Origin: Streptococcus orisratti DSM 15617
Lineage (GTDB): Bacteria > Bacillota > Bacilli > Lactobacillales > Streptococcaceae
Length of the DNA stretch: 64,000 bases
Reading direction: 5' to 3'
NCBI RefSeq assembly: GCF_000380105.1
Contig: NZ_KB904493.1
Location: 1-64,000, forward strand
The position numbers and the translations under genes are program-made. Below, one piece after another: positions 1-64,000 of this stretch. Each line of letters opens with the position of its first letter. Within the stretch, counting starts at the first letter, position 1. Below the pieces are notes generated by a model. It saw only the letters and a list, made by a program, of their open reading frames with translations, ran no database searches and had not been told where the DNA came from.

Positions 1-206
1 TTTAGTTCCTTACTATACTTCATCCAGCGACGGCTTTCCTCTAGCCCCTCAATACCAGATTCTTTGTACTTCCGAACCCAGTTCGATAGGGTGTCTTTAA
101 ACACACCATGGTGCCTAGCTAACCAGCTAAGTGATTTCCCAGCTTCCAAGTGGAGTAGAACAATTTCTAGTTTCTCAGAGACAGACTTTGGACTTCTTTT
201 GGACAT
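1..206 (-). CDS. IS3-family transposase OrfA-like protein (partial, runs off the left edge)
   Basis: The first 68 codons of a minus-strand gene are present, starting MSKRSPKSVSEK and continuing without a stop to base 1. Residues about 10-60 form a helix-turn-helix of the IS3/IS150 OrfA type, with the recognisable stretch LEAGKSLSWLARHHGV, a later NWVRKYKESG, and the typical G-(I/L)-EGL end. OrfA proteins bind the IS ends, and the DDE catalytic domain would be in OrfB further left. SD-like GGGAG lies about 9 nt before the ATG. Only the N-terminus is visible, so I cannot say whether the transposase is intact. Confidence 0.75.
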   Translation of the reverse strand, partial: MSKRSPKSVSEKLEIVLLHLEAGKSLSWLARHHGVFKDTLSNWVRKYKESGIEGLEESRRWMKYSKEL

Positions 207-262
207 AATAAAACTCCCTTTATAGTTTCTAGTGAAAATTTTTGTTTTTTCACTGTCCACTA
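1..262 (-). mobile_element. End of an IS3-family insertion sequence
   Basis: The left edge of the window holds the 5' end of a minus-strand transposase gene, an AT-rich leader and then a sharp change to chromosomal sequence. On the minus strand the presumed tip reads about TATAGTGGACAGTG (near 250-264), followed about 45 bp later by the transposase start. The tip position is inferred, because the other end lies outside the window and the inverted repeats cannot be compared. The element sits beyond the 3' end of yidD. Confidence 0.6.
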
Positions 263-302
263 TAAGGGGAGTATATCAATAACTTGAGGGGATTTTTATG
301 TG

Positions 303-545
303 TCAGTCGTTGCGATTTCTATGTAAACTAAAATGGTCTGGAACAGGGTCTTCTCCTCCTTCAACAAGCGGATGACAGCGAAGAATACGGGCAATTCCCA
401 TAAGGACACCTTTGGCCCCATGTTTTTCAATAGCTTCGATCATGTAAGCCGAGCAAGTCGGTTTGTAGCGACAGGATGGTGGAAAGGCTGGAGATATGAA
501 TTTTTGATAAAAGCGAACAGGTGCTATCAAAAGCTTTTTTATCAT
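303..545 (-). CDS. yidD: Membrane protein insertion efficiency factor YidD
   Basis: An 80-residue protein with the YidD/DUF37 signature: a basic amphipathic N-terminus ([19 protein letters not shown]), then the conserved block C-R-Y-x-P-T-C-S-x-Y and the RC-HP-GG-DPVP end. YidD assists YidC-dependent insertion of membrane proteins at the inner face of the membrane. Length is normal for the family. It overlaps rluB by 4 bp (ATGA-type), so the two are translationally coupled as the last genes of the rluB-yidD transcript. A yidC paralogue lies about 10 kb away at 10672. Family identity is secure. Confidence 0.93.
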
Positions 546-1267
546 TTAACCTTATTAATAGCCATGTTATGCAATTGACTAATTTCTTTTTTATTAAGCC
601 TGCGTGATTCACCTGGACGTAGACCTGTCAAATCCAGATTCCCGAAACGAATGCGAGATAACTTGTCCACCAATAGTCCTACACTTTCAAACATTTTTTT
701 AACCTGATGATTGCGACCTTCATGAATAGTCAATTCAACGACAGAGCGGTTCTTTTCTGGCTCAACTTTGATAATATTATAACGTGCTGGCTTAGTTTTC
801 TTGCCATCAATAACAAGGCCTCTAGTCAATGGACGAAGATTCTCCTTTGTCGCTATACCTTTAACACGCGCCAGATAAACCTTGTCAATCTCATTTCGAG
901 GATGAATCATCTTATCAGTGAAATCCCCATCATTGGTTAAAATTAACAAACCAGATGTGTCCCAGTCAAGTCTCCCGACAGGATAAATCCGCTCCTTTAC
1001 TTGAGGTAGAAGGTCAATAACAGTTTTGCGCCCTTTCTCATCAGATACTGATGAAATCACACCTCGCGGCTTATTGAGAAGATAATAGACTTTCTCCTCA
1101 TTGTAAATCGGTGTTCCTTCTACTTCAACAAGATCACCAGCTTTGACAATTGTCGCCAATTCTCTAACAACCTGACCATTGATGGTCACAAGACCTTTTT
1201 TGATAAGTTCTTCAGCTTTACGGCGGCTGGCAACACCAGCATGCGCAATGTATTTATTTATTCTCAT
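542..1267 (-). CDS. rluB: 23S rRNA pseudouridine synthase RluB
   Basis: 241 residues. Residues 1-60 form an S4 RNA-binding domain ([22 protein letters not shown]). The RsuA/RluB catalytic domain follows, with the aspartate motif in the stretch [18 protein letters not shown] (about residues 97-114). It isomerises a uridine in helix 89 of 23S rRNA (U2605, E. coli numbering). It lies just downstream of scpAB in the conserved streptococcal cluster, with a 118-bp leader that has a small GC-rich hairpin. RsuA-clade enzymes share this architecture; the RluB assignment rests on gene order and length. Confidence 0.9.
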
Positions 1268-1385
1268 TTTCTTCTCCTCGCGGACTCACGTCCGTGTTTT
1301 TTGATATAGTTCCCTAGGATATAGCAGTGGATCACTGGTTATCCTAATATACAACAAAGTGTGCTATGAAAATGGCAGAGGTAAA

Positions 1386-1976
1386 TTACTCATTTTTCTC
1401 TTCTTCTGGAATCTCAGTGGTGTTGAATAGTGTCATCTCTTCTTCACCAATTTCCACATCAGAAACATCAACAAGTTCTGCCAAATCATTGATACCCATA
1501 AAATCCAAGAAATAATCAGTCGTTGCATATAAATTTGGTCGACCAATAACCTCTTTCTTCCCAGCTTCTGTAATCAAACCCAATGCCATAAGTTTACTAA
1601 TAGCAGAAGTTGAATTAACACCTCGAATATCATCAACCTCAATTCGTGTGATGGGTTGCTTGTAGGCAATAATAGACAAAACTTCTGTGCTGGCACGCGA
1701 TAAACTTTGATTAACTGGTGCCTTGGCAAAATCACGCAACAAGTCTGCAAAAACTTCTTTTGTTACCAACTTATAAGTATTTGATGTTTCCAAAAGACAA
1801 AGACTGGAACTATCATCTTCTTGGTATTTTTGCGACAATTTTTCCAACTGTTGCTGAAGAGCTGTGGGGGTAAGATTTAATAGACTAGCCAACTGGCGCA
1901 AACTCAAGCCATCCTCACCCGCTACAAAAAGCAATGCTTCAACTTGGGCTAAATAATTCATATCATGCTTCTCCAT
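1386..1976 (-). CDS. scpB: Segregation and condensation protein B
   Basis: 196 residues with two winged-helix domains: residues about 5-85 ([17 protein letters not shown]) and 90-165, where the family hallmark [13 protein letters not shown] appears as [22 protein letters not shown]. The C-terminal 30 residues are acidic and probably disordered. ScpB dimers bind ScpA and complete the SMC condensin complex that compacts and segregates the origin region. The start codon is 1 nt from the scpA stop, so the pair is co-translated. Confidence 0.95.
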
Positions 1977-2684
1977 CTACTCGGTAGGTTTGGTTAAAAT
2001 AATATCCCCAAAATTTTCATCTTGTTCAACTACAGCCTCATGAATTTTTATCAGTTCCAGAGTCGCTAGAAAAAGTGTCAGCATTTCTTGAACAGACTGA
2101 CATTCTTCAAAAACAGTAGTCAAGGTCAATACTGGCTGAACTGCCAAACGCTGCTGTATGCTACTCATCATATCCTCAATCCGAAAATCATCACGCTCAA
2201 TAACCGTATGATTGCACCGAAAGGACTCTTTCTTATCTGCCATAAGCTTTGAAAAAGCGAGAAAAAGATCCATGGTAGTCTTGTCCTGATTCAGCACCGC
2301 ATTTTCAAAAATCAATTCTTGCTTTGGCTTCGAATAAAACTTGGCTCTCTCTTCGTGCTGGAGTGTCATCTCTTCACTCAGAACCTTGAAACGACGATAT
2401 TCCTCGATTTGTGAAATCAAAACTTGCTCAAGATCCTCTTCATCTGCCTGCTCTTCTACTACCTTAGGCAAAAGTTTTCGGCTTTTTATCAGCATAAGCT
2501 GACTGGCCATAAGCATATACTCACCTGCCACCTCTAACTTCATAGCTTGTAAGGTTGAAATATAAGTCAAGTACTGCTCTATCACCTCCACAATGGGAAC
2601 ATCATAAATATCCATCTGGTATTTGGATACTAAGTGAAGCAGTAAATCCAGAGGTCCTTCAAAATCTTTTAATTTAATATCCAT
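1977..2684 (-). CDS. scpA: Segregation and condensation protein A (kleisin)
   Basis: 235 residues, the normal ScpA length. The N-terminus ([19 protein letters not shown]) is the diagnostic SMC-binding helical domain, the middle is helical and charged, and the C-terminal winged helix (about 160-235) binds the SMC head. It bridges the two SMC heads as the kleisin. The start overlaps the end of the upstream xerD-like gene by 11 bp, and scpB follows immediately. Order and overlap indicate one operon from murI to yidD. Confidence 0.96.
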
Positions 2685-3423
2685 TCTTATAATACTTCTC
2701 CAGCGTTATTGGACTTTTCAGACCTAGAAGCCGACTAACCTGGCTTATGCTTTTCCCGTCTTCCTTTTGCTTTAGAATAAATTGCTGACGCAGATCTTTA
2801 GCTGTCAAAGTTGTTAAGCCTATCTCAGCCAAAAAATCTTTAAGCCGTTGAAAAAACCACTGTCGTGAGTAAGATTTGCCATTCTTATCAAACAGATAAA
2901 TCTGATCAGAAGAGACAGCACGTTCTAAATAAGGTAGAAGCTGATGTGGAATTTCCAAAACGCGAACGCTACCACTCTTCCCCAAGCGTAAAATAGCAAA
3001 ATCAAGGTCAAGATTAATCAACTTGATTTCCTTAAGTTCATTTGGTACTAGGCCTAATTCTAAGATTAGTAGAGCAATCAGTTGACCTGAGATATATTTT
3101 GTTTCTTGGTAAAATAAACTTCTATCAATCAAATTTTCTTTGACTACTTGAGCGACTAGTTTCTCGCTATTCTTCAGCTTAAAAAAGGTGTCAATTCTAC
3201 CAGTCTCATAAAGAAAGAATAAAAATTGATTGACTGCTGACAACTTGCGTTTCTTGACAGAAACCTTGAGTTTAGTCAGCGACTGTTCATAAAGCGCCAG
3301 CTTTTCTCGGGTGATGGTATCGCAAACTGTCGTCGCAAATTGTTGAAGGTCATAAAAATAGGCTGCTCTGCTATTTTCTGACAACTCCTTACTGGCTACA
3401 AAGGCGTCTATCCACTCAATCAT
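2674..3423 (-). CDS. XerD-like tyrosine recombinase homologue lacking catalytic residues
   Basis: 249 residues with the core-binding plus catalytic fold of tyrosine recombinases: N-terminal SAM-like region (residues 1-90) and C-terminal domain 110-249. The active site looks degenerate. The box I arginine region reads [11 protein letters not shown] with no Arg. The box II HxLRH is KDLRQQ, and LLGH is LLGL; only the final tyrosines in EKYYKNGY resemble the nucleophile. This is the well-known streptococcal XerD-like protein in the scpAB cluster, distinct from the XerS recombinase that resolves dimers in streptococci. Its role is unknown; DNA binding without strand cleavage is an inference. It overlaps its neighbours on both sides. 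Confidence 0.85.
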
Positions 3424-3883
3424 GTTTTGACCTTATCTCATAATCGTCGGTAAAATCATGTAAAAGGCTATTTACGGCTTTCAAAATTGATTTACGCGTA
3501 ATAATACCAATGAAAATATTATCTTTATCAACAACAGGAAGAAATGGGTATTCCACCAATTTGTGCATTGTTTCTGTCAGAGTTGCCTCAATAGGAAGGG
3601 TTTCGATTTTATCGTTGACCATACATCCAATATCCATAGAAGTCATTTCCCAATCTGCTAAATGATGTTTAGATTGATAAGAAAGGATATCTGAGATACT
3701 GATAGTCCCAACATACTTCTTATCTTTGGTAATGACTGGCACTCGCGAATAACCATTATTAGCCAAAAGTAGCATAACATGTTCAGCATTGTGTGTATCA
3801 ATAAAAATTGCTAAATCATCAGCAGGAATAAGATAAGAATCAAGGTGGCTTAATAAAAATTGTTCAAATTCTTTTGCAATCAT
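3416..3883 (-). CDS. CBS-domain protein (CbpB/DarB-like, probable c-di-AMP receptor)
   Basis: 155 residues made of two CBS motifs, residues about 22-75 (ADDLAIFIDTHNAEHVMLLL) and 85-145, with no other domain. This is the size and layout of Listeria CbpB / Bacillus DarB, which bind c-di-AMP between the CBS pair and, when unliganded, stimulate Rel and pyruvate carboxylase. It overlaps yfcE by 4 bp and the XerD-like gene by 8 bp. Ligand identity is inferred from family and size; AMP/ATP binding would be the alternative. Confidence 0.8.
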   Translation of the reverse strand: MIAKEFEQFLLSHLDSYLIPADDLAIFIDTHNAEHVMLLLANNGYSRVPVITKDKKYVGTISISDILSYQSKHHLADWEMTSMDIGCMVNDKIETLPIEATLTETMHKLVEYPFLPVVDKDNIFIGIITRKSILKAVNSLLHDFTDDYEIRSKHD

Positions 3884-4401
3884 CGTGAAAAATCCTTTGA
3901 AATAGCTGGAAAAAGTTTGTGGTCACGTGTGTAATAGTCAACTTTGATACTATCAGTGGTTATCTCTACCAGAGCATAGAGTTTTTCGTTGATTTCTCCA
4001 CGAGGCTGTAGAACACTACCAGGATTAACAAAAACGATATTTCCTTCTTTCCAAGCTGCTGCCCGGTGAAGGTGCCCATAAAGACAAATATCTGCCTGTG
4101 CTTCCTGAGCAAACAAATCCAGCCTATCCCACATAAAATTAATGTGATAAAGGTGACCATGTGTTTGAGCAATGGTTGCATTTGGTAAGTGGACAACCAA
4201 ACTATTTGGATAGCCTGAGTCATAGTCACAATTTCCTGCCACTACATGGATACCTTCCCAAATTGGATCTGAACTAGACAATTCAGAATCACCATTATGA
4301 AAAATAGCATCTACTTTCCCCAGATAACGTTCCTTGATATTTTTAACAATTTCTCGGTCACCATGTGAATCACTCATCACAACTATTCTTGTGCTTGCCA
4401 T
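3880..4401 (-). CDS. YfcE/YsnB-type metallophosphoesterase
   Basis: 173 residues of the calcineurin-like phosphoesterase family. The metal ligands are visible: SDSHGD (residues 10-15), HNGDSE (about 35-40), GNCD (about 56-59), THGH (about 80-83) and GHLHRA (about 108-113). Proteins of this MJ0936/YfcE group hydrolyse small phosphodiesters in vitro with Mn or Ni; the physiological substrate is not settled. It overlaps the rdgB fusion gene by 19 bp on one side and the CBS gene by 4 bp on the other. Confidence 0.9.
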
Positions 4402-5381
4402 TTTGGAAATACCTCCATCAATTTCTTGACCGCTTGACCACGATGGGAGAGCTCATTTTTTTCTTCTGCTGTTAACTCCGCAGCATGATGACCCGTTTCC
4501 CCAACAATAAACAGTGGGTCATAGCCAAAACCATTTTTACCTTTAGGCTCTGTAGCAATGTAGCCTGCCCAATCAGCATCAACTACCAAGCTTTCCTTGC
4601 CCGGCGCTGCTACAACTAATGTTGTATGGAACTGAGCAGAACGCTTTTCCTTGTCAAAAACCATGGCCAACTCATGCAATAGTTTAGCATTATTTTTTTC
4701 ATCAGTTGCGTCTGGTCCAGAAAAGCGAGCAGACCAGACCCCCGGCAATCCACCCAAAGCATCAACTTTGAGTCCTGAATCATCAGATAAGACCATTTTA
4801 CCAGTCAATTCAGAAATCGTTTCAGCTTTTAGACGAGCGTTTTCCTCAAAAGTAACTCCCGTTTCTGCCACTTCGGGCAAGTCTGGATAGTCATTAAGAT
4901 TTTCAACCTTGATGCCTAGAGCTGCAAACATCTTTCGAAACTCTTTGGTTTTACCTTCATTGCGCGTTGCAATCAAGATAGTGTCCCCAATCTCATCAAT
5001 GCCGCCACTTCCAAAAAAGTCTTTTAATAACACCCCACTCTCTGGCAAGTGTACCAGTAAAAGTTGTTCTCCTTCTTTTACCAGAATAGCCCCTTGGTGT
5101 TGAAAAACCTTGAACTGACGATTGTTTAATTTATTCAATACCTCACAGGCAAACTGAAAAAGCCTAAAGTCTGATTGTAATTTGATAACTTCAATACTGA
5201 CACACTGGTTATAATTTTCATCATCATAGTTCCCAGGGATAAGTTGATTTAAGAGATGACCGATCTGAAAGACTTCTTGCTCTCTCCCTATTTCTCCGAA
5301 ACTGCTAATTAGATTGGCAAAATTAGCTTTTCCGATAAACCAGTTCTGTTCATCTCTGTATTCGTAAATTTTTTCGCTCAT
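4383..5381 (-). CDS. rdgB: Non-canonical purine NTP pyrophosphatase with a streptococcal N-terminal extension
   Basis: 332 residues. The C-terminal 200 residues (from about 131) are a complete RdgB/HAM1 enzyme: [14 protein letters not shown] substrate loop, [12 protein letters not shown], the [10 protein letters not shown] motif and the final [10 protein letters not shown]. It hydrolyses dITP, dXTP and related nucleotides to monophosphate and PPi. The first ~125 residues ([15 protein letters not shown] onward) are an extra domain absent from E. coli RdgB but common in streptococci; its function is unknown to me. It sits 11 bp after murI in the same operon, as elsewhere in the genus. Confidence 0.92.
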
Positions 5382-5392
5382 TCATACCTCTT

Positions 5393-6193
5393 CTAATCAC
5401 TCAGTTCAATGTGTTCAACACTCAGATCCCGACCTAGCCAATTAACAGCAATTTGCTTAAAGCTTTCAGGGTTGGCCGTTGTGTAAAAACAGTGTTCCTT
5501 CATCTCAACAGCTCTACTACGATTAATTTGAAAATAATTCAATAAAACAGAAATATCACGTACACACTCGGCACCACTATCAATTAATTTTACTTTAGGT
5601 CCCATGACATTTTGAATAATTGGTCGCAAAAGTGGGTAATGTGTACATCCTAAAACAAGTGTATCAACCCTACCGACCAAAGGTGCCAAACTTTCGTAGA
5701 CTACTTTTTTAGCAATGCTTGAATTGATTTGATTGGATTCCACCAGTGGCGCAAATTTAGGACAGGATAAACTTTTAACCTCCATCTGAGGTGCCAAAGC
5801 CATAATCTTCTGCCGATAAATATCTGAGCTAATGGTCATCGGAGTTCCAATAATACCAATATTTCCAGTCAGAGTAGACTTAATTGCCGCACTAGATCCA
5901 GGCAAAATCACTCCTAAAACAGGAATATCCAGTTTCTCTTTGACTTCCTCCCAAGCAACAGCTGTTGCTGTATTACAGGCAAAGACTATCATCTTAACGT
6001 TTTTGGTCAGTAGAAAATTAACCAGTTCCCAAGTGTATTCACGAATTTGTTCGGCTGGTCTTGGTCCATAAGGAGCCCTAGCGGAATCACCAATGTACAC
6101 AATTTCCTCAAAGGGTAATTGTCGCATCAACTCCTTCACAACTGTCAGCCCACCAACACCTGAATCTAAAAAACCAATTGGTCTATTATCCAT
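5393..6193 (-). CDS. murI: Glutamate racemase
   Basis: 266 residues, full length. Motifs: DSGVGGLTV at residues 10-18 (Asp general base region), the first catalytic cysteine in FACNTATA (about 72-78) and the second in LGCTHYPLL (about 182-190). It interconverts L- and D-glutamate, supplying D-Glu for peptidoglycan. It is the first gene of the minus-strand run that continues through rdgB, yfcE, CBS, xerD-like, scpAB, rluB and yidD with overlaps or very short gaps. Confidence 0.96.
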
Positions 6194-6228
6194 AAATTTT
6201 CTTCCTAAATAGAACGTAGAACACTTAA

Positions 6229-6260
6229 AAACTCAGTTGGTGAGCCAACTGAGTTCTTCT
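6229..6260. terminator. Rho-independent terminator between yneF and murI
   Basis: An 11-bp perfect stem, AACTCAGTTGG-tgag-CCAACTGAGTT, is followed by T-rich sequence on both strands (cttctttttt on plus, TTTTT on minus). It ends the yneF transcript, so murI probably has its own promoter in the ~35 bp after it or relies on read-through. Confidence 0.8.
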
Positions 6261-6348
6261 TTTTTGAGCCTTTTTGCTCAAGAATCTAGTTTGCTGACTG
6301 CTTTTAATCACCATCAAAACAGTCTTTTCTAATTGATTTAGACTAAAA

Positions 6349-6591
6349 CTATTTTTTCTTAGCCTTTGCAGCTTCTTTAGAATGTTTAATAATATTACGG
6401 TAGGTTTGTTGAATCTTAGCTTCATTTGGCTTTTGACCCATTTGACTCATCATTTCACGAAGAGCATCTGGGGTTAATCGTGGGTGTTCGCCGAGTTCTT
6501 TCTCAATTTGCTTACGAGCAATATATGCACCTCCGACAAGGCCAGCACCAAGAGCTACAATAATCAATAAAATCCATACAAAAGTTGGCAT
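6349..6591 (-). CDS. yneF: YneF family (UPF0154) small membrane protein
   Basis: 80 residues: one N-terminal transmembrane helix (residues 3-25, [20 protein letters not shown]) followed by a charged helical cytoplasmic tail with the conserved [19 protein letters not shown] block and a lysine-rich C-terminus. The family is universal in Firmicutes and its function is unknown. It is monocistronic, with a strong terminator downstream and murI beyond. Confidence 0.9.
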
Positions 6592-6911
6592 AATTCTTTA
6601 ATTCTCCTAAGTTTTATTACGTTCTATATTATAGCAAAAAAGTGTTAGCTTTACAAACTCCAGTAGCTTTTCAAAGAAAATAGTAAGACCTTTAAGAACA
6701 GATAAAACAAAAAGAAACTCATTTACTCACTAGAGTAGAGAGTTTCATAACTTTGCAATTTTTCCTTTTTTAGTCAATTAACTTTGAGTAAATACTAATT
6801 AATAAATATCATAACTCAATGCGTCAAAGAGACCGTTTTCAACGCGCATCAATAGCAATAGCACAGTAACATTATCAATCTCTGTTTCGAGTATATTATT
6901 GCTCCAAAACT
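6592..6911 (-). other. Gene-free stretch containing the lysA terminator
   Basis: No credible coding frame on either strand. At 6714-6746 there is a hairpin (GAAACTC ... GAGTTTC with an inner ACTC/GAGT pair) followed on the minus strand by TTTTTGTTTT, a likely terminator for lysA about 170 nt after its stop. The rest is AT-rich and carries the yneF promoter region. Confidence 0.55.
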
Positions 6912-8156
6912 TTATTTCTCAAAACCAAAGCCATACAAGGTTGCGAAATAATCTTCCGGTGTTTCAGCACGGCGAATCAAGCGAGCCGAGCCATCTTCTT
7001 GGAAGAGAATTTCCGCCGAACGCAGGCGACCATTATAATTATAGCCCATTGAAAATCCATGAGCACCTGCATCGTGGATAACTAAAGTATCTCCAACACG
7101 TGCTTCAGGCAATTCACGCTGCTTGGCGAATTTATCGTTATTTTCACATAGTGAACCAACCACATCAACGACTTCAACCTTTCCACTTGGATTAGTCATA
7201 TTAGTGATGTGATGGTAAGACCCATACATAGCAGGCCGCAGCAAATTGACCGCTGATGCATCTACACCAATGTAATCTCTGTAAGTTTTTTTGCGGTGTA
7301 AAACCTTTGTTACCAAAAGACCATGAGGAGCCAACATAAAGCGTCCTAGCTCAGTGTAAATACTGATATGACCGAGTCCAGCTGGCACCAAAACCTCATC
7401 AAAAACGTGATGCACACCTTCACCGATAACAGCAATATCATTAGGCTCTTGGTTAGGAAGGTAATTAACGCCGATACCGCCTGAAAGGTTGATAAAACTG
7501 AGTTCAACATCGGTCTTTTCCTTGATTTCAACAGCTAATTCAAATAATTGTTTTGCCAAAGTTGGATAATAATCATTGGTCACCGTGTTAGAGGCCAAGA
7601 AAGAATGAATCCCAAATCTTTTGACACCAGCTTCTTTCAAGTCCTTAAACCCTTGAATAAGTTGATCATGTGTCATGCCAAATTTTGACTCTTCCGGATT
7701 GTCCATAATATCCGTTCCTAGAGCAAAAACACCACCAGGGTTGTAACGAAGAGAAATGGTATCAGGAAGACCAACCTTGTCCTTGATAAAATCAATCATC
7801 TCGTAAGCATCAAGATTAATAGTTGCTCCAATTTCCTTTGCGTAGGCATACTCACGCTCAGGTGTATCATTAGACGAAAACATAATATCAGTGAAGCCCA
7901 ATTTATGCGCCATCAATAGTTCAACCTCTGTCGCACAATCCACACCGCACCCTTCCTCTTGTAAAATCTTCAAGATAGTAGGATTCGGTGTTGCTTTGAC
8001 CGCAAAATATTCTTTAAAGCCTTGGTTCCATGCGAAGGCTTTGTTAACTGCACGCGCTTTCTCACGAATACCTTTTTCATCATAAAGATGGAAAGGTGTC
8101 GGAAATTGTTCCGTTATCTTATCTAAATCTGCTGTTGAAATAAAGGGTGTTTTCAT
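6912..8156 (-). CDS. lysA: Diaminopimelate decarboxylase
   Basis: 414 residues of a fold-type III PLP enzyme. The PLP lysine is in EYFAVKATPNPTIL (about residue 53), the glycine-rich phosphate loop is LSGGIGVNY (about 225-233), and the C-terminal β-domain has the conserved GSLCENND (cysteine from the partner subunit) and AGAHGFSMGYNYNGR. It decarboxylates meso-DAP to lysine, which here serves protein synthesis and the Lys-type cross-bridge. Monocistronic: BI-1 upstream has its own terminator at 8225-8250. Confidence 0.95.
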   Translation of the reverse strand: MKTPFISTADLDKITEQFPTPFHLYDEKGIREKARAVNKAFAWNQGFKEYFAVKATPNPTILKILQEEGCGVDCATEVELLMAHKLGFTDIMFSSNDTPEREYAYAKEIGATINLDAYEMIDFIKDKVGLPDTISLRYNPGGVFALGTDIMDNPEESKFGMTHDQLIQGFKDLKEAGVKRFGIHSFLASNTVTNDYYPTLAKQLFELAVEIKEKTDVELSFINLSGGIGVNYLPNQEPNDIAVIGEGVHHVFDEVLVPAGLGHISIYTELGRFMLAPHGLLVTKVLHRKKTYRDYIGVDASAVNLLRPAMYGSYHHITNMTNPSGKVEVVDVVGSLCENNDKFAKQRELPEARVGDTLVIHDAGAHGFSMGYNYNGRLRSAEILFQEDGSARLIRRAETPEDYFATLYGFGFEK

Positions 8157-8224
8157 AGTCTATCCTCAAAAATTCAAAATATTAAAACTATTATAACATA
8201 AAGCACTGCTATTGCAAAAAATAC

Positions 8225-8250
8225 AGAAAAAAGTTGGCAAAAAGCCAACT
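8225..8250 (-). terminator. Rho-independent terminator after the BI-1 gene
   Basis: AGTTGGC-tttt-GCCAACT stem on the minus strand followed by a TTTTTT tract, five bases beyond the stop codon of the Bax-inhibitor-like gene. Confidence 0.85.
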
Positions 8251-8254
8251 CTCA

Positions 8255-8944
8255 TCAATCATTTCTCGCAAATAAACGTAAGATATTTAAGAACAAGTTG
8301 ATAAAATCAAGGTAGAGACTGAGCGCCATAGAAATAGCCCAGCCATCTCCAACATTACCACCAGTAGCATCGTAAACACGTTTAATCATCTGATTATCAT
8401 AAGCAATGAGACCTGAGAAAATTAAAACGGATACAATACTAATGATATAACTCATGGTTCCTGAACCAATAAACATGTTGATTAGACTTGCCACAATAAT
8501 ACCAATAATTGCCGCAAAGAATGCTTTAGCTAAACCTGACAAATCCTTTTTAGTCACCACACCTAAGACCGCCATAACCAAAAAGACTACCACCGATGTC
8601 AGAAAGGCTTGAAAGACCGTTGTTCTGGCATAAGAAAGAATCACAAAGCTGAGCGTGAAGCCATTTAGAGCTGAGTAAGTTAAAAACAAAGGTAAGGCCA
8701 ACGGCGAATTTTTTCTTGCCGAACCGGAAGCGACGAAAACAAGCACCAATTCTAATAAAATCGCACCATAGTAAATCATAGGGGAATTTATCATGATTCC
8801 TAACATGTTATCCGTAAAAATATAAAGCATGAGGTAGGAAACGAAGGCTGACAAGCCAATCCCCATTCCAACCAGGCCATAAATTTTAGCAAAGAAGCGG
8901 TTTAAACCACTGTCTGCTTCTGTGTAAATAAGATTATCGTTCAT
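8255..8944 (-). CDS. Bax inhibitor-1/YccA (TMBIM) family membrane protein
   Basis: 229 residues with seven hydrophobic segments, the TMBIM layout. The C-terminal motif region contains the conserved aspartates ([12 protein letters not shown] and [16 protein letters not shown]) that form the pH-sensing di-aspartyl pair in BsYetJ, a Ca2+/H+ leak channel. I start at the second of two adjacent ATGs, because AAGGAG is then 5 nt away rather than 2. Function in streptococci is not established; ion leak or FtsH modulation are the family options. Confidence 0.88.
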
Positions 8945-8998
8945 CATATCTCCTTAAAAATAAATAGAAACTAAAGCGGAACTCCCTTGTATACGTAA

Positions 8999-9499
8999 TT
9001 AGTGATCACTGTGTAGAATCTTACGGCTGAAGCGTCTTGGCTTCGAAAAAATTTTCCGTAAAGGTCTAGCAGCCTCTTTGACCGCCCAATACTTGTCAAC
9101 CATCGTAACAATATAACCTTCCTTGTAACGCGGCGGTGCTATGGTAGCTCCCCACATGTGTTTGAGGATGATGTCTTCTTCTTTTTTATTTAAATCAATC
9201 AGTTTTCTTGCGTTACGCACAGCAATTCTAGGATGAACCCAAGCATGTCCCTTATTAAATTTGGTCACTCGCCAGTCATAGTAGAAAAAGTCATGCAAAA
9301 GACCACCACGAGCTGTTGACTTAGAATCCCACCCTAGTTTTCTAGCAATCCGAAAACTGGTGTAGGCGACATTTATAGAGTGCTCCATTCGCGTAGAATG
9401 TTGGTGCTGTATAATTCCATCCAAACGTTGAAAGCGTGGGTGGTCAATTAAATGCCCCACATATTTCATAAATTCTTGATCTTGTTCATATTTTTTCAT
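8999..9499 (-). CDS. HD-domain protein (predicted phosphohydrolase)
   Basis: 166 residues. The HD motif is visible as H-STRMEHSINVAYTS (metal His) and GGLLHDFFYYDW (the HD pair, about residue 66), with a later H in the region VHPRIAVRNARKL, consistent with metal-dependent phosphohydrolases. The C-terminus is strongly basic (SKPRRFSRKI), suggesting nucleic-acid or membrane contact. A GTG three codons upstream is rejected because AGAGGTG is correctly spaced for the ATG at 9499. Substrate unknown. Confidence 0.82.
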   Translation of the reverse strand: MKKYEQDQEFMKYVGHLIDHPRFQRLDGIIQHQHSTRMEHSINVAYTSFRIARKLGWDSKSTARGGLLHDFFYYDWRVTKFNKGHAWVHPRIAVRNARKLIDLNKKEEDIILKHMWGATIAPPRYKEGYIVTMVDKYWAVKEAARPLRKIFSKPRRFSRKILHSDH

Positions 9500-9537
9500 A
9501 CAAGTCACCTCTTATACTACCATTATAACATAGTAAC

Positions 9538-10278
9538 TTAAATTAAGCTGAAAAGAACAATACCCGTAGCAACAGCAACATTTAAACTCTCTGCCTTCCC
9601 TGGCATAGTGATGTGTAGCAAATCATCAGCAAGCTCAGCCATCTCCTTAGAAATCCCTTGTCCTTCATTTCCCATAACAAGAGCAAAATGGGAGGGATTT
9701 TGAATCACTCTAAAATCCACAGACTGCTGAGAAAGAGTCGTCGCCATGACAGGCACACCTACTATCTGTAATTGTTGGCAAGCTCTGATAACATCCGTCC
9801 GCCAAATAGGCAAGTGAAAATGACTACCTTGCATAGAGCGTAAGGTTTTTTGATTGTAAATATCTGCAGACTTGTTTGAAATAATGACGCCATCAAGACC
9901 AGCCGCATCAGCCGTCCTAATCATAGTACCAAGATTTCCGGGATCTTGAATATCCTCAAGAACCAAATAACGCCCCGCTTGTAACTCTTCTAATTCACGA
10001 TGTGGCATAGTAACTTCGGCAACGATTCCCTGAGGTGTTGGAGAATCTGTCAACTCTTTGAGGACATCATTGGTCACAAGAGTTACATTAGTGACATTTG
10101 GAAGTCGCTCCGCCATTTCCTCAAGAACAAAAATATGAAGAAAAGTCTCACCAGAATTTTGAGCCTCTTCGAATAAATGCCACCCCTCAATAAGATACGA
10201 TTCTTGTCGATACTTTTTTTGTAAAAGTTTTTTTGTTTTTTTGATGAGATTGTTTGATTTTGAGGTTATAATAGTCAT
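9538..10278 (-). CDS. TrmH/SpoU-family RNA 2'-O-methyltransferase
   Basis: 246 residues. N-terminal substrate-binding domain (KKTKKLLQKKYRQESYLIEGWHL) and C-terminal SPOUT knot with motif 1 EDIQDPGNLGTMIRTADA, motif 2 ALVMGNEGQGIS and motif 3 ITMPGKAESLNVAVATGI. It methylates rRNA or tRNA ribose (RlmB/TsnR-like subgroup); the exact site is unknown. I choose the ATG at 10278. The ATG at 10311 has no SD and would overlap the divergent acyP start. The ATG at 10278 also lacks an SD but lies 6 nt after an extended -10, so the mRNA is probably leaderless. Confidence 0.88.
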   Translation of the reverse strand: MTIITSKSNNLIKKTKKLLQKKYRQESYLIEGWHLFEEAQNSGETFLHIFVLEEMAERLPNVTNVTLVTNDVLKELTDSPTPQGIVAEVTMPHRELEELQAGRYLVLEDIQDPGNLGTMIRTADAAGLDGVIISNKSADIYNQKTLRSMQGSHFHLPIWRTDVIRACQQLQIVGVPVMATTLSQQSVDFRVIQNPSHFALVMGNEGQGISKEMAELADDLLHITMPGKAESLNVAVATGIVLFSLI

Positions 10279-10284
10279 AGGAAT

Positions 10285-10293
10285 ATTATAACA
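10285..10293 (-). promoter_or_regulatory. Extended -10 promoter giving a probable leaderless trmH mRNA
   Basis: The minus strand reads TGTTATAAT, a consensus extended -10, whose last base is 6 nt before the trmH ATG. A normal start point 7 nt downstream would be the A of the ATG itself. There is no Shine-Dalgarno sequence. The promoter lies in the acyP 5' leader and overlaps that gene's ribosome-binding site region. Confidence 0.6.
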
Positions 10294-10309
10294 TATTGGA
10301 GGGATTTGC

Positions 10310-10588
10310 ATGAAAAAAGTGCATTTAATTGTCTCTGGACGTGTTCAAGGCGTTGGTTTTCGTTATTCAACCTATGCGTTAGCACTTGAACTAGGCGATA
10401 TTTATGGACGTGTCTGGAATAATGATGATGGTACTGTAGAAATTTTAGCGCAGTCAAATGATGCTGCTAAGATGGCCAAATTCATTCAAGAAATCCGCAA
10501 AGGGCCATCAAAATGGGCAAAGGTGACCTATGTCGATGTCAAGATGGGATCTTTTGACGATTATAGTGATTTTCGTATGGCTAATTAA
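10310..10588 (+). CDS. acyP: Acylphosphatase
   Basis: 92 residues, the family's usual length. The catalytic phosphate-binding loop SGRVQGVGFRYST (about residues 9-21) holds the essential Arg, and the catalytic Asn lies in GRVWNNDDGTVEI. It hydrolyses acyl phosphates such as acetyl- and carbamoyl-phosphate. The SD GGAGGGA is 6 nt before the ATG. A TATAAT at 10267-10272 inside the start of the divergent trmH gene is its likely -10. Confidence 0.95.
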   Translation: MKKVHLIVSGRVQGVGFRYSTYALALELGDIYGRVWNNDDGTVEILAQSNDAAKMAKFIQEIRKGPSKWAKVTYVDVKMGSFDDYSDFRMAN

Positions 10589-10671
10589 AATCAGTCTCTA
10601 GAACTATTGTATATTTTGCTAAAAAACAGTAAAATAGTAAGGTATTATTAAATTTAAAGGAATATTTACCA

Positions 10672-11613
10672 TTGAAAAAGAAACTTAATCGTGTCCTGCT
10701 TTCAGGACTAAGCTTGTCAATGCTCTTATTCTTAGCAGGTTGTGTTCAGACAACCAAAAAGAATGGGCAAATCGTACCAACTGGTGATGGTTGGGTTTAT
10801 AACCTCCTCGTCAAACCTATGGGAGCTGTTATCCAGTATTTTGCTAACGATCTCGGACTTGGTTTTGGTATCGCAGTTATCTTAGTAACTATTATTGTTC
10901 GTTTTCTCATTTTGCCGCTGGGCTTGTACCAATCTTGGAAAGCCAGCTACCAATCTGAAAAAATGGCCTACTTAAAACCAATCTTTGAACCTATCAACGA
11001 GCGCATGCGCAACGCCTCTACACAAGAAGAAAAATTAGCTGCCCAAACCGAACTAATGGCCGCTCAAAAAGAAAATGGTGTAAGTCCATTTGGTGGTATT
11101 GGATGTTTACCACTTATCATCCAAATGCCCTTCTTCACTGCTATGTATTATGCTGCCCGCTTTACAGATGGCGTTTCCGAAAGTACATTTTTAGGGATGA
11201 ATCTTGGTGAGCGCAGTCTCGCTTTAACAGCTATCATTGCAGTTCTCTATTTTGGTCAATCATGGTTGTCTATGTACGGTGTTCCTGAAGAACAAAAAGC
11301 ACAAATGAAGTCAATGATGTATGTAACTCCATTAATGATGATTTTTATGTCTATCAATCTTCCAGCAGGAGTCGGTCTTTATTGGTTGGTCGGAGGCTTC
11401 TTCTCAATTTTCCAACAATTGATTACCATGTATGTCATTAAACCGCGTCTTCGTAAAAAAATTGCTGCTGAATTTGAAAAAAATCCACCCAAAGCTTACA
11501 AATCTACCAAAGCTCGCAAAGATGCAACACAAACAAATAACCAACAAACTCAATCGGCGATTTCTACCAAATCAAACAAACGCCGCAACGCAGGCAAACA
11601 ACGTAAACGTTAA
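10672..11613 (+). CDS. yidC: YidC/Oxa1-family membrane protein insertase (lipoprotein form)
   Basis: 313 residues starting at TTG with AAAGGA upstream. The N-terminus is a lipoprotein signal with lipobox LAGC (Cys about residue 24). The five-helix YidC core follows, with [18 protein letters not shown] (containing the conserved Arg of the hydrophilic groove) and the PLIIQMPFF segment, then a very basic C-terminal tail ([14 protein letters not shown]) that can contact ribosomes. It inserts membrane proteins with or without SecYEG. Streptococci have two yidC genes; which one this is cannot be settled here. acyP lies 80 bp upstream. Confidence 0.93.
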
Positions 11614-11627
11614 TATATTATAAAAAG

Positions 11628-11677
11628 ACGACACTCCATTTGCTAGGTAAACATTCTAGCAAACGGAGTGTCTTTTT
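11628..11677 (+). terminator. Rho-independent terminator of yidC
   Basis: Long stem ACACTCC-TTTGCTAG ... CTAGCAAA-GGAGTGT with one mismatch, followed by CTTTTTG. It lies 15 bp after the yidC stop. Confidence 0.88.
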
Positions 11678-11689
11678 GATTACCGTCTT

Positions 11690-12044
11690 TAACTAAGATC
11701 CTCATCTCTGGCACCTACCCTACTATATTTTCAAGAAATACTTGCTAATACTGACTAAAAATCGCTATCTGATAGTAATTGAATATATTAAAAATGGATA
11801 ATTACACGATTGATGAAATCTTTTGTTATGTTAAAAAGGTATAACTCGTGAATAAATGGGAGATTGCTATTTTTGATTTCGGTTGAATACAGGTTCTAAA
11901 TTTTGTTTTAGACCCTATGGTGCATCAAAAAGACCCCAATAATTTTGCAATGGACAGATTTACTCATTACGAAATTATGGGACCTGCATCATCATTTTGA
12001 AATCATACTCAAAAAATAGTGATAGCTGACTTCATTGATAGTTT
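11690..12044 (+). other. Intergenic stretch with a possible gene remnant
   Basis: No intact gene. From about 11794 the plus strand has protein-like runs broken by stops and frame changes: MDNYTIDEIFCYVKKV, stop, then NKWEIAIFDFG, stop, then VLDPMVHQKDPNNFAMDRFTHYEIMGP. The WEIAIFDFG piece recalls a HAD-phosphatase strand, but I cannot identify the parent. It may be a decayed gene or chance. Confidence 0.3.
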
Positions 12045-12527
12045 TTACGCTGTTTTTTCAACGCTTAGGATTTTCACATCATAGCTACCTGCGGGGGATT
12101 CAATTGTAGCAATATCGCCTGTTTTCTTTCCGATAAGAGCCTGAGCGATTGGACTTTCATTGGAAATCTTTCCTGAGAAAATATCTGCTCCTGCTGCACC
12201 AACGATATGATATGTGTCTTTATCACTTGTACCAATTTCTTGAACAAGAACTGTCTTTCCAATCGCAACTTCATCTTTTGCAACAGCATCGCTATCAATA
12301 ATCTCTGCATAGCGAATTTTTGTTTCCAAAATTTGAATTTGTCCCTCAACAAAGGCTTGTTCATCTTTTGCAGCCTCATACTCAGAGTTTTCTGAAAGAT
12401 CTCCATATGAACGAGCAATTTTAATACGCTCAACAACTTCTGGACGACGAACAAGTTTATAATCTTCAAGTTCCTTTTCAAGTTGTGCTTTTTCAGCAAG
12501 TGTCATTACATAAGTTTTTTCTGCCAT
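12045..12527 (-). CDS. greA: Transcription elongation factor GreA
   Basis: 160 residues, standard GreA size. Residues 1-75 form the antiparallel coiled coil whose acidic tip (region [15 protein letters not shown]) enters the RNA polymerase secondary channel and stimulates cleavage of backtracked RNA. The C-terminal FKBP-like domain contains [14 protein letters not shown]. It follows mltG on the same strand with a hairpin between them, a gene order conserved in streptococci. Confidence 0.96.
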
Positions 12528-12581
12528 TTTTATTCTCTTTCCTAAATATATTTAAGTTGAAGTATTGACTCCACTATAAAC

Positions 12582-12615
12582 GTAAGCATGATGCCTAGGC
12601 TGACACCATGCTTAC
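12582..12615 (-). terminator. Hairpin between mltG and greA (attenuator or weak terminator)
   Basis: A perfect 9-bp stem GTAAGCATG ... CATGCTTAC with a 16-nt loop, followed on the minus strand by only a short T-rich stretch (GTTTATAG). It sits just after mltG and before the greA SD, so it could partly terminate mltG transcripts or protect an mRNA end. Confidence 0.55.
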
Positions 12616-12622
12616 ATACAAT

Positions 12623-14284
12623 TTACTGATTTAATTGACTATTGATATATTTCTCAACATTGGCTTGATGTTCTTCAAACGTTTCGGAGTAGTAAACTGC
12701 TCCAGTTTTAACATCTGCCACAAAGTAAAGATAGTCAGTTGAAGCTGGGTTAATAGTCGCTTCAATAGCTGATAGACTAGGACTATCAACTGGACCAGGC
12801 ATTAAGCCAGTATTAGTATAAATATTATACGGCGAATCAATCGTTGTGTCAATAGCTGCATCTTCTGCTAAGCTGGTCTTTTCTCCAAGTTTACCCATTG
12901 CATACAGGATTGCAATGTTACTTTGCAATGGCATATTAGCATTGAGACGATTATAAAATACACTAGCAATATTTCGACGATCCTCATCTGTTGAACCTTC
13001 TTTTTCAACGAGAGATGCTAATGTAAGCACTTCATTAACGGTCATTCCCTTGCTTGCAATTGTATCATAGTAAGATGATAAATAAGAATCTGTCGTTGAA
13101 ATCATTTGTTCAACTAAATCCTCAAGCGTTGTATCCTCATAATAATTGTATGTTGCTGGGAAAAGATATCCTTCTAAACGATATGTTACCTGATCAGCAC
13201 TCGGAAGACTTGCAAATAGATTTGGGTACTTAGCTACCATCTTAGCAATGAATGTCTCATCCTTAACTAGTTTCAGAAAAGCATTTTTTGAAAATGGTGT
13301 TGAAGTTTTCTCACCTTTTTGAGCAATAGTATTAGTCTCCACCGCATCCGCAATCTGCTTAATTGTATAACCCTCGGTAATTAGAATTTTTCCAAGGGTT
13401 GGACGTTCTGGTTCATCAGTTCCACCTTTTTGCAACAATTTACTGATTTCATCTAAATCCATACTTGCCTTAAGATTATAATAACCACTGCCAAAATTAG
13501 TATAGTTTTTAAACTTGGTATAAAAATTAAAGATAGTCGCATCCTTAATAACTCCAGCTTTCTCAAGGATTTGTCCAATATACTTATTGCCAGAACCTTC
13601 AGGAATTTCTACTGTTATATATTTGGACGATGATTTGTCCAAGGGACCAACTGCACTGGTCACATATCGATAGGTGAAGAAACCTCCAACCAAGATTAAA
13701 ATCACAGCTATGGAAATGATTGCTGAAGCAATGCGCTTTGCAAGACTATCTGTTCTTTGACGTTTTCGTCTTATTTTAGATGGTCTTGCTGGTTCTTCTG
13801 GAATAGTAGATTGTTCTACAGGGACACTTTTAGTTGTCATTGATTGCACAAACTCCTTCTCGTTATCAGGCTGATAACTTGGCTCATCTTTGACTTGCCC
13901 TACTTGTTCGTCTAAAATAGTCTCAGTAGGCTCAACTATTTTGCTGTGAGGCAATGTAAAAGCCTGTTCTAGACTTTCTAATGCTTCATCAACTTTTTGA
14001 CGTTCTGAAGTCAAATGCAATTGATTTTCTTCGAGAGCTCTCTGAGCTTCTTCTGCCAATCTAATCTTTTCTGCAATCAAATCAGCATCTTTGTTTTGCT
14101 GAGTAACTTTCTCTTGCTGTTCCAAGGATTTTTGAGCAATTTCTTTAGCCTCTTGCTCTTTTCGGAACATCTCTTCCTCTCGGAGCTGACGCAAGCGATT
14201 AGCTTCTTTAATCTCTTCTAGTATCTGCTCCTTGAAACTTTTTGCTTCTTGGCTAGTATCTTTGTCTTTTTCAAAATCGGTCAA
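12623..14284 (-). CDS. mltG: Endolytic murein transglycosylase MltG
   Basis: 553 residues. Residues 1-175 are a cytoplasmic, charged, coiled-coil region rich in Glu/Gln/Lys, longer than in E. coli and typical of streptococci. One transmembrane helix follows (about 188-208, ASAIISIAVILILVGGFF), then the extracellular LysM-like part and the YceG catalytic domain with the catalytic glutamate in LASLVEKEGS and the conserved PYNIYTNTGLMPGPVDSPS. It cuts nascent glycan strands in peripheral peptidoglycan synthesis. Its promoter is visible just upstream. Confidence 0.95.
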   Translation of the reverse strand: MTDFEKDKDTSQEAKSFKEQILEEIKEANRLRQLREEEMFRKEQEAKEIAQKSLEQQEKVTQQNKDADLIAEKIRLAEEAQRALEENQLHLTSERQKVDEALESLEQAFTLPHSKIVEPTETILDEQVGQVKDEPSYQPDNEKEFVQSMTTKSVPVEQSTIPEEPARPSKIRRKRQRTDSLAKRIASAIISIAVILILVGGFFTYRYVTSAVGPLDKSSSKYITVEIPEGSGNKYIGQILEKAGVIKDATIFNFYTKFKNYTNFGSGYYNLKASMDLDEISKLLQKGGTDEPERPTLGKILITEGYTIKQIADAVETNTIAQKGEKTSTPFSKNAFLKLVKDETFIAKMVAKYPNLFASLPSADQVTYRLEGYLFPATYNYYEDTTLEDLVEQMISTTDSYLSSYYDTIASKGMTVNEVLTLASLVEKEGSTDEDRRNIASVFYNRLNANMPLQSNIAILYAMGKLGEKTSLAEDAAIDTTIDSPYNIYTNTGLMPGPVDSPSLSAIEATINPASTDYLYFVADVKTGAVYYSETFEEHQANVEKYINSQLNQ

Positions 14285-14314
14285 AGCTAGTCCTCCTAGT
14301 TTTAATCAATCGCC

Positions 14315-14343
14315 ATTATAACCTAAAAATAGCATAAAATCAA
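14315..14343 (-). promoter_or_regulatory. mltG promoter
   Basis: On the minus strand, TTGATT and TATAAT are separated by 17 bp, ending 31 bp before the mltG start. Confidence 0.7.
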
Positions 14344-14391
14344 CAAAATCAATATTTTGTTATCATTTCGTAACAAACAGAAAGCGTTTTA

Positions 14392-14886
14392 CTATTTTTT
14401 CAATGGATTTTCCCAAACCATATTATACCATTTAGTACCACCATGTGTTGACAATGACTCACCTTCATCAACAAATCCATTCATTTCATAGTAACCAATC
14501 AAATAGTCATGGCAAGTCAGGTTAATCCCTAAACGATTTTGAGAAACAGCTAGATCTTTTAAGGCTGCTAATAAAGATGTCCCAATTCCTTGACCTTTAA
14601 AATTCTCAGAAACGGATAGACTCGTAACAGCTATGAAGCCACCTTCTGCTACATTAGGGACCACGTGATGAAAAAGCTCATCTGTCAAGTAGCGATGTGT
14701 CACAACTGGTCCTTCGATGTATCCTGCGACTTTTCCGTTGATTTCTGCAATTAAAAATGTATCGCTAATGACCTTCAACCGTTCTGCCATTGCCTCAGGA
14801 GTAGCTGCTTCAGCTGGTGAAAAATTTGCCTGTTCTATACGTACCACATCTTCCAAGTCTTCCATATTTGCGTGTCTGATAATCAT
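14392..14886 (-). CDS. GNAT-family N-acetyltransferase
   Basis: 164 residues with the GNAT fold. Acetyl-CoA is bound by the motif A stretch NFKGQGIGTSLLAAL (about residues 105-119), preceded by FIAVTSLSVS, and motif B contains the YEMNGF end. I start at the ATG at 14886, which has AGAGGA at the right distance; the upstream ATG at 14937 has no SD. The substrate is unknown. It lies just after murC on the same strand. Confidence 0.85.
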   Translation of the reverse strand: MIIRHANMEDLEDVVRIEQANFSPAEAATPEAMAERLKVISDTFLIAEINGKVAGYIEGPVVTHRYLTDELFHHVVPNVAEGGFIAVTSLSVSENFKGQGIGTSLLAALKDLAVSQNRLGINLTCHDYLIGYYEMNGFVDEGESLSTHGGTKWYNMVWENPLKK

Positions 14887-14938
14887 AAATTTCCTCTCAA
14901 AATGCGCAAAGAAGGAGCCTTCATCAGCCCCTTGCATA

Positions 14939-16270
14939 TTATTGGGTATTCTTTGTTAAATTTGACAATAATTCCTCAAAGGAACGTTCATAAAGTTGAA
15001 TGTCTCCTGCACCCATGAAGACATAGACAGCATTATCATGGTCAAGGAGAGGAGATACATTTTCAACTGTCACAACTTTAGCTGGTTTAACAATTTTTGC
15101 AGCCAAATCTTCAACTTTGACATCCCCATGATCTACCTCACGTGCGGAACCATAAATTTGAGCCAGATAAACGGCATCAGCTTGATTTAAAGCATCAGCA
15201 AATTCATCCAAAAGGGCAATGGTACGTGTAAAGGTATGCGGTTGAAAAATGGCAACAATTTCTTTTGATGGATATTTTTGACGGGCAGCATCCAAAGTCG
15301 CAATAATTTCTGTCGGATGATGTGCAAAGTCATCAATAATGACAGTTCCGTTGATGATTTTTTCTGTAAAACGGCGCTTAACTCCCGAGAATGTTTTTAA
15401 GTGTTCAGCCACTAGCGTCATATCGACCCCTGCAATATACAAATTTGCAACAACTGCTGTCGCGTTTAAAACGTTATGACGACCGTAAGTTGGCACATGG
15501 AAACTTCCTAACTCCTTATTTTTGTGTTTAACCTTGAAGTCCGAGCCATTGATTGTTCGAGTGATATCATAAGCCATGAAATCATCATCTTCATTAAAAC
15601 CATAATAATAAATCGGGGCATTGGCCGTTATTTTACGGAGAAAAGTATCTTCGCCATAAAGGAAGAGACCTTTTTTGACTTGTTTAGCATAGTCATTGAA
15701 GGCATCGAAAACATCATTAACACTAGTGAAATAATCTGGGTGGTCAAAGTCAATATTAGTGATAATTGAGTATTCTGGATGATAAGGCATAAAATGACGC
15801 TCGTACTCATCCGACTCAAAAACAAAGTATTGACTATTTGCCAAACCTCGTCCAGTACCATCACCAATCAAATATGACGTTTCAGTGATATTTTTCAAGA
15901 CATGAGATAAAAGGCCAGTGGTTGATGTTTTACCATGAGCTCCAGCAACGCCAAGACTGGTAAATTGATTCATAAATTCACCAAGAAATTCATGATATCG
16001 TTTAAATTTAAAACCATTTTGAATGGCATAAGCAATTTCAACGTTATTATCTTCGCGAAAGGCATTTCCAGCAATCAATTCGACATCAGCCGTAATATTG
16101 TCTTCTGAGAACGGGAGTATAGGAATCCCCGCTTGTTCCAGACCGCGTTGAGTAAAATAGTACTTTGGTACATCAGAGCCCTGTACTTTATGACCCATTT
16201 GATGAAGCATAAGAGCGAGGGCACTCATCCCTGACCCTTTAATTCCGATAAAATGATAAGTTTTAGACAT
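14939..16270 (-). CDS. murC: UDP-N-acetylmuramate--L-alanine ligase
   Basis: 443 residues, a complete Mur ligase: N-terminal UDP-binding Rossmann motif [18 protein letters not shown]-loop [15 protein letters not shown] (about 107-121), the metal/carbamate region [10 protein letters not shown], and the C-terminal [10 protein letters not shown]. It adds L-Ala to UDP-MurNAc. The SD AAGGAG precedes the ATG. The hypothetical gene upstream at 16315 and the GNAT downstream are probably co-transcribed. Confidence 0.97.
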
Positions 16271-16314
16271 GTTTTCTCCTTAAATATAGGTTGCAAAGAT
16301 AGCGACAATAACTA

Positions 16315-16914
16315 TCACTTGACATCCTCAAAGCGTGACAAATTCAACTCTTGAGCAAAAAGTGCTTCTTTGTGAGACTGATTTTCTTTTTTGTTGTAAA
16401 TTTGACTGCGTTTTAAAAAATCATAGTTATTTTTTTTGCTTGATTTTCTTGAAGCATTTACAGGCTCCTGATAAACTATTGGTAATTCCGCTAAAATATA
16501 ATCTTCTTGCCGCAGCTTGTCTGCCAAACAGCTCAGATTAGTCACAGGTAGCTGTTTTTTCTTAGGTAAGCTAGACTGTAAGTCTTTCTGGAAAGTCGGC
16601 TTCGATGGCTTTTTTATGTCCTTGACTAGATAAGTTTGTCGCTTTTCTTGCACATCACGTCTAGCTTTTTCACGAGCCAACTCTGCGTAAGACTTCCCTT
16701 CATTGATTGTTTTTTCACGTTCAAAAGATTCTTTTCCTCTAGGGACCCGTTGGTTAACAAATTCATAATCGTACGTTACATCGCTATAATCTTTTTCCTG
16801 ATAGAGGCCCTGAATATTTGTGATGAGATCTTCATTCTCATAAATTTTCATTGCTTTTGGTGTCTCAATAATGGGCTCACTATCTGCCACCGAAGGAAAC
16901 CTATATGTAGTCAT
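16315..16914 (-). CDS. Hypothetical charged cytoplasmic protein upstream of murC
   Basis: 199 residues, very rich in Lys, Glu, Arg and Ser with no membrane segment or known motif. A possible coiled coil spans residues 55-100 (SYAELAREKARRDVQEKRQ). The start is the ATG at 16914, served by GAGG six nt upstream; a GTG four codons earlier has a poorly placed SD. A small gene of this kind occupies the same position beside murC in other streptococci. I do not recognise a function; disordered scaffold or division-linked protein would be guesses. Confidence 0.7.
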   Translation of the reverse strand: MTTYRFPSVADSEPIIETPKAMKIYENEDLITNIQGLYQEKDYSDVTYDYEFVNQRVPRGKESFEREKTINEGKSYAELAREKARRDVQEKRQTYLVKDIKKPSKPTFQKDLQSSLPKKKQLPVTNLSCLADKLRQEDYILAELPIVYQEPVNASRKSSKKNNYDFLKRSQIYNKKENQSHKEALFAQELNLSRFEDVK

Positions 16915-17050
16915 TTTTGACCTCACATCCTTTCTGCTACTATAGCATTCCCATTATAAACTAAAATAGGCTTTTTTTCAAATTCTACATACGAATATTC
17001 GTCTCGCAGAAACATTATATCCACCACTTAATTTCTATGCTATTTTGTTT

Positions 17051-17264
17051 AATATAGTCTTTTAGTACTAGGCAACGAGCTGCAGGTTGCTAGAACAGCC
17101 TCTAGGCTGTTCTAGGTTGGAAATAAGACATGCAAAGCAAGTCACTTTCGTAAAGTACGGCAAGGCGAGTTCAAATACTCCAGTGGAGTGTTTGAAGTTG
17201 GAAATAAGGAAACGGAGTTTCCTCTTACGTTGAAGTAATAAAAGATAAACTAATTGACTATATT
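17051..17264. repeat. MITE-like repeat, copy A (family 1)
   Basis: A 214-bp element bounded by the inverted repeat AATATAGTC ... GACTATATT. It contains short internal palindromes, for example AGAACAGCCT-CT-AGGCTGTTCT, and the end block GTAATAAAAGATAAACTAA. A close second copy spans 27123-27453 and a degraded one 40997-41124. It encodes nothing. Confidence 0.82.
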
Positions 17265-17310
17265 AGGCATTAAAGATTTACCATACTTGAATATCTTGAA
17301 AAATTCACTC

Positions 17311-17336
17311 AAAAAGAGGTCTAAAAATAGACCTCT
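17311..17336 (-). terminator. Rho-independent terminator of niaX
   Basis: Perfect 8-bp stem AGAGGTCT-atttt-AGACCTCT followed by TTTTTG on the minus strand, just after the niaX stop. Confidence 0.88.
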
Positions 17337-17344
17337 GTCCAGCT

Positions 17345-17899
17345 CTAATTTGAACTGACTGAAAAGTCAATCCCAACTTTTTGAGAAAGAATTTTCCAAA
17401 GATAATAAGCAATATAAAAATCAACAATTCCGTGAACCATCGAACCAAAACCGATGAGCCCAACTAAAGACCAAATGTAAGCTATACCACTATTTGAAGT
17501 CACCGTCAGAACATAAACAACTACAAACTCAGCAAGACCATGCAAAAGATTGACAATCAAAGCAAACATAAAGGTTGGTAAAGTTTTTAAAATTTGCTCT
17601 GGATATTTCTTTAGCCAATAAGCAGCTACTAAGGCAAAAATTAAATGTGACAGCGCTCTTAAAACAATAACAATAGGGAAACCTGCTAGCAAAAATCCCA
17701 AACTCGTTCCTAGAGCGACCAAAGCAGCTACAGTTGGTGAAATAAAGATAGCTAAAAACAAAGGGACATGACTTGCTAACGTGAATGAAGCTGGGCCAAT
17801 AATGATTTTAACCGGCATAATCATAGGAATTAAAATCCCAAAAGCAACTAAAATTGCAGTAAAAGCTAATTGTTTAGTATGGTTATTTTTCATTTTCAA
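17345..17899 (-). CDS. niaX: Niacin-specific ECF transporter S component
   Basis: 184 residues, almost entirely hydrophobic with about six membrane helices, the size of an ECF S component. The early block IIIGPASFTLASHVPLFLAIF and the ALSHLIFALVAAYWLKKYP segment resemble streptococcal NiaX. It would capture nicotinate or nicotinamide and share the EcfA1A2T module encoded elsewhere. Context settles the substrate: the niacin repressor gene niaR is directly upstream and a NiaR-type operator covers the niaX -35 box. Streptococci cannot make NAD de novo, so this is a key uptake step. Confidence 0.9.
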   Translation of the reverse strand: MKMKNNHTKQLAFTAILVAFGILIPMIMPVKIIIGPASFTLASHVPLFLAIFISPTVAALVALGTSLGFLLAGFPIVIVLRALSHLIFALVAAYWLKKYPEQILKTLPTFMFALIVNLLHGLAEFVVVYVLTVTSNSGIAYIWSLVGLIGFGSMVHGIVDFYIAYYLWKILSQKVGIDFSVSSN

Positions 17900-17944
17900 A
17901 CTCCTTGAATCAGAGATTTTTCATCTCATCAATGTTTGAAAACC

Positions 17945-17981
17945 ATTATAAAATAATTTTTGTCATGTGTCAAGACACCAT
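17945..17981 (-). promoter_or_regulatory. niaX promoter with NiaR operator over the -35
   Basis: Minus strand: TTGACA (17968-17973), 17-bp spacer, TATAAT (17945-17950). The -35 is embedded in the palindrome ATGTGTC-aa-GACACcAT (17965-17981), matching the NiaR/YrxA operator core GTGTC/GACAC. Bound NiaR would block RNA polymerase directly. Confidence 0.85.
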
Positions 17982-17982
17982 G

Positions 17983-18504
17983 CTATCTTTCTTCTAACAA
18001 AAAACCCTCTTGTGATAAACTCATCTTGATGTCATCAAATATTTCCTTGTTTTGACAAGAAATGGTGTGAACATGAATCCCTTGTGTAAGGGTAGAAAGA
18101 AGACTAGCATGTAAAGTTTCAATTTTACCCATGAAATTGACAATATCCTCTTCCGTCTTGATATTCAAAGGAGCTGTCAACATACCATAGACTGGATGTT
18201 CAACCTCAACATCTACAACAATCCCCCCTTTTGAGATGATAGTATCTAACTCCTGCTGTGTTGTTGATAAATCATGCTTACAGGCTATCTTTCCAATAAA
18301 TTGACTAGAATAAAGAGACTGCGTTAGAACATAACCTCGCGGTGTAGAGATAATATCACTTCCATTAGCACGAAGCAAAGCGACATCCCCAACAATAACT
18401 TGACGACTCACCCCTAAGTCTTTAGCCAAGCGGCTGGCAGAAATTGGATCAGTAACCTGACTTAGACTATCCAAAATTTTTTGACGACGCTCATTCGCTT
18501 TCAC
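17983..18504 (-). CDS. niaR: Niacin-responsive transcriptional repressor
   Basis: 173 residues. The N-terminal HTH_11 winged helix (MKANERRQKILDSL ... SASRLAKDLGVSRQVIVGDVALLRA) is followed by a 3H domain with the histidines that bind metal and niacin (for example HPVYGML and HVHTISC). It represses niacin uptake and salvage genes when niacin is ample. It lies 83 bp upstream of niaX on the same strand, with the operator in between, so niaX can be controlled separately from niaR. Confidence 0.92.
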   Translation of the reverse strand: MKANERRQKILDSLSQVTDPISASRLAKDLGVSRQVIVGDVALLRANGSDIISTPRGYVLTQSLYSSQFIGKIACKHDLSTTQQELDTIISKGGIVVDVEVEHPVYGMLTAPLNIKTEEDIVNFMGKIETLHASLLSTLTQGIHVHTISCQNKEIFDDIKMSLSQEGFLLEER

Positions 18505-19011
18505 TCTTAATACCTCCGCGCATTCATATGTATATCCATCATACCATAAAATAAATAATTTATCATTGACTGATAATGAATAATCACGCCATATACAGAA
18601 AAAATGTATATAATCATTTTCTAACTACACGCCTTTTTTCAAAATATTTTTACATAGTTTACAATACGAAAAAGATGGTTCTTCATTTTCAAGGATATTA
18701 TGTCACATTTTCTAACGAAAAGCAGACCTCACCTCCGAAAGTATGTCTTCTGAAAACAAAACTGCCTTCATGAATTTGATGTGATAAATGACCAAAACTT
18801 AAATTGTGAATTCTACATGTTATACCTTCACAACTATTTTTTCAAATAGTACTCTTAAAAAATCAAAATCGGACCTTGCTGACTTTTTGTATTGTTATAT
18901 TGAATTTTGCTATTTGCATCAAAATCAACAAGGTGACTTTGATTTTAAAAATCATAGACTCAATCTAAGTGAAACTAAAAACCAAATCCGAAGATTTGGT
19001 TTTAACTAAAC
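18505..19011. other. AT-rich intergenic stretch with an imperfect inverted repeat and the gpmA terminator
   Basis: About 500 bp without a supported gene. Two features stand out: a 97-bp imperfect inverted repeat at 18855-18953, with arms TTAAAAAATCAAAaTCggaCCTTG and CAAGGTGACTTTGATTTTAAAAA, and the gpmA terminator at 18972-19003. Short frames on the plus strand have no SD or protein-like composition. Confidence 0.5.
18972..19003 (-). terminator. Rho-independent terminator of gpmA
   Basis: Perfect 11-bp stem AAAACCAAATC-TTCG-GATTTGGTTTT with a UUCG tetraloop on the minus strand, followed by a T-containing tail, 9 bp after the gpmA stop. Confidence 0.9.
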
Positions 19012-19704
19012 TTATTTGCCAAGATAGTATTCAGCAGTAACGTTCAAATGTTCATCAAATTCAAATACCAATGGTGGGAAGTTTGGAATTTCAACGTCCA
19101 TAATTTCATCATCTGAGAGACCTTTGATATGTTTAACAAGAGCACGGATTGAGTTACCGTGTGCTCCAACAAAAACGTTTTTACCATCAACAAGTGCTGG
19201 ACCAATTTTGTCTTCCCAGAATGGAAGAGCACGTTCCAAAGTGACCTTCAAGTTTTCAGCATCAGGGATAACTGATTGGTCAAGGTGAGCATAGCGACGA
19301 TCAGTATGTGCTGAATATTCATCGTCTTTTGCCATAGCTGGTGGCAATACATCGTATGAACGACGCCAAATGTGAACTTGTTCATCACCAAATTGTTCTG
19401 CCGCCTCAGCTTTATTTTTACCTGTCAAACCTCCATAGTGACGTTCGTTCAAGCGCCATGATTTTTCAACTGGCACCCAAAGTTGGTCAGCTGCTTCAAG
19501 AGCAAGGTTAGTTGTTTTAATCGCACGTTTCAAAACTGATGTAAAGGCAAGGTCAAATTCAATACCTGCTTCTTTAATCAATTTACCAGCATCAATAGCT
19601 TGTTGTGTTCCTTTTTCTGAAAGATCCACGTCAGCCCAACCAGTGAAAAGGTTAGCTTTGTTCCATTCTGACTCACCGTGGCGAGCGAAAACCAATTTTA
19701 CCAT
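19012..19704 (-). CDS. gpmA: 2,3-bisphosphoglycerate-dependent phosphoglycerate mutase
   Basis: 230 residues. Catalytic histidine motif RHGESEWN at residues 8-15, the conserved ERHYGGLTG loop and the second active-site histidine in [10 protein letters not shown] (about 181-190). It interconverts 3- and 2-phosphoglycerate in glycolysis. The coding sequence uses clearly optimised codons, as expected for an abundant glycolytic enzyme. Single-gene unit with its own strong terminator. Confidence 0.97.
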
Positions 19705-19816
19705 TAGTTGTGTCTCCTTTTTATTTAGGCTTTACGCCATTTACTCTTTCCATTTTACAAAAAAAATAGGAAAAAATCTAGTCAAATCCATAATTTTCTC
19801 CAAAAGGCTCAATGGC

Positions 19817-20137
19817 TCAATGGCTACTTGTCAATTTTAAACCAATAATTCCAATTAATAACAGAACCAAAAATAGGTAAGATAGAGGTGATAAGCGATC
19901 TCCCCAAAAAACAACTCCAACAATTACAGTACCAATGGCTCCAATCCCAGTCCAAATAGGATAGGCTAAACTCATAGGTAAATCTTTCAAAGCTCTAGAA
20001 AGAAGGTAAAAGCTCAATATCATGCCAAATACTGTTATGATATTATAGCCGACTCTACTAAAACCATCACTTAATTTCATGGTTGTCGCCCACACAACTT
20101 CCAGTAATCCTGCCAAAATTAAATAAAACCACATCAT
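19817..20137 (-). CDS. SMR-family guanidinium exporter (Gdx/SugE-type)
   Basis: 106 residues with four membrane helices. The opening AGLLEVVWATTMKLSDGFSR and the later AYPIWTGIGAIGTVIVG, with ending IIGLKLTSS, closely follow E. coli SugE/Gdx rather than EmrE; the central glutamate (E in LLEVVWA) is the proton/substrate site. Gdx proteins exchange guanidinium for two protons. The ATG at 20137 has AAGGTGG well placed; a GTG four codons earlier does not. No known guanidine riboswitch motif is visible upstream, so the substrate is inferred from sequence alone. SugE-type paired SMRs usually have two genes; only one is seen here. Confidence 0.85.
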   Translation of the reverse strand: MMWFYLILAGLLEVVWATTMKLSDGFSRVGYNIITVFGMILSFYLLSRALKDLPMSLAYPIWTGIGAIGTVIVGVVFWGDRLSPLSYLFLVLLLIGIIGLKLTSSH

Positions 20138-20160
20138 ATTTCTTTCCACCTTAAAAATAA

Positions 20161-20247
20161 AAGGATAACAAGACTATTTCTTTATCCCAAAAGAGATATC
20201 CCTACGAAATAGTCTCATTATCCTTATCCACCCTTCGGGGAAGGTGG
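20161..20247. other. Structured intergenic element (two stem-loops) between cadA and gdx
   Basis: A large hairpin, AAGGATAA-3nt-GACTATTTC ... GAAATAGTC-3nt-TTATCCTT (20161-20225), is followed at 20228-20247 by CCACCCTTC-ggg-GAAGGTGG. Together they lie in the leader of the SMR gene and downstream of the metal ATPase gene. No poly-T follows, so this is not a simple terminator. It does not match guanidine-I, -II or -III riboswitch consensus as I know them. It may be a small MITE or an RNA structure. Confidence 0.55.
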
Positions 20248-20388
20248 GGAATGATTATTATTTTAACAACAATGATTATAGGACATTCAGACATGCTTGT
20301 CAACCCAGCTCTTGAGGAAATTTTCAAAACTGCTGTGCTGCTAACTTTCAGCGAAAATCCAAGACACTCAACTTTGATCAGAGATTTT

Positions 20389-22281
20389 TTAACTCTCACG
20401 ATTGAATTTCAAAGTTCTCAATGCATTAATCACAACTAGAACGGTCACCCCGACATCTGCAAAAATAGCCATCCACATATTAGCCACTCCTCCTGCTGCT
20501 AAAAGTAAAACTAAAATTTTCACAATAATTGAAAAGATTGCATTTTCATGAGCAATTCTGATGGTTTTTCTGGCTATCATAATTGCTTGTGCTATTTTGC
20601 TTAATTGATCATTCATAACAACAACGTCTGCTGCCTCTATCGCAGCATCACTACCAAGTCCACCCATGGCAATACCAACGTCAGCTCTGGCCAAGACAGG
20701 AGCATCATTGATCCCATCGCCTACAAAGCCCACTGTTTTCATTGCTTTTCTTTGTTCAAGGCGTTGTTCTAACTCTGAAACTTTATCAACCGGCAATAAG
20801 TTCGCCTTGTAGTCAGTTAATTCCAATTCGTCAGCTACAACTTTGGCAACTGTTTCATGATCTCCCGTTAGCATAACCAATTGTCTTATTCCTAACTTGC
20901 GTAACTCTCCTAGCGCTTTTTTTGTATCAGGCTTGATACGATCAGAAATAACAATATGTCCTGCATAGACACCATCAATGGCCACATGAACAATCGTTCC
21001 AATTTGATGACACTCTTTCCATTTTACACCGAGATCATCCATGTATTTTGTGTTTCCGACAGCAACCGTCTGCTTGTTCACTCTCGCGCTAATCCCTTGA
21101 CCTGCAGTTTCAACAACCTCGGAAATCAAGCAATCGTCCTCTTCTTTTTGATAAGCAGCTCGCAACGATTGGGCAATCGGATGGCTAGAAAAACGTTCTA
21201 CGTGACTAGCTAAGTGTAAGAGTCTTTCTTCCTTAATTTTCTCAGGGTGCAGGGCGGTAACTGTAAAAACACCCTCCGTCAATGTTCCTGTTTTGTCAAA
21301 AACAAGCGTGTCAAGCTTTGCTAGATTTTCTAAATAATGAGATCCCTTAACCAAAACACCTGCTTTTGAACTAGCTCCGAGACCACCAAAGAAACTCATC
21401 GGAATTGAAATGACAAGTGCACAGGGACATGAAATGACAAGAAATGTTAGTCCTCTGCCTAGCCAATCTGGAAAAGTGCTGATAAAGTTATTTGAAAAAA
21501 TTGGCGGCAAAAAGGCAATGAGTACTGCTAAAATCACCACAGTGGGCGTATAAACTGATGCAAAACGAGTCACTAACGCTTCATTTGTAGACTTATTCGC
21601 CGCAGAGTTCTCCATTAAATCTAGAATTTTGGATAAGGTTGATTCCTCTAAAGTTCGCATTACTTTGACTCGAATAAGCCCAGTCATATTGACAGTGCCC
21701 GATAGCACCTCGTCACCTACCCCAACCGTACGTGGCAAGCTTTCTCCTGTCAAAGCTGCTGTGTCAATTTGCGATTTTCCTTCAACAATGATGCCGTCTA
21801 CAGCTATCTTTTCACCAGATTTAATTAGAATAATCTGATCTTTTTGAAGTTCTTGTGGCGATACAGTAACTAGACCTCCATCACTTTCCAACTGAACAGT
21901 ATCAGGTCGTAAACTTAGCAGCTCTGAAATAGATTTTTCACTGCTCCCTTCTGCAATATGCTCAAAAAGTTCACCGACTTGATAGAAAATCATGACAAAA
22001 ACAGCCTCTGCAAACTCTGGCTTACCTGTCATAAAACTCAATGCAAAAGCACCAAGTGTAGCCAAAGACATGAGAAAATGTTCACTAAAAACCTTGCCTT
22101 TACTCATTTTCTTAACCGCTTTAACCAGTACATCATGACCAACTAATAAATATGGTAGTAAATAGAGCAGGGCTTGCAAAGTCAATGATAAATCAGCTAT
22201 CTTACTAAAAACATAAACCAAAAGTAGAATCAAGGTTGCCGAAATAATACGAATAAGTCGTTTTTTATCCTTATTTACCAT
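20389..22281 (-). CDS. cadA: Heavy-metal P1B-type ATPase (Zn/Cd efflux, CadA/ZntA-like)
   Basis: 630 residues. Metal-binding membrane motif SCPCALV (Cys285-Pro-Cys287), phosphorylation motif DKTGTLTEG (Asp329), TGES actuator (ALTGESLP), and hinge GDGINDAPVLARAD, with the C-terminal GVTVLVVINALRTLKF helix. CPC plus the downstream-sensor context fits P1B-2 pumps exporting Zn2+, Cd2+ or Pb2+. There is no N-terminal CxxC metal-binding domain; the protein begins directly with the first helices. It lies 2 bp after an ArsR-family sensor gene in one operon. PmtA-type Fe2+ export is the alternative in streptococci but is PerR-linked. Confidence 0.88.
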   Translation of the reverse strand: MVNKDKKRLIRIISATLILLLVYVFSKIADLSLTLQALLYLLPYLLVGHDVLVKAVKKMSKGKVFSEHFLMSLATLGAFALSFMTGKPEFAEAVFVMIFYQVGELFEHIAEGSSEKSISELLSLRPDTVQLESDGGLVTVSPQELQKDQIILIKSGEKIAVDGIIVEGKSQIDTAALTGESLPRTVGVGDEVLSGTVNMTGLIRVKVMRTLEESTLSKILDLMENSAANKSTNEALVTRFASVYTPTVVILAVLIAFLPPIFSNNFISTFPDWLGRGLTFLVISCPCALVISIPMSFFGGLGASSKAGVLVKGSHYLENLAKLDTLVFDKTGTLTEGVFTVTALHPEKIKEERLLHLASHVERFSSHPIAQSLRAAYQKEEDDCLISEVVETAGQGISARVNKQTVAVGNTKYMDDLGVKWKECHQIGTIVHVAIDGVYAGHIVISDRIKPDTKKALGELRKLGIRQLVMLTGDHETVAKVVADELELTDYKANLLPVDKVSELEQRLEQRKAMKTVGFVGDGINDAPVLARADVGIAMGGLGSDAAIEAADVVVMNDQLSKIAQAIMIARKTIRIAHENAIFSIIVKILVLLLAAGGVANMWMAIFADVGVTVLVVINALRTLKFNRES

Positions 22282-22283
22282 GT

Positions 22284-22586
22284 CTAATCCTCCTGATAAT
22301 GTTCAACCACTGAGGTCAAAATACGATTGATATGCTCATCTACTAATGAATAAACCTGACTTTTTCCTTCACGACGAGATGAAACGATATTAAGATGCTT
22401 TAGCAAGGTAAGTTGATGGGAAATTGCCGATGGGGTCATTTCTAAAACCTCAGCAAGTTCGCTCGATCGAAGTTCTCCTTGACTCAAACACCACAAAATT
22501 TGACTTCTGGTGTCATTTCCCAGAGCCTTAAAAAAATTTGAAACAGCATTTAATAAATCCACTTCTAATAATCTCTTGTTCTCCAT
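22284..22586 (-). CDS. ArsR/SmtB-family metal sensor repressor (CzrA/CadC-like)
   Basis: 100 residues, a winged helix with recognition region SSELAEVLEMTPSAISHQLTLL. The C-terminal helix carries D-E-H (residues 84-86) and V-E-H-Y-Q-E, close to the α5 site DxH...HxxH/E of CzrA, and no N-terminal cysteine cluster as in CadC. This predicts Zn/Co sensing. It is the first gene of the operon with the efflux ATPase and has a TGAA-N6-TTCA operator in its own leader. Confidence 0.9.
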   Translation of the reverse strand: MENKRLLEVDLLNAVSNFFKALGNDTRSQILWCLSQGELRSSELAEVLEMTPSAISHQLTLLKHLNIVSSRREGKSQVYSLVDEHINRILTSVVEHYQED

Positions 22587-22621
22587 TTGCTATTCTCCCG
22601 TAAAGCAATATGCTCAAACGA

Positions 22622-22681
22622 TTGAACACTTGTTCAACTGTTCTTCGTTTGTATTATACATCAATATAAAATAATTTACAA
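22622..22681 (-). promoter_or_regulatory. Promoter and ArsR-type operator of the metal-efflux operon
   Basis: Minus strand: TTGTAA (22676-22681), 17-bp spacer, TATAAT (22653-22658). The operator TTGAACacttGTTCAA at 22622-22637 contains TGAA-N6-TTCA, the CzrA/SmtB core, and lies just after the expected start point, so bound apo-repressor would block initiation or escape. Confidence 0.85.
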
Positions 22682-22798
22682 CTTTTATATCATTTAACGG
22701 ATTATATTAGTCGGACAATGTCATTGTTCGGGGAAATACTTGCTTTCGGCTTTTTTTAATAGTAAAATAGAGTAAATTATTAAAAATAGGGGAATATT

Positions 22799-23734
22799 AT
22801 GCCATCTACTGCAACAACTATCGGAAATTTTGCTTTTGACAATTGCCTCATGAACGCTGCCGGAGTTTACTGCATGACTCGTCAGGAACTTGATGAAATT
22901 GAGGCCTCTGCTGCCGGTTCCTTTGTGACCAAAACTGGAACCTTAGAAGAACGCCAAGGAAACCCCGAACCACGATATTCTGACACAGCACTTGGATCAA
23001 TTAATTCTATGGGGCTGCCAAACCTTGGTTTTCAGTATTATTTGGACTATGTGATTGAATTGCAGGACCAACCTCAAAGTAAAAATCATTTTCTTTCCTT
23101 AGTTGGACTTTCTCCTGAAGAAACACACATCATACTTAAAGCTGTACAAGCTTCTGAATATCAAGGATTGGTCGAGCTCAACCTCTCTTGCCCAAATGTT
23201 CCAGGTAAACCTCAAATTGCTTACGATTTTGAAACAACGGAAAGTATTCTATCGGAAGTTTTTAGCTATTTCACTAAGCCTCTTGGTGTTAAATTGCCGC
23301 CTTATTTTGATATTGTGCATTTTGATCAAGCAGCCGCTGTTTTCAATAAATACCCTCTCGTTTTTGTCAACTGCATTAACTCCATCGGCAATGGATTAGT
23401 CATTGAGGATGAAACTGTTGTTATCAAACCTAAAAATGGTTTTGGTGGTATCGGTGGTGATTACGTCAAACCTACAGCTCTGGCTAATGTTCATGCATTT
23501 TACCAACGTCTCAATCCGTCTATTCAAATCATTGGTACGGGCGGTGTCAAATCAGGCCGAGATGCATTTGAACATATTCTTTGCGGTGCTAGCATGGTGC
23601 AAATCGGCACTGCTCTTCACCAAGAAGGTCCTTCTATTTTTGAACGCATTACCAATGAGCTAAAAGCCATTATGATCGAAAAAGGCTACCAAAGCTTAGA
23701 AGATTTCCGTGGAAAATTACACTATATAAACTAA
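22799..23734 (+). CDS. pyrD: Dihydroorotate dehydrogenase A (fumarate-dependent, class 1A)
   Basis: 311 residues. The active-site cysteine of class 1 enzymes is in [10 protein letters not shown] (about residues 127-136), and FMN contacts include [12 protein letters not shown] near residue 44 and [15 protein letters not shown]. Class 1A (PyrDA) is a cytosolic homodimer using fumarate, as in lactococci and many streptococci; no PyrK partner gene is adjacent, which fits 1A. It converts dihydroorotate to orotate in pyrimidine synthesis. It stands apart from other pyr genes in this window. Confidence 0.95.
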
Positions 23735-23852
23735 AAGTTGCTATCCCTTACTAAAAATAAAAACGCTTTTGACAAGTTATCCTTAACCAGCAGCATTGCG
23801 CTGATAAAGGGTATCTTCATCAAAAGTATTTTTGTTTTATTGATAAATTTTA

Positions 23853-24026
23853 TTAAAAGTCGTTATCATCTTCGTCATCCAAAAAAGATTTTTCTGCTCC
23901 TTCATCGAATGCTTTTTTCTCAGCAGCCGTCATTTCCTGAGGTGCTAACTTACGACTCACAAAAATAATAGCTATAATTTTGATTAGTGAAAAAATCGCT
24001 AAGATAATAATGATTATTTTTAGCAT
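23853..24026 (-). CDS. Small single-pass membrane protein with acidic tail (57 residues)
   Basis: A 57-residue frame starting MLKIIIIILAIFSLIK, with one hydrophobic helix covering residues 2-24, then a short basic turn (SRKL) and a strongly acidic C-terminus (residues about 30-57, ending DDEDDNDF). GAGGA lies 10 nt before the ATG. Composition and the clear membrane-then-charged design make it a likely real gene. No function is known to me. It lies alone between pyrD (convergent) and hup. Confidence 0.7.
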   Translation of the reverse strand: MLKIIIIILAIFSLIKIIAIIFVSRKLAPQEMTAAEKKAFDEGAEKSFLDDEDDNDF

Positions 24027-24132
24027 AATGAATAATTCCTCACCTTCTTAATCTCCATATTATTATAGCTTTTTAAAAGAATAAGGGCAAGGCAGTCTCC
24101 TCCCTTAAATAGAAAATATTTTACAATTTATC

Positions 24133-24179
24133 CAAAAAAATAGACCTACCAGTCAACATAAACGTCGACTGATAGGCCT
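24133..24179 (-). terminator. Rho-independent terminator of hup
   Basis: Stem AGGCCTATCAGTCGAC ... TTGACTGGTAGGTCT with a few mismatches, followed by TATTTTTTT on the minus strand, 10 bp after the hup stop. Confidence 0.88.
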
Positions 24180-24188
24180 CACTGTTAA

Positions 24189-24464
24189 TTATTTTACAGC
24201 GTCTTTAAGAGCTTTACCAGCTTTAAATGCTGGAACTTTAGATGCCGCAATTTCGATTTCAGCACCAGTTTGTGGGTTACGACCTTTACGAGCAGCACGT
24301 TCACGAACTTCAAAGTTACCAAAACCGATCAATTGTACTTTATCGCCTTCAGCAAGGAAACCTTCAATTGCTGCAAATACAGCATCAACAGCTGCTGCTG
24401 AGTCTTTCTTAGTCAATTCAGTTGCTTCTGCAACTTTTGCAATCAAATCTTGTTTGTTAGCCAT
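24189..24464 (-). CDS. hup: Histone-like DNA-binding protein HU
   Basis: 91 residues, the canonical HU length. N-terminal helices [22 protein letters not shown], the β-arm with [21 protein letters not shown] (DNA-intercalating NP at the tip), and the C-terminal [10 protein letters not shown]. It bends and compacts DNA; in streptococci it is the only HU and essential. Strongly optimised codons and a strong terminator indicate high expression. Confidence 0.97.
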
Positions 24465-24556
24465 TTAACAAATCCTCCAATTTTTTTTAAGCATTATGCT
24501 TTAACATGTATTATCATATCGAAAAAGTCGCTGTAGGTCAAGTATTTAATGACTTT

Positions 24557-25159
24557 TTATTCGCTTTTCTTATAGATATCAAAACTAATGTCATCGTTGA
24601 CAAGATTTATCGTTTGTGCTTTCAGATAAATCCCTGCTTCATTATCTAAATTTTGAACATTTATAGTAATAGTTGACTGGTTAGGTTGAATTTTGACAAA
24701 TTTCGGCAAATCATAACTAGATTTAATATACTTAAGGACTTGATCTTCTGGTAAAGGGAGGGTACCAACAGAAAAAGACGTTACCTTTAATTGTACTGCA
24801 CCATTTTCCAGACGGCTAGGTTGAAAATAAACATAGAGTGGGACTTCGTAACCAAGTAGGGTGTAGGTTCCTTCAAAAAGAATCTGACTTGAAGTCGCAT
24901 ATAATTTATAAGTCATTCCTTTCTTTTGGTAATCTTCTAGATAGGAAACCACGGTCTTATTTAATTGCTCTTTGGTTGTGCTAAAGGTCCCAATCTTAAT
25001 TCCCCCTTTTGTCTTAGTAGCAATATTTTCCGCCTCAGGTTCTCGAATCTGAATGATTCGACTCGCCACAACACCGACAAATGCTAGATTGATTGCCAAA
25101 ATCAACAAACATAGCCATTTCCAAATATTAATTTTTTTCCCAATTATCCTTTGTTTCAC
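24557..25159 (-). CDS. YpmS-family (DUF2140) membrane-anchored protein
   Basis: 200 residues: one N-terminal membrane anchor (about 13-33, WLCLLILAINLAFVGVVA) and an extracellular β-rich domain with the family stretch FSVGTLPLPEDQVLKYI. The start is GTG with GGAGG seven nt upstream, 32 bp inside the end of the lipase gene, so the two are translationally coupled. Function is unknown. The neighbours degV and the SGNH hydrolase suggest a link to lipid or envelope metabolism. Confidence 0.82.
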   Translation of the reverse strand: MKQRIIGKKINIWKWLCLLILAINLAFVGVVASRIIQIREPEAENIATKTKGGIKIGTFSTTKEQLNKTVVSYLEDYQKKGMTYKLYATSSQILFEGTYTLLGYEVPLYVYFQPSRLENGAVQLKVTSFSVGTLPLPEDQVLKYIKSSYDLPKFVKIQPNQSTITINVQNLDNEAGIYLKAQTINLVNDDISFDIYKKSE

Positions 25160-25973
25160 TGATTTCCTCCATCACTGCATTTGCCATAATCTGATATCCA
25201 ATGTTATTAGGGTGAAAGTGATCTCCCGAAAACAGGGCATCGTTCAGTACTGTCGTTTGTTCTCCAGAAGTTTGGACAACCCCTTCTTCACCATCAATCC
25301 CCTTATAAAGCAGATCATTTATAGGAACAAAATACACATTGTTATATTCTTTAGTGACTGCTTGAGTTGAGTTATTCCAGTTGTCAATAATCTCCTGCAT
25401 TTCTGTCATCTCTGGAAAATTAAGATAAAAAGGGTTGTAAATTCCTAAAACGTAAATAGGCAAATCGGGATTCTCCTTACGAGCTAAAGTAATAATCTGT
25501 CGCAGGCGCCCCTGATATTGAGTTGCGGGTTTGGTAAATGTTGAAACCTTTAACGTTGTCAAATGCTTTCGAATAACAGCCATAACATCATTTCCGCCGA
25601 CAGTTAAGGTCATCAAATCCGCCTTTTTCAGATCTTTCTGAATATCCTCTTGGGTTTTCATTCGTTTGAGAATTTGATTACTTGTATTGCCGGAGACGCC
25701 ATAATTACTGTAACTTACATCATAATTATAGCTTTCAATTAAACTTTGAATAAGTAAGGGGACAAAACCACCCTGCCCTGTTGTATCACCGACACCTTCT
25801 GTTAATGAATCGCCGATAGCCACATAATTTAATTTAGTTGCCTTATTAGCTAGGAAATCTTTTTTAGTTAATTTAGAATCTGATTTTGGAATAATGACAT
25901 TTAATAGTAAAACTGACAGCAAAAGGCTTGTTACAAAAAAGACAAGCCCTGATAAAATACTCTTTTTACTCAT
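25128..25973 (-). CDS. Membrane-anchored SGNH/GDSL hydrolase (YpmR-like)
   Basis: 281 residues. A signal-anchor helix (residues 4-27) precedes the hydrolase. Block I is [12 protein letters not shown] (Ser about 56), block II has SGNTSNQ with the Gly, block III is VGGNDV (Asn) and block V is [10 protein letters not shown] (Asp and His). It is an extracytoplasmic esterase or lipase of unknown substrate. It overlaps degV by 8 bp upstream and ypmS by 32 bp downstream. Confidence 0.9.
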
Positions 25974-26802
25974 AACGAACCATTACCGCAAAAGCATCTT
26001 CACCAGTATGAGTTTGAATGATTGAGCCTGTTTCAAGAACAGCAATCGGTGCACCTAGCACAGCCAATTTTTCCTTAAAACTATTAGCCATATCAATCGT
26101 ACCACAGTAAGAAATACCGATTTCAGCCACTTTCTTGCCCTTAGCATGTTCGATAAAAGTATCTAGCCACTTGTTGAAAGTTTTCGCTCCACGTCCTTTC
26201 ATCACAGGATTTAGAACATGATCTTTCAACTCCATAACGACACGAATATTAAGAAGTGTACTCAATAGTCCTGTAACACGACCGATACGTCCACCTTTAA
26301 CCAAATTTTCAAGGGTAGAAACACCAATAAACAATTCAGATTTTTCACGAACTTCTTCAATGCGTGCCAAAACTTCTTCCAGACTTCCTCCATCTTGAGC
26401 CAATTTTGCAGCCTGAACGACTTGAAATTTCTGACATTGATCTGTAAAAGTAGAGTCAACAATCGTCACTGGAGCACCCGCAATCACAGCGCCTTGTCGC
26501 GCAGCTTCTACTGTTCCAGATAAAGTATGCGTGATGTGAATAGACACAATATGTTCGGCACCTTCTTTTACCAAATTTTCATAAACCTCAGCAAACACAC
26601 CTACAGGAGGTTGACTCGTTTTGGGCAACCCCTTGCTGTTGCGCATCATGTTGAGGAATTTGCCTTCCTCTTTCAAATCATTATCCGAATAAAGAATCCC
26701 ATCAATCATTACTGTTAAAGGAACAACAGTGATGTTATACTTTTCAACCAATTCAGGTTCAATTGTCAATGAGGAATCTGTTACAATTTTTATCTTACTC
26801 AT
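25966..26802 (-). CDS. DegV-family fatty-acid-binding protein
   Basis: 278 residues of the DegV/FakB fold: N-terminal [14 protein letters not shown], the TSQPPVG loop, SGTVEAA and the later [10 protein letters not shown], with a C-terminal domain ending in [14 protein letters not shown]. FakB proteins present fatty acids to the kinase FakA for phosphorylation and phospholipid synthesis. Start at 26802 is chosen because AGGAAA is 5 nt away; the ATG at 26820 lacks an SD. First gene of the degV-lipase-ypmS operon. Which acyl chain it binds cannot be told. Confidence 0.9.
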
Positions 26803-27122
26803 GTCTTTTCCTATTTTCATTCATTTTGTAATTTATCGCGAAATAACAGACTTGAACAAAACAGCTGATAGGGTGATTATTCAGTTTACTTTTAGTACTG
26901 AATACAGCAAAGAGAGATAATAAAAGCAAACTAAACAACTATACTAGCTCATAATGACAGTCTGGTATCACTACACTATATGTTATTATACCAAATTTTT
27001 GAGAACTAGGTGATAAATTCGTCAAAAATTGATAAAAGTAACGTAAGCTTTACGGTGAACATTTGATTACTATTTTTTAAAATGTCATTCTTCTACTTTT
27101 AGTCGGCCTTCATCAATATGGT

Positions 27123-27453
27123 ATTATAGTCTTTTGGTTTGCTTTTAGTACAAGGCAACGAGCTTGCAGGTTGCTAGAACAGCCTCTAGGCTGTTCTAGG
27201 TTGGAAATAAGACATGCGAAGCAAGTCACTTTCGTAAAGTACGGCAAAGTGAGTTCAAACAAGCCACTGGATTGTTTGAAGTTGGGAATAAGGAAACGGA
27301 GTTTCCCCCTACGTCGAAGTAATAAAAGATAAACTAATACTCAATGAAAATCAAAAGTAGCCTAGGAAACGAAGCCGACGATAGAACTTGAGTTCATCAA
27401 GGCAAGTTGACAACGGATAATTTTGATTTTCGAAGAGTATAATTGACTATATT
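27123..27453. repeat. MITE-like repeat, copy B (family 1), interrupted by a RUP-like element
   Basis: Near-identical to 17051-17264 across the core (CAACGAGC...GGTTGCTAGAACAGCC and the GGAAACGGAGTTTCC block), with ends ATTATAGTC and GACTATATT. It is split near its right end by a 102-bp element; removing that and one 3-bp TAA restores the AAACTAATTGACTATATT sequence seen in copy A. Confidence 0.85.
27338..27439. repeat. RUP-like MITE, copy 1
   Basis: 102 bp with ends TACTCAATGAAAATC and GATTTTCGAAGAGTA, the terminal sequences of pneumococcal RUP elements (mobilised by an IS630-type transposase). Apparent TAA duplication on both sides. All 102 bases are identical to copy 2 at 45397-45498. The interior differs from what I remember of RUP. 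Confidence 0.88.
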
Positions 27454-27534
27454 TAAGAGCAAAGTGGTATATGACATTATTTTCTACAATTTAGCGCCTA
27501 GTATGATTTTATTTTTCATTTACTATGAGGGCGT

Positions 27535-27571
27535 CAAAAAAGGTCTGAAACACAAGAATAGTCCCAGACCT
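27535..27571 (-). terminator. Rho-independent terminator of glnA
   Basis: AGGTCTG ... CAGACCT stem followed by TTTTTTGA on the minus strand, about 70 bp after the glnA stop. Confidence 0.82.
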
Positions 27572-27642
27572 AAACCATAATATAATAGCGTATTTTTGAA
27601 ATTACCTTCAAAATGAACTAATGCTCAAGCGCACTTCTTCTC

Positions 27643-28986
27643 TTAGTATAGATTAAGGTAGTTTTCAACTTCCCATTGTGAGACGAAAGTCGCATAACTT
27701 GCCCACTCAATTCGTTTAGCTTCAATAAAGTTTGTTGTAATATGACTACCAAGTGCAGCTTTAACAACTTCATCTTCTTCAAGGGCTTTTAGGGCATTAT
27801 GCAATGTTGACGGAAGATCAATAATGCCTGAGGCCTTACGCTCTGCAGGAGACATCATGTAGATGTTTGTTTCCACAGGTGCTGGAGCTTCTATTTTATT
27901 TTCAATGCCATCAAGTCCAGATTCAAGTAATACAGCCAAGGCAAGATAAGGATTAGCTGTAGGGTCAACAGAGCGGAGTTCCAAACGTGTTCCCATTCCA
28001 CGAGAAGCAGGTACACGAATAAGTGGTGATCGGTTGCTGCCTGCCCAAGCAATATAGACAGGTGCTTCATAACCAGGAACAAGACGTTTATATGAATTGA
28101 CCGTTGGATTCATAATTGCTGTGTAACTGTAAGCATGTTTCATCAAACCACCAAGGAAATAGTAGGCATTTTCAGAAAGTTGCATACCTCGTGGATCTTT
28201 TGGATCATAGAAAGCATTTCCTTCTTCGGTGAATAGTGACATATTACAATGCATACCTGAACCCGCGATTCCAAATTTAGGTTTCGCCATGAAAGTTGCG
28301 TGAAGACCATGTTTACGCGCAATTGTTTTTACAACAAGTTTGAAAATTTGGATGTTATCACATGCTTTCAAAGCATCTGCATATTTGAAATCAATTTCAT
28401 GTTGACCTACTGCAACTTCATGATGGCTAGCTTCAACTTCAAAGCCCATTTGTGTCAAAACATTGACAATCTCACGACGAGTATTATCTGCAAGGTCAGT
28501 TGGTGCAAGGTCAAAATAACCACCGTGATCATTTACTTCGAGAGTTGGATTCCCCAATTCATCCATCTTGAACAAGAAAAATTCTGGTTCAGGACCAAGA
28601 TTGAAAGATTTAAAACCAGATTCTTCCATGTGGCGCAAAGCTTTTTTCAAGTTACCACGCGGATCACCTGCAAATGGCTCTCCAGTAGAGGTATAAATAT
28701 CACAAATCAAACCAGCAACAGCCCCATTTTCGTCTCCCCAAGGAAAAACTGTCCAAGTGTCCAAATCTGGATACAAGTACATGTCAGACTCGTTGATACG
28801 AACAAACCCTTCAATAGATGAGCCATCAAACATTGCCTTGTTCGACAAAACTTTTTCAACTTGTTCATCGGTTGCAGGGATTTCAACGTTTTTCATCACA
28901 CCTAAAATATCTGTGAACATTAAGCGGAGGAAAGTCACATTTTTTTCTTTAACTTCACGACGGATGTCAGCAGCTGTAATAGCCAT
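27643..28986 (-). CDS. glnA: Glutamine synthetase type I
   Basis: 447 residues. Conserved features include the N-terminal latch [24 protein letters not shown], the metal site GPEPEFFLF, the [12 protein letters not shown] stretch, the active-site NRSPLIRVP and the Firmicute-type R62 region. Start at 28986 (AAAGGAGA well placed); the longer frame has no SD. It makes glutamine from glutamate and ammonia with ATP. It is co-transcribed after glnR, and the feedback-inhibited enzyme chaperones GlnR onto DNA in Firmicutes. Confidence 0.97.
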
Positions 28987-29036
28987 TGGAATTAGGTCTC
29001 CTTTTTTCTTTCTACCAAAAACAATATGTGAATGTG

Positions 29037-29405
29037 TTAAACACGCCAATTGCCAAATTGTGATGGGCTGGCAAAACGTCCTTGATTGCGGAGTTCATCT
29101 TGTAAGATACGTCGAACATCAGCATCCGTCAAGGTCTTCTGTTTTTTCAGTGCCTTATCTCTACGATCAGCGTACTCACGCTTAATAGCCGCAATATTAA
29201 GCCCTTCGTCCAAAAAATCCTTAATTTCAAGCAAACGATCCATGTCATTCAATGAATACATGCGACGGTTACCCGAAGTGCGTTCTGGCGTAATTAAGCC
29301 TTGATCTTCATAATAACGGATTTGACGTGCTGTCAGATCTGTCAATTTCATTACTGTACCAATGGGAAATACCGCCATCGAACGTCTGAGTTCTTTTTCT
29401 TTCAT
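29037..29405 (-). CDS. glnR: GlnR, MerR-family repressor of nitrogen metabolism
   Basis: 122 residues. MerR-type winged helix: [30 protein letters not shown] (residues 14-43), [12 protein letters not shown], and a short C-terminal helical tail through which glutamine-bound glutamine synthetase relieves autoinhibition. It represses glnRA and amino-acid uptake genes in nitrogen excess. The operator in front of this gene is a textbook GlnR box. glnA follows 50 bp downstream. Confidence 0.95.
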
Positions 29406-29427
29406 GACTGACTCCTTTCACTTTTTT

Positions 29428-29480
29428 ATTATAAAATGAAATTTTTTAACTGTCAAGTTTTATGTTAGAAATTCTAACAT
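29428..29480 (-). promoter_or_regulatory. glnRA promoter and GlnR box
   Basis: Minus strand: TTGACA (29451-29456), 17-bp spacer, TATAAT (29428-29433). Directly upstream lies the perfect 19-bp palindrome ATGTTAGAAATTCTAACAT (29462-29480), matching the GlnR consensus TGTNA-N7-TNACA. Confidence 0.93.
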
Positions 29481-29503
29481 AAAACGTAAAAAAAAGCAAA
29501 TCA

Positions 29504-30043
29504 TTACTTTGACTTGCTTTTAATTTTTTCTCTTATCTTATCAACATCAGCATTAACTAAAGTGGCAACAAAAACGCCACAGAATGTTTCAAAGACTCGA
29601 GCAAAGACATAAACAATGGTCTCGTTTGCTGGAATGGACAAGGTAATAATCAATAGCGCGGAGGTTCCTCCAATAATACCCGCTTTATTATCAATCGCAA
29701 CATTGATCATTATCCCCAACATGGTACAAACAGGGACAAAGATAAGCGTTACCCAAAATTGATGGTGAAAGGCTTGATCTAGCAAGAAAAACAGAAGGGA
29801 TAGCAAGCCTCCTACGCTATTGCCGACAACACGTGATACTCCAAAGTGAACACTTTTATCAAAATCTTCGCGTAGGCTAAATACAGCCGTTAAAGTTCCG
29901 ATTTGAGTCCCTTCCCAACCAAAAAAGTGAAATAATAGAAGGACAATAAAGACAGCTAGACCCGTTTTTAAAGTTCTCATTCCTAGTTTAAATTTTTTAG
30001 GATTAAATTGATAACGTTTAATGAGTTTTTTTAGATAATTCAT
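29504..30043 (-). CDS. FUSC/aromatic-acid-exporter-type small membrane protein
   Basis: 179 residues with about five membrane helices after a basic N-terminus (KKLIKRYQFNPKKFKLGMRTLKTG). The segments LLFHFFGWEGTQIGTLTAVFSL and REDFDKSVHFGVSRVVGNSVGG match the N-terminal half of ArAE/FUSC permeases, without the cytoplasmic C-terminal domain. Neither this ATG nor the TTG 17 codons upstream has a good SD, so the start is uncertain. Substrate unknown. It lies between glnR and recN on the same strand. Confidence 0.75.
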   Translation of the reverse strand: MNYLKKLIKRYQFNPKKFKLGMRTLKTGLAVFIVLLLFHFFGWEGTQIGTLTAVFSLREDFDKSVHFGVSRVVGNSVGGLLSLLFFLLDQAFHHQFWVTLIFVPVCTMLGIMINVAIDNKAGIIGGTSALLIITLSIPANETIVYVFARVFETFCGVFVATLVNADVDKIREKIKSKSK

Positions 30044-30147
30044 GTTTTTACAACCATTAAGAATAAGTTCCGATTTGAGATTTCTTGTTTCCAATAACCA
30101 TTCGGTAATCTTTATGAAAATATTATTTGATGAGCCACACGTTTATA

Positions 30148-31821
30148 TCAGTCAGTGTTTTTTAGCCCAAGCAACAGTTCTCTAGCCTGTTGACGTGCTG
30201 TTACTGTCACATCTGCTCCTGCTAGCATCTTAGCAATTTCTTCAACGCGTTCTTCTTTGTTCAAAAGACGCACAGTTGAAACAGTTGAGTTTTCATTGCT
30301 TCTCTTTTCAATGAAAAATTGATAATCCGCAATAGCAATTACTTGTGGTAAATGCGAAATGGCTAAAACTTGACCGTGCTTGCCAATTTTATAGATTTTT
30401 TGGGCAATAGCCTGTGCAACGCGACCTGATACACCGGTATCCACCTCATCAAATACGATACTTGTCTTATCTTCCTTTCGAGAAAAGGCGGATTTAATAG
30501 CCAACATGAGACGTGACAATTCACCTCCTGAAGCAACTTTGACTAGAGGTTTAAAACCCTCGCCTGGATTAGTTGAGATATAAAACTCTACGAGTTCATT
30601 GCCATCTCTGTTAAATTTTCCCTTGGTAAATTGAACTTGAAAATCTGCTTTTTCCATGTAAAGTTCAGCCAACTCTTGTTTAATTTCAGCCTCCAATGCA
30701 TTAGCCAGTTCGTGACGCTTTTGGCTGAGTTTCGCTGCCGCATCCACTAATTCTTTCTCTAAGCGTTTGAGCTCCTTTTCCATGTCATCTGATGATTCAT
30801 TGTTCCCAGTCAAAAGGTTATATTCCTTGGTTATATTGTCAAAATAATCCAAAACATCATCTACACTACCTCCATACTTACGCGTAATGCTATTAATAAC
30901 ATCTAAGCGGGATTCGATTTGCTGAAGTAAACCAGCATCAAAATCAAGGTCCTCAATGACGTCGCCAAGATGCTTGGTAACCTCTTCCAAAACATAATAA
31001 GCTTCAGAAAGACTGGTTGACATCTCTTTGTAGTCTGGATCAAATTCTTCCAAAGTCAACAAATCATTCATTGCTGAACGTATGTTGGAAAGACTTGAAA
31101 AGTCCTCGTTATCTAGCATAACATAGGCATTAGTAAGCGTATCAGCGATATTCTTATGGTTAAGTAGTTTATCGCGTTGCTTATTAAGTTGGTTATCCTC
31201 GTCATTTTTGAGTGCTGCTGCCTCAATTTCTGCAATCTGAAACTCCAGCATTTCAATGCGTGCCTTATGTTCACGTTCATTTTTCTGTTTGTCCAAAACG
31301 CGTTTTCGGAGTTTACGGTAATTGTCAAAAATTTCTTGATAACGTTTCTTACTTGTCCAGAAATCATCCTGACCAAATTCATCTAACATGGCAATGTGAA
31401 GATTTGGTCGCATGAGTTCTTCCTGATCGTGTTGACCGTGAATATCAACCAAATATTGTCCAACAGCGCGCAAGGTTGATAAATTCACCATTTGACCATT
31501 AATTCGACTAACACTACGGCCATTTTGAAGAATCTCTCGTCGAATAATCAACTCATCAGTAAATTCAATACCATTCTCTTCTAAAATATGAGCCAGCGCA
31601 GCGTTTTTTTCAACAGAAAAGAGGCCTTCAATCTCGGCTTTTGGAGTTCCATGACGGATAACTTCCACACTAGAACGTGCGCCTAACATCATGTTCATGG
31701 CGTCAATGATGATAGATTTTCCTGCACCAGTCTCCCCAGTTAGAACAGTCATACCATTATCAAAAGTGAGGGAAATTTCCTCGATAATAGCAAAATTTTT
31801 AATGGAAATTTCTAAAAGCAT
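30148..31821 (-). CDS. recN: DNA repair protein RecN
   Basis: 557 residues of an SMC-like ATPase: Walker A GETGAGKSIIIDAM (about residues 30-43) near the N-terminus, long coiled coils (about 150-200 and 285-390), and C-terminal signature ASGGELSRLMLAIK plus Walker B SIVFDEVDTGVSG. It acts early in double-strand break repair and in transformation-linked recombination. The start is 15 bp after the argR stop, in the ordering xseA-xseB-ispA-tlyA-argR-recN that streptococci conserve. Confidence 0.96.
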   Translation of the reverse strand: MLLEISIKNFAIIEEISLTFDNGMTVLTGETGAGKSIIIDAMNMMLGARSSVEVIRHGTPKAEIEGLFSVEKNAALAHILEENGIEFTDELIIRREILQNGRSVSRINGQMVNLSTLRAVGQYLVDIHGQHDQEELMRPNLHIAMLDEFGQDDFWTSKKRYQEIFDNYRKLRKRVLDKQKNEREHKARIEMLEFQIAEIEAAALKNDEDNQLNKQRDKLLNHKNIADTLTNAYVMLDNEDFSSLSNIRSAMNDLLTLEEFDPDYKEMSTSLSEAYYVLEEVTKHLGDVIEDLDFDAGLLQQIESRLDVINSITRKYGGSVDDVLDYFDNITKEYNLLTGNNESSDDMEKELKRLEKELVDAAAKLSQKRHELANALEAEIKQELAELYMEKADFQVQFTKGKFNRDGNELVEFYISTNPGEGFKPLVKVASGGELSRLMLAIKSAFSRKEDKTSIVFDEVDTGVSGRVAQAIAQKIYKIGKHGQVLAISHLPQVIAIADYQFFIEKRSNENSTVSTVRLLNKEERVEEIAKMLAGADVTVTARQQARELLLGLKNTD

Positions 31822-31836
31822 CGGCTACCTCTTGTT

Positions 31837-32304
31837 TTAAAACTGTGCATCCATCCATTGGACAACTTTTTCACGGACAGCTTGAGCAGACTCAGCTGAC
31901 TTCAAAACAATCAAAATACTGTCATCATCAGCTATAACACTGAAAACATCATCTTTAAAATCTTCTAGGATAAATTTCTTAATCAAACGTGAATTTCCTG
32001 GAACAACGTCCAAATGAATCATATTTTCTAACCCGACAACAGGATCAGAAATCGCTAAAATAGTGCTTCTTATAGGTCTCTGCGGACGAATAACTGTCTT
32101 AGGTTCTTCTTTGATACCGTAAACATATTTCCCTGAAAGAGACGGTACTTTAACGATGCCAATCTCATTCATGTCACGAGAAATAGTGGCTTGTGTCAAA
32201 TGAAGTCCTTCTAACTCCAGCAATTTTAATAATTCATGCTGAGTAGCTATTTCCTTTTCCAATACTAATTTTCTGATAAGAGATAAACGTTCACTCTTCT
32301 TCAT
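31837..32304 (-). CDS. argR: Arginine repressor ArgR/AhrC family
   Basis: 155 residues. N-terminal winged helix (KSERLSLIRKLV ... LTQATISRDMNEIG) and C-terminal hexamerisation/arginine-binding domain with LDVVPGNSRLIKKF and ADDDSILIV. The ATG at 32304 is preferred over a TTG three codons upstream because GGGAG then has a workable spacing. It overlaps tlyA by 14 bp. Streptococci often have several ArgR paralogues; this is the one linked to recN, and its target set is unknown (argF at the right end of the window is a candidate). Confidence 0.9.
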   Translation of the reverse strand: MKKSERLSLIRKLVLEKEIATQHELLKLLELEGLHLTQATISRDMNEIGIVKVPSLSGKYVYGIKEEPKTVIRPQRPIRSTILAISDPVVGLENMIHLDVVPGNSRLIKKFILEDFKDDVFSVIADDDSILIVLKSAESAQAVREKVVQWMDAQF

Positions 32305-33118
32305 TTTTTGCAAACTCCCTATGTGCTTTTTCTGTAATATCGTGAATTTGTGAGAAAACTAGGTTCTCCGGCGTAGCTGATTTCTCTAAATGCGCTAGAA
32401 ATTCAATATTTCCATGTCCGCCTTGAATTGGTGAAAAATCAAGCCCTTTAACTGTAAATCCGTAATCTATAGCAAAAGTCGTCACCATTTTTAAAACATT
32501 TTCATGGACTATCTTATCTTTGATAATACCATTTTTACCAATCTGCTCACGCCCCGCTTCAAACTGCGGTTTGATTAATGCAACAACCTGACCGCCATCA
32601 GCTAATATTCTGGCTAACGCGGGCAAAATCAAGTTTAGCGAGATGAAACTGACATCAATACTGGCAAAGGTAGGCTGTCCTTCTGTGAAATCCGCCAATT
32701 CAGCATAGCGGAAATTGTACTGCTCCATAGAGCGCACGCGTGTGTCTTGACGTAATTTCCAGACCAGTTGGTTGGTACCGACATCTACTGCGTAAACTAG
32801 TTTAGCTCCATTTTGCAACATGACATCTGTAAAACCACCAGTGGAGGCTCCAATATCAATGGTAGTTGCTCCATCCACTGAAAGTTCAAAAACTTGCAAG
32901 GCCTTTTCAAGTTTTAGACCGCCGCGACTGACATATTTGAGTTTTTCACCTTTAAGTTTCAGTTCGGTATCATCAGCGATTTTTTCACCCGGTTTATCAT
33001 AACGTTCACCGTTAATAACATTAACCACAAGCCCCGCCATGACACCTCGTTTAGCCTGCTCACGCGTCTCAAAAAGTCCTTGTTTATAAGCTAATACGTC
33101 CACTCGCTCTTTAGCCAT
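32291..33118 (-). CDS. tlyA: TlyA-family rRNA 2'-O-methyltransferase
   Basis: 275 residues: N-terminal S4 RNA-binding domain (RVDVLAYKQGLFETREQAKRGVMAG) and a RrmJ-like Rossmann methyltransferase with the SAM motif DIGASTGGFTDVML and the catalytic region KPQFEAGR. In mycobacteria TlyA methylates 16S and 23S rRNA and determines capreomycin susceptibility; the same reaction is expected here but unproven. It overlaps ispA by 8 bp upstream and argR by 14 bp downstream. Confidence 0.93.
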   Translation of the reverse strand: MAKERVDVLAYKQGLFETREQAKRGVMAGLVVNVINGERYDKPGEKIADDTELKLKGEKLKYVSRGGLKLEKALQVFELSVDGATTIDIGASTGGFTDVMLQNGAKLVYAVDVGTNQLVWKLRQDTRVRSMEQYNFRYAELADFTEGQPTFASIDVSFISLNLILPALARILADGGQVVALIKPQFEAGREQIGKNGIIKDKIVHENVLKMVTTFAIDYGFTVKGLDFSPIQGGHGNIEFLAHLEKSATPENLVFSQIHDITEKAHREFAKNEEE

Positions 33119-33977
33119 GCAGTCGCAACCCTTCTATCATTTCTTCTGTTTTTTCGGAATTAAACCCTCGATTATTCTTCAGTTTTCGGAAAATAGCTAA
33201 CGCTTGATCCAATGAGTCATCCAAAATCTGATGCGATTTATCCAAACCAAACAGACTTGGGTAGGTTGATTTCTCCGCATCCAAATCTTTTTGCGGTGTC
33301 TTGCCAATTTCCTCAAAAGTCGCAGTCACATCCAAAATATCATCACGCACCTGAAAGGCTAAACCAATTAGCTCCCCTGCTGTCCGCAAATCAGCCACAT
33401 TAGCCGACCCCAGCTCTGCTATTATCCCTGCCGCTACAAATGGAAAAGCCAGTAGCTTACCTGTCTTGTTAGCATGAATGAGCTGAAGTTCAGAGATAGC
33501 CAGCTGCTGCTCTTCACCCTTCATATCAAGCATCTGACCACCAACCATACCATAACTCCCTGCTGCATAAGACAGCTCACGCAACAGTTCAACCTTGATA
33601 GTTACAGGCAAATCGCTCTCTGCCAGCAAACCAAAAGGATCAAGAAACAGCGAGTCACCAGCCAAGATGGCAGTTGCTTCACCAAATTTCTTATGATTGG
33701 TTAGGCGGCCTCTACGGTAATCATCATTATCCATTGCTGGTAGATCATCGTGAATGAGGCTTCCGGTGTGAATCATCTCTACTGCTGCCGCTACATCAAA
33801 ATGTGCTGCTGTCAACTCCAAACCCATATCTTCCAATAAGTCCAAAAGTACCAGCGGACGAAGCCGTTTACCTCCCGCATTGACCGAATATAAGATAGCT
33901 TCAATCAAATCTCCCGATACGGCCTTTTGACTATAATATCGGTGAACAGCATCATCAATTCCTGCCAACTTATCCAT
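33111..33977 (-). CDS. ispA: Polyprenyl (farnesyl/geranyl) diphosphate synthase
   Basis: 288 residues. First aspartate-rich motif HDDLPAMDNDDYRRG (about residues 76-90), second motif FQVRDDILD (about 213-221), and the N-terminal GGKRLRP. It condenses IPP with DMAPP/GPP to make FPP for undecaprenol synthesis. Its start overlaps the xseB stop by one base, so the exonuclease and isoprenoid genes are coupled, as is common in Firmicutes. Confidence 0.94.
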   Translation of the reverse strand: MDKLAGIDDAVHRYYSQKAVSGDLIEAILYSVNAGGKRLRPLVLLDLLEDMGLELTAAHFDVAAAVEMIHTGSLIHDDLPAMDNDDYRRGRLTNHKKFGEATAILAGDSLFLDPFGLLAESDLPVTIKVELLRELSYAAGSYGMVGGQMLDMKGEEQQLAISELQLIHANKTGKLLAFPFVAAGIIAELGSANVADLRTAGELIGLAFQVRDDILDVTATFEEIGKTPQKDLDAEKSTYPSLFGLDKSHQILDDSLDQALAIFRKLKNNRGFNSEKTEEMIEGLRLHG

Positions 33978-34192
33978 TAAGCATCCATTTCCTTTTCAGA
34001 TCCATCTGCCTGCATGACCTTGACCAAAGTTTCTTCAGCATTTTTCAGAGTAGCCTGCAAATCCTTTGACAGCACCATACCTTTTTGAAATTCGATGATG
34101 GCTTCTTCCAAAGCTACATCTCCGTTTTCAAGCTTAGCCACGATGGCTTCCAATTCCTGTAAATTTTCTTCAAATGTTTTCTTGTTTGACAT
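33977..34192 (-). CDS. xseB: Exodeoxyribonuclease VII small subunit
   Basis: 71 residues with the family core [35 protein letters not shown], a two-helix hairpin. It binds XseA to form the single-strand exonuclease. The ATG at 34192 has GAGG upstream and lies 23 bp inside xseA; a TTG four codons earlier is rejected. Confidence 0.95.
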
Positions 34193-35510
34193 CCTTAACC
34201 TCAACTTCTAAGCGACCATCACGCATGAGCACGCTGACCAAGTCGCCCTTTTCTATATCTTCGGTGCTAGCCACCACTTTATCATTTTTTTGGATCATAG
34301 CATAGCCACGCGCTACAATACGGCTGGTATCCAACGAGAGCAGCGCATCCTGTGCTTTCTCAAATCGAGCGACCTTACTATCATACTGGTTAGTCATATT
34401 TGACAAGAGAAGACGTTTATGCGTACCCAAACGTTCCTTATAACGTTCTATCTGCCTTAATAAATCCACCGCTAATAAGCGTTGGCTAAGTAAGCGCTCA
34501 TCTTGCAATGCCTTAGTGTAATATTGGCGCATATGAGCTATCAGTTGACCAGTTAAATTATCTAGCTTCTGTGCATAACCATCGTAAAGGCGTTCTGGTT
34601 GCCTAAAGATGACAGATAAGCTAAGTTTATTTAGCTTTTCTTGTTTAAGTTTAAGACTTCTCAGCACGGCTTGGTAGGCTCTATTTTGCTGGTCTGCTAT
34701 CCACGAAATGATATCAGCCTTAGTAATCGGCGTTGCTAATTCTGCTGCTGCCGTGGGGGTGGCTGCTCTACGATCACTGACAAAATCCGCCAAAGTTGTG
34801 TCTGTCTCATGACCTACAGAAGAAATCACTGGCAAATGACTTTCAAAAATGGCCTGCACCACAATTTCCTCATTGAAAGCCCAAAGGTCTTCAATAGAAC
34901 CGCCACCCCGGCCAACAATGAGCAAGTCTAGGTCATCACGCTGATTAGCCTTGTTTATGTTAGTTGCTACTTCTTCGGCACTCCCTTGACCCTGAACTTT
35001 TGTTGGAAAAAGTAAGATTTCTACTCCAGGGAAGCGACGACCGACCGTCGTGATAATATCTCGGATAACAGCACCACTTGGACTAGTAATAACCCCAATC
35101 TTCTTTACAAACTGAGGGAGTGGCTGCTTGTGACGCTCAACAAAATAACCTGCTTCGGTTAACTTTTTCTTGAGCTGTTCAAATTGAACGGCCAAAGCTC
35201 CTATCCCATCTGGCTCGGCTTTTTCAATAACAATGGAATAAGAACCACTTGGCTCATAAAGTTGAACACGACCGATAACATTAATCTTCATGCCTTCTTC
35301 CAACTCAAAACCAAGTTTTTTGTAAATACCAGACCACATAGTAGCCTGAATCACAGCCTTCTCATCCTTCAGTGAGAAATATTGGTGATTAGGACGCCGA
35401 CGGAAATTCGAAACCTGACCCGTCAGATAAACCCGCTCCAAATAAGGGTCACGGTCAAATTTTAATTTTAAATACTTGGTCAGAGAACTAACCGATAAAT
35501 AATCGGACAC
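34170..35510 (-). CDS. xseA: Exodeoxyribonuclease VII large subunit
   Basis: 446 residues from a GTG start. N-terminal OB fold ([23 protein letters not shown]) and the catalytic core with [28 protein letters not shown] and [27 protein letters not shown]. The natural N-terminus is taken as (V)[14 protein letters not shown], because streptococcal XseA proteins start there and AAGGGTG lies in front of the GTG; an ATG 14 codons upstream is possible. It degrades single-stranded DNA to oligonucleotides. Confidence 0.94.
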
Positions 35511-35592
35511 GCAAACACCCTTCTTTCTGTACTCATTTGCATACTCATACAATTATACCAAAAAATAGTAAATTTAGCAGAAAATAAGATAA

Positions 35593-35618
35593 TAAAAAAA
35601 GTGCCATATTAGGCACTT
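35593..35618 (-). terminator. Rho-independent terminator of the 35673-36134 gene
   Basis: AAGTGCC-taatat-GGCACTT stem followed on the minus strand by TTTTTTATT; it lies 55 bp after the stop and upstream of the xseA start. Confidence 0.85.
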
Positions 35619-35672
35619 CTATCTGTTATAAGTCGTTTTGTGTATAAAGACTTTTACAAGGTCAGCGGTAAC

Positions 35673-36134
35673 TCACATTTTTTCTTCTAATTCCTTCCTA
35701 AACTGATCAATGGCTTTAATTAAATCAATAACATTAGGTCTTGTATCTCCCCATAGTTTCATCTTCAAATCATCTGAAAACTGGAACAATTCACGAAGTT
35801 TTTTCTTCATTTTTCTTTGATCTGAGGCATAGTAGAGACCAGCACCAGCAAGTGCAACCGGGGCAGCCACTGTTGCTGCAACGCTAGCTATTCCACCTAC
35901 TGCTCCACCAACGCCGTAAGCAGCCAAACCACTCATAATCCCTGCGCCAGACAGCCCAGAAAAAGCAGCTAAAACACTACCTACTCCAATAGCCCCACCA
36001 CCAATGGCTCCGATAAGGCCTGCAAGCTCTGGGGAAATAGAATCTGAATATTCCAGTTTATCAGGATTTTCTAAAAAACTGTTTAATTCAAGTACAAGTA
36101 GTTGAAATTCTTCAACCTGTTTTTTTCTTAACAT
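35673..36134 (-). CDS. Glycine/alanine-rich membrane protein of unknown function
   Basis: 153 residues. The centre (about 35-105) is a long Gly/Ala-rich hydrophobic stretch with glycine-zipper repeats (GAIGGGAIGVGSVLAAFSG, GGAVGGIASVAATVAAPVALAG), flanked by charged helices at both ends (ELNSFLENPDKLEY and RKMKKKLRELFQ). It looks like a membrane-inserting helical hairpin, in the manner of glycine-zipper or pore-forming proteins, but I know no named family. It is monocistronic. Its promoter has a nine-base homopolymer in the spacer, which suggests switchable expression. Confidence 0.7.
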   Translation of the reverse strand: MLRKKQVEEFQLLVLELNSFLENPDKLEYSDSISPELAGLIGAIGGGAIGVGSVLAAFSGLSGAGIMSGLAAYGVGGAVGGIASVAATVAAPVALAGAGLYYASDQRKMKKKLRELFQFSDDLKMKLWGDTRPNVIDLIKAIDQFRKELEEKM

Positions 36135-36169
36135 AAATAAACCTCCGATAAAAAAATTATTGTAATGTC

Positions 36170-36200
36170 ATTATACCCCCCCCCGAAATAGCTTTGTCAA
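36170..36200 (-). promoter_or_regulatory. Promoter with a G9 tract in the -10/-35 spacer (possible phase switch)
   Basis: Minus strand: consensus TTGACA (36195-36200) and consensus TATAAT (36170-36175) are 19 bp apart, and the nine bases next to the -10 are all G (C9 on plus, 36176-36184). The 17-bp optimum would need G7. Slippage of the tract would change promoter strength. Confidence 0.75.
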
Positions 36201-36418
36201 GCGATTTAAAGCACTTTTTAGTTTTATTTTTCCTGAATTAGATATAAACTATCTACTGTCTGCTGGCTATAAAAATTCGTGACGATGATATAATGATGAA
36301 TGTTATACAAGTCTTGTTTAACCGGTTCGGCTAATTCATCTGATACCTATGAAAATTGGCCAAGATGAAACTCTCTTCTGACATCGACTAGTGAGCTCGT
36401 CTTCTCATCTAAAATCGC

Positions 36419-36643
36419 TTAGTGTCTGAGCAGAATTTCCTTTTTCAACTCTTCAAAAAAATCTTTTAACAGACCATCATCCTCTTGAAGGGGTAAATCA
36501 CCTTTATCAATAATGCACTCTACAAATAAGTTGAGGACCTCAGACACTGTCAGTCCTCTATTAGCTAAAATATCTTTTGCTTTATCAAGTAATTCACCAT
36601 TTACTTGAAAATGATATTGCTTATTTCTTGATAAAGTGTCCAT
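36419..36643 (-). CDS. RelB/DinJ-family antitoxin-like protein without a neighbouring toxin
   Basis: 74 residues. The N-terminal half has the ribbon-helix-helix pattern of DinJ/RelB (YHFQVNGELLDKAKDILANRGLTVSEVLNLFV), the C-terminal half is acidic (QEDDGLLKDFFEELKKE) as in toxin-binding tails. TTAGGAG sits 8 nt before the ATG at 36643. No RelE/YafQ-type toxin frame is present on either side, so it is an orphan, a remnant or a stand-alone regulator. Confidence 0.7.
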   Translation of the reverse strand: MDTLSRNKQYHFQVNGELLDKAKDILANRGLTVSEVLNLFVECIIDKGDLPLQEDDGLLKDFFEELKKEILLRH

Positions 36644-36702
36644 TATTTTCGCTCCTAAATATATATAGTGCAAGTATAGTAAAACTCGAATTGTCCCGAA
36701 AG

Positions 36703-36728
36703 AAAAAAAGCGCCCACAAGAGGCGCTT
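36703..36728 (-). terminator. Rho-independent terminator of the 36758-37147 gene
   Basis: AAGCGCC-tcttgtg-GGCGCTT stem followed by TTTTTTTC on the minus strand. Confidence 0.9.
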
Positions 36729-36757
36729 GTCAGATAAACATCAGTAAAGCAGAATTT

Positions 36758-37147
36758 TTATCGATACATGGCTAATTCCATACTGTCGAGGTATTGTCCC
36801 AGAGAGCGATTAAAGTTTTGATAGTCAGCTTCTTTAAATTCTTCTGAGGCACAGGCCACCCAGACATTGACAACATCTGATTGATTGAAAAATGTAATCA
36901 TCAGCGGAACCCTGATAATTTTTGACATACCTCGGATGGTCATCGCTCCTCCTTCTTCAAGTTTTAGAAGGTCGTTTTTGGATGACAAATCAACCTTCAC
37001 ATTATCAATTAAAATTTCTAGGTTATCATAATAATCATAGGCTGAATTTGCCGCCTTACAAATTCGCTGCCAGCCTACTGGATAGGTTAATTGCCATTTG
37101 GATGCAAGCCATCCCTTTTCTTCTTTTACACCAATGAGTAACATCAA
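36758..37147 (-). CDS. Hypothetical 129-residue protein
   Basis: Soluble α/β-looking protein with no signal or membrane segment. Visible blocks: KWQLTYPVGWQRICKAANSAYDYY, LEEGGAMTIRGMSKIIRVPLM and a C-terminal YQNFNRSLGQYLDSMELAMYR. I do not recognise the family. It has its own terminator and probably its own promoter. The surrounding 35.6-41.2 kb region is accessory in character. Confidence 0.6.
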   Translation of the reverse strand: MMLLIGVKEEKGWLASKWQLTYPVGWQRICKAANSAYDYYDNLEILIDNVKVDLSSKNDLLKLEEGGAMTIRGMSKIIRVPLMITFFNQSDVVNVWVACASEEFKEADYQNFNRSLGQYLDSMELAMYR

Positions 37148-37229
37148 TTTCCCCCTTCGTCTATTTGCTTAGAACCTATATTATCACTTCTTCAAAGTAT
37201 ATTAATAGAACTCGCTCTCTTTTTTAACT

Positions 37230-38957
37230 TTATTTCTTAAATATTTGTGTCACCAGTTGCTTGCGACCAAGGCGATAGGCTAAATGGCATAAAACAACTA
37301 GCCATGATAAGACTGTACCTGCCAGCATCGCTTTTTCTAACAGCCCAGTCCTGTAGTAGATAAAGAGAGTATTTGTTTGATGGGCTTTTTGCTTAACAGA
37401 TGGGGTTCCTATCCTACTCAGATTCAGCTGCCTGTGCGCTATTTCTTTGCCATTGTGAATGACTACCGTATCCTTATAGACTACCACAGGGACTTCCATC
37501 TCAGTGCTCGACATTCCTAGCCACTCAACCTGCAGTCCCCCATGAGTAACTGTCTTTGTAAACTTTTTATTGGCTGTCACAATTTTCGACAGGTAGAGGT
37601 CGTAACGATTTTGCTTATCACCTGACCGCTTGGGATAAATGGGCAAGTAATCAGGTGTTCCCTTGGCAACCAAGTCCAACGCTTTCTTCTTATCTCTATC
37701 GTAAAAAGACTGCTTAACGCTAGCAACATCACCGTTAAAGATCACCTTGTACTGTGAAGGCATGAAATTCGTCTCAGTATTCCAATGTGTTGTCGCACTA
37801 ACCAAAAGAAACAGAGACTGCACAAGGCTAATCACCAGACCAAGCGAGAGAAAAATTTTCAGATAAGGTTGTAGACCTTGAACCCGACTGCAAATCTTCA
37901 AAATCAAGTAAATGGCAATGACAGGCACAGGGACAAAAAAACGAAAAGGAAATTGCACCAGCTCTGCCACCGAATTGTTCTGCTTAATTAGCCAGTCCCA
38001 AGGAACAAGACTGGTCGACAGTAGTAACATAAGGGTCATTACCCCAAGCCAAAGTCTGTCACCAGCCGTCATTGACCGCCATTTCCATACAAAAACAAGA
38101 TAAATCACAACCAAAATTGGAGCAAGGATAACAGGATTTAGGAGCCAATAAAAACTGTGCTGGTTGATGGTAGAATAACTCATCTCATGATTAATGAAAG
38201 GTCTAGTCATCTGATTGCGAGCAAAGACGGTCACATAAGCTAGCCAGACATTTAAGGTCAAGCAAATAAAGATTAGTATCTCCACAACCAAATCTCTGAT
38301 AAATTTACCTTTTTGACGATTTTGGAAAAAGGCATAGCCAAAGAAAGGAAGGTAAATCAACACCAAGATAAGCGAGGTCAACATATGGGTCTGAACCATC
38401 ATAGCTGTGTAAATACCCAACAGCCACTTGGGAACTTGCTTAGTCTCTGTCAATTGAAAGAGAATACTCAGCGCTAGGGGTAAAAAAGCCGCTCCCCAGC
38501 TGGTAAAGCCCTGTCTGATAATCCAATACTGAATAGAATAGGTGGACAGATAAACCAAACTTCCTATCAGCGCATAAGGCTTTTTCAACTTTGCCTTTAT
38601 CAAAAAGATATACATTGATAGACCAGCCAGACAATACAAAAGCCAATTTGATAACAGCTGATAAGTGAACCAATTCCTGCTCACCAAGACCAGCACTCCC
38701 TGACAATAGGAAAGCACTGGACCATACAAAGCATTGACAATCCGTCCCGACTGCTGAAAACCATACAGAGATATAAAATAATCAAAGTTCAAATGCCGCA
38801 CTTGTTCCGCCGTATCATAAAACCGATTAAAATGAAAAATGACATCTGACCCCAGAACCATATTTCCAGATATGAGTTGTGGTAATATCAAGACAAAAGC
38901 GACTATAGCTATCGTCAGGCAGTAAGTCAAGTGCTTGGTTTTGAGGTGTTTTATCAT
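37230..38957 (-). CDS. Large polytopic membrane protein (GT-C/YfhO-like)
   Basis: 575 residues with about 12 membrane helices spread over the first 430 residues, then an extracytoplasmic domain (about 430-545) and a final helix near 555. The first loop after helix 1 contains GSDVIFHFNRFYDTAEQVRH, with an acidic motif (SD) and a following Arg/His as in GT-C polyprenol-phosphate-sugar transferases. The start at 38957 has TGGAGA; the longer frame lacks an SD. Sugar decoration of a cell-wall polymer is a reasonable guess but not shown. Confidence 0.65.
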   Translation of the reverse strand: MIKHLKTKHLTYCLTIAIVAFVLILPQLISGNMVLGSDVIFHFNRFYDTAEQVRHLNFDYFISLYGFQQSGRIVNALYGPVLSYCQGVLVLVSRNWFTYQLLSNWLLYCLAGLSMYIFLIKAKLKKPYALIGSLVYLSTYSIQYWIIRQGFTSWGAAFLPLALSILFQLTETKQVPKWLLGIYTAMMVQTHMLTSLILVLIYLPFFGYAFFQNRQKGKFIRDLVVEILIFICLTLNVWLAYVTVFARNQMTRPFINHEMSYSTINQHSFYWLLNPVILAPILVVIYLVFVWKWRSMTAGDRLWLGVMTLMLLLSTSLVPWDWLIKQNNSVAELVQFPFRFFVPVPVIAIYLILKICSRVQGLQPYLKIFLSLGLVISLVQSLFLLVSATTHWNTETNFMPSQYKVIFNGDVASVKQSFYDRDKKKALDLVAKGTPDYLPIYPKRSGDKQNRYDLYLSKIVTANKKFTKTVTHGGLQVEWLGMSSTEMEVPVVVYKDTVVIHNGKEIAHRQLNLSRIGTPSVKQKAHQTNTLFIYYRTGLLEKAMLAGTVLSWLVVLCHLAYRLGRKQLVTQIFKK

Positions 38958-39172
38958 GGTTGCTTGTCTCCAAAAAGTGTGAGTTAAAGTTAAAAATACC
39001 ACTTTTCTTTCTTAAAATCACTTGATGCTACTATTGTTACAAAAATAGGTGATTATTGCAATAATTTACCTTTTTTCTCTAGTTTGGTTCAATCTCCCTT
39101 CTGCATCAACAACTGGAAGAATGAAATTGAACGTGCTATACTAAGGTACAGATATCTTAGGAGGATAAAACC

Positions 39173-39610
39173 ATGTGTAAAGAATGCTATGTGGACAAAA
39201 ACCGAATAACACCACTATTAAACCCTGCGGCCTGCTTAAAAAATCATCTCCAATACATTTGTGGAAGTTGTGGCAGATGTATCTGCATTGACAAAGACCC
39301 TCAGCGCGGCTTACAGCGCTGGCAATTTCCTTTTAAATCCTTAGAAATCGCAAAGCTGTACTTGCGAACAGCAGACTATAGCATGAAGAAAGCCTGCGGA
39401 ATTTATGAAATCAAAAGCGAAAACAAAAGACTGTCTTATAAAATATTCCCTTCCCAAGAAGACTTAAACCGATACTTAAAAAAGAATAAGACAAAAGCCT
39501 CTACCAGTACCGCTCCACTTTTTTGCATGACAGATTATCACGACTTTCCCGACACCCAAGTTCGCAGATTAATGCCAGCCGAAATTGACCAATATCTGTC
39601 AGAACGTTAG
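39173..39610 (+). CDS. Cysteine-rich putative zinc-binding protein
   Basis: 145 residues. The N-terminal 45 residues hold cysteines in MCKECYVDK, NPAACLKN and ICGSCGRCICID, enough for a zinc ribbon or two. The rest is mixed, with KIFPSQEDLNRYLKKNK and a final PAEIDQYLSER. The gene is preceded by an extended -10 (TGCTATACT, 39134-39142) and a TTAGGAGGA SD. It heads a small plus-strand cluster with a MerR regulator and an SDR enzyme. Function unknown. Confidence 0.7.
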   Translation: MCKECYVDKNRITPLLNPAACLKNHLQYICGSCGRCICIDKDPQRGLQRWQFPFKSLEIAKLYLRTADYSMKKACGIYEIKSENKRLSYKIFPSQEDLNRYLKKNKTKASTSTAPLFCMTDYHDFPDTQVRRLMPAEIDQYLSER

Positions 39611-39653
39611 AGGTATTTGCTAGCACCTAATAACAATCATTAAGGAGGAAGTT

Positions 39654-40025
39654 ATGCAAAAGCACTATGCTATCGGGGAATTCTCTAGAAAATGCGGACT
39701 TTCCATAGATACCCTTAGATATTATGAAAAAGAAGGACTCATCCACTCTCATCGACTGACCAACAACCACCGCTACTACGATGAAACAGATATCGCATGG
39801 GTACAATTTATCATTCGTCTGAAACAAACAGGAATGCCTATTAAGCACATGAGGACATATGCCAAACTGAGGTATCAAGGAGATGAAACCATACCTCAAA
39901 GGTTAGAACTCCTGTTTCGCCAGCTTGATAAACTTCATGCCCAACAGAAAGACATCGACCTGCACATTGACTTTCTAGAGAAAAAAATCAAGACCTATCT
40001 TGGCATTGATAGCTCAAAGAATTAG
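39654..40025 (+). CDS. MerR-family transcriptional regulator
   Basis: 123 residues. N-terminal MerR helix-turn-helix YAIGEFSRKCGLSIDTLRYYEKEGLIHSHR (residues 4-33) and NHRYYDETDIAWVQFI, then a dimerisation helix (about 80-118) and no metal-binding cysteines, so it belongs to the non-metal (AdhR/NmlR-like) branch. Its likely target is the next gene: a 19-bp-spacer promoter with a central palindrome lies just downstream at 40050-40080. Confidence 0.88.
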   Translation: MQKHYAIGEFSRKCGLSIDTLRYYEKEGLIHSHRLTNNHRYYDETDIAWVQFIIRLKQTGMPIKHMRTYAKLRYQGDETIPQRLELLFRQLDKLHAQQKDIDLHIDFLEKKIKTYLGIDSSKN

Positions 40026-40049
40026 ATTTAAAAAATCTGTCACCTCCTA

Positions 40050-40080
40050 TTGACCTAGAGTGTACACCAGATGTTATGCT
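40050..40080 (+). promoter_or_regulatory. MerR-type promoter of the SDR gene (19-bp spacer)
   Basis: TTGACC (40050-40055) and TATGCT (40075-40080) are 19 bp apart, with the palindrome GTGTACAC (40060-40067) in the spacer. Overlong spacers with a central dyad are the hallmark of MerR-activated promoters, and a merR gene is immediately upstream. Confidence 0.8.
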
Positions 40081-40110
40081 TGATTCATATCACCTAAGGA
40101 GGTATTTGAT

Positions 40111-40866
40111 ATGGACACACTAAAGCACTATACTTGCATTACTGGCGCTAGCTCTGGGATTGGCCGGGCAGCAGCCAAGGCTTTTGGGCAGATGGGGCAC
40201 CATCTCATTCTAGTTGCACGGCGCAAGGCATTACTTGAAGACCTAAAGAAAGATATTCTCAAAGACCAACCGAACCTTGATATCGTTATCAAAGTCGTTG
40301 ACCTCTCCATCCCACAAAATGCCATAGATCTGTACGATGATTTAAGGCCATTTCACATCAGCACTTTTATTAATAATGCTGGTTTTGGTAATTATGACAG
40401 CATAGCAAGACAAAATCTTGATAAAGTGAGCAGGCTTATTCACCTCAACATTGAGACACTGACCATCCTATCTACCCTCTACATCAGAGATTACCAAGAT
40501 GTGCCAGATACACAGTTGATTAACATCTCTTCTCGTGGCGGTTATATGCTGGTTCCCAAGGCTGTCACTTACTGCGCCAGCAAATTTTATGTTAGTGCCT
40601 TTACCGAAGGGCTCGCCTTAGAAATGCAGGAAGGCAAACACCCCTTAAAGGTCAAAGTGCTAGCGCCAGCAGCTACCAAAACTGAGTTTGGCATGCGAGC
40701 CACTGACACTAAGCAATATGACTATGACAAACAGTTTTCAACCTACCACAGCAGCCAAGAAATGGCAGCATTCCTCATCGCATTGTACAAAAGCGATAAA
40801 GTCGTTGGCTGGATTGACGTTTCTGACTTTAGTTTTCACCTTGGTGGCCCATTGTTTAAGCATTGA
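40111..40866 (+). CDS. Short-chain dehydrogenase/reductase
   Basis: 251 residues of classical SDR type: cofactor motif TGASSGIGRAAAKA (residues 10-23), NNAG (about 89-92), the catalytic serine in NISSRGG and YxxxK as YCASK (about 154-158). The A-R-R after β2 (VARRKAL) favours NADP(H). The SD AAGGAGG is 8 nt from the ATG. The substrate is unknown; MerR-AdhR-type control suggests a carbonyl or aldehyde stress role. Confidence 0.88.
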   Translation: MDTLKHYTCITGASSGIGRAAAKAFGQMGHHLILVARRKALLEDLKKDILKDQPNLDIVIKVVDLSIPQNAIDLYDDLRPFHISTFINNAGFGNYDSIARQNLDKVSRLIHLNIETLTILSTLYIRDYQDVPDTQLINISSRGGYMLVPKAVTYCASKFYVSAFTEGLALEMQEGKHPLKVKVLAPAATKTEFGMRATDTKQYDYDKQFSTYHSSQEMAAFLIALYKSDKVVGWIDVSDFSFHLGGPLFKH

Positions 40867-40996
40867 AAATGCAAAATACTTTTAAAATTTTACTTAATAC
40901 TGTTAATATACTGTTAATTCCTAATCACTTATAAACCACTACTGCACATCGTCACATAAATATAAAATAAAGTTTAAGATTACTCTTCATATTAAT

Positions 40997-41124
40997 GTAC
41001 TAGGAAACAAGTTGCAAACAGTACTGGAGCTAAGGTAACGAGAGTTCAAATCATCTCAAATTATTTGAAGCTAGAAATAATGAAACAAGATTTCCTCATT
41101 CGTCGAAGTAATAAAAGATAAGCT
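40997..41124. repeat. Degraded MITE-like repeat, copy C (family 1)
   Basis: Shares with copies A and B the frame GTACTAGGnAACnAGnTTGCA, GAGTTCAAA, TTTGAAGnTnGnAATAA-GAAACnnGnTTTCC, and the end TCGAAGTAATAAAAGATAAnCTA, but with many substitutions and a central deletion. The terminal AATATAGTC repeats are no longer recognisable. Confidence 0.7.
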
Positions 41125-41132
41125 ACCTAAAA

Positions 41133-41173
41133 GAAACTCTCATCCTAAGGATGGACTGAGAGTTATATTTTTT
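41133..41173. terminator. Terminator between the SDR and ABC permease genes
   Basis: Perfect 8-bp stem AACTCTCA ... TGAGAGTT followed on the plus strand by ATATTTTTT. Confidence 0.75.
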
Positions 41174-41228
41174 GTGAGTAAAACTATAGAGACAGAACTT
41201 TAAAAAGGATATCCTTCATTTCCTTTTT

Positions 41229-43916
41229 CTATTCCACAGATTTCAAGGCTTCCAACATATCAACCTTTCTGAGATTATGATTGACTAGCCAGCCGAGTAT
41301 CGCTAAGATGAGCACAATAGCAAAGATTGGAACCAAATAAACATAGAGAGCTACCGAAGGATTAAACATAATATTGTCTGAGCCAATAATATTTAAAATA
41401 GCTTGGTGTAGCCCATACCCACCAAGTAATCCCAGCACAATCCCAATAATGGACAGGCTAATGGTTTCTCTGTAGATATATAAGGTCACTTCTTTGTTAT
41501 GAAAGCCCAACACCTTAATTGTCGACAATTCACGAATCCGCTCGGCAACATTGATATTGGTCAAATTATAAAGAATAACTACTGCTAGTAAAACTGACAA
41601 GACAATCAAAATCAACATGACTGAATTGAGGGAGCTAGAGACAGTCTCCACTTGCTTAATCAAGGAGGTGTTTTGCGAAACTCCAGCAACTCCCGCTAGT
41701 GCTAGAAAATTAGCTGCAACTTTACGGATTCCTTTGCTAGAGCCATTTTTTAGCCTTACCAAATAACTGTTTTTAGCCTGTGCTTGACCAGTTAATTCTC
41801 GGTAATAAGTTGCGGTCATATAGACAAAGTGTCCCGCATACATTTCAGAAATACCAGATACGTTAACGTTCACCGTTTTGCTATCTAGGTTCATCTTAAT
41901 GTTGTCGCCAACTTGAACTTTATAGAGTTTAGCTAGTTTTTCAGAAATAACAGCACCGCTATTAGTTAGTTTGAGTGATTGACCACTAGTACGATTTTTT
42001 AGCTTGATAAAGTTCGCAAGGTCTGAACTGTCAGAAACCAGCACAGAGACTGTTTGGTTCTCTGCCACTCCTGAAATTTTCTGATCGGTAGTCAGGTATT
42101 GAACAGCTAATTTATCACTAACCTGACTGGATGATAATAAATTATTTACAGCTTTTTTATCCTCTTGGCTAGCACCGCTATTTTCAACCACAATCATATC
42201 ATACTTTAAAATATCGCCAAATTGGCTATCCACAATACCAGAAATGGACGATTGAATTCCCAGTCCTGCAAAAAGTAAAGCCACTGATCCAGCCACTCCA
42301 AAAATGGTCATAAGCATGCGCTGTTTGTAACGAAAAATATTGCGAGCCGTTACCTTATGAGTAAAGCTAAGCCGTTTCCAGATAAAGGTCAACCGCTCCA
42401 AAAGTATCTTAGAGCCTGAAACCGGTGGTTTTGCCAATAACAATTGAGCTGGTTCTTCCGTCAGTTCCTTTCGTGCCACCAAATAGGCTGGTAGGACAGC
42501 TGAGATAAGCCCCAGAAAGATGGTCAAAAGCGTCCACGAAGGGTAAAAATAGAGATGGGAAGCCCCAATGACAGATGTTCCTGAGATGATATTGCCAATC
42601 ACTGGAGAAAGAATGACATTTCCCGCCAAAATCCCAACTGCAGTCCCAAGCATACTAGCTACTAAGCCATAAATGACAAATTTAGCTAAAATTTGACGAT
42701 TGGTGTAGCCTAATGCCTTAAAAATACCCGCCTTATTACGTTCTTCATCAACAAATCGAGTCATGGTTGTCAAGGTCACCATGGCAGCTACTAGGTAAAG
42801 CACAACCGGAAAAATATTACCAACTGAGGAAATACTTCCCGTTGCCGCACTATAAGTGGTGTAGCCCTCTCCACCAGGAAGACTAGAACGAGTGTAAGAA
42901 TTGTAGGTGGGAGTTTTCAGAGAATCCAATTTTTCCTGTGCAGCTTCTAAATCGCTTTTTGAGCTAGCGATTTGGCTCTCTGCTTGAGACTTTTGTTTTT
43001 CATAATCTGCTTTAGACTGAGCCAGAGCCGCACTGGCAGCTTGAGTTGGTAGTTGACCAGAGGCTATTTGACTTTCAGTTACTGCTATTTTCTGAGCAGC
43101 TTCCGCAAGTGATTTTTCAGTTTTTTCAATTTCTACATAGCCTTTGTCAATATCTGCCTGACCATCTTTCTTTAACTGAGCCAAGCGTTTCTTACCATTG
43201 TCTGCCAATAAATCATCCAAATCGTCCTTGTGCTGATTGAGTTTTTCCATGTACTCATCACTGGAATAATCTAGATTTTTCAAATTATCATATCTAATCC
43301 GTGCAATCAGATAAACATCAGAATCAAAAGCATCAGCCGTTGTTACCCCATAACCCGTTAATTGACCGTAACCAGCTGTTGAAGTTCCCATGGTCTTTTC
43401 ATCCCAAATCTCAGATGAATCCACGAAACCCGTAACGGTGAAACTAGTATTTTTCAAAATACCAGTTTCCGATTGTTTAAAGGAAATCTTATCACCAATC
43501 TTGTAATCGGATTTCATGCTAGATTCCAAAGCAATCTCATTAGCTTTTTGAGGCATTGCTCCCGAAATGAGCTTATAACGTGAAATGTTTTGACTTTCCG
43601 AAAAAATCCGAATCGCATCATTACTTCCCTTAATTGTAACATCAGATAAATAGCCATATTCCACTGTCGCATTGTCGAGAGCATTTAACTCCTTAACATC
43701 GTCTTCATCCAAACCATAGCTACCCATGACAGTTAGATCCATGGTTTTGTAGCGGTCAATGTAGGTCTGAGCCGTCCGTTCCATATTTGGTGGAGTTACT
43801 TTCAAACCAACTAAAGCAATGGCACCGATGGCCATCAAACTGAAGATTGATAGAAATCGCCCCTTTGACTGACTAAATGACAGCCTAATATCTTTCCAAT
43901 AAGTTCTTTTTGCCAT
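41229..43916 (-). CDS. FtsX/MacB-type ABC transporter permease (large)
   Basis: 895 residues. An N-terminal helix (about 18-40) is followed by a large extracellular domain with a coiled coil (about 235-335, rich in AQSKADYEKQKSQAES), three helices (about 375-500), a second extracellular domain and three more helices (about 770-885) ending in LRKVDMLEALKSVE. Tandem FtsX repeats with a coiled-coil insertion are typical of streptococcal efflux or envelope-stress ABC permeases. It lies 9 bp after its ATPase gene. Substrate unknown. Confidence 0.85.
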   Translation of the reverse strand: MAKRTYWKDIRLSFSQSKGRFLSIFSLMAIGAIALVGLKVTPPNMERTAQTYIDRYKTMDLTVMGSYGLDEDDVKELNALDNATVEYGYLSDVTIKGSNDAIRIFSESQNISRYKLISGAMPQKANEIALESSMKSDYKIGDKISFKQSETGILKNTSFTVTGFVDSSEIWDEKTMGTSTAGYGQLTGYGVTTADAFDSDVYLIARIRYDNLKNLDYSSDEYMEKLNQHKDDLDDLLADNGKKRLAQLKKDGQADIDKGYVEIEKTEKSLAEAAQKIAVTESQIASGQLPTQAASAALAQSKADYEKQKSQAESQIASSKSDLEAAQEKLDSLKTPTYNSYTRSSLPGGEGYTTYSAATGSISSVGNIFPVVLYLVAAMVTLTTMTRFVDEERNKAGIFKALGYTNRQILAKFVIYGLVASMLGTAVGILAGNVILSPVIGNIISGTSVIGASHLYFYPSWTLLTIFLGLISAVLPAYLVARKELTEEPAQLLLAKPPVSGSKILLERLTFIWKRLSFTHKVTARNIFRYKQRMLMTIFGVAGSVALLFAGLGIQSSISGIVDSQFGDILKYDMIVVENSGASQEDKKAVNNLLSSSQVSDKLAVQYLTTDQKISGVAENQTVSVLVSDSSDLANFIKLKNRTSGQSLKLTNSGAVISEKLAKLYKVQVGDNIKMNLDSKTVNVNVSGISEMYAGHFVYMTATYYRELTGQAQAKNSYLVRLKNGSSKGIRKVAANFLALAGVAGVSQNTSLIKQVETVSSSLNSVMLILIVLSVLLAVVILYNLTNINVAERIRELSTIKVLGFHNKEVTLYIYRETISLSIIGIVLGLLGGYGLHQAILNIIGSDNIMFNPSVALYVYLVPIFAIVLILAILGWLVNHNLRKVDMLEALKSVE

Positions 43917-43925
43917 GACAACCTC

Positions 43926-44627
43926 CTAGTATTCTAAGGTAGCAATATCTTGAGGATGATCATTGACCTTGATAGACTTAACTGTCGCATCCCTCATATG
44001 AATGACGCGATCAGCGATAGGTGCCAAAGCTGAGTTGTGAGTCACAATAATGACCGTTGCCCCTTGGTTGCGAGACATATCTTGTAGGATTTGCAGAACT
44101 TGTTTTCCTGTGTTGTAGTCTAGGGCACCTGTAGGTTCATCGCAGAGCAGGATTTTAGGTTTTTTCGCTACTGCACGTGCGATGGATACCCGTTGTTGTT
44201 CTCCACCCGAAAGTTGCGCTGGAAAATTATTAATCCGATTCGCCAATCCAACCTGATTTAAAATCTCAACAGGATCCATAGCATCTTTCACAATTTCTGA
44301 AGCCAACTCCACATTTTCTTTGGCTGTCAAATTGGCAACCAGATTATAAAATTGGAAAACAAATCCCACATCGTCGCGTCTGTAATTGGTTCTCTGATGT
44401 GAATTAAATCGGGCAATATCTGTCCCATCAATGATGACTTGCCCTTCATCGTTGGTATCCATGCCACCTAAAATGTTGAGCATGGTTGATTTCCCAGCTC
44501 CCGAAGAACCTAGGATAATAACTAGCTCACCCTTTTCAATCTCAAAATTGACATCTTCATTTGCTGATATGATAGTATCTCCCATGCGATACCGCTTAGA
44601 GGAATGTTTAACTTCTATATAGGCCAT
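43926..44627 (-). CDS. ABC transporter ATP-binding protein (MacB/LolD type)
   Basis: 233 residues. Walker [15 protein letters not shown]-loop FVFQFYNL, signature [18 protein letters not shown], Walker [13 protein letters not shown], switch His VTHN. The start at 44627 follows AAGGAGA; the longer frame has no SD. Operon with the permease at 41229, repressed by the divergent TetR protein according to the operator arrangement. Confidence 0.92.
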
Positions 44628-44680
44628 AATATCTCCTTCACTTAATAAGACTTGACATTTCATGAATTTTCACTATAATA

Positions 44681-44711
44681 ATTATAACACAAAATGAACA
44701 ACGTGTTGATT
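44681..44711 (-). promoter_or_regulatory. ABC operon promoter overlapped by TetR operator O1
   Basis: Minus strand -10 TATAAT (44681-44686) and, 17 bp upstream, a -35-like TCAACA (44704-44709). O1, AATGAACA-acg-TGTTGATT (44693-44711), covers the -35 and differs by one base from perfect dyad symmetry. Confidence 0.78.
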
Positions 44712-44764
44712 TTTAAACCTGATATTAAGTATAAAAGACTTACTTTAAAAAAACAATGGTCAAA

Positions 44765-44783
44765 AATCAACAATATGTTGATT
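44765..44783 (+). promoter_or_regulatory. TetR operator O2 in front of the regulator gene
   Basis: Perfect palindrome AATCAACA-ata-TGTTGATT, 17 bp before the regulator's start codon. It shares both arms with O1, 72 bp away, implying autorepression together with repression of the ABC operon. Confidence 0.85.
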
Positions 44784-44799
44784 TAAGAAAGGTATTAAA

Positions 44800-45333
44800 A
44801 TGAAGCAAAAACGTACAACAGAAACCAAGTCCTATATCAAACAGGCATTGACACGACTGATTAACATAAAAAATTTCGAAGAGATTTCAGTAACCATGAT
44901 TTGTAGAGAAGCTGGTATCAACCGTGGTACCTTTTATCTACATTATATTGACAAGTATGATATGATTGAAAAAATGAAAGAAGAGACTTTTGCTGACATA
45001 TACAGCATTATCGGAGAAGATACAAGCGTGCTGTCTAAGGAAGTTATACTCGGAGCTCTCCTCTATATTAACAAAGACTTTGAATTTATCTCCGCCCTTT
45101 CCACTTCTACCTACGTTGATTTGCCACATTCTATCAGACAGTTTATCACTACAGTTCTGGATAAAATTCCCAACTTCGATCAAAGTGTTGAAGAGCGTTA
45201 TCATATTCCTGCACGCTATGCCAGAACTTCCTATATCGCCTCTATTGAGTCTATCATTTCTCGATGGATAGCTGATGGAGGTCAAGAAAGTCCTGAAGAG
45301 ATGGCTGATATTGTTTATAAAATTGCTTGTTGA
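44800..45333 (+). CDS. TetR/AcrR-family transcriptional regulator
   Basis: 177 residues. N-terminal HTH (KSYIKQALTRLINIKNFEEISVTMICREAGINRGTFYLHYIDKYDM) of the streptococcal TetR subgroup that often accompanies FtsX-type ABC pumps; the C-terminal ligand domain is variable. SD GAAAGG precedes the ATG. Divergent from the ABC operon with two matching palindromes in the intergenic region. Confidence 0.9.
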   Translation: MKQKRTTETKSYIKQALTRLINIKNFEEISVTMICREAGINRGTFYLHYIDKYDMIEKMKEETFADIYSIIGEDTSVLSKEVILGALLYINKDFEFISALSTSTYVDLPHSIRQFITTVLDKIPNFDQSVEERYHIPARYARTSYIASIESIISRWIADGGQESPEEMADIVYKIAC

Positions 45334-45338
45334 AAACG

Positions 45339-45382
45339 TAAAATCCAGCTTCCGCAAAAAGAAACTGGATTTTATTTTTTAT
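45339..45382 (+). terminator. Rho-independent terminator of the TetR gene
   Basis: AAAATCCAG ... CTGGATTTT stem followed by ATTTTTT, directly after the stop codon. Confidence 0.85.
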
Positions 45383-45396
45383 ATTTTGATGACTTA

Positions 45397-45498
45397 TACT
45401 CAATGAAAATCAAAAGTAGCCTAGGAAACGAAGCCGACGATAGAACTTGAGTTCATCAAGGCAAGTTGACAACGGATAATTTTGATTTTCGAAGAGTA
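45397..45498. repeat. RUP-like MITE, copy 2
   Basis: 102 bp, identical at every base to the element at 27338-27439, with TACTC/GAGTA ends and apparent 3-bp TTA duplications. Its right end abuts the stop codon of the nucleotidyltransferase gene; the TAA stop overlaps the duplicated bases. Confidence 0.9.
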
Positions 45499-46278
45499 TT
45501 ATTGCGTGCCTTCCACCAGTTCATACACACCTGATACTAGATTTTCTACAATAGCTGTATTCTTCTCATCAAAGAGGTGGTTAAACAAGTCGGTAAGATT
45601 ACTTTCAAAATCTCGAGGCAAGTGCAAGCAAGTTTTCTTGGCATAAGTCAACATGCGTTTCTCTCCAGGGTGAGGTTGCCCGTTAAAAGCGAAAATCAAG
45701 TCAAAGTAAGATGCTAAGAACTCAGCTACCCTATGATTGACCGCTACAAAATCGCCACGCTCTAGAGCTTTCTTAATTTGACGAGGATAAGCTGGTAAGC
45801 TAGTTTCCAGCAGTTGCAACTGACGATTGATGATATTGACTTTCAGTTTTTGAGGAAATGGTAGAGTCAACTCCTTTTGCAGTTTCGCATAACGCCCTAT
45901 GCGATCAAAGATAATCTTGCTGTGCAACAAATTGTACCACATCGCTGTTGTGTAACTATTATGAGCCTGATGCTTCAAGACTACCGCTTCTACTTCCTGG
46001 CGAAAATCGTCTAAATTGCGATAAATAAGTTCAATCTCAATACCGTTATTAAGTACACCATCATCTTCCAACTCCCAAAATTGATTGCCATACTCCATAT
46101 AGGAACAATACTTATCTAGCACATTTCGGCGCTTTTCGACAGCCAAAGGCTCTGCTAGATAAACATAAACATCATAATCTGATTGTTCATCAAAGAGTTG
46201 ACCTGCCCTTGAGCCACCCAGAGCGATAGCCTCCACTTCATCGTAATGTGACAATTCTTCAACCAGTTGACTAAACAT
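45499..46278 (-). CDS. Nucleotidyltransferase-domain protein (aminoglycoside-adenylyltransferase-like fold)
   Basis: 259 residues. The pol-β-type nucleotidyltransferase motif is clear: AIALGGSRAGQLFDEQSDYDVYVY (residues 17-40), with GS and the DxD-type SDYD metal ligands, plus a third acidic in IEIELIYRN. The C-terminal 130 residues are helical. It resembles DUF4037/AadK-like proteins; actual antibiotic modification is unproven. The stop codon lies at the junction with a RUP-like MITE, so the last residues may have been altered by the insertion. Confidence 0.75.
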   Translation of the reverse strand: MFSQLVEELSHYDEVEAIALGGSRAGQLFDEQSDYDVYVYLAEPLAVEKRRNVLDKYCSYMEYGNQFWELEDDGVLNNGIEIELIYRNLDDFRQEVEAVVLKHQAHNSYTTAMWYNLLHSKIIFDRIGRYAKLQKELTLPFPQKLKVNIINRQLQLLETSLPAYPRQIKKALERGDFVAVNHRVAEFLASYFDLIFAFNGQPHPGEKRMLTYAKKTCLHLPRDFESNLTDLFNHLFDEKNTAIVENLVSGVYELVEGTQ

Positions 46279-46377
46279 TATTTTTTCTCCTTGTTAGCTT
46301 TTTTGTCAGAACAAATTACAAGAATAAGTGCAACTTTTTTAAACTCATTACTCACTACTTTTTAGCTGTCTTCACTT

Positions 46378-47214
46378 CTATCTCTCACTCAATCGCTTCA
46401 TCCATTTTGAAATATCCGTGCTAATATTGGTTGGTAGTACTACATAATGCTCTTGAGACGAGCTTTCCGCGATGGCAGAATGCAGATAAGTTGCCACAGC
46501 TACCGTCTCAAACAAATCATTTCGAAATTGTGCCAGAAACCCTGCTATCATTCCCGCCAAGGTATCGCCCATACCTCCAGTTGCTTGATAAGGACCACCC
46601 ACAGTTAACTCGCCTATCCGTTGATTTTGAAAAATCTTTGTTTGATGCGATTTAGCCACTAGTACTGTTTCTTTAGGAAAATGAGTTAGTGCTGTTTGTG
46701 TCTTTTCCACTGATTGCTCAGCAATCGGAAGCGCAGACAACCTCTCCCACTCTTTCTGATGAGGTGTCAACACTAGCTTTTCTGTTGGCCACTTGAGCAC
46801 CCCCTGTCGCGCCAAGAGATTGAGGGCAGAGCCATCAATAATCAAGGTCTGATGAGGACTAATGTTTCCAAAAACGATATCAAAAGACCTTTGTGCTAGG
46901 TCATCTTCGGATAGACCTGGACCAATCAAGATGACATCTACTGCTGCCACTTGATTTGCTAATCGTTTTTCTTCTGCCATGTCAAAAGCCATAGCTTCAG
47001 GTAGATGGCTGTGCAAGGCGGTGATATTATCTCGGTGAGTTGCAACTGTTACCAAACCCGCTCCGCTATTGACACAAGCCAGAGCCGCCATGATAATGGC
47101 TCCACCGTAAGGATAGTTTCCCCCAACAAGAAGTACTTTTCCAAAGGTACCTTTATGACTGTTCAGCGGACGAGGTTGGATAATTTTTGCTGCTAAGTCT
47201 TCATCAATAATCAT
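46378..47214 (-). CDS. nnrD: ADP/ATP-dependent NAD(P)H-hydrate dehydratase
   Basis: 278 residues of the ribokinase-like YjeF C-terminal domain. [44 protein letters not shown] and [17 protein letters not shown] (about 215-231, anion hole and catalytic Asp) are all present. It repairs hydrated NADH and NADPH. There is no N-terminal epimerase domain; NnrE would be elsewhere. It overlaps folD by a few bases. Confidence 0.93.
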
Positions 47215-48067
47215 GTTTCGTCACACTTCTAAGGGCCGCTTGATAGGTTTGTTCTAGCAACATGGTAATGGTCATTGGACCGACACCACCTGGCACTGGA
47301 GTGATAAGACTAGCAATAGGAGCAACATCAGCAAAATCAACATCACCAATTAGTTTTCCATTGGCATCGCGATTCATCCCCACATCAATAACAACTGCAC
47401 CTTCTTTAACAAAATCTTTAGTCACAAAATGACCTCGACCAATTGCTACGATAAGAATATCAGCCTGCTTGGCGACTTCTGGCAAATTGCGTGTGCGGGA
47501 ATGAGTCAGTGTGACAGTAGCATTCTTATCAAGCAACAATTGTGCCATAGGCTTACCAACGATGTTGGAGCGACCAATAATGACAGCCTGCTTACCCTCA
47601 AGATCAACGTGGTATTCGCGTAACATTTCCATGATACCAGCTGGCGTGCAGGGAACCATCTGAGGACGACCATTCCAAAGGTGGCCTGTGTTCATTGGGT
47701 GAAAGCCATCTACGTCCTTTTTAGGATCAATGGCCATCAAAATCCGTTTATCATTGATATGAGCTGGCAGAGGCAACTGTAACAAAATCCCATGAAAATC
47801 TGGTTCGTTGTTGTACTGCTCAATGACAGTAAGTAATTCTTCTTCACTAATGCTGTCTGACAAACGTACTGTTTTACTTTTAAAGCCTGCAGCAAGGGCA
47901 GAGCGCTCTTTATTGCGGACATAAACTTGACTGGCAGGATTATCCCCAACTAATATTACAACCAAACCTGGAATAATGCCATAGTCTGCCTTCATTTGTA
48001 CAACTTTTTCAGCTAGCTGTCCTTGTATTTTCTGTGCTAGTGCTTTTCCATCTATTTTTTTTGTCAT
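47204..48067 (-). CDS. folD: Bifunctional methylene-THF dehydrogenase/cyclohydrolase
   Basis: 287 residues. [13 protein letters not shown] contains the catalytic lysine, [10 protein letters not shown] and [11 protein letters not shown] are the folate site, [11 protein letters not shown] the nucleotide loop, and [12 protein letters not shown] the C-terminal signature. The ATG at 48067 is used; the preceding TTG is less likely. It supplies formyl-THF for purines and Met-tRNA formylation. nnrD is translationally coupled downstream. Confidence 0.97.
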
Positions 48068-48107
48068 CAATTACGCATCTCCTAAATATTATTAAAACCA
48101 TTATACC

Positions 48108-48136
48108 AAAAAAGGAAGCGATGTCACTTCCTTTTT
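48108..48136 (-). terminator. Terminator of the BcrA-type ABC operon
   Basis: AAAAAGGAAG-tgacatcg-CTTCCTTTTTT on the minus strand, between the last permease gene and folD. Confidence 0.8.
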
Positions 48137-48153
48137 CTGAATATTCTAACGCA

Positions 48154-48891
48154 CTATTTCATTTGTCCTTTTAAGTGCCTTTTTTGGAGGTGAACTGAGA
48201 GCATTACAATCAGGGCTGAATATAAAACAAAGCGCAGCCACATGTCAAAAGGCAAGGACACATGTGCAGTGTTCATTTGATTCATGAGGAGAGCCAATTT
48301 TGATGAAGCTAGAACATTGCCAAGTTCTGGAATGATATTCTGCGCAGTGAGAATAAAGCCTCCAAGTCCTACCAGCATTGACAAAGCAACTGGCGGTGCA
48401 AAACTTTTAATCACCAGCGAGAGATAAGACTGGATAGCCACCAAAGCAATGGAAAAGAGCGTAGCTATTAAGTTCCAACCAAGCAACTCCAGCGGATAGG
48501 CCATCTTAAAGTGGAAGAAAAAACCACTCAGAGAATACAGCCACAAAAAGTAAACTTGAGACAGCATGACCAAGGTAAAGGCCACTAGCATCTTTGCCCA
48601 GATAATCTGCCTAAGTGAATAAGCCGACGTCAGTAAAAGCTTGATGTTATTATGTTTGTGTTCACCATACCAGATATAAGCACAGACAATACCAATCATA
48701 CACGGAAAGAAAAAACTACCATAAAAGAGATAGACTTGTGTCCACAAACTAAGCCATTCTTTCTTGAGTATGCCTTGATTGCCTGCATAATTGATACTGC
48801 CATAAAGAACTGATAGAAGCGGCAAAATCAAAAGCGGCAACCACAATCTTGCTCGACGTAATTTTAGGCATTCAATTTTTAATAAAGTCAT
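48154..48891 (-). CDS. ABC-2-type permease (LanG/MutG-like)
   Basis: 245 residues with six membrane helices and a basic N-terminus (IECLKLRRARLWLPLLI), the pattern of lantibiotic-immunity and BcrB-type permeases. The start at 48891 has TTGGAGA and overlaps the upstream permease stop. With the sister permease it should form a heteromeric channel driven by the ATPase at 49655. Substrate unknown. Confidence 0.82.
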   Translation of the reverse strand: MTLLKIECLKLRRARLWLPLLILPLLSVLYGSINYAGNQGILKKEWLSLWTQVYLFYGSFFFPCMIGIVCAYIWYGEHKHNNIKLLLTSAYSLRQIIWAKMLVAFTLVMLSQVYFLWLYSLSGFFFHFKMAYPLELLGWNLIATLFSIALVAIQSYLSLVIKSFAPPVALSMLVGLGGFILTAQNIIPELGNVLASSKLALLMNQMNTAHVSLPFDMWLRFVLYSALIVMLSVHLQKRHLKGQMK

Positions 48892-48892
48892 C

Positions 48893-49645
48893 TTAATCTC
48901 CAATCTTAACGCGCTTGCCGACTTGATAAAGGACAAGTCCCAGAATAACGGATGCTATCAAAGGATAATAATCAAATGCAGCGATATGGTAAATAAACTT
49001 GTCTCCAACTTTCTCAAGCTGACTGGCCATGAGAAAAGCATACCAAGTATAAGGAATGACATACATAGTAGCTTTTGAAATGAAAATCATAATCACACTC
49101 ATCAAACTGGCTAAGACAGCTACTGACAAGCTGATGAGCTGATTAGCCCATTTGAGCGATAAGAGATAATGAATGAGCATGATTGTCCCTGAAATAGCCA
49201 GCATGGTCAGGCCATACAAAACCATTCTTCCTATCGGTATGCTGACGGTATATCCCTTCATTTTAATCAGGGCAGTTATCGACAAGAATTCTAAGATTTG
49301 CATTAGGGCATAGGCTCCATAGATGTAGCAGAATTTGACAGCGTAGATAGACTTATAATCCACACCGCTACTGGTCAGAACCTTCCACATCTTATGACGA
49401 TTTTCCAGCTGAACAGCTATACTGACCAGACTCGCCAATATCACCGGCTGAACAATAATTTTGACCATAGCAACTGCATCCCAAACCCCATAGAGTTTGG
49501 CCAGACTCGCCAAATCTGCCGCAGTTTTATGATCAAAAATCTGTATGCAAGAAAATAAGATAGATATGACAAGAGAAACAAACAAAAGGCGGAAAATGGG
49601 CAAGCCACGGTATTTTTGAGATTCAATCTTAAAAAGTTTCAGCAT
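48893..49645 (-). CDS. ABC-2-type permease (LanE/MutE-like)
   Basis: 250 residues, six predicted helices, opening MLKLFKIESQKYRGLPIFRLLFVSL and ending with VKIGD. Similar in size and topology to the next gene but with little direct similarity. GTAGGAGG precedes the ATG. Middle gene of the ATPase-permease-permease operon. Confidence 0.82.
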   Translation of the reverse strand: MLKLFKIESQKYRGLPIFRLLFVSLVISILFSCIQIFDHKTAADLASLAKLYGVWDAVAMVKIIVQPVILASLVSIAVQLENRHKMWKVLTSSGVDYKSIYAVKFCYIYGAYALMQILEFLSITALIKMKGYTVSIPIGRMVLYGLTMLAISGTIMLIHYLLSLKWANQLISLSVAVLASLMSVIMIFISKATMYVIPYTWYAFLMASQLEKVGDKFIYHIAAFDYYPLIASVILGLVLYQVGKRVKIGD

Positions 49646-49654
49646 AGCAACCTC

Positions 49655-50566
49655 CTACAAGACATCACTGATAGTGAAGTCGATGAAAAGTTCTTCTAAG
49701 GACTTGCTAACTTCAAACACACGATAGACTGCCACATCAGCAAGCACCAAGCGTTTCACGACTTGTGCTAGTTGGGCATCAGCATAATGCGGCAACAAAA
49801 TACCTTGCTCCGTTAATTGTGTTTGGTTAACATCAAGTCCCAAAAGTGCAGCCACCATATCATCAGATGATGTTCTTAGACAGATATTGCTACTATGTTG
49901 ACTCTTGAACTGTTCAATGGTTCCCTGATAAAGCAGTTTCCCTTTCCCGATGATACCAATCTGAGTCACCATCTTTTCGATTTCATCTAAAGCATGAGAG
50001 GAAATCATGACTGTGGTGTGAAACTTCTCAGGTAGGCTGCGAATAAGCTTACGAATCTCTTCACGCGCCTGTGGGTCAAGTCCATTAGTTGGCTCATCTA
50101 AGACAATCAATTTAGGACGCCCCATGATAGCCATGGCAATGCCCAAACGCTGCTTCATTCCTAGGGAATAATGCTTGACCCGCTTATCCTTATAATCCGT
50201 TAGTCGGACAATAGCTAGCGCTTCTGCCACGTCATGATCCGTCAGCCCCTTCAATTCTTTGAGAATCTGCATATTCTCAAAGCCTGTCAGATTATCGTAG
50301 TAAGCGGGCTCCTCAATCAGAGAACCAATCTGCTTTAGAATACCCACGCGATTAGCCTCCGTCATAGGAACTCCTGCCACCGTAACCTGACCAGAGCTTG
50401 GCTCCAGAAGACCACAAATCATTTTCATGATAGTTGACTTACCAGCACCATTTGGTCCGATAAGTCCGTAAATCTCTCCTTGTTCAATATGCAAATCGCT
50501 TAAATCAACAGCAATCTGCTTTCCAAAAACTTTCTTGACTTCTTTTAAACGAATCATTGTTGTCAT
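49655..50566 (-). CDS. ABC transporter ATP-binding protein (BcrA/LanF-like)
   Basis: 303 residues. Walker A GPNGAGKSTIMKM, signature YSLGMKQRLGIAMAI (the LGMKQR variant typical of BcrA/NodI-type ATPases), Walker B LIVLDEPTNGLDPQARE and switch SSHALDEIEK. The C-terminal 80 residues are the regulatory extension seen in bacitracin and lantibiotic-immunity ATPases. AAGGAGGT precedes the ATG. Its operon faces away from a two-component system at 50713, a layout used for sensing cell-wall-active peptides. Confidence 0.9.
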   Translation of the reverse strand: MTTMIRLKEVKKVFGKQIAVDLSDLHIEQGEIYGLIGPNGAGKSTIMKMICGLLEPSSGQVTVAGVPMTEANRVGILKQIGSLIEEPAYYDNLTGFENMQILKELKGLTDHDVAEALAIVRLTDYKDKRVKHYSLGMKQRLGIAMAIMGRPKLIVLDEPTNGLDPQAREEIRKLIRSLPEKFHTTVMISSHALDEIEKMVTQIGIIGKGKLLYQGTIEQFKSQHSSNICLRTSSDDMVAALLGLDVNQTQLTEQGILLPHYADAQLAQVVKRLVLADVAVYRVFEVSKSLEELFIDFTISDVL

Positions 50567-50712
50567 GTGTCTACCTCCTTTTTCTTGACACTTTCAGTAT
50601 AGCGTTCCTACCTTACCAGTCCTTACTCTCTACCTTAATTCTTCCTTAATTTTTAGGAAAATGGCAGAGCGGGCTTTTTGATTATGCTATACTAAGATTG
50701 AGGTGAACTGAT

Positions 50713-51402
50713 ATGAAAGAAAAAGAGAGAAAACTACTCATCTTAGATGACAATCCCGAGATTTTAGACATGATCACAGAAAGTCTATCTATTGCTGGTT
50801 TCAGTCATTTGACACGGGCTGTCAGCAAAAAAGAAGCTTTGAAACTTCTGGAAAGGGGAGCCTTTGACTTAGCTATTTTGGACATCATGCTACCAGATGG
50901 TTCAGGTTTCGAAGTTTTGCGGGAAATTCGTAAAAATTCCAACATGCCTGTGCTCTTTCTGTCTGCGGTGTCTGACATTGAAAAGCAATACCAAGGTTTC
51001 GAGCTGGGAGCGGATGACTACATCGTCAAACCCTTTCGTCCTAAGGAACTAGAACTGCGGCTCTTGTCTATTCTCAAGCGCAGCTATCCGCCGCAAGATG
51101 ACGTGGTGCAATTAGATAGTTGTCAGATTGATTTTGAGCGCGCAGCCATTCTCAAAGAGGACCAAGAAATTCCGCTAACCGCTAAAGAATACAGCCTGCT
51201 CAAGGTGCTATACGATCACAAAAATAAAATCGTCACCTTCGACCAGCTCTTGAGTAAGGTTTGGGGCGACAATTATCAAGGTTATGAAAATACGCTCATG
51301 GCTCATATCCGCAAGGTGCGGCAGAAGATAGAGGCTAATCCGTCTAAACCTGTCCACCTCATTACTATTAAGGGGCTGGGCTACCAGCTGCGGGTGGATT
51401 AA
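50713..51402 (+). CDS. OmpR-family response regulator
   Basis: 229 residues. Receiver domain with acidic pocket LLILDDNPE and phospho-acceptor Asp57 in LAILDIMLPDGSGF, Lys in VKPFRPKEL, then a winged-helix DNA-binding domain (about 130-228, LTAKEYSLLKVLYDH ... KGLGYQLRVD). Its stop is adjacent to the kinase start. An extended -10 (TGCTATACT) precedes it. The divergent BcrA-type ABC operon is the likely target. Confidence 0.93.
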   Translation: MKEKERKLLILDDNPEILDMITESLSIAGFSHLTRAVSKKEALKLLERGAFDLAILDIMLPDGSGFEVLREIRKNSNMPVLFLSAVSDIEKQYQGFELGADDYIVKPFRPKELELRLLSILKRSYPPQDDVVQLDSCQIDFERAAILKEDQEIPLTAKEYSLLKVLYDHKNKIVTFDQLLSKVWGDNYQGYENTLMAHIRKVRQKIEANPSKPVHLITIKGLGYQLRVD

Positions 51403-52710
51403 ATGACGACTTTTAAGTATTTTTCTAAGGTTTTGCTGACCTATTTTGCGACAGTGGTTCTTCTGGGGCTGACTGCCATTTTTATCTTTTTATTTGGCAG
51501 CTATCACATCATTGATAGCATGCAAAACAGTCATGAAGAGCCGACAGCTATCGTCAAAACAATGGTCAGTCATAGCCAGTTACAGCTAACCACTCAGAAT
51601 AAGAAATTTCTAGACAAGCAAAAAATCTGGCTTATGCTATTGTCAGAGCAAGGGAACATTGAACAATCCTACCGCTTACCAGACAAGCTTAAGCGCCACT
51701 ACAGCATAGCAGATGTGGCTCGTTCGTCACGCTGGTATTTGGACGATTATCCTGTTTTTACCTTTGTCGTTGGTGAAAAAGTTCTCATCTTAGGCTATCC
51801 CAAGGGGTCTTTTGAAAAATATCCTGCCAATTACTACAACGTCCAAAATTTCTTTAGCATCGCAAAGCTGGTTGCAGGTATTTTTGTGGGACTGATCATA
51901 GCCTTATTGGCTATTTACCTGCGGTCGCAAATGAGGCTGCGTAAGGAATTCAAACCGATCACTCAAGCCCTTGCTGACTTGTCTGACAGCCGACCTGTCC
52001 TTCTTGATGAAAAAGGCAATTTGTCTGAAATCAAGTTCGCTCTTAATCAGACCTCGCAGCTCTTGATTGAAACCAAGGAAATGCGCAGCCATTGGATACG
52101 CGGTATCAGTCACGATCTGCGCAACCCTCTGACCCTTATCCTTGGGTACACTAACCAACTTGAAAGTCTGCAAGGTCGCAGTCATCAAACTCAACAAATC
52201 GAAGCTAATATTCATAAAATGGAGGACATCATCTCCAACCTTAATATGAGCTATCTGCTGGAGAATCAAGATATTGAGCAGGAAATGACCAGTTTTGACC
52301 TTAATGGTCTCCTCAGACAAATCATAGCTGATCTCTACAATAACTATGAAGGGATTGATTTGAGCTTTAAACTGCCAGAAGAAGCAACTCCTGTTTTGGG
52401 TAATAAAACGCTGCTGACACGCGCCATCAACAATATTCTTCTCAACAGCCTAACGCACAATGCCTCGCCACAACTGAAACTCAACTTACAACAGGTTGGA
52501 GACCACGCACAACTGATAATCACAGACAATGGTTCTATTAGTGCTGAAAAAATTCTTGAACTCAATCAGAAATCCCGCAATTATGACACTCACGGTATGG
52601 GAACCGTCATCACCAAACAAATCATTTTCCTCCATCAAGGAAATATTCACTTTGACAGTAACCATCCTGGCCTTCTAGTTAATATTGAGCTTCCGATAGT
52701 GGGAGAGTAA
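51403..52710 (+). CDS. Sensor histidine kinase
   Basis: 435 residues. Two membrane helices (about 8-38 and 148-170) enclose a ~110-residue extracellular sensor region, followed by the phospho-acceptor His237 in ISHDLRNPLTLILGY and an ATPase domain with N-box NNILLNSLTHN, G1 DNGSIS and a GMGTVITKQII G2-like motif. The sensor is larger than in BceS-type kinases, so signal may be read directly rather than through the transporter. Ligand unknown. Confidence 0.9.
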   Translation: MTTFKYFSKVLLTYFATVVLLGLTAIFIFLFGSYHIIDSMQNSHEEPTAIVKTMVSHSQLQLTTQNKKFLDKQKIWLMLLSEQGNIEQSYRLPDKLKRHYSIADVARSSRWYLDDYPVFTFVVGEKVLILGYPKGSFEKYPANYYNVQNFFSIAKLVAGIFVGLIIALLAIYLRSQMRLRKEFKPITQALADLSDSRPVLLDEKGNLSEIKFALNQTSQLLIETKEMRSHWIRGISHDLRNPLTLILGYTNQLESLQGRSHQTQQIEANIHKMEDIISNLNMSYLLENQDIEQEMTSFDLNGLLRQIIADLYNNYEGIDLSFKLPEEATPVLGNKTLLTRAINNILLNSLTHNASPQLKLNLQQVGDHAQLIITDNGSISAEKILELNQKSRNYDTHGMGTVITKQIIFLHQGNIHFDSNHPGLLVNIELPIVGE

Positions 52711-52763
52711 TAATTGGATAGTTTATACGCAATGGAAATTAAATCACACTACAGCTACGCAAA

Positions 52764-52800
52764 CAAAGGAAGCCGAGACAAAAGTCCCAGCTTCCTTTAT
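52764..52800. terminator. Bidirectional terminator between the two-component system and the feo operon
   Basis: AAAGGAAGC ... GCTTCCTTT stem with T-rich sequence on the plus side and AT-rich sequence on the other, lying between two convergent units. Confidence 0.8.
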
Positions 52801-52805
52801 TTATG

Positions 52806-52946
52806 TCATTTTTTTGCCTTATGCATCTCGTTTTTAACTGGACAGGAGCAATTACAATCCCCACAAGACCCCTTGCCCTTGATAAAACTACGCAGGCCAT
52901 AAAAAACCGCCACTGCAATAATGAGTGTAATCACTAATGTTGCCAT
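52806..52946 (-). CDS. FeoB-associated Cys-rich membrane protein
   Basis: 46 residues. One membrane helix at the start (MATLVITLIIAVAVFYGLR) and then a cysteine cluster, GSCGDCNCSCPV (residues about 26-37), the pattern of the FeoB_associated family found 3' of feoB in Firmicutes. GGAGGG precedes the ATG. It lies 10 bp after feoB and probably assists ferrous iron transfer; its exact role is unknown. Confidence 0.88.
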   Translation of the reverse strand: MATLVITLIIAVAVFYGLRSFIKGKGSCGDCNCSCPVKNEMHKAKK

Positions 52947-52956
52947 GATGCCCTCC

Positions 52957-55095
52957 TTACTTTTGACTCAAAGCCAGATTGTCTAGCGTAATGACTTTTT
53001 CTTTAATTGCGCGTGGTTTTCGGACAATAAAGTAAATGATGATCAATAGCAAAGCAAGTGCAACAAGAGTCCAAAAATTGATGGCTTTACCATACAACAT
53101 AACCAGACCAATTTGATAAATGATTAAGCTAACCACATAAGCAAGCCCTGTTTGAAATGCAATAGCACCAACCGTCCACTTAACATTATTCATTTCACGC
53201 TTAATAGCTCCAATGGCTGCAAAACACGGTGCACACAACAAATTGAACGTCAAGAACGAATAAGCAGCTAGTGCTGAATAATCTGCGAGCAGAGCCTGAG
53301 ACAAACCAGTTTCAGAACTATCGTGATATAAAATACCAAAGGTTGCTACAACCGTTTCTTTGGCCGCAAGACCTGTCACCGCAGCTACCGTTGCCTTCCA
53401 ATTTCCAAAGCCAAGTGGTGCGAAAATCCAAGCGACAGCTTTTCCTAAACTAGCTAAAATAGAGGACTCTGTATCCACTACCTGTAGGGTGAAGTTATAG
53501 TTGGACATGAACCAAATCAGTACTGTCAAACTAAAGATAATCGTTCCTGCCCGCTTCACAAAACTAAGCGCCTTGCTAAATGCATAACGCAAGACAGACA
53601 GCAGTTTTGGCAAGTGATAAGCTGGCAATTCCATAATGAAAGGACTCGTAAAGCCACCAAGGAAACTAGTCTTTTTAAGAGCAATCCCTGACAAAATGAT
53701 AGCAACCAATCCTAAAAAATAAGTTGAAGGTGCAATAAATGGATTATCTGGGAAAAAGGCTCCTACAATTAGCGCAATGATTTCTAACTTAGCTGAACAA
53801 GGCATGAAAGTTGATGTCATGATGGTAATACGACGGTCACGCTCATTTTCAATGGTACGACTAGCCATAATCGCTGGTACACCACAACCTGTCGCAATGA
53901 GCATTGGAATAAAAGATTTTCCTGATAAACCAAAACGTCTAAAGATACGATCCATGACAAAGGCAATACGGCTCATATAACCAATATCTTCCAAAATACC
54001 TAGACAGACAAAAAGCACAAATATCTGTGGCAAGAAACCAAGTACCGTTCCAACCCCAGCAACAATCCCATCAATAACGAGAGATTCCAACCAACCTGCC
54101 ACATGTAAATAATCCAAACCAGATTTAACCCAATTGGGAATCCACTCTCCAAAAAGGACATCATTAACCCAGTCAGTCCACATGGTTCCGACTGTTTGAA
54201 TTGACAGATAATAAACCAAAAACATGACCAGTGCAAAAATCGGTAAGGCTAAAAGACGATTGGTTACAATCTTATCAACCTTATCAGAAATCGTCATTTT
54301 AAAGTCGCTTTCCTGACTCTGTGCCATTTTTGCCACACGTTCAATGAAGGCGTAACGCTCATTGATGACAATCGTTTCCGAATCTTCAGTAAAGACTTCC
54401 TCTGTAATCCTGATAATTTCGGCAATTTCTTGTTTCTGAAATTCAGACAAATTGAGATCTAGATTTACTAGGCTGTCACGTTCAAAGAGTTTAATGGCAT
54501 AAAAACGTGCTGAACGCTCTGGCGCTGAATCACCAAGAACCTCAATAATCTGGGCAATAGCCGCTTCAAACTTATCATCGTAAAGTGGAAATTGAATGCT
54601 ATCAACAGTCGCTTTGGTTGTCTGGGCAGCCATTTTGACCGCTTTATCCACTCCATAGCTTTTAACGGCACTGGTTGAAATGACTGGAACCCCTAATTGA
54701 TAGGATAATTTTTCCGTGTTGATAGATTTTCCTTGACTCTTGAGCACATCACTCATATTGAGCGCAATGGTAACAGGAATCCCTGTCTCAATAAGTTGGG
54801 TCGTTAAATATAAGTTTCGCTCCAAGTTAGTCGCATCAACCACATTTAAAATACTGTCAGCATGATTGCTGAGCAGGTAATCACGCGCAACCTTTTCCTC
54901 TGGCGTGTAAGGCGACATCGAGTAAATCCCTGGCAAATCCTGAATTTTAAGAGATTTGTTTTTTTTGACCGTTCCACTTTTGCGCTCAACTGTTACTCCA
55001 GGCCAGTTTCCAACACGCTGATTGGTTCCTGTCACCAAGTTAAATAGACTGGTTTTTCCACTATTAGGATTCCCAATTAAAGCAATCTCAGTCAC
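52957..55095 (-). CDS. feoB: Ferrous iron transport protein B
   Basis: 712 residues. N-terminal G domain: G1 GNPNSGKTSLF, G2 region GVTVERKSG, G3 DLPGIYSM and G4 NMSD, followed by the GDI-like spacer and a membrane domain with two Gate motifs (CGVPAIMASRTI and CFAAIGAIKRE regions). It moves Fe2+ across the membrane under GTP control. It overlaps feoA by 8 bp. A small Cys-rich partner follows. Confidence 0.96.
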   Translation of the reverse strand: MTEIALIGNPNSGKTSLFNLVTGTNQRVGNWPGVTVERKSGTVKKNKSLKIQDLPGIYSMSPYTPEEKVARDYLLSNHADSILNVVDATNLERNLYLTTQLIETGIPVTIALNMSDVLKSQGKSINTEKLSYQLGVPVISTSAVKSYGVDKAVKMAAQTTKATVDSIQFPLYDDKFEAAIAQIIEVLGDSAPERSARFYAIKLFERDSLVNLDLNLSEFQKQEIAEIIRITEEVFTEDSETIVINERYAFIERVAKMAQSQESDFKMTISDKVDKIVTNRLLALPIFALVMFLVYYLSIQTVGTMWTDWVNDVLFGEWIPNWVKSGLDYLHVAGWLESLVIDGIVAGVGTVLGFLPQIFVLFVCLGILEDIGYMSRIAFVMDRIFRRFGLSGKSFIPMLIATGCGVPAIMASRTIENERDRRITIMTSTFMPCSAKLEIIALIVGAFFPDNPFIAPSTYFLGLVAIILSGIALKKTSFLGGFTSPFIMELPAYHLPKLLSVLRYAFSKALSFVKRAGTIIFSLTVLIWFMSNYNFTLQVVDTESSILASLGKAVAWIFAPLGFGNWKATVAAVTGLAAKETVVATFGILYHDSSETGLSQALLADYSALAAYSFLTFNLLCAPCFAAIGAIKREMNNVKWTVGAIAFQTGLAYVVSLIIYQIGLVMLYGKAINFWTLVALALLLIIIYFIVRKPRAIKEKVITLDNLALSQK

Positions 55096-55567
55096 CTGTT
55101 ACCTCCTTCCTTGTTTTCACAACACTAATCATTTGCGCTTCAGACTTACGTAACGTTAATTCATAACCGCGTAAGCTAATCTCAATCGGATCACCCAAAG
55201 GTGCAACCTTTCGCAGATAAATCTTAGTATGACGCGTCAGCCCCATATCCATAAGACGACGTTTTGCCTCGCCAATAGCAAAAATTCCCTCTACATAGGC
55301 GGATTCTCCAACTTTTAGTTCTGATAATGGCAGAGCTTCCAGAATATTTTCCTCCTCTGTCACATCAATGTGTTTTAAAATAGATTGATCAAAAGCCAAC
55401 CGACTGGCCTTAAGCATAATAATAGCGCTCGTCTTAGTTTTCGATACAATCTTCACCTGACTGCCAACCTTGACACCAAGATTGGACAAATGCCGCTGGC
55501 TTTCCTCTGGTAAATCAATACTGACAATCTTATAAGCCACCTCAGGTTTGGCATCTAGTAAAATCAA
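55088..55567 (-). CDS. feoA: FeoA-domain protein with two tandem FeoA modules
   Basis: 159 residues, twice the usual FeoA length. Two SH3-like FeoA domains are visible: residues 1-72 (DLPEESQRHLSNLGVKVGSQVKIV) and about 78-152 (GEAKRRLMDMGLTRHTKIYLRKVAPLGDPIEISLRGYELTLRKSEA). Only the second has the standard LGDPIEISLRGYELTLR end; the first looks divergent. It regulates FeoB. A TATAAT about 50 bp upstream is the probable -10 of the feo operon. Confidence 0.92.
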   Translation of the reverse strand: MILLDAKPEVAYKIVSIDLPEESQRHLSNLGVKVGSQVKIVSKTKTSAIIMLKASRLAFDQSILKHIDVTEEENILEALPLSELKVGESAYVEGIFAIGEAKRRLMDMGLTRHTKIYLRKVAPLGDPIEISLRGYELTLRKSEAQMISVVKTRKEVTGD

Positions 55568-55690
55568 CTCATTAGCCTCCTTCGCTAGTCAACCCTAAAA
55601 ATACTTTCAACGTCACCATTATAACACAAAAAAATACCCATTTTAGCAAAAAAATGAATATTTTGTGTATTTTATACATTGTTTAGAGTC

Positions 55691-55721
55691 ATTCTAAATA
55701 AATACATGTGTTATTTAGAAT
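55691..55721. promoter_or_regulatory. Perfect 11-bp inverted repeat upstream of the feo operon
   Basis: ATTCTAAATAA-atacatgtg-TTATTTAGAAT, 124 bp from the feoA start and 113 bp from the rgg stop. No T-tract follows, so it is not a standard terminator. It could be an operator for feo or a remnant repeat. Confidence 0.5.
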
Positions 55722-55833
55722 AATTATAAATTAAACCAGTTTTCGTCTGAAAAGAAATAGACTAACAGTTTTTGATTTGATATCTACAATGAAAATACGC
55801 TGACCAAATCAACAATTTCTCCACAAAATCCTC

Positions 55834-56679
55834 TCATGAAACAATTTTTTCAAACTCTTCATGCCACTGCTTAGCCTCCTCCGCTGAAAATAATAAGGTA
55901 ATAGCACTCAAAACTTGTTGGTGTTGCCTTTTTGCTTCTGATCTATCTTGCCACAAATAATCAAAACTTGCTTCCAATTCTAACAAGGCAAGTTTTTCAT
56001 AGGCAAAATAGTGAGGTAGGGAAAACTGCTTTAAGTGATTTAATAAGGTCTGACTTAAACTCTTTTCTTTCCTAGAAAGCAAAACAGATAAGCAGTTCAA
56101 GAGTGTGTCATATTTAATTCTGTCTAAATTATTGCGTGGTTCAGAATTGAGTTCTTTTAGGATATCTGTGGCTAAAAGAGCTAGCGTATCTGCTGTTAAA
56201 AACGACACCACATTTCCCGATAAACCAATATCTAAATTCGTCCAATAATCTATCGAGAAAAAATAATCTGTTAACTCTGCAATGATTTCCTGATCTGGCT
56301 CTTTCCCCTGTAACTTAGCTAAGACAATAGCAATTGTCAAACTAATAATGTGGTAAATATAGTGACCTTGACTTGAAGCCAAAGTTTCAAAGACCTGCGT
56401 CAAAGAAAACAGTTCTTCTTGATTACCATCAGCTATTGCTTTTTGTAAGTGATTGACTTGAGTGAAGAAGTCAGACTTGTAAAAATAATCCCACTCAAAA
56501 AATTCATTAACTTCAACAATCATATAACTCAACAGTTCTAAGAGTACATCGTTAGAAAGCATCGTTTTACCATTTTCAAAATCAGATATACTGGTTGCTG
56601 ATCCTGCGATACTTGCCAACTGCTTTAAAGATAGTTTACGTTGCTTACGAATAGCTCTAAATTTTTCTCTTGCTTCCAT
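55834..56679 (-). CDS. Rgg-family transcriptional regulator (intact)
   Basis: 281 residues. N-terminal XRE helix-turn-helix (REKFRAIRKQRKLSLKQLASIAGSATSISDFENGKTML) and a C-terminal helical repeat domain typical of peptide-responsive Rgg/ComR regulators, including YFFSIDYWTNLDIGL and SEPRNNLDRIKYD. The ATG at 56679 has AAAGGAAG close by; an upstream ATG within the paralogue is not used. The neighbouring broken rgg is a clear paralogue (shared FSIDYWTNLDI/FSLDIWTNVDI and PRNNLDRIK blocks). It probably controls the RiPP cluster on the opposite strand, by analogy with Rgg/SHP-RiPP systems. Confidence 0.88.
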   Translation of the reverse strand: MEAREKFRAIRKQRKLSLKQLASIAGSATSISDFENGKTMLSNDVLLELLSYMIVEVNEFFEWDYFYKSDFFTQVNHLQKAIADGNQEELFSLTQVFETLASSQGHYIYHIISLTIAIVLAKLQGKEPDQEIIAELTDYFFSIDYWTNLDIGLSGNVVSFLTADTLALLATDILKELNSEPRNNLDRIKYDTLLNCLSVLLSRKEKSLSQTLLNHLKQFSLPHYFAYEKLALLELEASFDYLWQDRSEAKRQHQQVLSAITLLFSAEEAKQWHEEFEKIVS

Positions 56680-56701
56680 TTGCTTCCTTTCGGATTTCAC
56701 A

Positions 56702-57563
56702 TTAAAACTCATTGATAAACGCAGATTTAAAATCGGTATCCCATTCCTCTGCCAATCCTTTTAACTCAATAAACTCTAAAGTTTTCAAAACTTTCTGATG
56801 CAGATTCAGACCATTTGATTTATTTTTAAAACAATAATGATAGGCGGATTCAAGCTCCTTAAGATATAGGCTCTGTAAGGCAAAATAATCAGGAAATCTA
56901 AGTTCTTCTAAAAGTGATAAAAATCGCCTGCTTTCAGCACTTTCGCCAATTTTGATGAGGTAAAAGATACAACTACCAATGCTGTCAACCTTAATACGAT
57001 CAAGATTATTTCTAGGTGGATGATCGATACTAGCCATAATTTCATTCATAAAAATGGTTAATGTTTTTACATTAAAAACTGTTTTAGCCATATCCAACAA
57101 ACTAATATCCACATTTGTCCAAATATCAAGAGAAAAGAAATAATCTCTCAGAGTTTCTATAACCCCATTATCTAAAGTTCGGTGTTGCAACTGGTGTATT
57201 TGGCATTGAATACATAAAGAAATAATCTTATCTATGGGATTGTTATTTCCTAACTGTTCAAACGCATGACAACATTTCTCTAGGGAAGCAACATCTTTTT
57301 CAAACATAGCCTTCAAACATAGCCTTATTAAAATCATTGGCTAACTCTTGAAAGCTTTTATCCAATAACAAATCATTGTCGAAAAATTCATTGTATTCAA
57401 CTCGTAAATATCTCAACAGTTTAAAGAGATTATCATTAGATAAAGAGGTTTTTCCATTTTCAAAATCAGAAATACTGGCAACTGAACTAGCAACTTCTGC
57501 TAATTGTTTAATTGTTAAGTGACGTTGCTTGCGAATTAGTCTGAATTTTTGTCCTTGTTCCAT
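56702..57563 (-). pseudogene. rgg paralogue disrupted by a 13-bp tandem duplication
   Basis: An XRE HTH (MEQGQKFRLIRKQRHLTIKQLAEVASS...) reads 87 codons to a premature stop at 57300, and the rest of an Rgg ligand domain continues in another frame to 56702. The break coincides with two perfect copies of the 13-mer CAAACATAGCCTT (57301-57326, plus strand). Deleting one copy gives 849 nt, 282 codons plus stop, with a smooth NKAMFEKDVAS join. It lies 20 nt upstream of the intact rgg start and divergent from the precursor gene. Reading-frame restoration by slippage is possible. Confidence 0.9.
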
Positions 57564-57574
57564 AAAAACTCCTG

Positions 57575-57588
57575 TTCGGATTTCCGAA
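57575..57588. promoter_or_regulatory. Palindrome TTCGGA-tt-TCCGAA in the rgg/precursor intergenic region
   Basis: A perfect 6-2-6 dyad lying 12 nt from the disrupted rgg start and 29 nt upstream of the precursor -10. The 10-mer TTCGGATTTC recurs at 56689-56698, 10 nt from the intact rgg start. It is a candidate Rgg binding site, but as it overlaps both rgg leaders it may partly be paralogous leader sequence. Confidence 0.6.
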
Positions 57589-57616
57589 AAATATTAAATA
57601 ATTTAAATTTCAAAGT

Positions 57617-57646
57617 TATAATAGGTACAACATAAGTGAAAGGAGG
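57617..57646 (+). promoter_or_regulatory. Precursor -10 and ribosome binding site
   Basis: TATAAT at 57617-57622 and AGGAGG at 57641-57646, seven nt before the precursor ATG. No good -35 is visible at 17 bp (AT-rich sequence only), so the promoter probably needs an activator such as Rgg. Confidence 0.75.
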
Positions 57647-57653
57647 AACAACC

Positions 57654-57737
57654 ATGATTATTGAAGAAAATAAATCTGTTGCGATTCAACAATTAGAATC
57701 TAGCAATCTATGTGGCGGGGGCTGTTTAAACCTTTAA
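57654..57737 (+). CDS. Radical-SAM RiPP precursor peptide (streptosactin/GGG-group-like)
   Basis: 27 residues. The leader-like part MIIEENKSVAIQQLE is acidic and carries no membrane or double-glycine signal. The core is SSNLCGGGCLNL with cysteines at 20 and 24. If each Cys links to the residue three before it, the rings would be Ser17-Asn-Leu-Cys20 and Gly21-Gly-Gly-Cys24, two non-nested four-residue thioethers, the topology I recall for streptosactin. It has a consensus SD. A radical SAM enzyme and an exporter follow. Too short for most gene finders. Confidence 0.9.
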   Translation: MIIEENKSVAIQQLESSNLCGGGCLNL

Positions 57738-57750
57738 GTGATATTATAAC

Positions 57751-57811
57751 ATAACTTAAAAGTTATATTATAATTGAGTAGTCGCCAGCCTGTATTGAGT
57801 TACAAGCTGGC
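57751..57811 (+). terminator. Stem-loops between precursor and enzyme genes
   Basis: ATAACTT-aa-AAGTTAT (57751-57766) and GCCAGC-c-TGT...ACA-a-GCTGGC (57784-57811), the latter followed by TGATTTG. The tail is only weakly U-rich. They probably give partial termination or 3'-end protection, so that precursor mRNA exceeds enzyme mRNA. Confidence 0.65.
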
Positions 57812-57828
57812 TGATTTGTAGGTGAAAA

Positions 57829-59124
57829 ATGAATTATTCTAAATATGTTATTAAACTTGATGATAATAAGCACGTATACTTATTTAATACTAAAAATAAT
57901 TTATCAGTAAAAATAGAAAACAACTTACTAAAAGATTTGAAAAATGATACAGAGCTGTTCAATAGGTTCCAAATTTTTTTAGCAGATCATCAATTTTATA
58001 CAGCTGAAAATGAAAAATCTAGCACATTGAAAATGCTACAAAATAAGGATAATGATACTTTAAGAATCATTATCCTTGCGCACGGTGATTGTAACTTCAG
58101 ATGCAAATATTGTTACGAAAAATTCGAAAATATATGTATCCATGATAAAGTTTCAGATATAATATCCTTCATAAAAAATAAGTTATCTGAAAAAAACTTT
58201 AGTAGATTACATATTTCATGGTTTGGAGGGGATCCCCTGTTAGGATATCGAGAAATACTTGATATTTCCGATATTCTTATTACTTATTGTAACAAGAACG
58301 ACATTTTATATTCTGCTGATATAACAACTAACGGGTACCTCCTATCACCCACTGTTTTTTCTAAATTAGTAAATTTATGTAAAATCACAACTTTTCAAAT
58401 AACAATTGATGGAACTCAAAAAGGGCACGACAATCAAAGAGTATTAAAAAATGGTCATGGTAGCTATAGACGTGTTATAGATAACTTACTGTCAACTATT
58501 AACACATCTCTCTCTTTTCAAATAATTATCAGGAGGAATGTTTCAAAAGAAAACTCTGAAGATGTTAAAAACTTTTTAAATACAGATGCAAAATATTTCA
58601 AACCTGATAAGAGATTTAAATTTATTTTCAGGAATGTGGGAAATTGGGGATGTGGTGAGCGGGTAAAGGGATACGAAGTTGAGATGTTTGAAAAAGATAT
58701 TTCCTTTGAATTTTCTAAATACGCCTTGTCACAAGGTTTTCGACTCTTTGATCCTTCTATAATTGCTACAAATAATCTTGCGTGTTATGCTCAAAAAAAG
58801 AATTCCTATGTCATTGACACTACTGGGAAGCTACTAAAATGTACTGTTGCTTTATATGAAGATTGTAACGTAATTGGAAATATAGCTAATGGTGTAACAA
58901 ATACAAACAATCAAGATTTATGGGTTAATAACCTTGATTGTTTTTCAAATAAATGTGAAAACTGTGAATTGCTCTTCATCTGTAAAGGGGGATTTTGCCC
59001 TAAAATAAGAATTATGAATTCTACAACACATGATATTTGTAAAGAAATGAAACAGATGATTACAAATAATTTTAGGTTAAAAATTCTATCAAATGACTTT
59101 AATTTTGTATTAAGGAGAAAATAA
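57829..59124 (+). CDS. Radical SAM/SPASM peptide-modifying enzyme (sactionine synthase-like)
   Basis: 431 residues. Residues 1-80 look like a PqqD/RRE-type peptide-binding start (MNYSKYVIKLDDNKHVYLF). The radical SAM cluster motif is Cys88-x3-Cys92-x2-Cys95 in DCNFRCKYCYE, followed by WFGGDPLL and DITTNGYLL. The C-terminal SPASM domain is complete: Cys319-x13-G-x4-Cys338, then Cys376-x2-Cys379-x5-Cys385-x3-Cys389 and Cys404. Two auxiliary 4Fe-4S clusters are therefore expected. It should install the thioether links in the 27-residue precursor. The gene is visibly more AT-rich than the housekeeping neighbours. The SD AGGTG is modest and 4 nt from the ATG. Confidence 0.93.
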   Translation: MNYSKYVIKLDDNKHVYLFNTKNNLSVKIENNLLKDLKNDTELFNRFQIFLADHQFYTAENEKSSTLKMLQNKDNDTLRIIILAHGDCNFRCKYCYEKFENICIHDKVSDIISFIKNKLSEKNFSRLHISWFGGDPLLGYREILDISDILITYCNKNDILYSADITTNGYLLSPTVFSKLVNLCKITTFQITIDGTQKGHDNQRVLKNGHGSYRRVIDNLLSTINTSLSFQIIIRRNVSKENSEDVKNFLNTDAKYFKPDKRFKFIFRNVGNWGCGERVKGYEVEMFEKDISFEFSKYALSQGFRLFDPSIIATNNLACYAQKKNSYVIDTTGKLLKCTVALYEDCNVIGNIANGVTNTNNQDLWVNNLDCFSNKCENCELLFICKGGFCPKIRIMNSTTHDICKEMKQMITNNFRLKILSNDFNFVLRRK

Positions 59125-59125
59125 A

Positions 59126-60709
59126 ATGCTGGATGGTCTAAAATACCTAAAAAAATGGAAATTATATCTCTTTCTAATTTTTGCCTTGCTTTACTCCTGC
59201 CAAGGAGTTATTATGCCCATTATTATTCAGTTGGCTGGAAAGCTTGATTTAAATAATACTTATCAAATCGTTATTTTTGGTATTGTTAGTATCAGCTTAT
59301 GGATCCTTGTTTATCTTTTTATGTATGTAGAAAATGTACTCCTGAGAAGTCTCATTAAGGATAATAATACTGAAATTTCTAAACAGATTTTAGATAATTA
59401 CGCTTCTAAACAGATTTGTTTGACAGACTCAGAATTAACCTCCCTACTCACACAAGATTTAACAATATTCTGGCAAGATTGCTTGTTGTCTTTGCTGATT
59501 TTTCCAGTTTTTGGATCATCTATTATTGTCTCAATTATTTATATTATTTGGCAAAATCCTTTTGTAGGCACACTGTTTGTTATTGGTGGCTTATTGATGA
59601 TTATCCCCCAATTTATCTTTAATAAAAAACTCAATAAAACAGGCCTCCTGCTTAGTCAAGCCAAGGAAGAAAGCTTGAAAAGCATTACTGACTTTGGAAA
59701 AGGGATAAATTCCATTCGGAGCAATCAGGCAGAAAGTGACTTTTCTAATCATACCTTAAACCAAATTAGAAATACTGAGCATCGTCAATTCCAATATTTC
59801 ACCACTCATAATCTTGTCATGTTTTGGACTGGTCCTTTGAAAGGTTTGGGAATTATTCTTCCCTTTATCATCGGATTAACAATTACAAATCTACCTCTGA
59901 CCACCTTAATTGCCATGATGACCGCTTCTACTTATCTGATTAACCCTCTACAACAATTGTTAGAGGCAAGTTCAAATTTACAATCAAGTCAAAAGATTAA
60001 AGAAAAAATTCTTCAGAACGCCCAAACTTATCCTGATGATAAACAACTACAAATCAAGGAAGCATCTCACATTAGTTCGCTTGAAATAGCTCACCTTTCA
60101 AAGTCATTTCCTGAAAAGGTGATTATCAAAGAGGCTAACTTAAAAATAACAGAAGGCGAACATGTTCTTCTTGTTGGAGAAAGCGGCAGTGGTAAATCTA
60201 CACTTTTAAATATTTTAAGCGGTGAAGACCAAAATTACTCAGGGAACATCGTCTATACTAACAGGAAGAATCACCAACTAAAACCTAGTTACAATTTTAT
60301 TTCTTTAATTCATCAAATTCCCTATATTTTTCAAGCTAGCCTGAGAGATAATCTAACACTTTATCAAAATTATAACGATGAACAACTTTTATCTATCTTA
60401 AAAGCCGTTGGTTTATCACAGGACTTTAATCAAAACCTAGACTACTACCTTGATGGACACAATCTTTCAGGCGGTCAAATCATGCGACTAGAAATTGCGA
60501 GAACACTTCTTCGCCAAAAATCAGTCATCTTAGCAGATGAAATCACAGCATCCCTTGATAGACATACCGCAAAGTCAATTAGAACTCTCCTCCATCAGCT
60601 CCCTAAAACCATTACCATCATTGAAGTTGCACACAAATATAATCCCGAAGATTATGATACTATCTATGAACTAAAAAATGCAAAAATAATAAAAATGAAA
60701 CAAGGGTAA
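59126..60709 (+). CDS. ABC exporter for the modified peptide (TMD-NBD fusion, no peptidase domain)
   Basis: 527 residues. Residues 10-300 contain six membrane helices of an ABC_membrane domain; the nucleotide-binding domain follows with Walker A LVGESGSGKSTLLN, signature HNLSGGQIMRLEIARTLL, Walker B SVILADEITASLD and switch His region EVAHKYN. There is no N-terminal C39 peptidase, so leader removal must be done by another protease. It starts 1 nt after the radical SAM stop and closes the cluster. Export of the mature RiPP, or self-protection, is inferred from position. Confidence 0.92.
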   Translation: MLDGLKYLKKWKLYLFLIFALLYSCQGVIMPIIIQLAGKLDLNNTYQIVIFGIVSISLWILVYLFMYVENVLLRSLIKDNNTEISKQILDNYASKQICLTDSELTSLLTQDLTIFWQDCLLSLLIFPVFGSSIIVSIIYIIWQNPFVGTLFVIGGLLMIIPQFIFNKKLNKTGLLLSQAKEESLKSITDFGKGINSIRSNQAESDFSNHTLNQIRNTEHRQFQYFTTHNLVMFWTGPLKGLGIILPFIIGLTITNLPLTTLIAMMTASTYLINPLQQLLEASSNLQSSQKIKEKILQNAQTYPDDKQLQIKEASHISSLEIAHLSKSFPEKVIIKEANLKITEGEHVLLVGESGSGKSTLLNILSGEDQNYSGNIVYTNRKNHQLKPSYNFISLIHQIPYIFQASLRDNLTLYQNYNDEQLLSILKAVGLSQDFNQNLDYYLDGHNLSGGQIMRLEIARTLLRQKSVILADEITASLDRHTAKSIRTLLHQLPKTITIIEVAHKYNPEDYDTIYELKNAKIIKMKQG

Positions 60710-60846
60710 CCTTACAGATGATAATTTCTTCTTAAAATATGTTAAAACCTTTGAACCTTTATACAAAAGCTCCTCGAAAATGTTTTTCAATTTTTTGTTC
60801 TTATATAGAGCTATGCACAGGAGAATTTTCTCATTTCCCAGATACT

Positions 60847-60876
60847 AAAAAACCTAGGCGAATGGCCTAGGTTTTG
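60847..60876 (-). terminator. Bidirectional terminator between the RiPP cluster and the amino-acid ABC operon
   Basis: AAAACCTAGGC-cattc-GCCTAGGTTTT, perfect 11-bp arms, with T runs on both sides. It ends the ABC operon on the minus strand and can also end RiPP-cluster transcripts. Confidence 0.9.
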
Positions 60877-60884
60877 ATGCTTTC

Positions 60885-61619
60885 TTACAAGACTTTGCTC
60901 AAGAAGTCCTTGGTACGGTCTTCTTTGGTGTGTTCAAAAACTTCTTCTGGTGTGCCTTCTTCAACGATGACACCGCCATCCATGAAGATAACACGATCTG
61001 CTACTTCACGCGCAAAGCCCATCTCGTGAGTAACGATAGCCATAGTCATACCTGATTTTGCCAAATCTTGCATGACACCAAGCACTTCACCAACCATTTC
61101 TGGGTCGAGTGCCGAAGTAGGTTCATCAAAAAGCAAAACATCAGGATCCATAGCCAAACCACGCGCAATAGCAATACGCTGTTGCTGTCCGCCTGAAAGA
61201 CTTGGTGGGTAAGCTTTAGCCTTATCCCGAAGACCAACCTTTTCAAGCAAATCATAAGCTTTTGCTTCTGCTTCAACCTTAGATAGGCCCTTAGTTTTTA
61301 TTGGAGATAGGGTGATGTTATCAAGTACTGTCATATTTGGGAAAAGGTTGAATTGTTGGAAAACCATCCCCATCTTTTCACGCATCTTGAAAATATCATT
61401 TTTCTTATCAGTAATATCCACTCCTTCAAAGGTAATCACACCCTTAGTCGGAGTTTCAAGAAGATTCATGGTGCGAAGAAAAGTTGATTTCCCACTCCCT
61501 GACGGACCAATGATAACCACAACTTCTCCTGCTTTAATATCAAGGTTTACCCCTTTTAACACTTCATTTTTTCCAAAATATTTGTGAAGGTTCTTAATGG
61601 AAATAATTGTCTCAGTCAT
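60885..61619 (-). CDS. Polar amino-acid ABC transporter ATPase (GlnQ/HisP type)
   Basis: 244 residues. Walker [15 protein letters not shown]-loop [11 protein letters not shown], signature [18 protein letters not shown], Walker [16 protein letters not shown], switch VTHEMGFA. This is the polar-amino-acid subgroup. It shares one base with the permease stop upstream. The substrate-binding protein is not encoded here. Substrate is likely Gln, Glu, Arg or Lys. Confidence 0.93.
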
Positions 61620-62305
61620 TAGTGTTTTCCTCCTTGAGCCATACGTTTTTCAAGAGATTTGAGTGCAAAAGACAGAACTGTTGTCAACATTAAATAGTAG
61701 AAAGCAGCAAATAAAAGTGGTTCAACCGTAGTATAAGTTGCTGTCACGACTGATTGGGCACCATTCCATAACTCCATAACACCAATAGTCTGCAAAAGTG
61801 AACTATCCTTGATAATGGTAATAAATTCATTCCCTAAGGCCGGTAAAATATTTTTCAGAGCTTGAGGTAAAATGACATAGCGCATAGCATTAACTGGACG
61901 AATTCCCAATGAATAAGCAGCTTCAAGTTGACCTTTTGGAACAGCTTCAATCCCAGCTCTGACAATTTCAGAAATATAAGCTCCGCTATTGAGCGAAATA
62001 ATAATAATCCCTGGCAGTAATCGTGAAAAATCAAGATCAAGAACACCAAAACCAATAGTCGGAGCATTATTAAAATGCATCCAAGCAAAGGCAATCATAA
62101 TTTGTACGACCATAGGTGTTCCACGAAAGACCCAGACGTAAAAACTAACAATCCAGTCTAAAACTTTGATATTGCTACGTTTAATCAAAGCAACTAATAC
62201 TCCCAGAATGGTACCAAAGAAAACGACACAAGCCGAAATCATGACGGTTACGACGACACCGTAATTGAAATAAGACCAATAAGTTGGTAAAAATGAAAAA
62301 TTCAT
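61619..62305 (-). CDS. Polar amino-acid ABC transporter permease (HisM/GlnP type)
   Basis: 228 residues with five membrane helices and the EAA loop [35 protein letters not shown] that contacts the ATPase. [16 protein letters not shown] opens the protein. Unlike streptococcal GlnP fusion proteins it has no binding-protein domain, so a separate lipoprotein is needed. Operon with the ATPase at 60885. Confidence 0.93.
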
Positions 62306-62523
62306 AGTTATCTTAACTCCTCACGCTAGTAATTCAGCTAATTATAACACATTTTGCATAAAAATACCAACAGCCTTTTCTCAAAACCAAAAGAAAAAAG
62401 CCAAACATGATGATCAGCTTTTCTGACGAGATTTTTAGACATTGCGACTAGCTATCCACTGCTATCTATGAAAAGATTATGCTACTAGATAATAGTCGGC
62501 AACACACTATTTCTCCGACCTCT

Positions 62524-62754
62524 TTAATAAAGCAAGTCGTAGATTTCCATTGCGATAAGGTCAATGCTATCAAATGAGTATGATTCACGAGCTTCAACGT
62601 CACGCAAAGTAAAGACAGGCCCATTATCTGGGTCATTACTGAAAGAAACTTCGGCAACCACAACACCATCTCGTTCAAAATTACGTTTAAGATTGCTAGC
62701 ATCAGTCGTCATCAACTCCAGACGATTGATAATTCTCACCAAATGTGATTCCAT
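62524..62754 (-). CDS. DUF1797 (YkuJ-like) protein
   Basis: 76 residues: an N-terminal helix SHLVRIINRLELMTT and a β-rich core with RDGVVVAEVSFSND and FTLRDVEARESYSFDSIDLIAMEIYDLL, diagnostic of DUF1797/YkuJ. Function unknown; structures show a small α/β dimer. It lies alone between argF and the amino-acid ABC operon. Confidence 0.88.
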   Translation of the reverse strand: MESHLVRIINRLELMTTDASNLKRNFERDGVVVAEVSFSNDPDNGPVFTLRDVEARESYSFDSIDLIAMEIYDLLY

Positions 62755-62818
62755 ATTATTCTCCTATTCGTTTTTTGTCTCCTCTATTTTAACACAATGC
62801 GGACTATTCGTCATCAGT

Positions 62819-63799
62819 TTAGAGAGATTTTAACGAATTATACATAATTGCCTTGATGGAATGCATGCGATTTTCAGCTTCTTGAAAAATAATAGAACTG
62901 TATTTTTGAAAAACTTCGTCAGTGATTTCCAGTTCAGCCAAGCCATATTTAGCATAGATTTCTTGACCAATCTCAGTGTTAAGGTCATGGAAAGCCGGCA
63001 AGCAGTGCATGACAATAACATTTGGATTTTCAGTCTTAGCCAGCAGGTCAGCATTGATTTGATAAGGCAGTAGCAAGTCAATCCTTTCCTTGAAATCCAC
63101 GTCTTCTCCCATAGATACCCAAACATCAGTATAGAGCATATCAACTCCCTTAACTTCATTGATATCATCCGTAACAGTTAATTTAGCTCCTGCGTTGTGC
63201 TGCTCTGCCATTGCCACAATCTCAACCTCAGGCTGCAAATCAGTTGGTGCGATAATCTTAACGTTGACGCCCAAGATAGCTGAGGTTACTAAAAGAGAAT
63301 TTGCCATGTTATTGCGACCATCACCGACATAAGCAATGGTCAAACCTTCCAACTTTCCAAAAACTTCTTTCAAAGTCATAAAATCTGCAATCATCTGTGT
63401 GGGGTGCCAAGTATCGGTCAGTCCATTCCAAACAGGTACTCCAGCGTACTCAGCCAAGGTTTCCACATCCTCTTGCTTGAAACCTCGGTACTCAATCCCA
63501 TCAAACATGGAACCCAAAACCTTAGCTGTGTCAACAACCGATTCTTTCTTCCCTAGCTGAATTTCGCCAGCACCAAGATAAGTCACATTCATTCCCAAGT
63601 CTTGCCCCGCAACTGTGAAGGCAGAACGTGTTCTTGTTGAGGCCTTTTCAAAAATTAAAGCGATATTTAAACCATCTAAATATTTATGCGAAATTTTTGC
63701 ATTTTTGAGTTCCTTAAATTTCAATCCTAGATCGATTAATGCTTCTAGTTCTTCTTTGCTAAAATCAATTTCTTTTAAAAACGACCGATTTTTTACCAT
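62819..63799 (-). CDS. argF: Ornithine carbamoyltransferase (anabolic type, ArgF/OTC)
   Basis: 326 residues. Carbamoyl-phosphate motif [12 protein letters not shown] (STRTR about residues 55-59), HPTQMIADF and the ornithine site HCLPAFHD (about 268-275). It converts ornithine and carbamoyl phosphate to citrulline. The ATG at 63799 has AGGAGT 6 nt before it; the longer frame is not supported. It is not in an arc operon here (no arcA or arcC), so it may serve arginine synthesis, or it may be the arcB-type enzyme displaced; sequence alone does not decide. Confidence 0.93.
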
Positions 63800-63833
63800 A
63801 CTGTTACTCCTATATCGTGTAATAATATAATTT

Positions 63834-63861
63834 ATTTTAGCATAATTATTCACTATGTCAA
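63834..63861 (-). promoter_or_regulatory. argF promoter
   Basis: TTGACA (63856-63861) and TAAAAT (63834-63839) on the minus strand with a 16-bp spacer, 35 bp before the start codon. No clear ARG-box palindrome is visible around it. Confidence 0.7.
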
Positions 63862-63906
63862 GAAAATTCTCCGAAACATTCACAAAAAATGTATTTTTAA
63901 TGACTT

Positions 63907-63933
63907 TTAGCACTCCTATGGTGTAAGTGCTAA
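63907..63933 (+). promoter_or_regulatory. CIRCE element (HrcA operator)
   Basis: TTAGCACTC-N9-AAGTGCTAA, differing from the CIRCE consensus TTAGCACTC-N9-GAGTGCTAA by one base (A for G) in the right arm. It precedes a promoter that points out of the window, so a class I heat-shock operon (hrcA-grpE-dnaK or groESL) is expected beyond the right edge. Confidence 0.9.
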
Positions 63934-63951
63934 AAATCATAATCTTTTTAC

Positions 63952-63979
63952 TTGATTTCTATATTCCTAGTGCTATAAT
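63952..63979 (+). promoter_or_regulatory. Promoter downstream of the CIRCE element
   Basis: TTGATT (63952-63957), 16-bp spacer, TATAAT (63974-63979) with an extended TGC before the -10. It points to the right edge. The half-site AGTGCTA overlaps the -10 and may be part of a second HrcA contact. Confidence 0.78.
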
Positions 63980-64000
63980 AGAAGCATAAAGTTTGACTAT

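Follow-up and report, generated by a model that had tools for sequence, protein, structure and literature searches.

Organisation of the locus

The window, i.e. the whole stretch of 64,000 nucleotides of Streptococcus orisratti DSM 15617 that was analysed, contains an Rgg-linked radical SAM RiPP unit with genes for a precursor peptide, a radical SAM/SPASM maturase and an ABC exporter, divergent from two genes of the Rgg type (Table 1). A first-pass annotation, made from the sequence alone, had described this unit as complete, with a 27-residue precursor, an enzyme with every cluster cysteine and an exporter; this is confirmed, with ten such cysteines in the enzyme, and its coordinates and gene descriptions are correct. 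On one side the cluster is flanked by feoAB, on the other by an ABC transporter of the glutamine type (names assigned by eye).

Table 1. Features of the radical SAM RiPP locus, in window coordinates
Feature	Positions	Strand	Remarks
rggB, intact Rgg-family regulator	55834-56712	-	292 aa
rggA, broken paralogous regulator	56702-57563	-	87-aa frame with HTH and separate 211-aa C-terminal frame
Operator-like palindrome TTCGGA-TT-TCCGAA	57575-57588	none	14 bp; conserved in the four readable clade loci
-10 box TATAAT	57617-57622	+	28 bp past the palindrome
Precursor peptide gene	57654-57737	+	ATG 57654, stop 57737; 27 aa, MIIEENKSVAIQQLESSNLCGGGCLNL; core ...SSNLCGGGCLNL
Hairpin in precursor-enzyme gap, possible attenuator	57778-57825	+	-17.5 kcal/mol, z -3.3
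Radical SAM/SPASM peptide maturase	57829-59124	+	431 aa; relative of the NxxC group, CGG clade
ABC exporter	59126-60709	+	527 aa; transmembrane and ATPase regions
Terminator-like hairpin 3' of the operon	60849-60875	+	region with 4 found vs 2.0 expected in shuffles

The motif AAAGGAGG lies 5' of the precursor start codon. The maturase possesses a CX3CX2C motif (C88/C92/C95) and seven SPASM cysteines (C319, C338, C376, C379, C385, C390 and C404), the latter invariant across all 19 alignment rows. No peptidase domain is present among the Pfam hits of the exporter. That the operon diverges from two Rgg regulators, one of them broken, holds as annotated, with the correction that the broken copy is the precursor-adjacent rggA and the intact rggB is distal. 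The two rggA frames overlap at 57300-57337, where a 13 bp unit is duplicated in tandem (copies at 57299 and 57312). No Rfam family reaches the gathering score in the window.

As had been noted earlier, the enzyme gene is AT-rich: its GC content of 28.4% (38.4% in the window) is lower than in all 628 sampled stretches of equal length. In line with the transfer suggested on this ground, the cluster was possibly acquired. The genes feoA and glnQ lie close together in two of 25 other genomes searched, separated by 589 bp (G013) and 114 bp (G015) vs 5,317 bp in the window; given these short spacings, the cluster was either inserted in the window genome or lost in these two relatives. Matching plasmid records (19) are all below 60% identity, with 25-34% among the 10 matches listed, and three phage records match at 26-30%.

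Lineage of the maturase and its precursors

Over its whole length the window enzyme is 39-42% identical (E 1e-106 to 1e-119) to 13 enzymes of the NxxC group, found in S. porci, S. suis, S. parasanguinis and others as well as on contig 18 of the same S. orisratti genome; NxxcB was identified via species, motif and residue numbering, not via accession. Identity to four GggB enzymes is 25-28% over 153-193 residues (E 1e-7 to 1e-9). The GggB model NF050038 (cut-off 650 bits), on which a true GggB scores 776.6 bits, is absent from the best 25 of 33 NCBIfam families of the window enzyme, the lowest listed of which scores 27.3 bits. In the tree the four GggB form their own branch, apart from the clade of the window enzyme. 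The kinship with streptosactin proposed in the first-pass annotation is thus not borne out: with no GggB match listed, weak identity and a separate branch, membership is rejected, and the CGGG core alone is insufficient to call a streptosactin. When enzyme and precursor are compared with the streptosactin genes, the nearest characterised homologue turns out to be the NxxcB group, for which another linkage is reported, an outcome that the first-pass annotation had itself named as refuting its reading.

The exporter points the same way. Its best NCBIfam match is GggC (NF050039), at 172.6 bits vs a cut-off of 750, and it is 25% identical to one GggC vs 50% to the exporters of two clade mates. The GggC model finds three matches in the S. 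orisratti genome, none above the cut-off, and exceeds the cut-off in 48 of 244 genomes. Among the 30 GGG loci retained, a fitting precursor was read in eight, while none was found in the other 22 within the flanking bases examined. One of these precursors ends in exactly NASCGPSHSCGGGR, the mature streptosactin according to the accessible text of PMC12445099.

Among 284 Streptococcus genomes surveyed, 26 contain an enzyme match at 1e-60; five of them share at least 55% identity with the S. ovuberis query, the remainder 44% or less. These five, namely the window, S. ovuberis (G269), HSISM1 (G227), G143 and G161, make up the CGG clade, held together at 100/99 in the tree. It is joined by two Paenibacillus rows, one Lactobacillales row and one Clostridia row on a branch with 97/98, where some rows are long and the tree tool cautions about their placement. 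Order-wide (295 genomes), two genomes outside Streptococcus contain an enzyme match at 1e-40.

Three of the five clade loci are damaged or cut: the G143 enzyme gene contains a transposase-like ORF, that of HSISM1 has stops in its N-terminal part, and the G161 locus is truncated by a contig end. Together with the broken rggA next to the precursor, this could indicate a decaying, non-functional cluster. Such decay is nevertheless most improbable for the window, where precursor, enzyme, exporter and the second regulator are all open frames throughout, and the S. ovuberis locus is intact as well.

Among NCBIfam families, the window enzyme scores higher on PapB, a ranthipeptide maturase (92.9 bits), than on RumMC, a sactipeptide maturase (43.7 bits). 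As PapB outscores RumMC for a true GggB too (87.0 vs 55.3 bits), these scores are not decisive on linkage. By sequence, profile and fold alike the nearest solved chain is 5wgg/5why, the ranthipeptide synthase CteB. The AlphaFold model of the enzyme (mean pLDDT 82.8) is closest to 5why/5wgg; confidence is low for the SPASM part, and nothing about the acceptor residue can be read from it. At 40% identity, members of the radical SAM/SPASM superfamily may still differ in the reaction they catalyse.

In three other genomes, a similar peptide frame, likewise provided with a Shine-Dalgarno site, sits between rgg and the enzyme gene. The window precursor is therefore no chance frame, and its conservation in related genomes, on which the first-pass annotation had made its reading depend, is confirmed. 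The clade precursors end in SSNLCGGGCLNL (window), KNLGCGSGC (S. ovuberis), KNLICGSAC (HSISM1) and KNFVCGSGC (G143), the last three stopping at the second Cys. Constant in all four are an Asn two or three residues ahead of the first Cys, the first Cys itself, the Gly right after it and the second Cys. The window core contains CGG, those of the clade mates CGS. One residue separates Asn from the first Cys in the window (S-N-L-C) vs two in the three clade mates (N-x-x-C), and the same switch distinguishes S. suis (TNFC, TNNC) from S. acidominimus (TNYGC). The precursor search remained without result at G161, whose locus ends at the contig end, and at L056 and L100; at L113 no enzyme frame was recognised.

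Of 14 precursors chosen to represent the enzyme family, 13 have Asn at position -2 or -3 relative to the first Cys and the remaining one has Asp at -3. These 14 were taken from 21 tabulated precursors (18 with Asn at -2/-3, three with Asp at -3), seven being left out as near copies or clade duplicates (five with Asn at -2/-3, two with Asp at -3). Shuffled peptides yield a mean of 3.9 Asn-positive precursors and reach 13 in none of 20,000 trials, in a test that counts related peptides as independent. The motif is no proof of the acceptor, since Asn occupies -2/-3 in three of four GggA peptides too, and the published streptosactin bridges bypass it.

The +3 position of the first Cys is occupied by a small residue in all four CGG-clade cores (G, G, A, G), and by G or A in just one of 14 NxxC-group peptides. 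This pattern would suit a single sactipeptide alpha-thioether Cys20-Gly23 within C-G-G-G, similar to the second ring of streptosactin and acquired by convergence; we regard it as unlikely, the enzyme being no GggB and its nearest characterised kin forming a beta-thioether. The two four-residue rings of the first-pass annotation (Cys20-Gly23 and Cys24-Leu27) can indeed be drawn on the window peptide with the required spacing, but a second Cys-to-(+3) ring is impossible in three of the four clade precursors, because these stop at that Cys. With the C-terminal residue as second acceptor, moreover, and no GggB kinship, such a layout is scarcely credible. The retention of both cysteines, and of the Gly after the first, in all four clade precursors would be expected if both are used, i.e. 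in an Asn18-Cys20 beta-thioether plus a second linkage of Cys24 within C-G-x-x-C. This we consider rather improbable, as NxxcA is reported with one bridge in the consulted part of PMC8326336 even though the contig-18 peptide, taken as NxxcA, carries two Cys.

By eye, the leader start of the window precursor (MIIEENK) resembles that of NxxC precursors (e.g. MIVKENK), unlike that of GggA; among the four CGG-clade precursors only that of the window begins in this way. The precursor is located 5' of the enzyme in the four readable CGG loci, the Paenibacillus loci and G406, and 3' of it in those streptococcal NxxC loci that yielded a precursor.

Regulatory features

The product of rggB belongs to the Rgg family (Rgg_C, 73.6 bits), is 48% identical to the rgg products of the S. 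ovuberis and G143 loci, and has 5w4m, 5w4n and 4yv6, presumably Rgg2, as its nearest solved chains. The palindrome listed in Table 1 occurs in the rgg-precursor gap of all four readable clade loci, identical in three and with one base changed in HSISM1. In each of the four, 28 bp separate it from a -10 box, TATAAT or, in one locus, TATACT. Sites matching TTCGGATTTCCGNA with 0 mismatches are found once each in G000, G269, G227 and G143, at the loci, and not in G161; none of these five genomes has a second such copy. Allowing up to one mismatch yields two to three sites per genome (0 to 6 for a reversed control pattern). The one-mismatch sites, seven in all, do not exceed chance, none was recognised next to an rgg, and a wider palindrome regulon was dropped, such sites being no commoner than the control. 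Chance alone would be expected to produce a similar palindrome with two mismatches in the window. As loose matches are at chance level, the case for an operator rests on conservation and spacing.

The four CGG loci were scanned for SHP-like ORFs with a home-made pattern, judged by eye, that might overlook an unusual pheromone; no convincing SHP emerged. The same scan recovered a canonical SHP in all three controls (the G161 GGG locus and the NxxC loci of S. orisratti and S. porci). Its 14 rows over the CGG loci (window 5, L034 5, L033 0, L027 4) were dismissed by eye: they comprise the precursor itself, frames nested within larger genes or antisense to them, and a single short frame 3' of rggB that has no Shine-Dalgarno site.

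The precursor-enzyme gap of S. ovuberis also contains a hairpin, unlike that of the window and stronger (z -8.0), both stretches having been picked after inspection of the sequence; in the corresponding gap of HSISM1 no hairpin exceeds the shuffles. The hairpins of the window and S. ovuberis may set the ratio of precursor to enzyme.

Putative product and comparison with known systems

With a probability of roughly 0.52, the operon encodes a radical SAM RiPP whose lineage stands next to the NxxC ranthipeptides, with precursor, maturase and exporter, an Asn18-Cys20-linked product and a switch by Rgg. Instead of streptosactin, an as yet uncharacterised peptide with another linkage is the probable product, because the enzyme is kin to one that ties Cys to an upstream Asn and not to the streptosactin enzyme. 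Judged from the kin of the enzyme alone, the product would be a ranthipeptide, i.e. carry a thioether at a non-alpha carbon. An Asn18-Cys20 beta-thioether, suggested by the same lineage, has about an even chance. Neither the PapB score of GggB, nor the G at +3 in an NxxC peptide, nor the unshared leader start changes this estimate, as none of them touches the lineage of the enzyme.

In the proposed sequence of events, Rgg would bind the palindrome that precedes the -10 box and turn the operon on. The enzyme would abstract a hydrogen from Asn18 and link its beta-carbon to the sulfur of Cys20, with loss of 2 H, closing one ring in which just one residue separates the partners; Cys24 might stay free or enter a second linkage. 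The exporter would then secrete the product, a host protease would trim it, and, purely by analogy with reported streptococcal RaS-RiPPs, it would probably act on close kin. If the bridge is of the N-x-C type, the rings formed by NxxcB-like enzymes would come in two sizes. That the ranthipeptide bridge spans one residue, from the Asn18 beta-carbon to Cys20, and that at the same time the SHP-less Rgg, whose putative operator lacks a second exact copy in the genome, responds to the operon's own peptide, with the RiPP precursor or product serving as pheromone, is, taken jointly, highly improbable.

The locus shares with streptosactin a radical SAM/SPASM enzyme, a Cys-Gly-rich core, broadly the same exporter type and a nearby Rgg. 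It differs in the low identity of enzyme (25-28%) and exporter (25%) and in its leader; streptosactin furthermore features two Cys+3 rings with two residues between the partners, and one such locus scanned possesses an SHP, for which the window offers no convincing counterpart. The Paenibacillus relatives (L046, L047 and L050) likewise have the precursor, ending in ...NDNCNGC, upstream of the enzyme, and two of them (L046, L047) share the 97/98 branch with the CGG clade. They differ from the window in their longer leader, show 31-32% identity and have long tree branches.

For NxxcA of S. orisratti, a Cys23-Asn20 beta-thioether, and thus a ranthipeptide, is published according to the consulted parts of PMC8326336 and PMC13361665, the former reporting a single bridge; the precursor of the NxxC locus on contig 18 has Asn20 and Cys23, in the numbering of this bridge. 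In common with the NxxC systems, represented by NxxcA-NxxcB of S. orisratti and S. porci, the window locus has the enzyme family (39-42% over full length), the leader start, an Asn just ahead of the first Cys and the link to Rgg. It differs in its separate enzyme clade, in the precursor being placed upstream and not downstream of the enzyme, in one exporter vs two in the NxxC loci of S. orisratti and S. porci, and in an Rgg that shares only 23% identity with the SHP-linked Rgg from the S. orisratti NxxC locus. An SHP lies beside rgg in both of those NxxC loci, but no convincing one in the window. The N-x-x-C core is replaced by N-x-C in the window peptide and present in its three clade mates; some NxxC-group peptides lack it too.

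Closest in description is the CGG subfamily of RaS-RiPPs, which the accessible text of PMC13361665 lists for S. orisratti alone, with rgg, no shp, and no known function or product; within the literature consulted in part, no other publication naming it was found. A CGG core, an rgg and no convincing shp are all found in the window, the host is probably shared, and the window locus is probably this listed subfamily. A streptococcal RiPP subfamily without known product thereby gains a clade, four precursor sequences, a conserved operator-like site and a proposed linkage.

State of the clade and use of the name

In the broken regulator gene rggA the remaining 87-aa frame retains the DNA-binding domain, and slippage at the tandem unit could be reversible. 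Three of the five loci of the CGG clade, to which the window enzyme belongs, are damaged or cut (L027, L033 and L029), their defects comprising a transposase-like ORF within the enzyme gene, stops in the N-terminal part of the enzyme and a contig end. According to PMC6120550, a pneumococcal sactipeptide cluster (25.5% GC) was likewise named streptosactin in 2018; the two uses possibly constitute a naming clash.

Coordinates of features (G000, genome containing the window; C, contig; L, compared locus)
Feature	Location	Setting
13-bp unit, two tandem copies	window:57299-57324	rggA frame break
Second RaS-RiPP cluster, NxxC-type	G000:C18 (L030:6025-11836)	window's own genome
One-mismatch palindrome copy	L124:713-1514 (G000:C9 near 16523)	window's genome
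Paenibacillus precursors, C-terminal NDNCNGC	L046:5744-5872, L047:5523-5651, L050:5743-5871	upstream of related enzyme

Related elements in the same genome

Besides the SHP MKTQKLLSLLLLVFEGIIIIVVG, the second cluster has an Rgg of its own, together with an enzyme, a precursor and a pair of ABC exporters. The copy of the operator-like palindrome sits within a larger ORF and may be due to chance; at most 500 bp away lies a gene that, judged by eye, is like one neighbouring the S. ovuberis cluster.

Precursors of more distant relatives

The Paenibacillus precursors possibly represent a further subfamily. Among NxxC-group precursors, those of L010, L098 and L099 possess D-H-Y-C with a single Cys, the Asn being replaced by Asp. 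Asp is reportedly the residue used in the ranthipeptide freyrasin, which these three precursors resemble at the Asn position.
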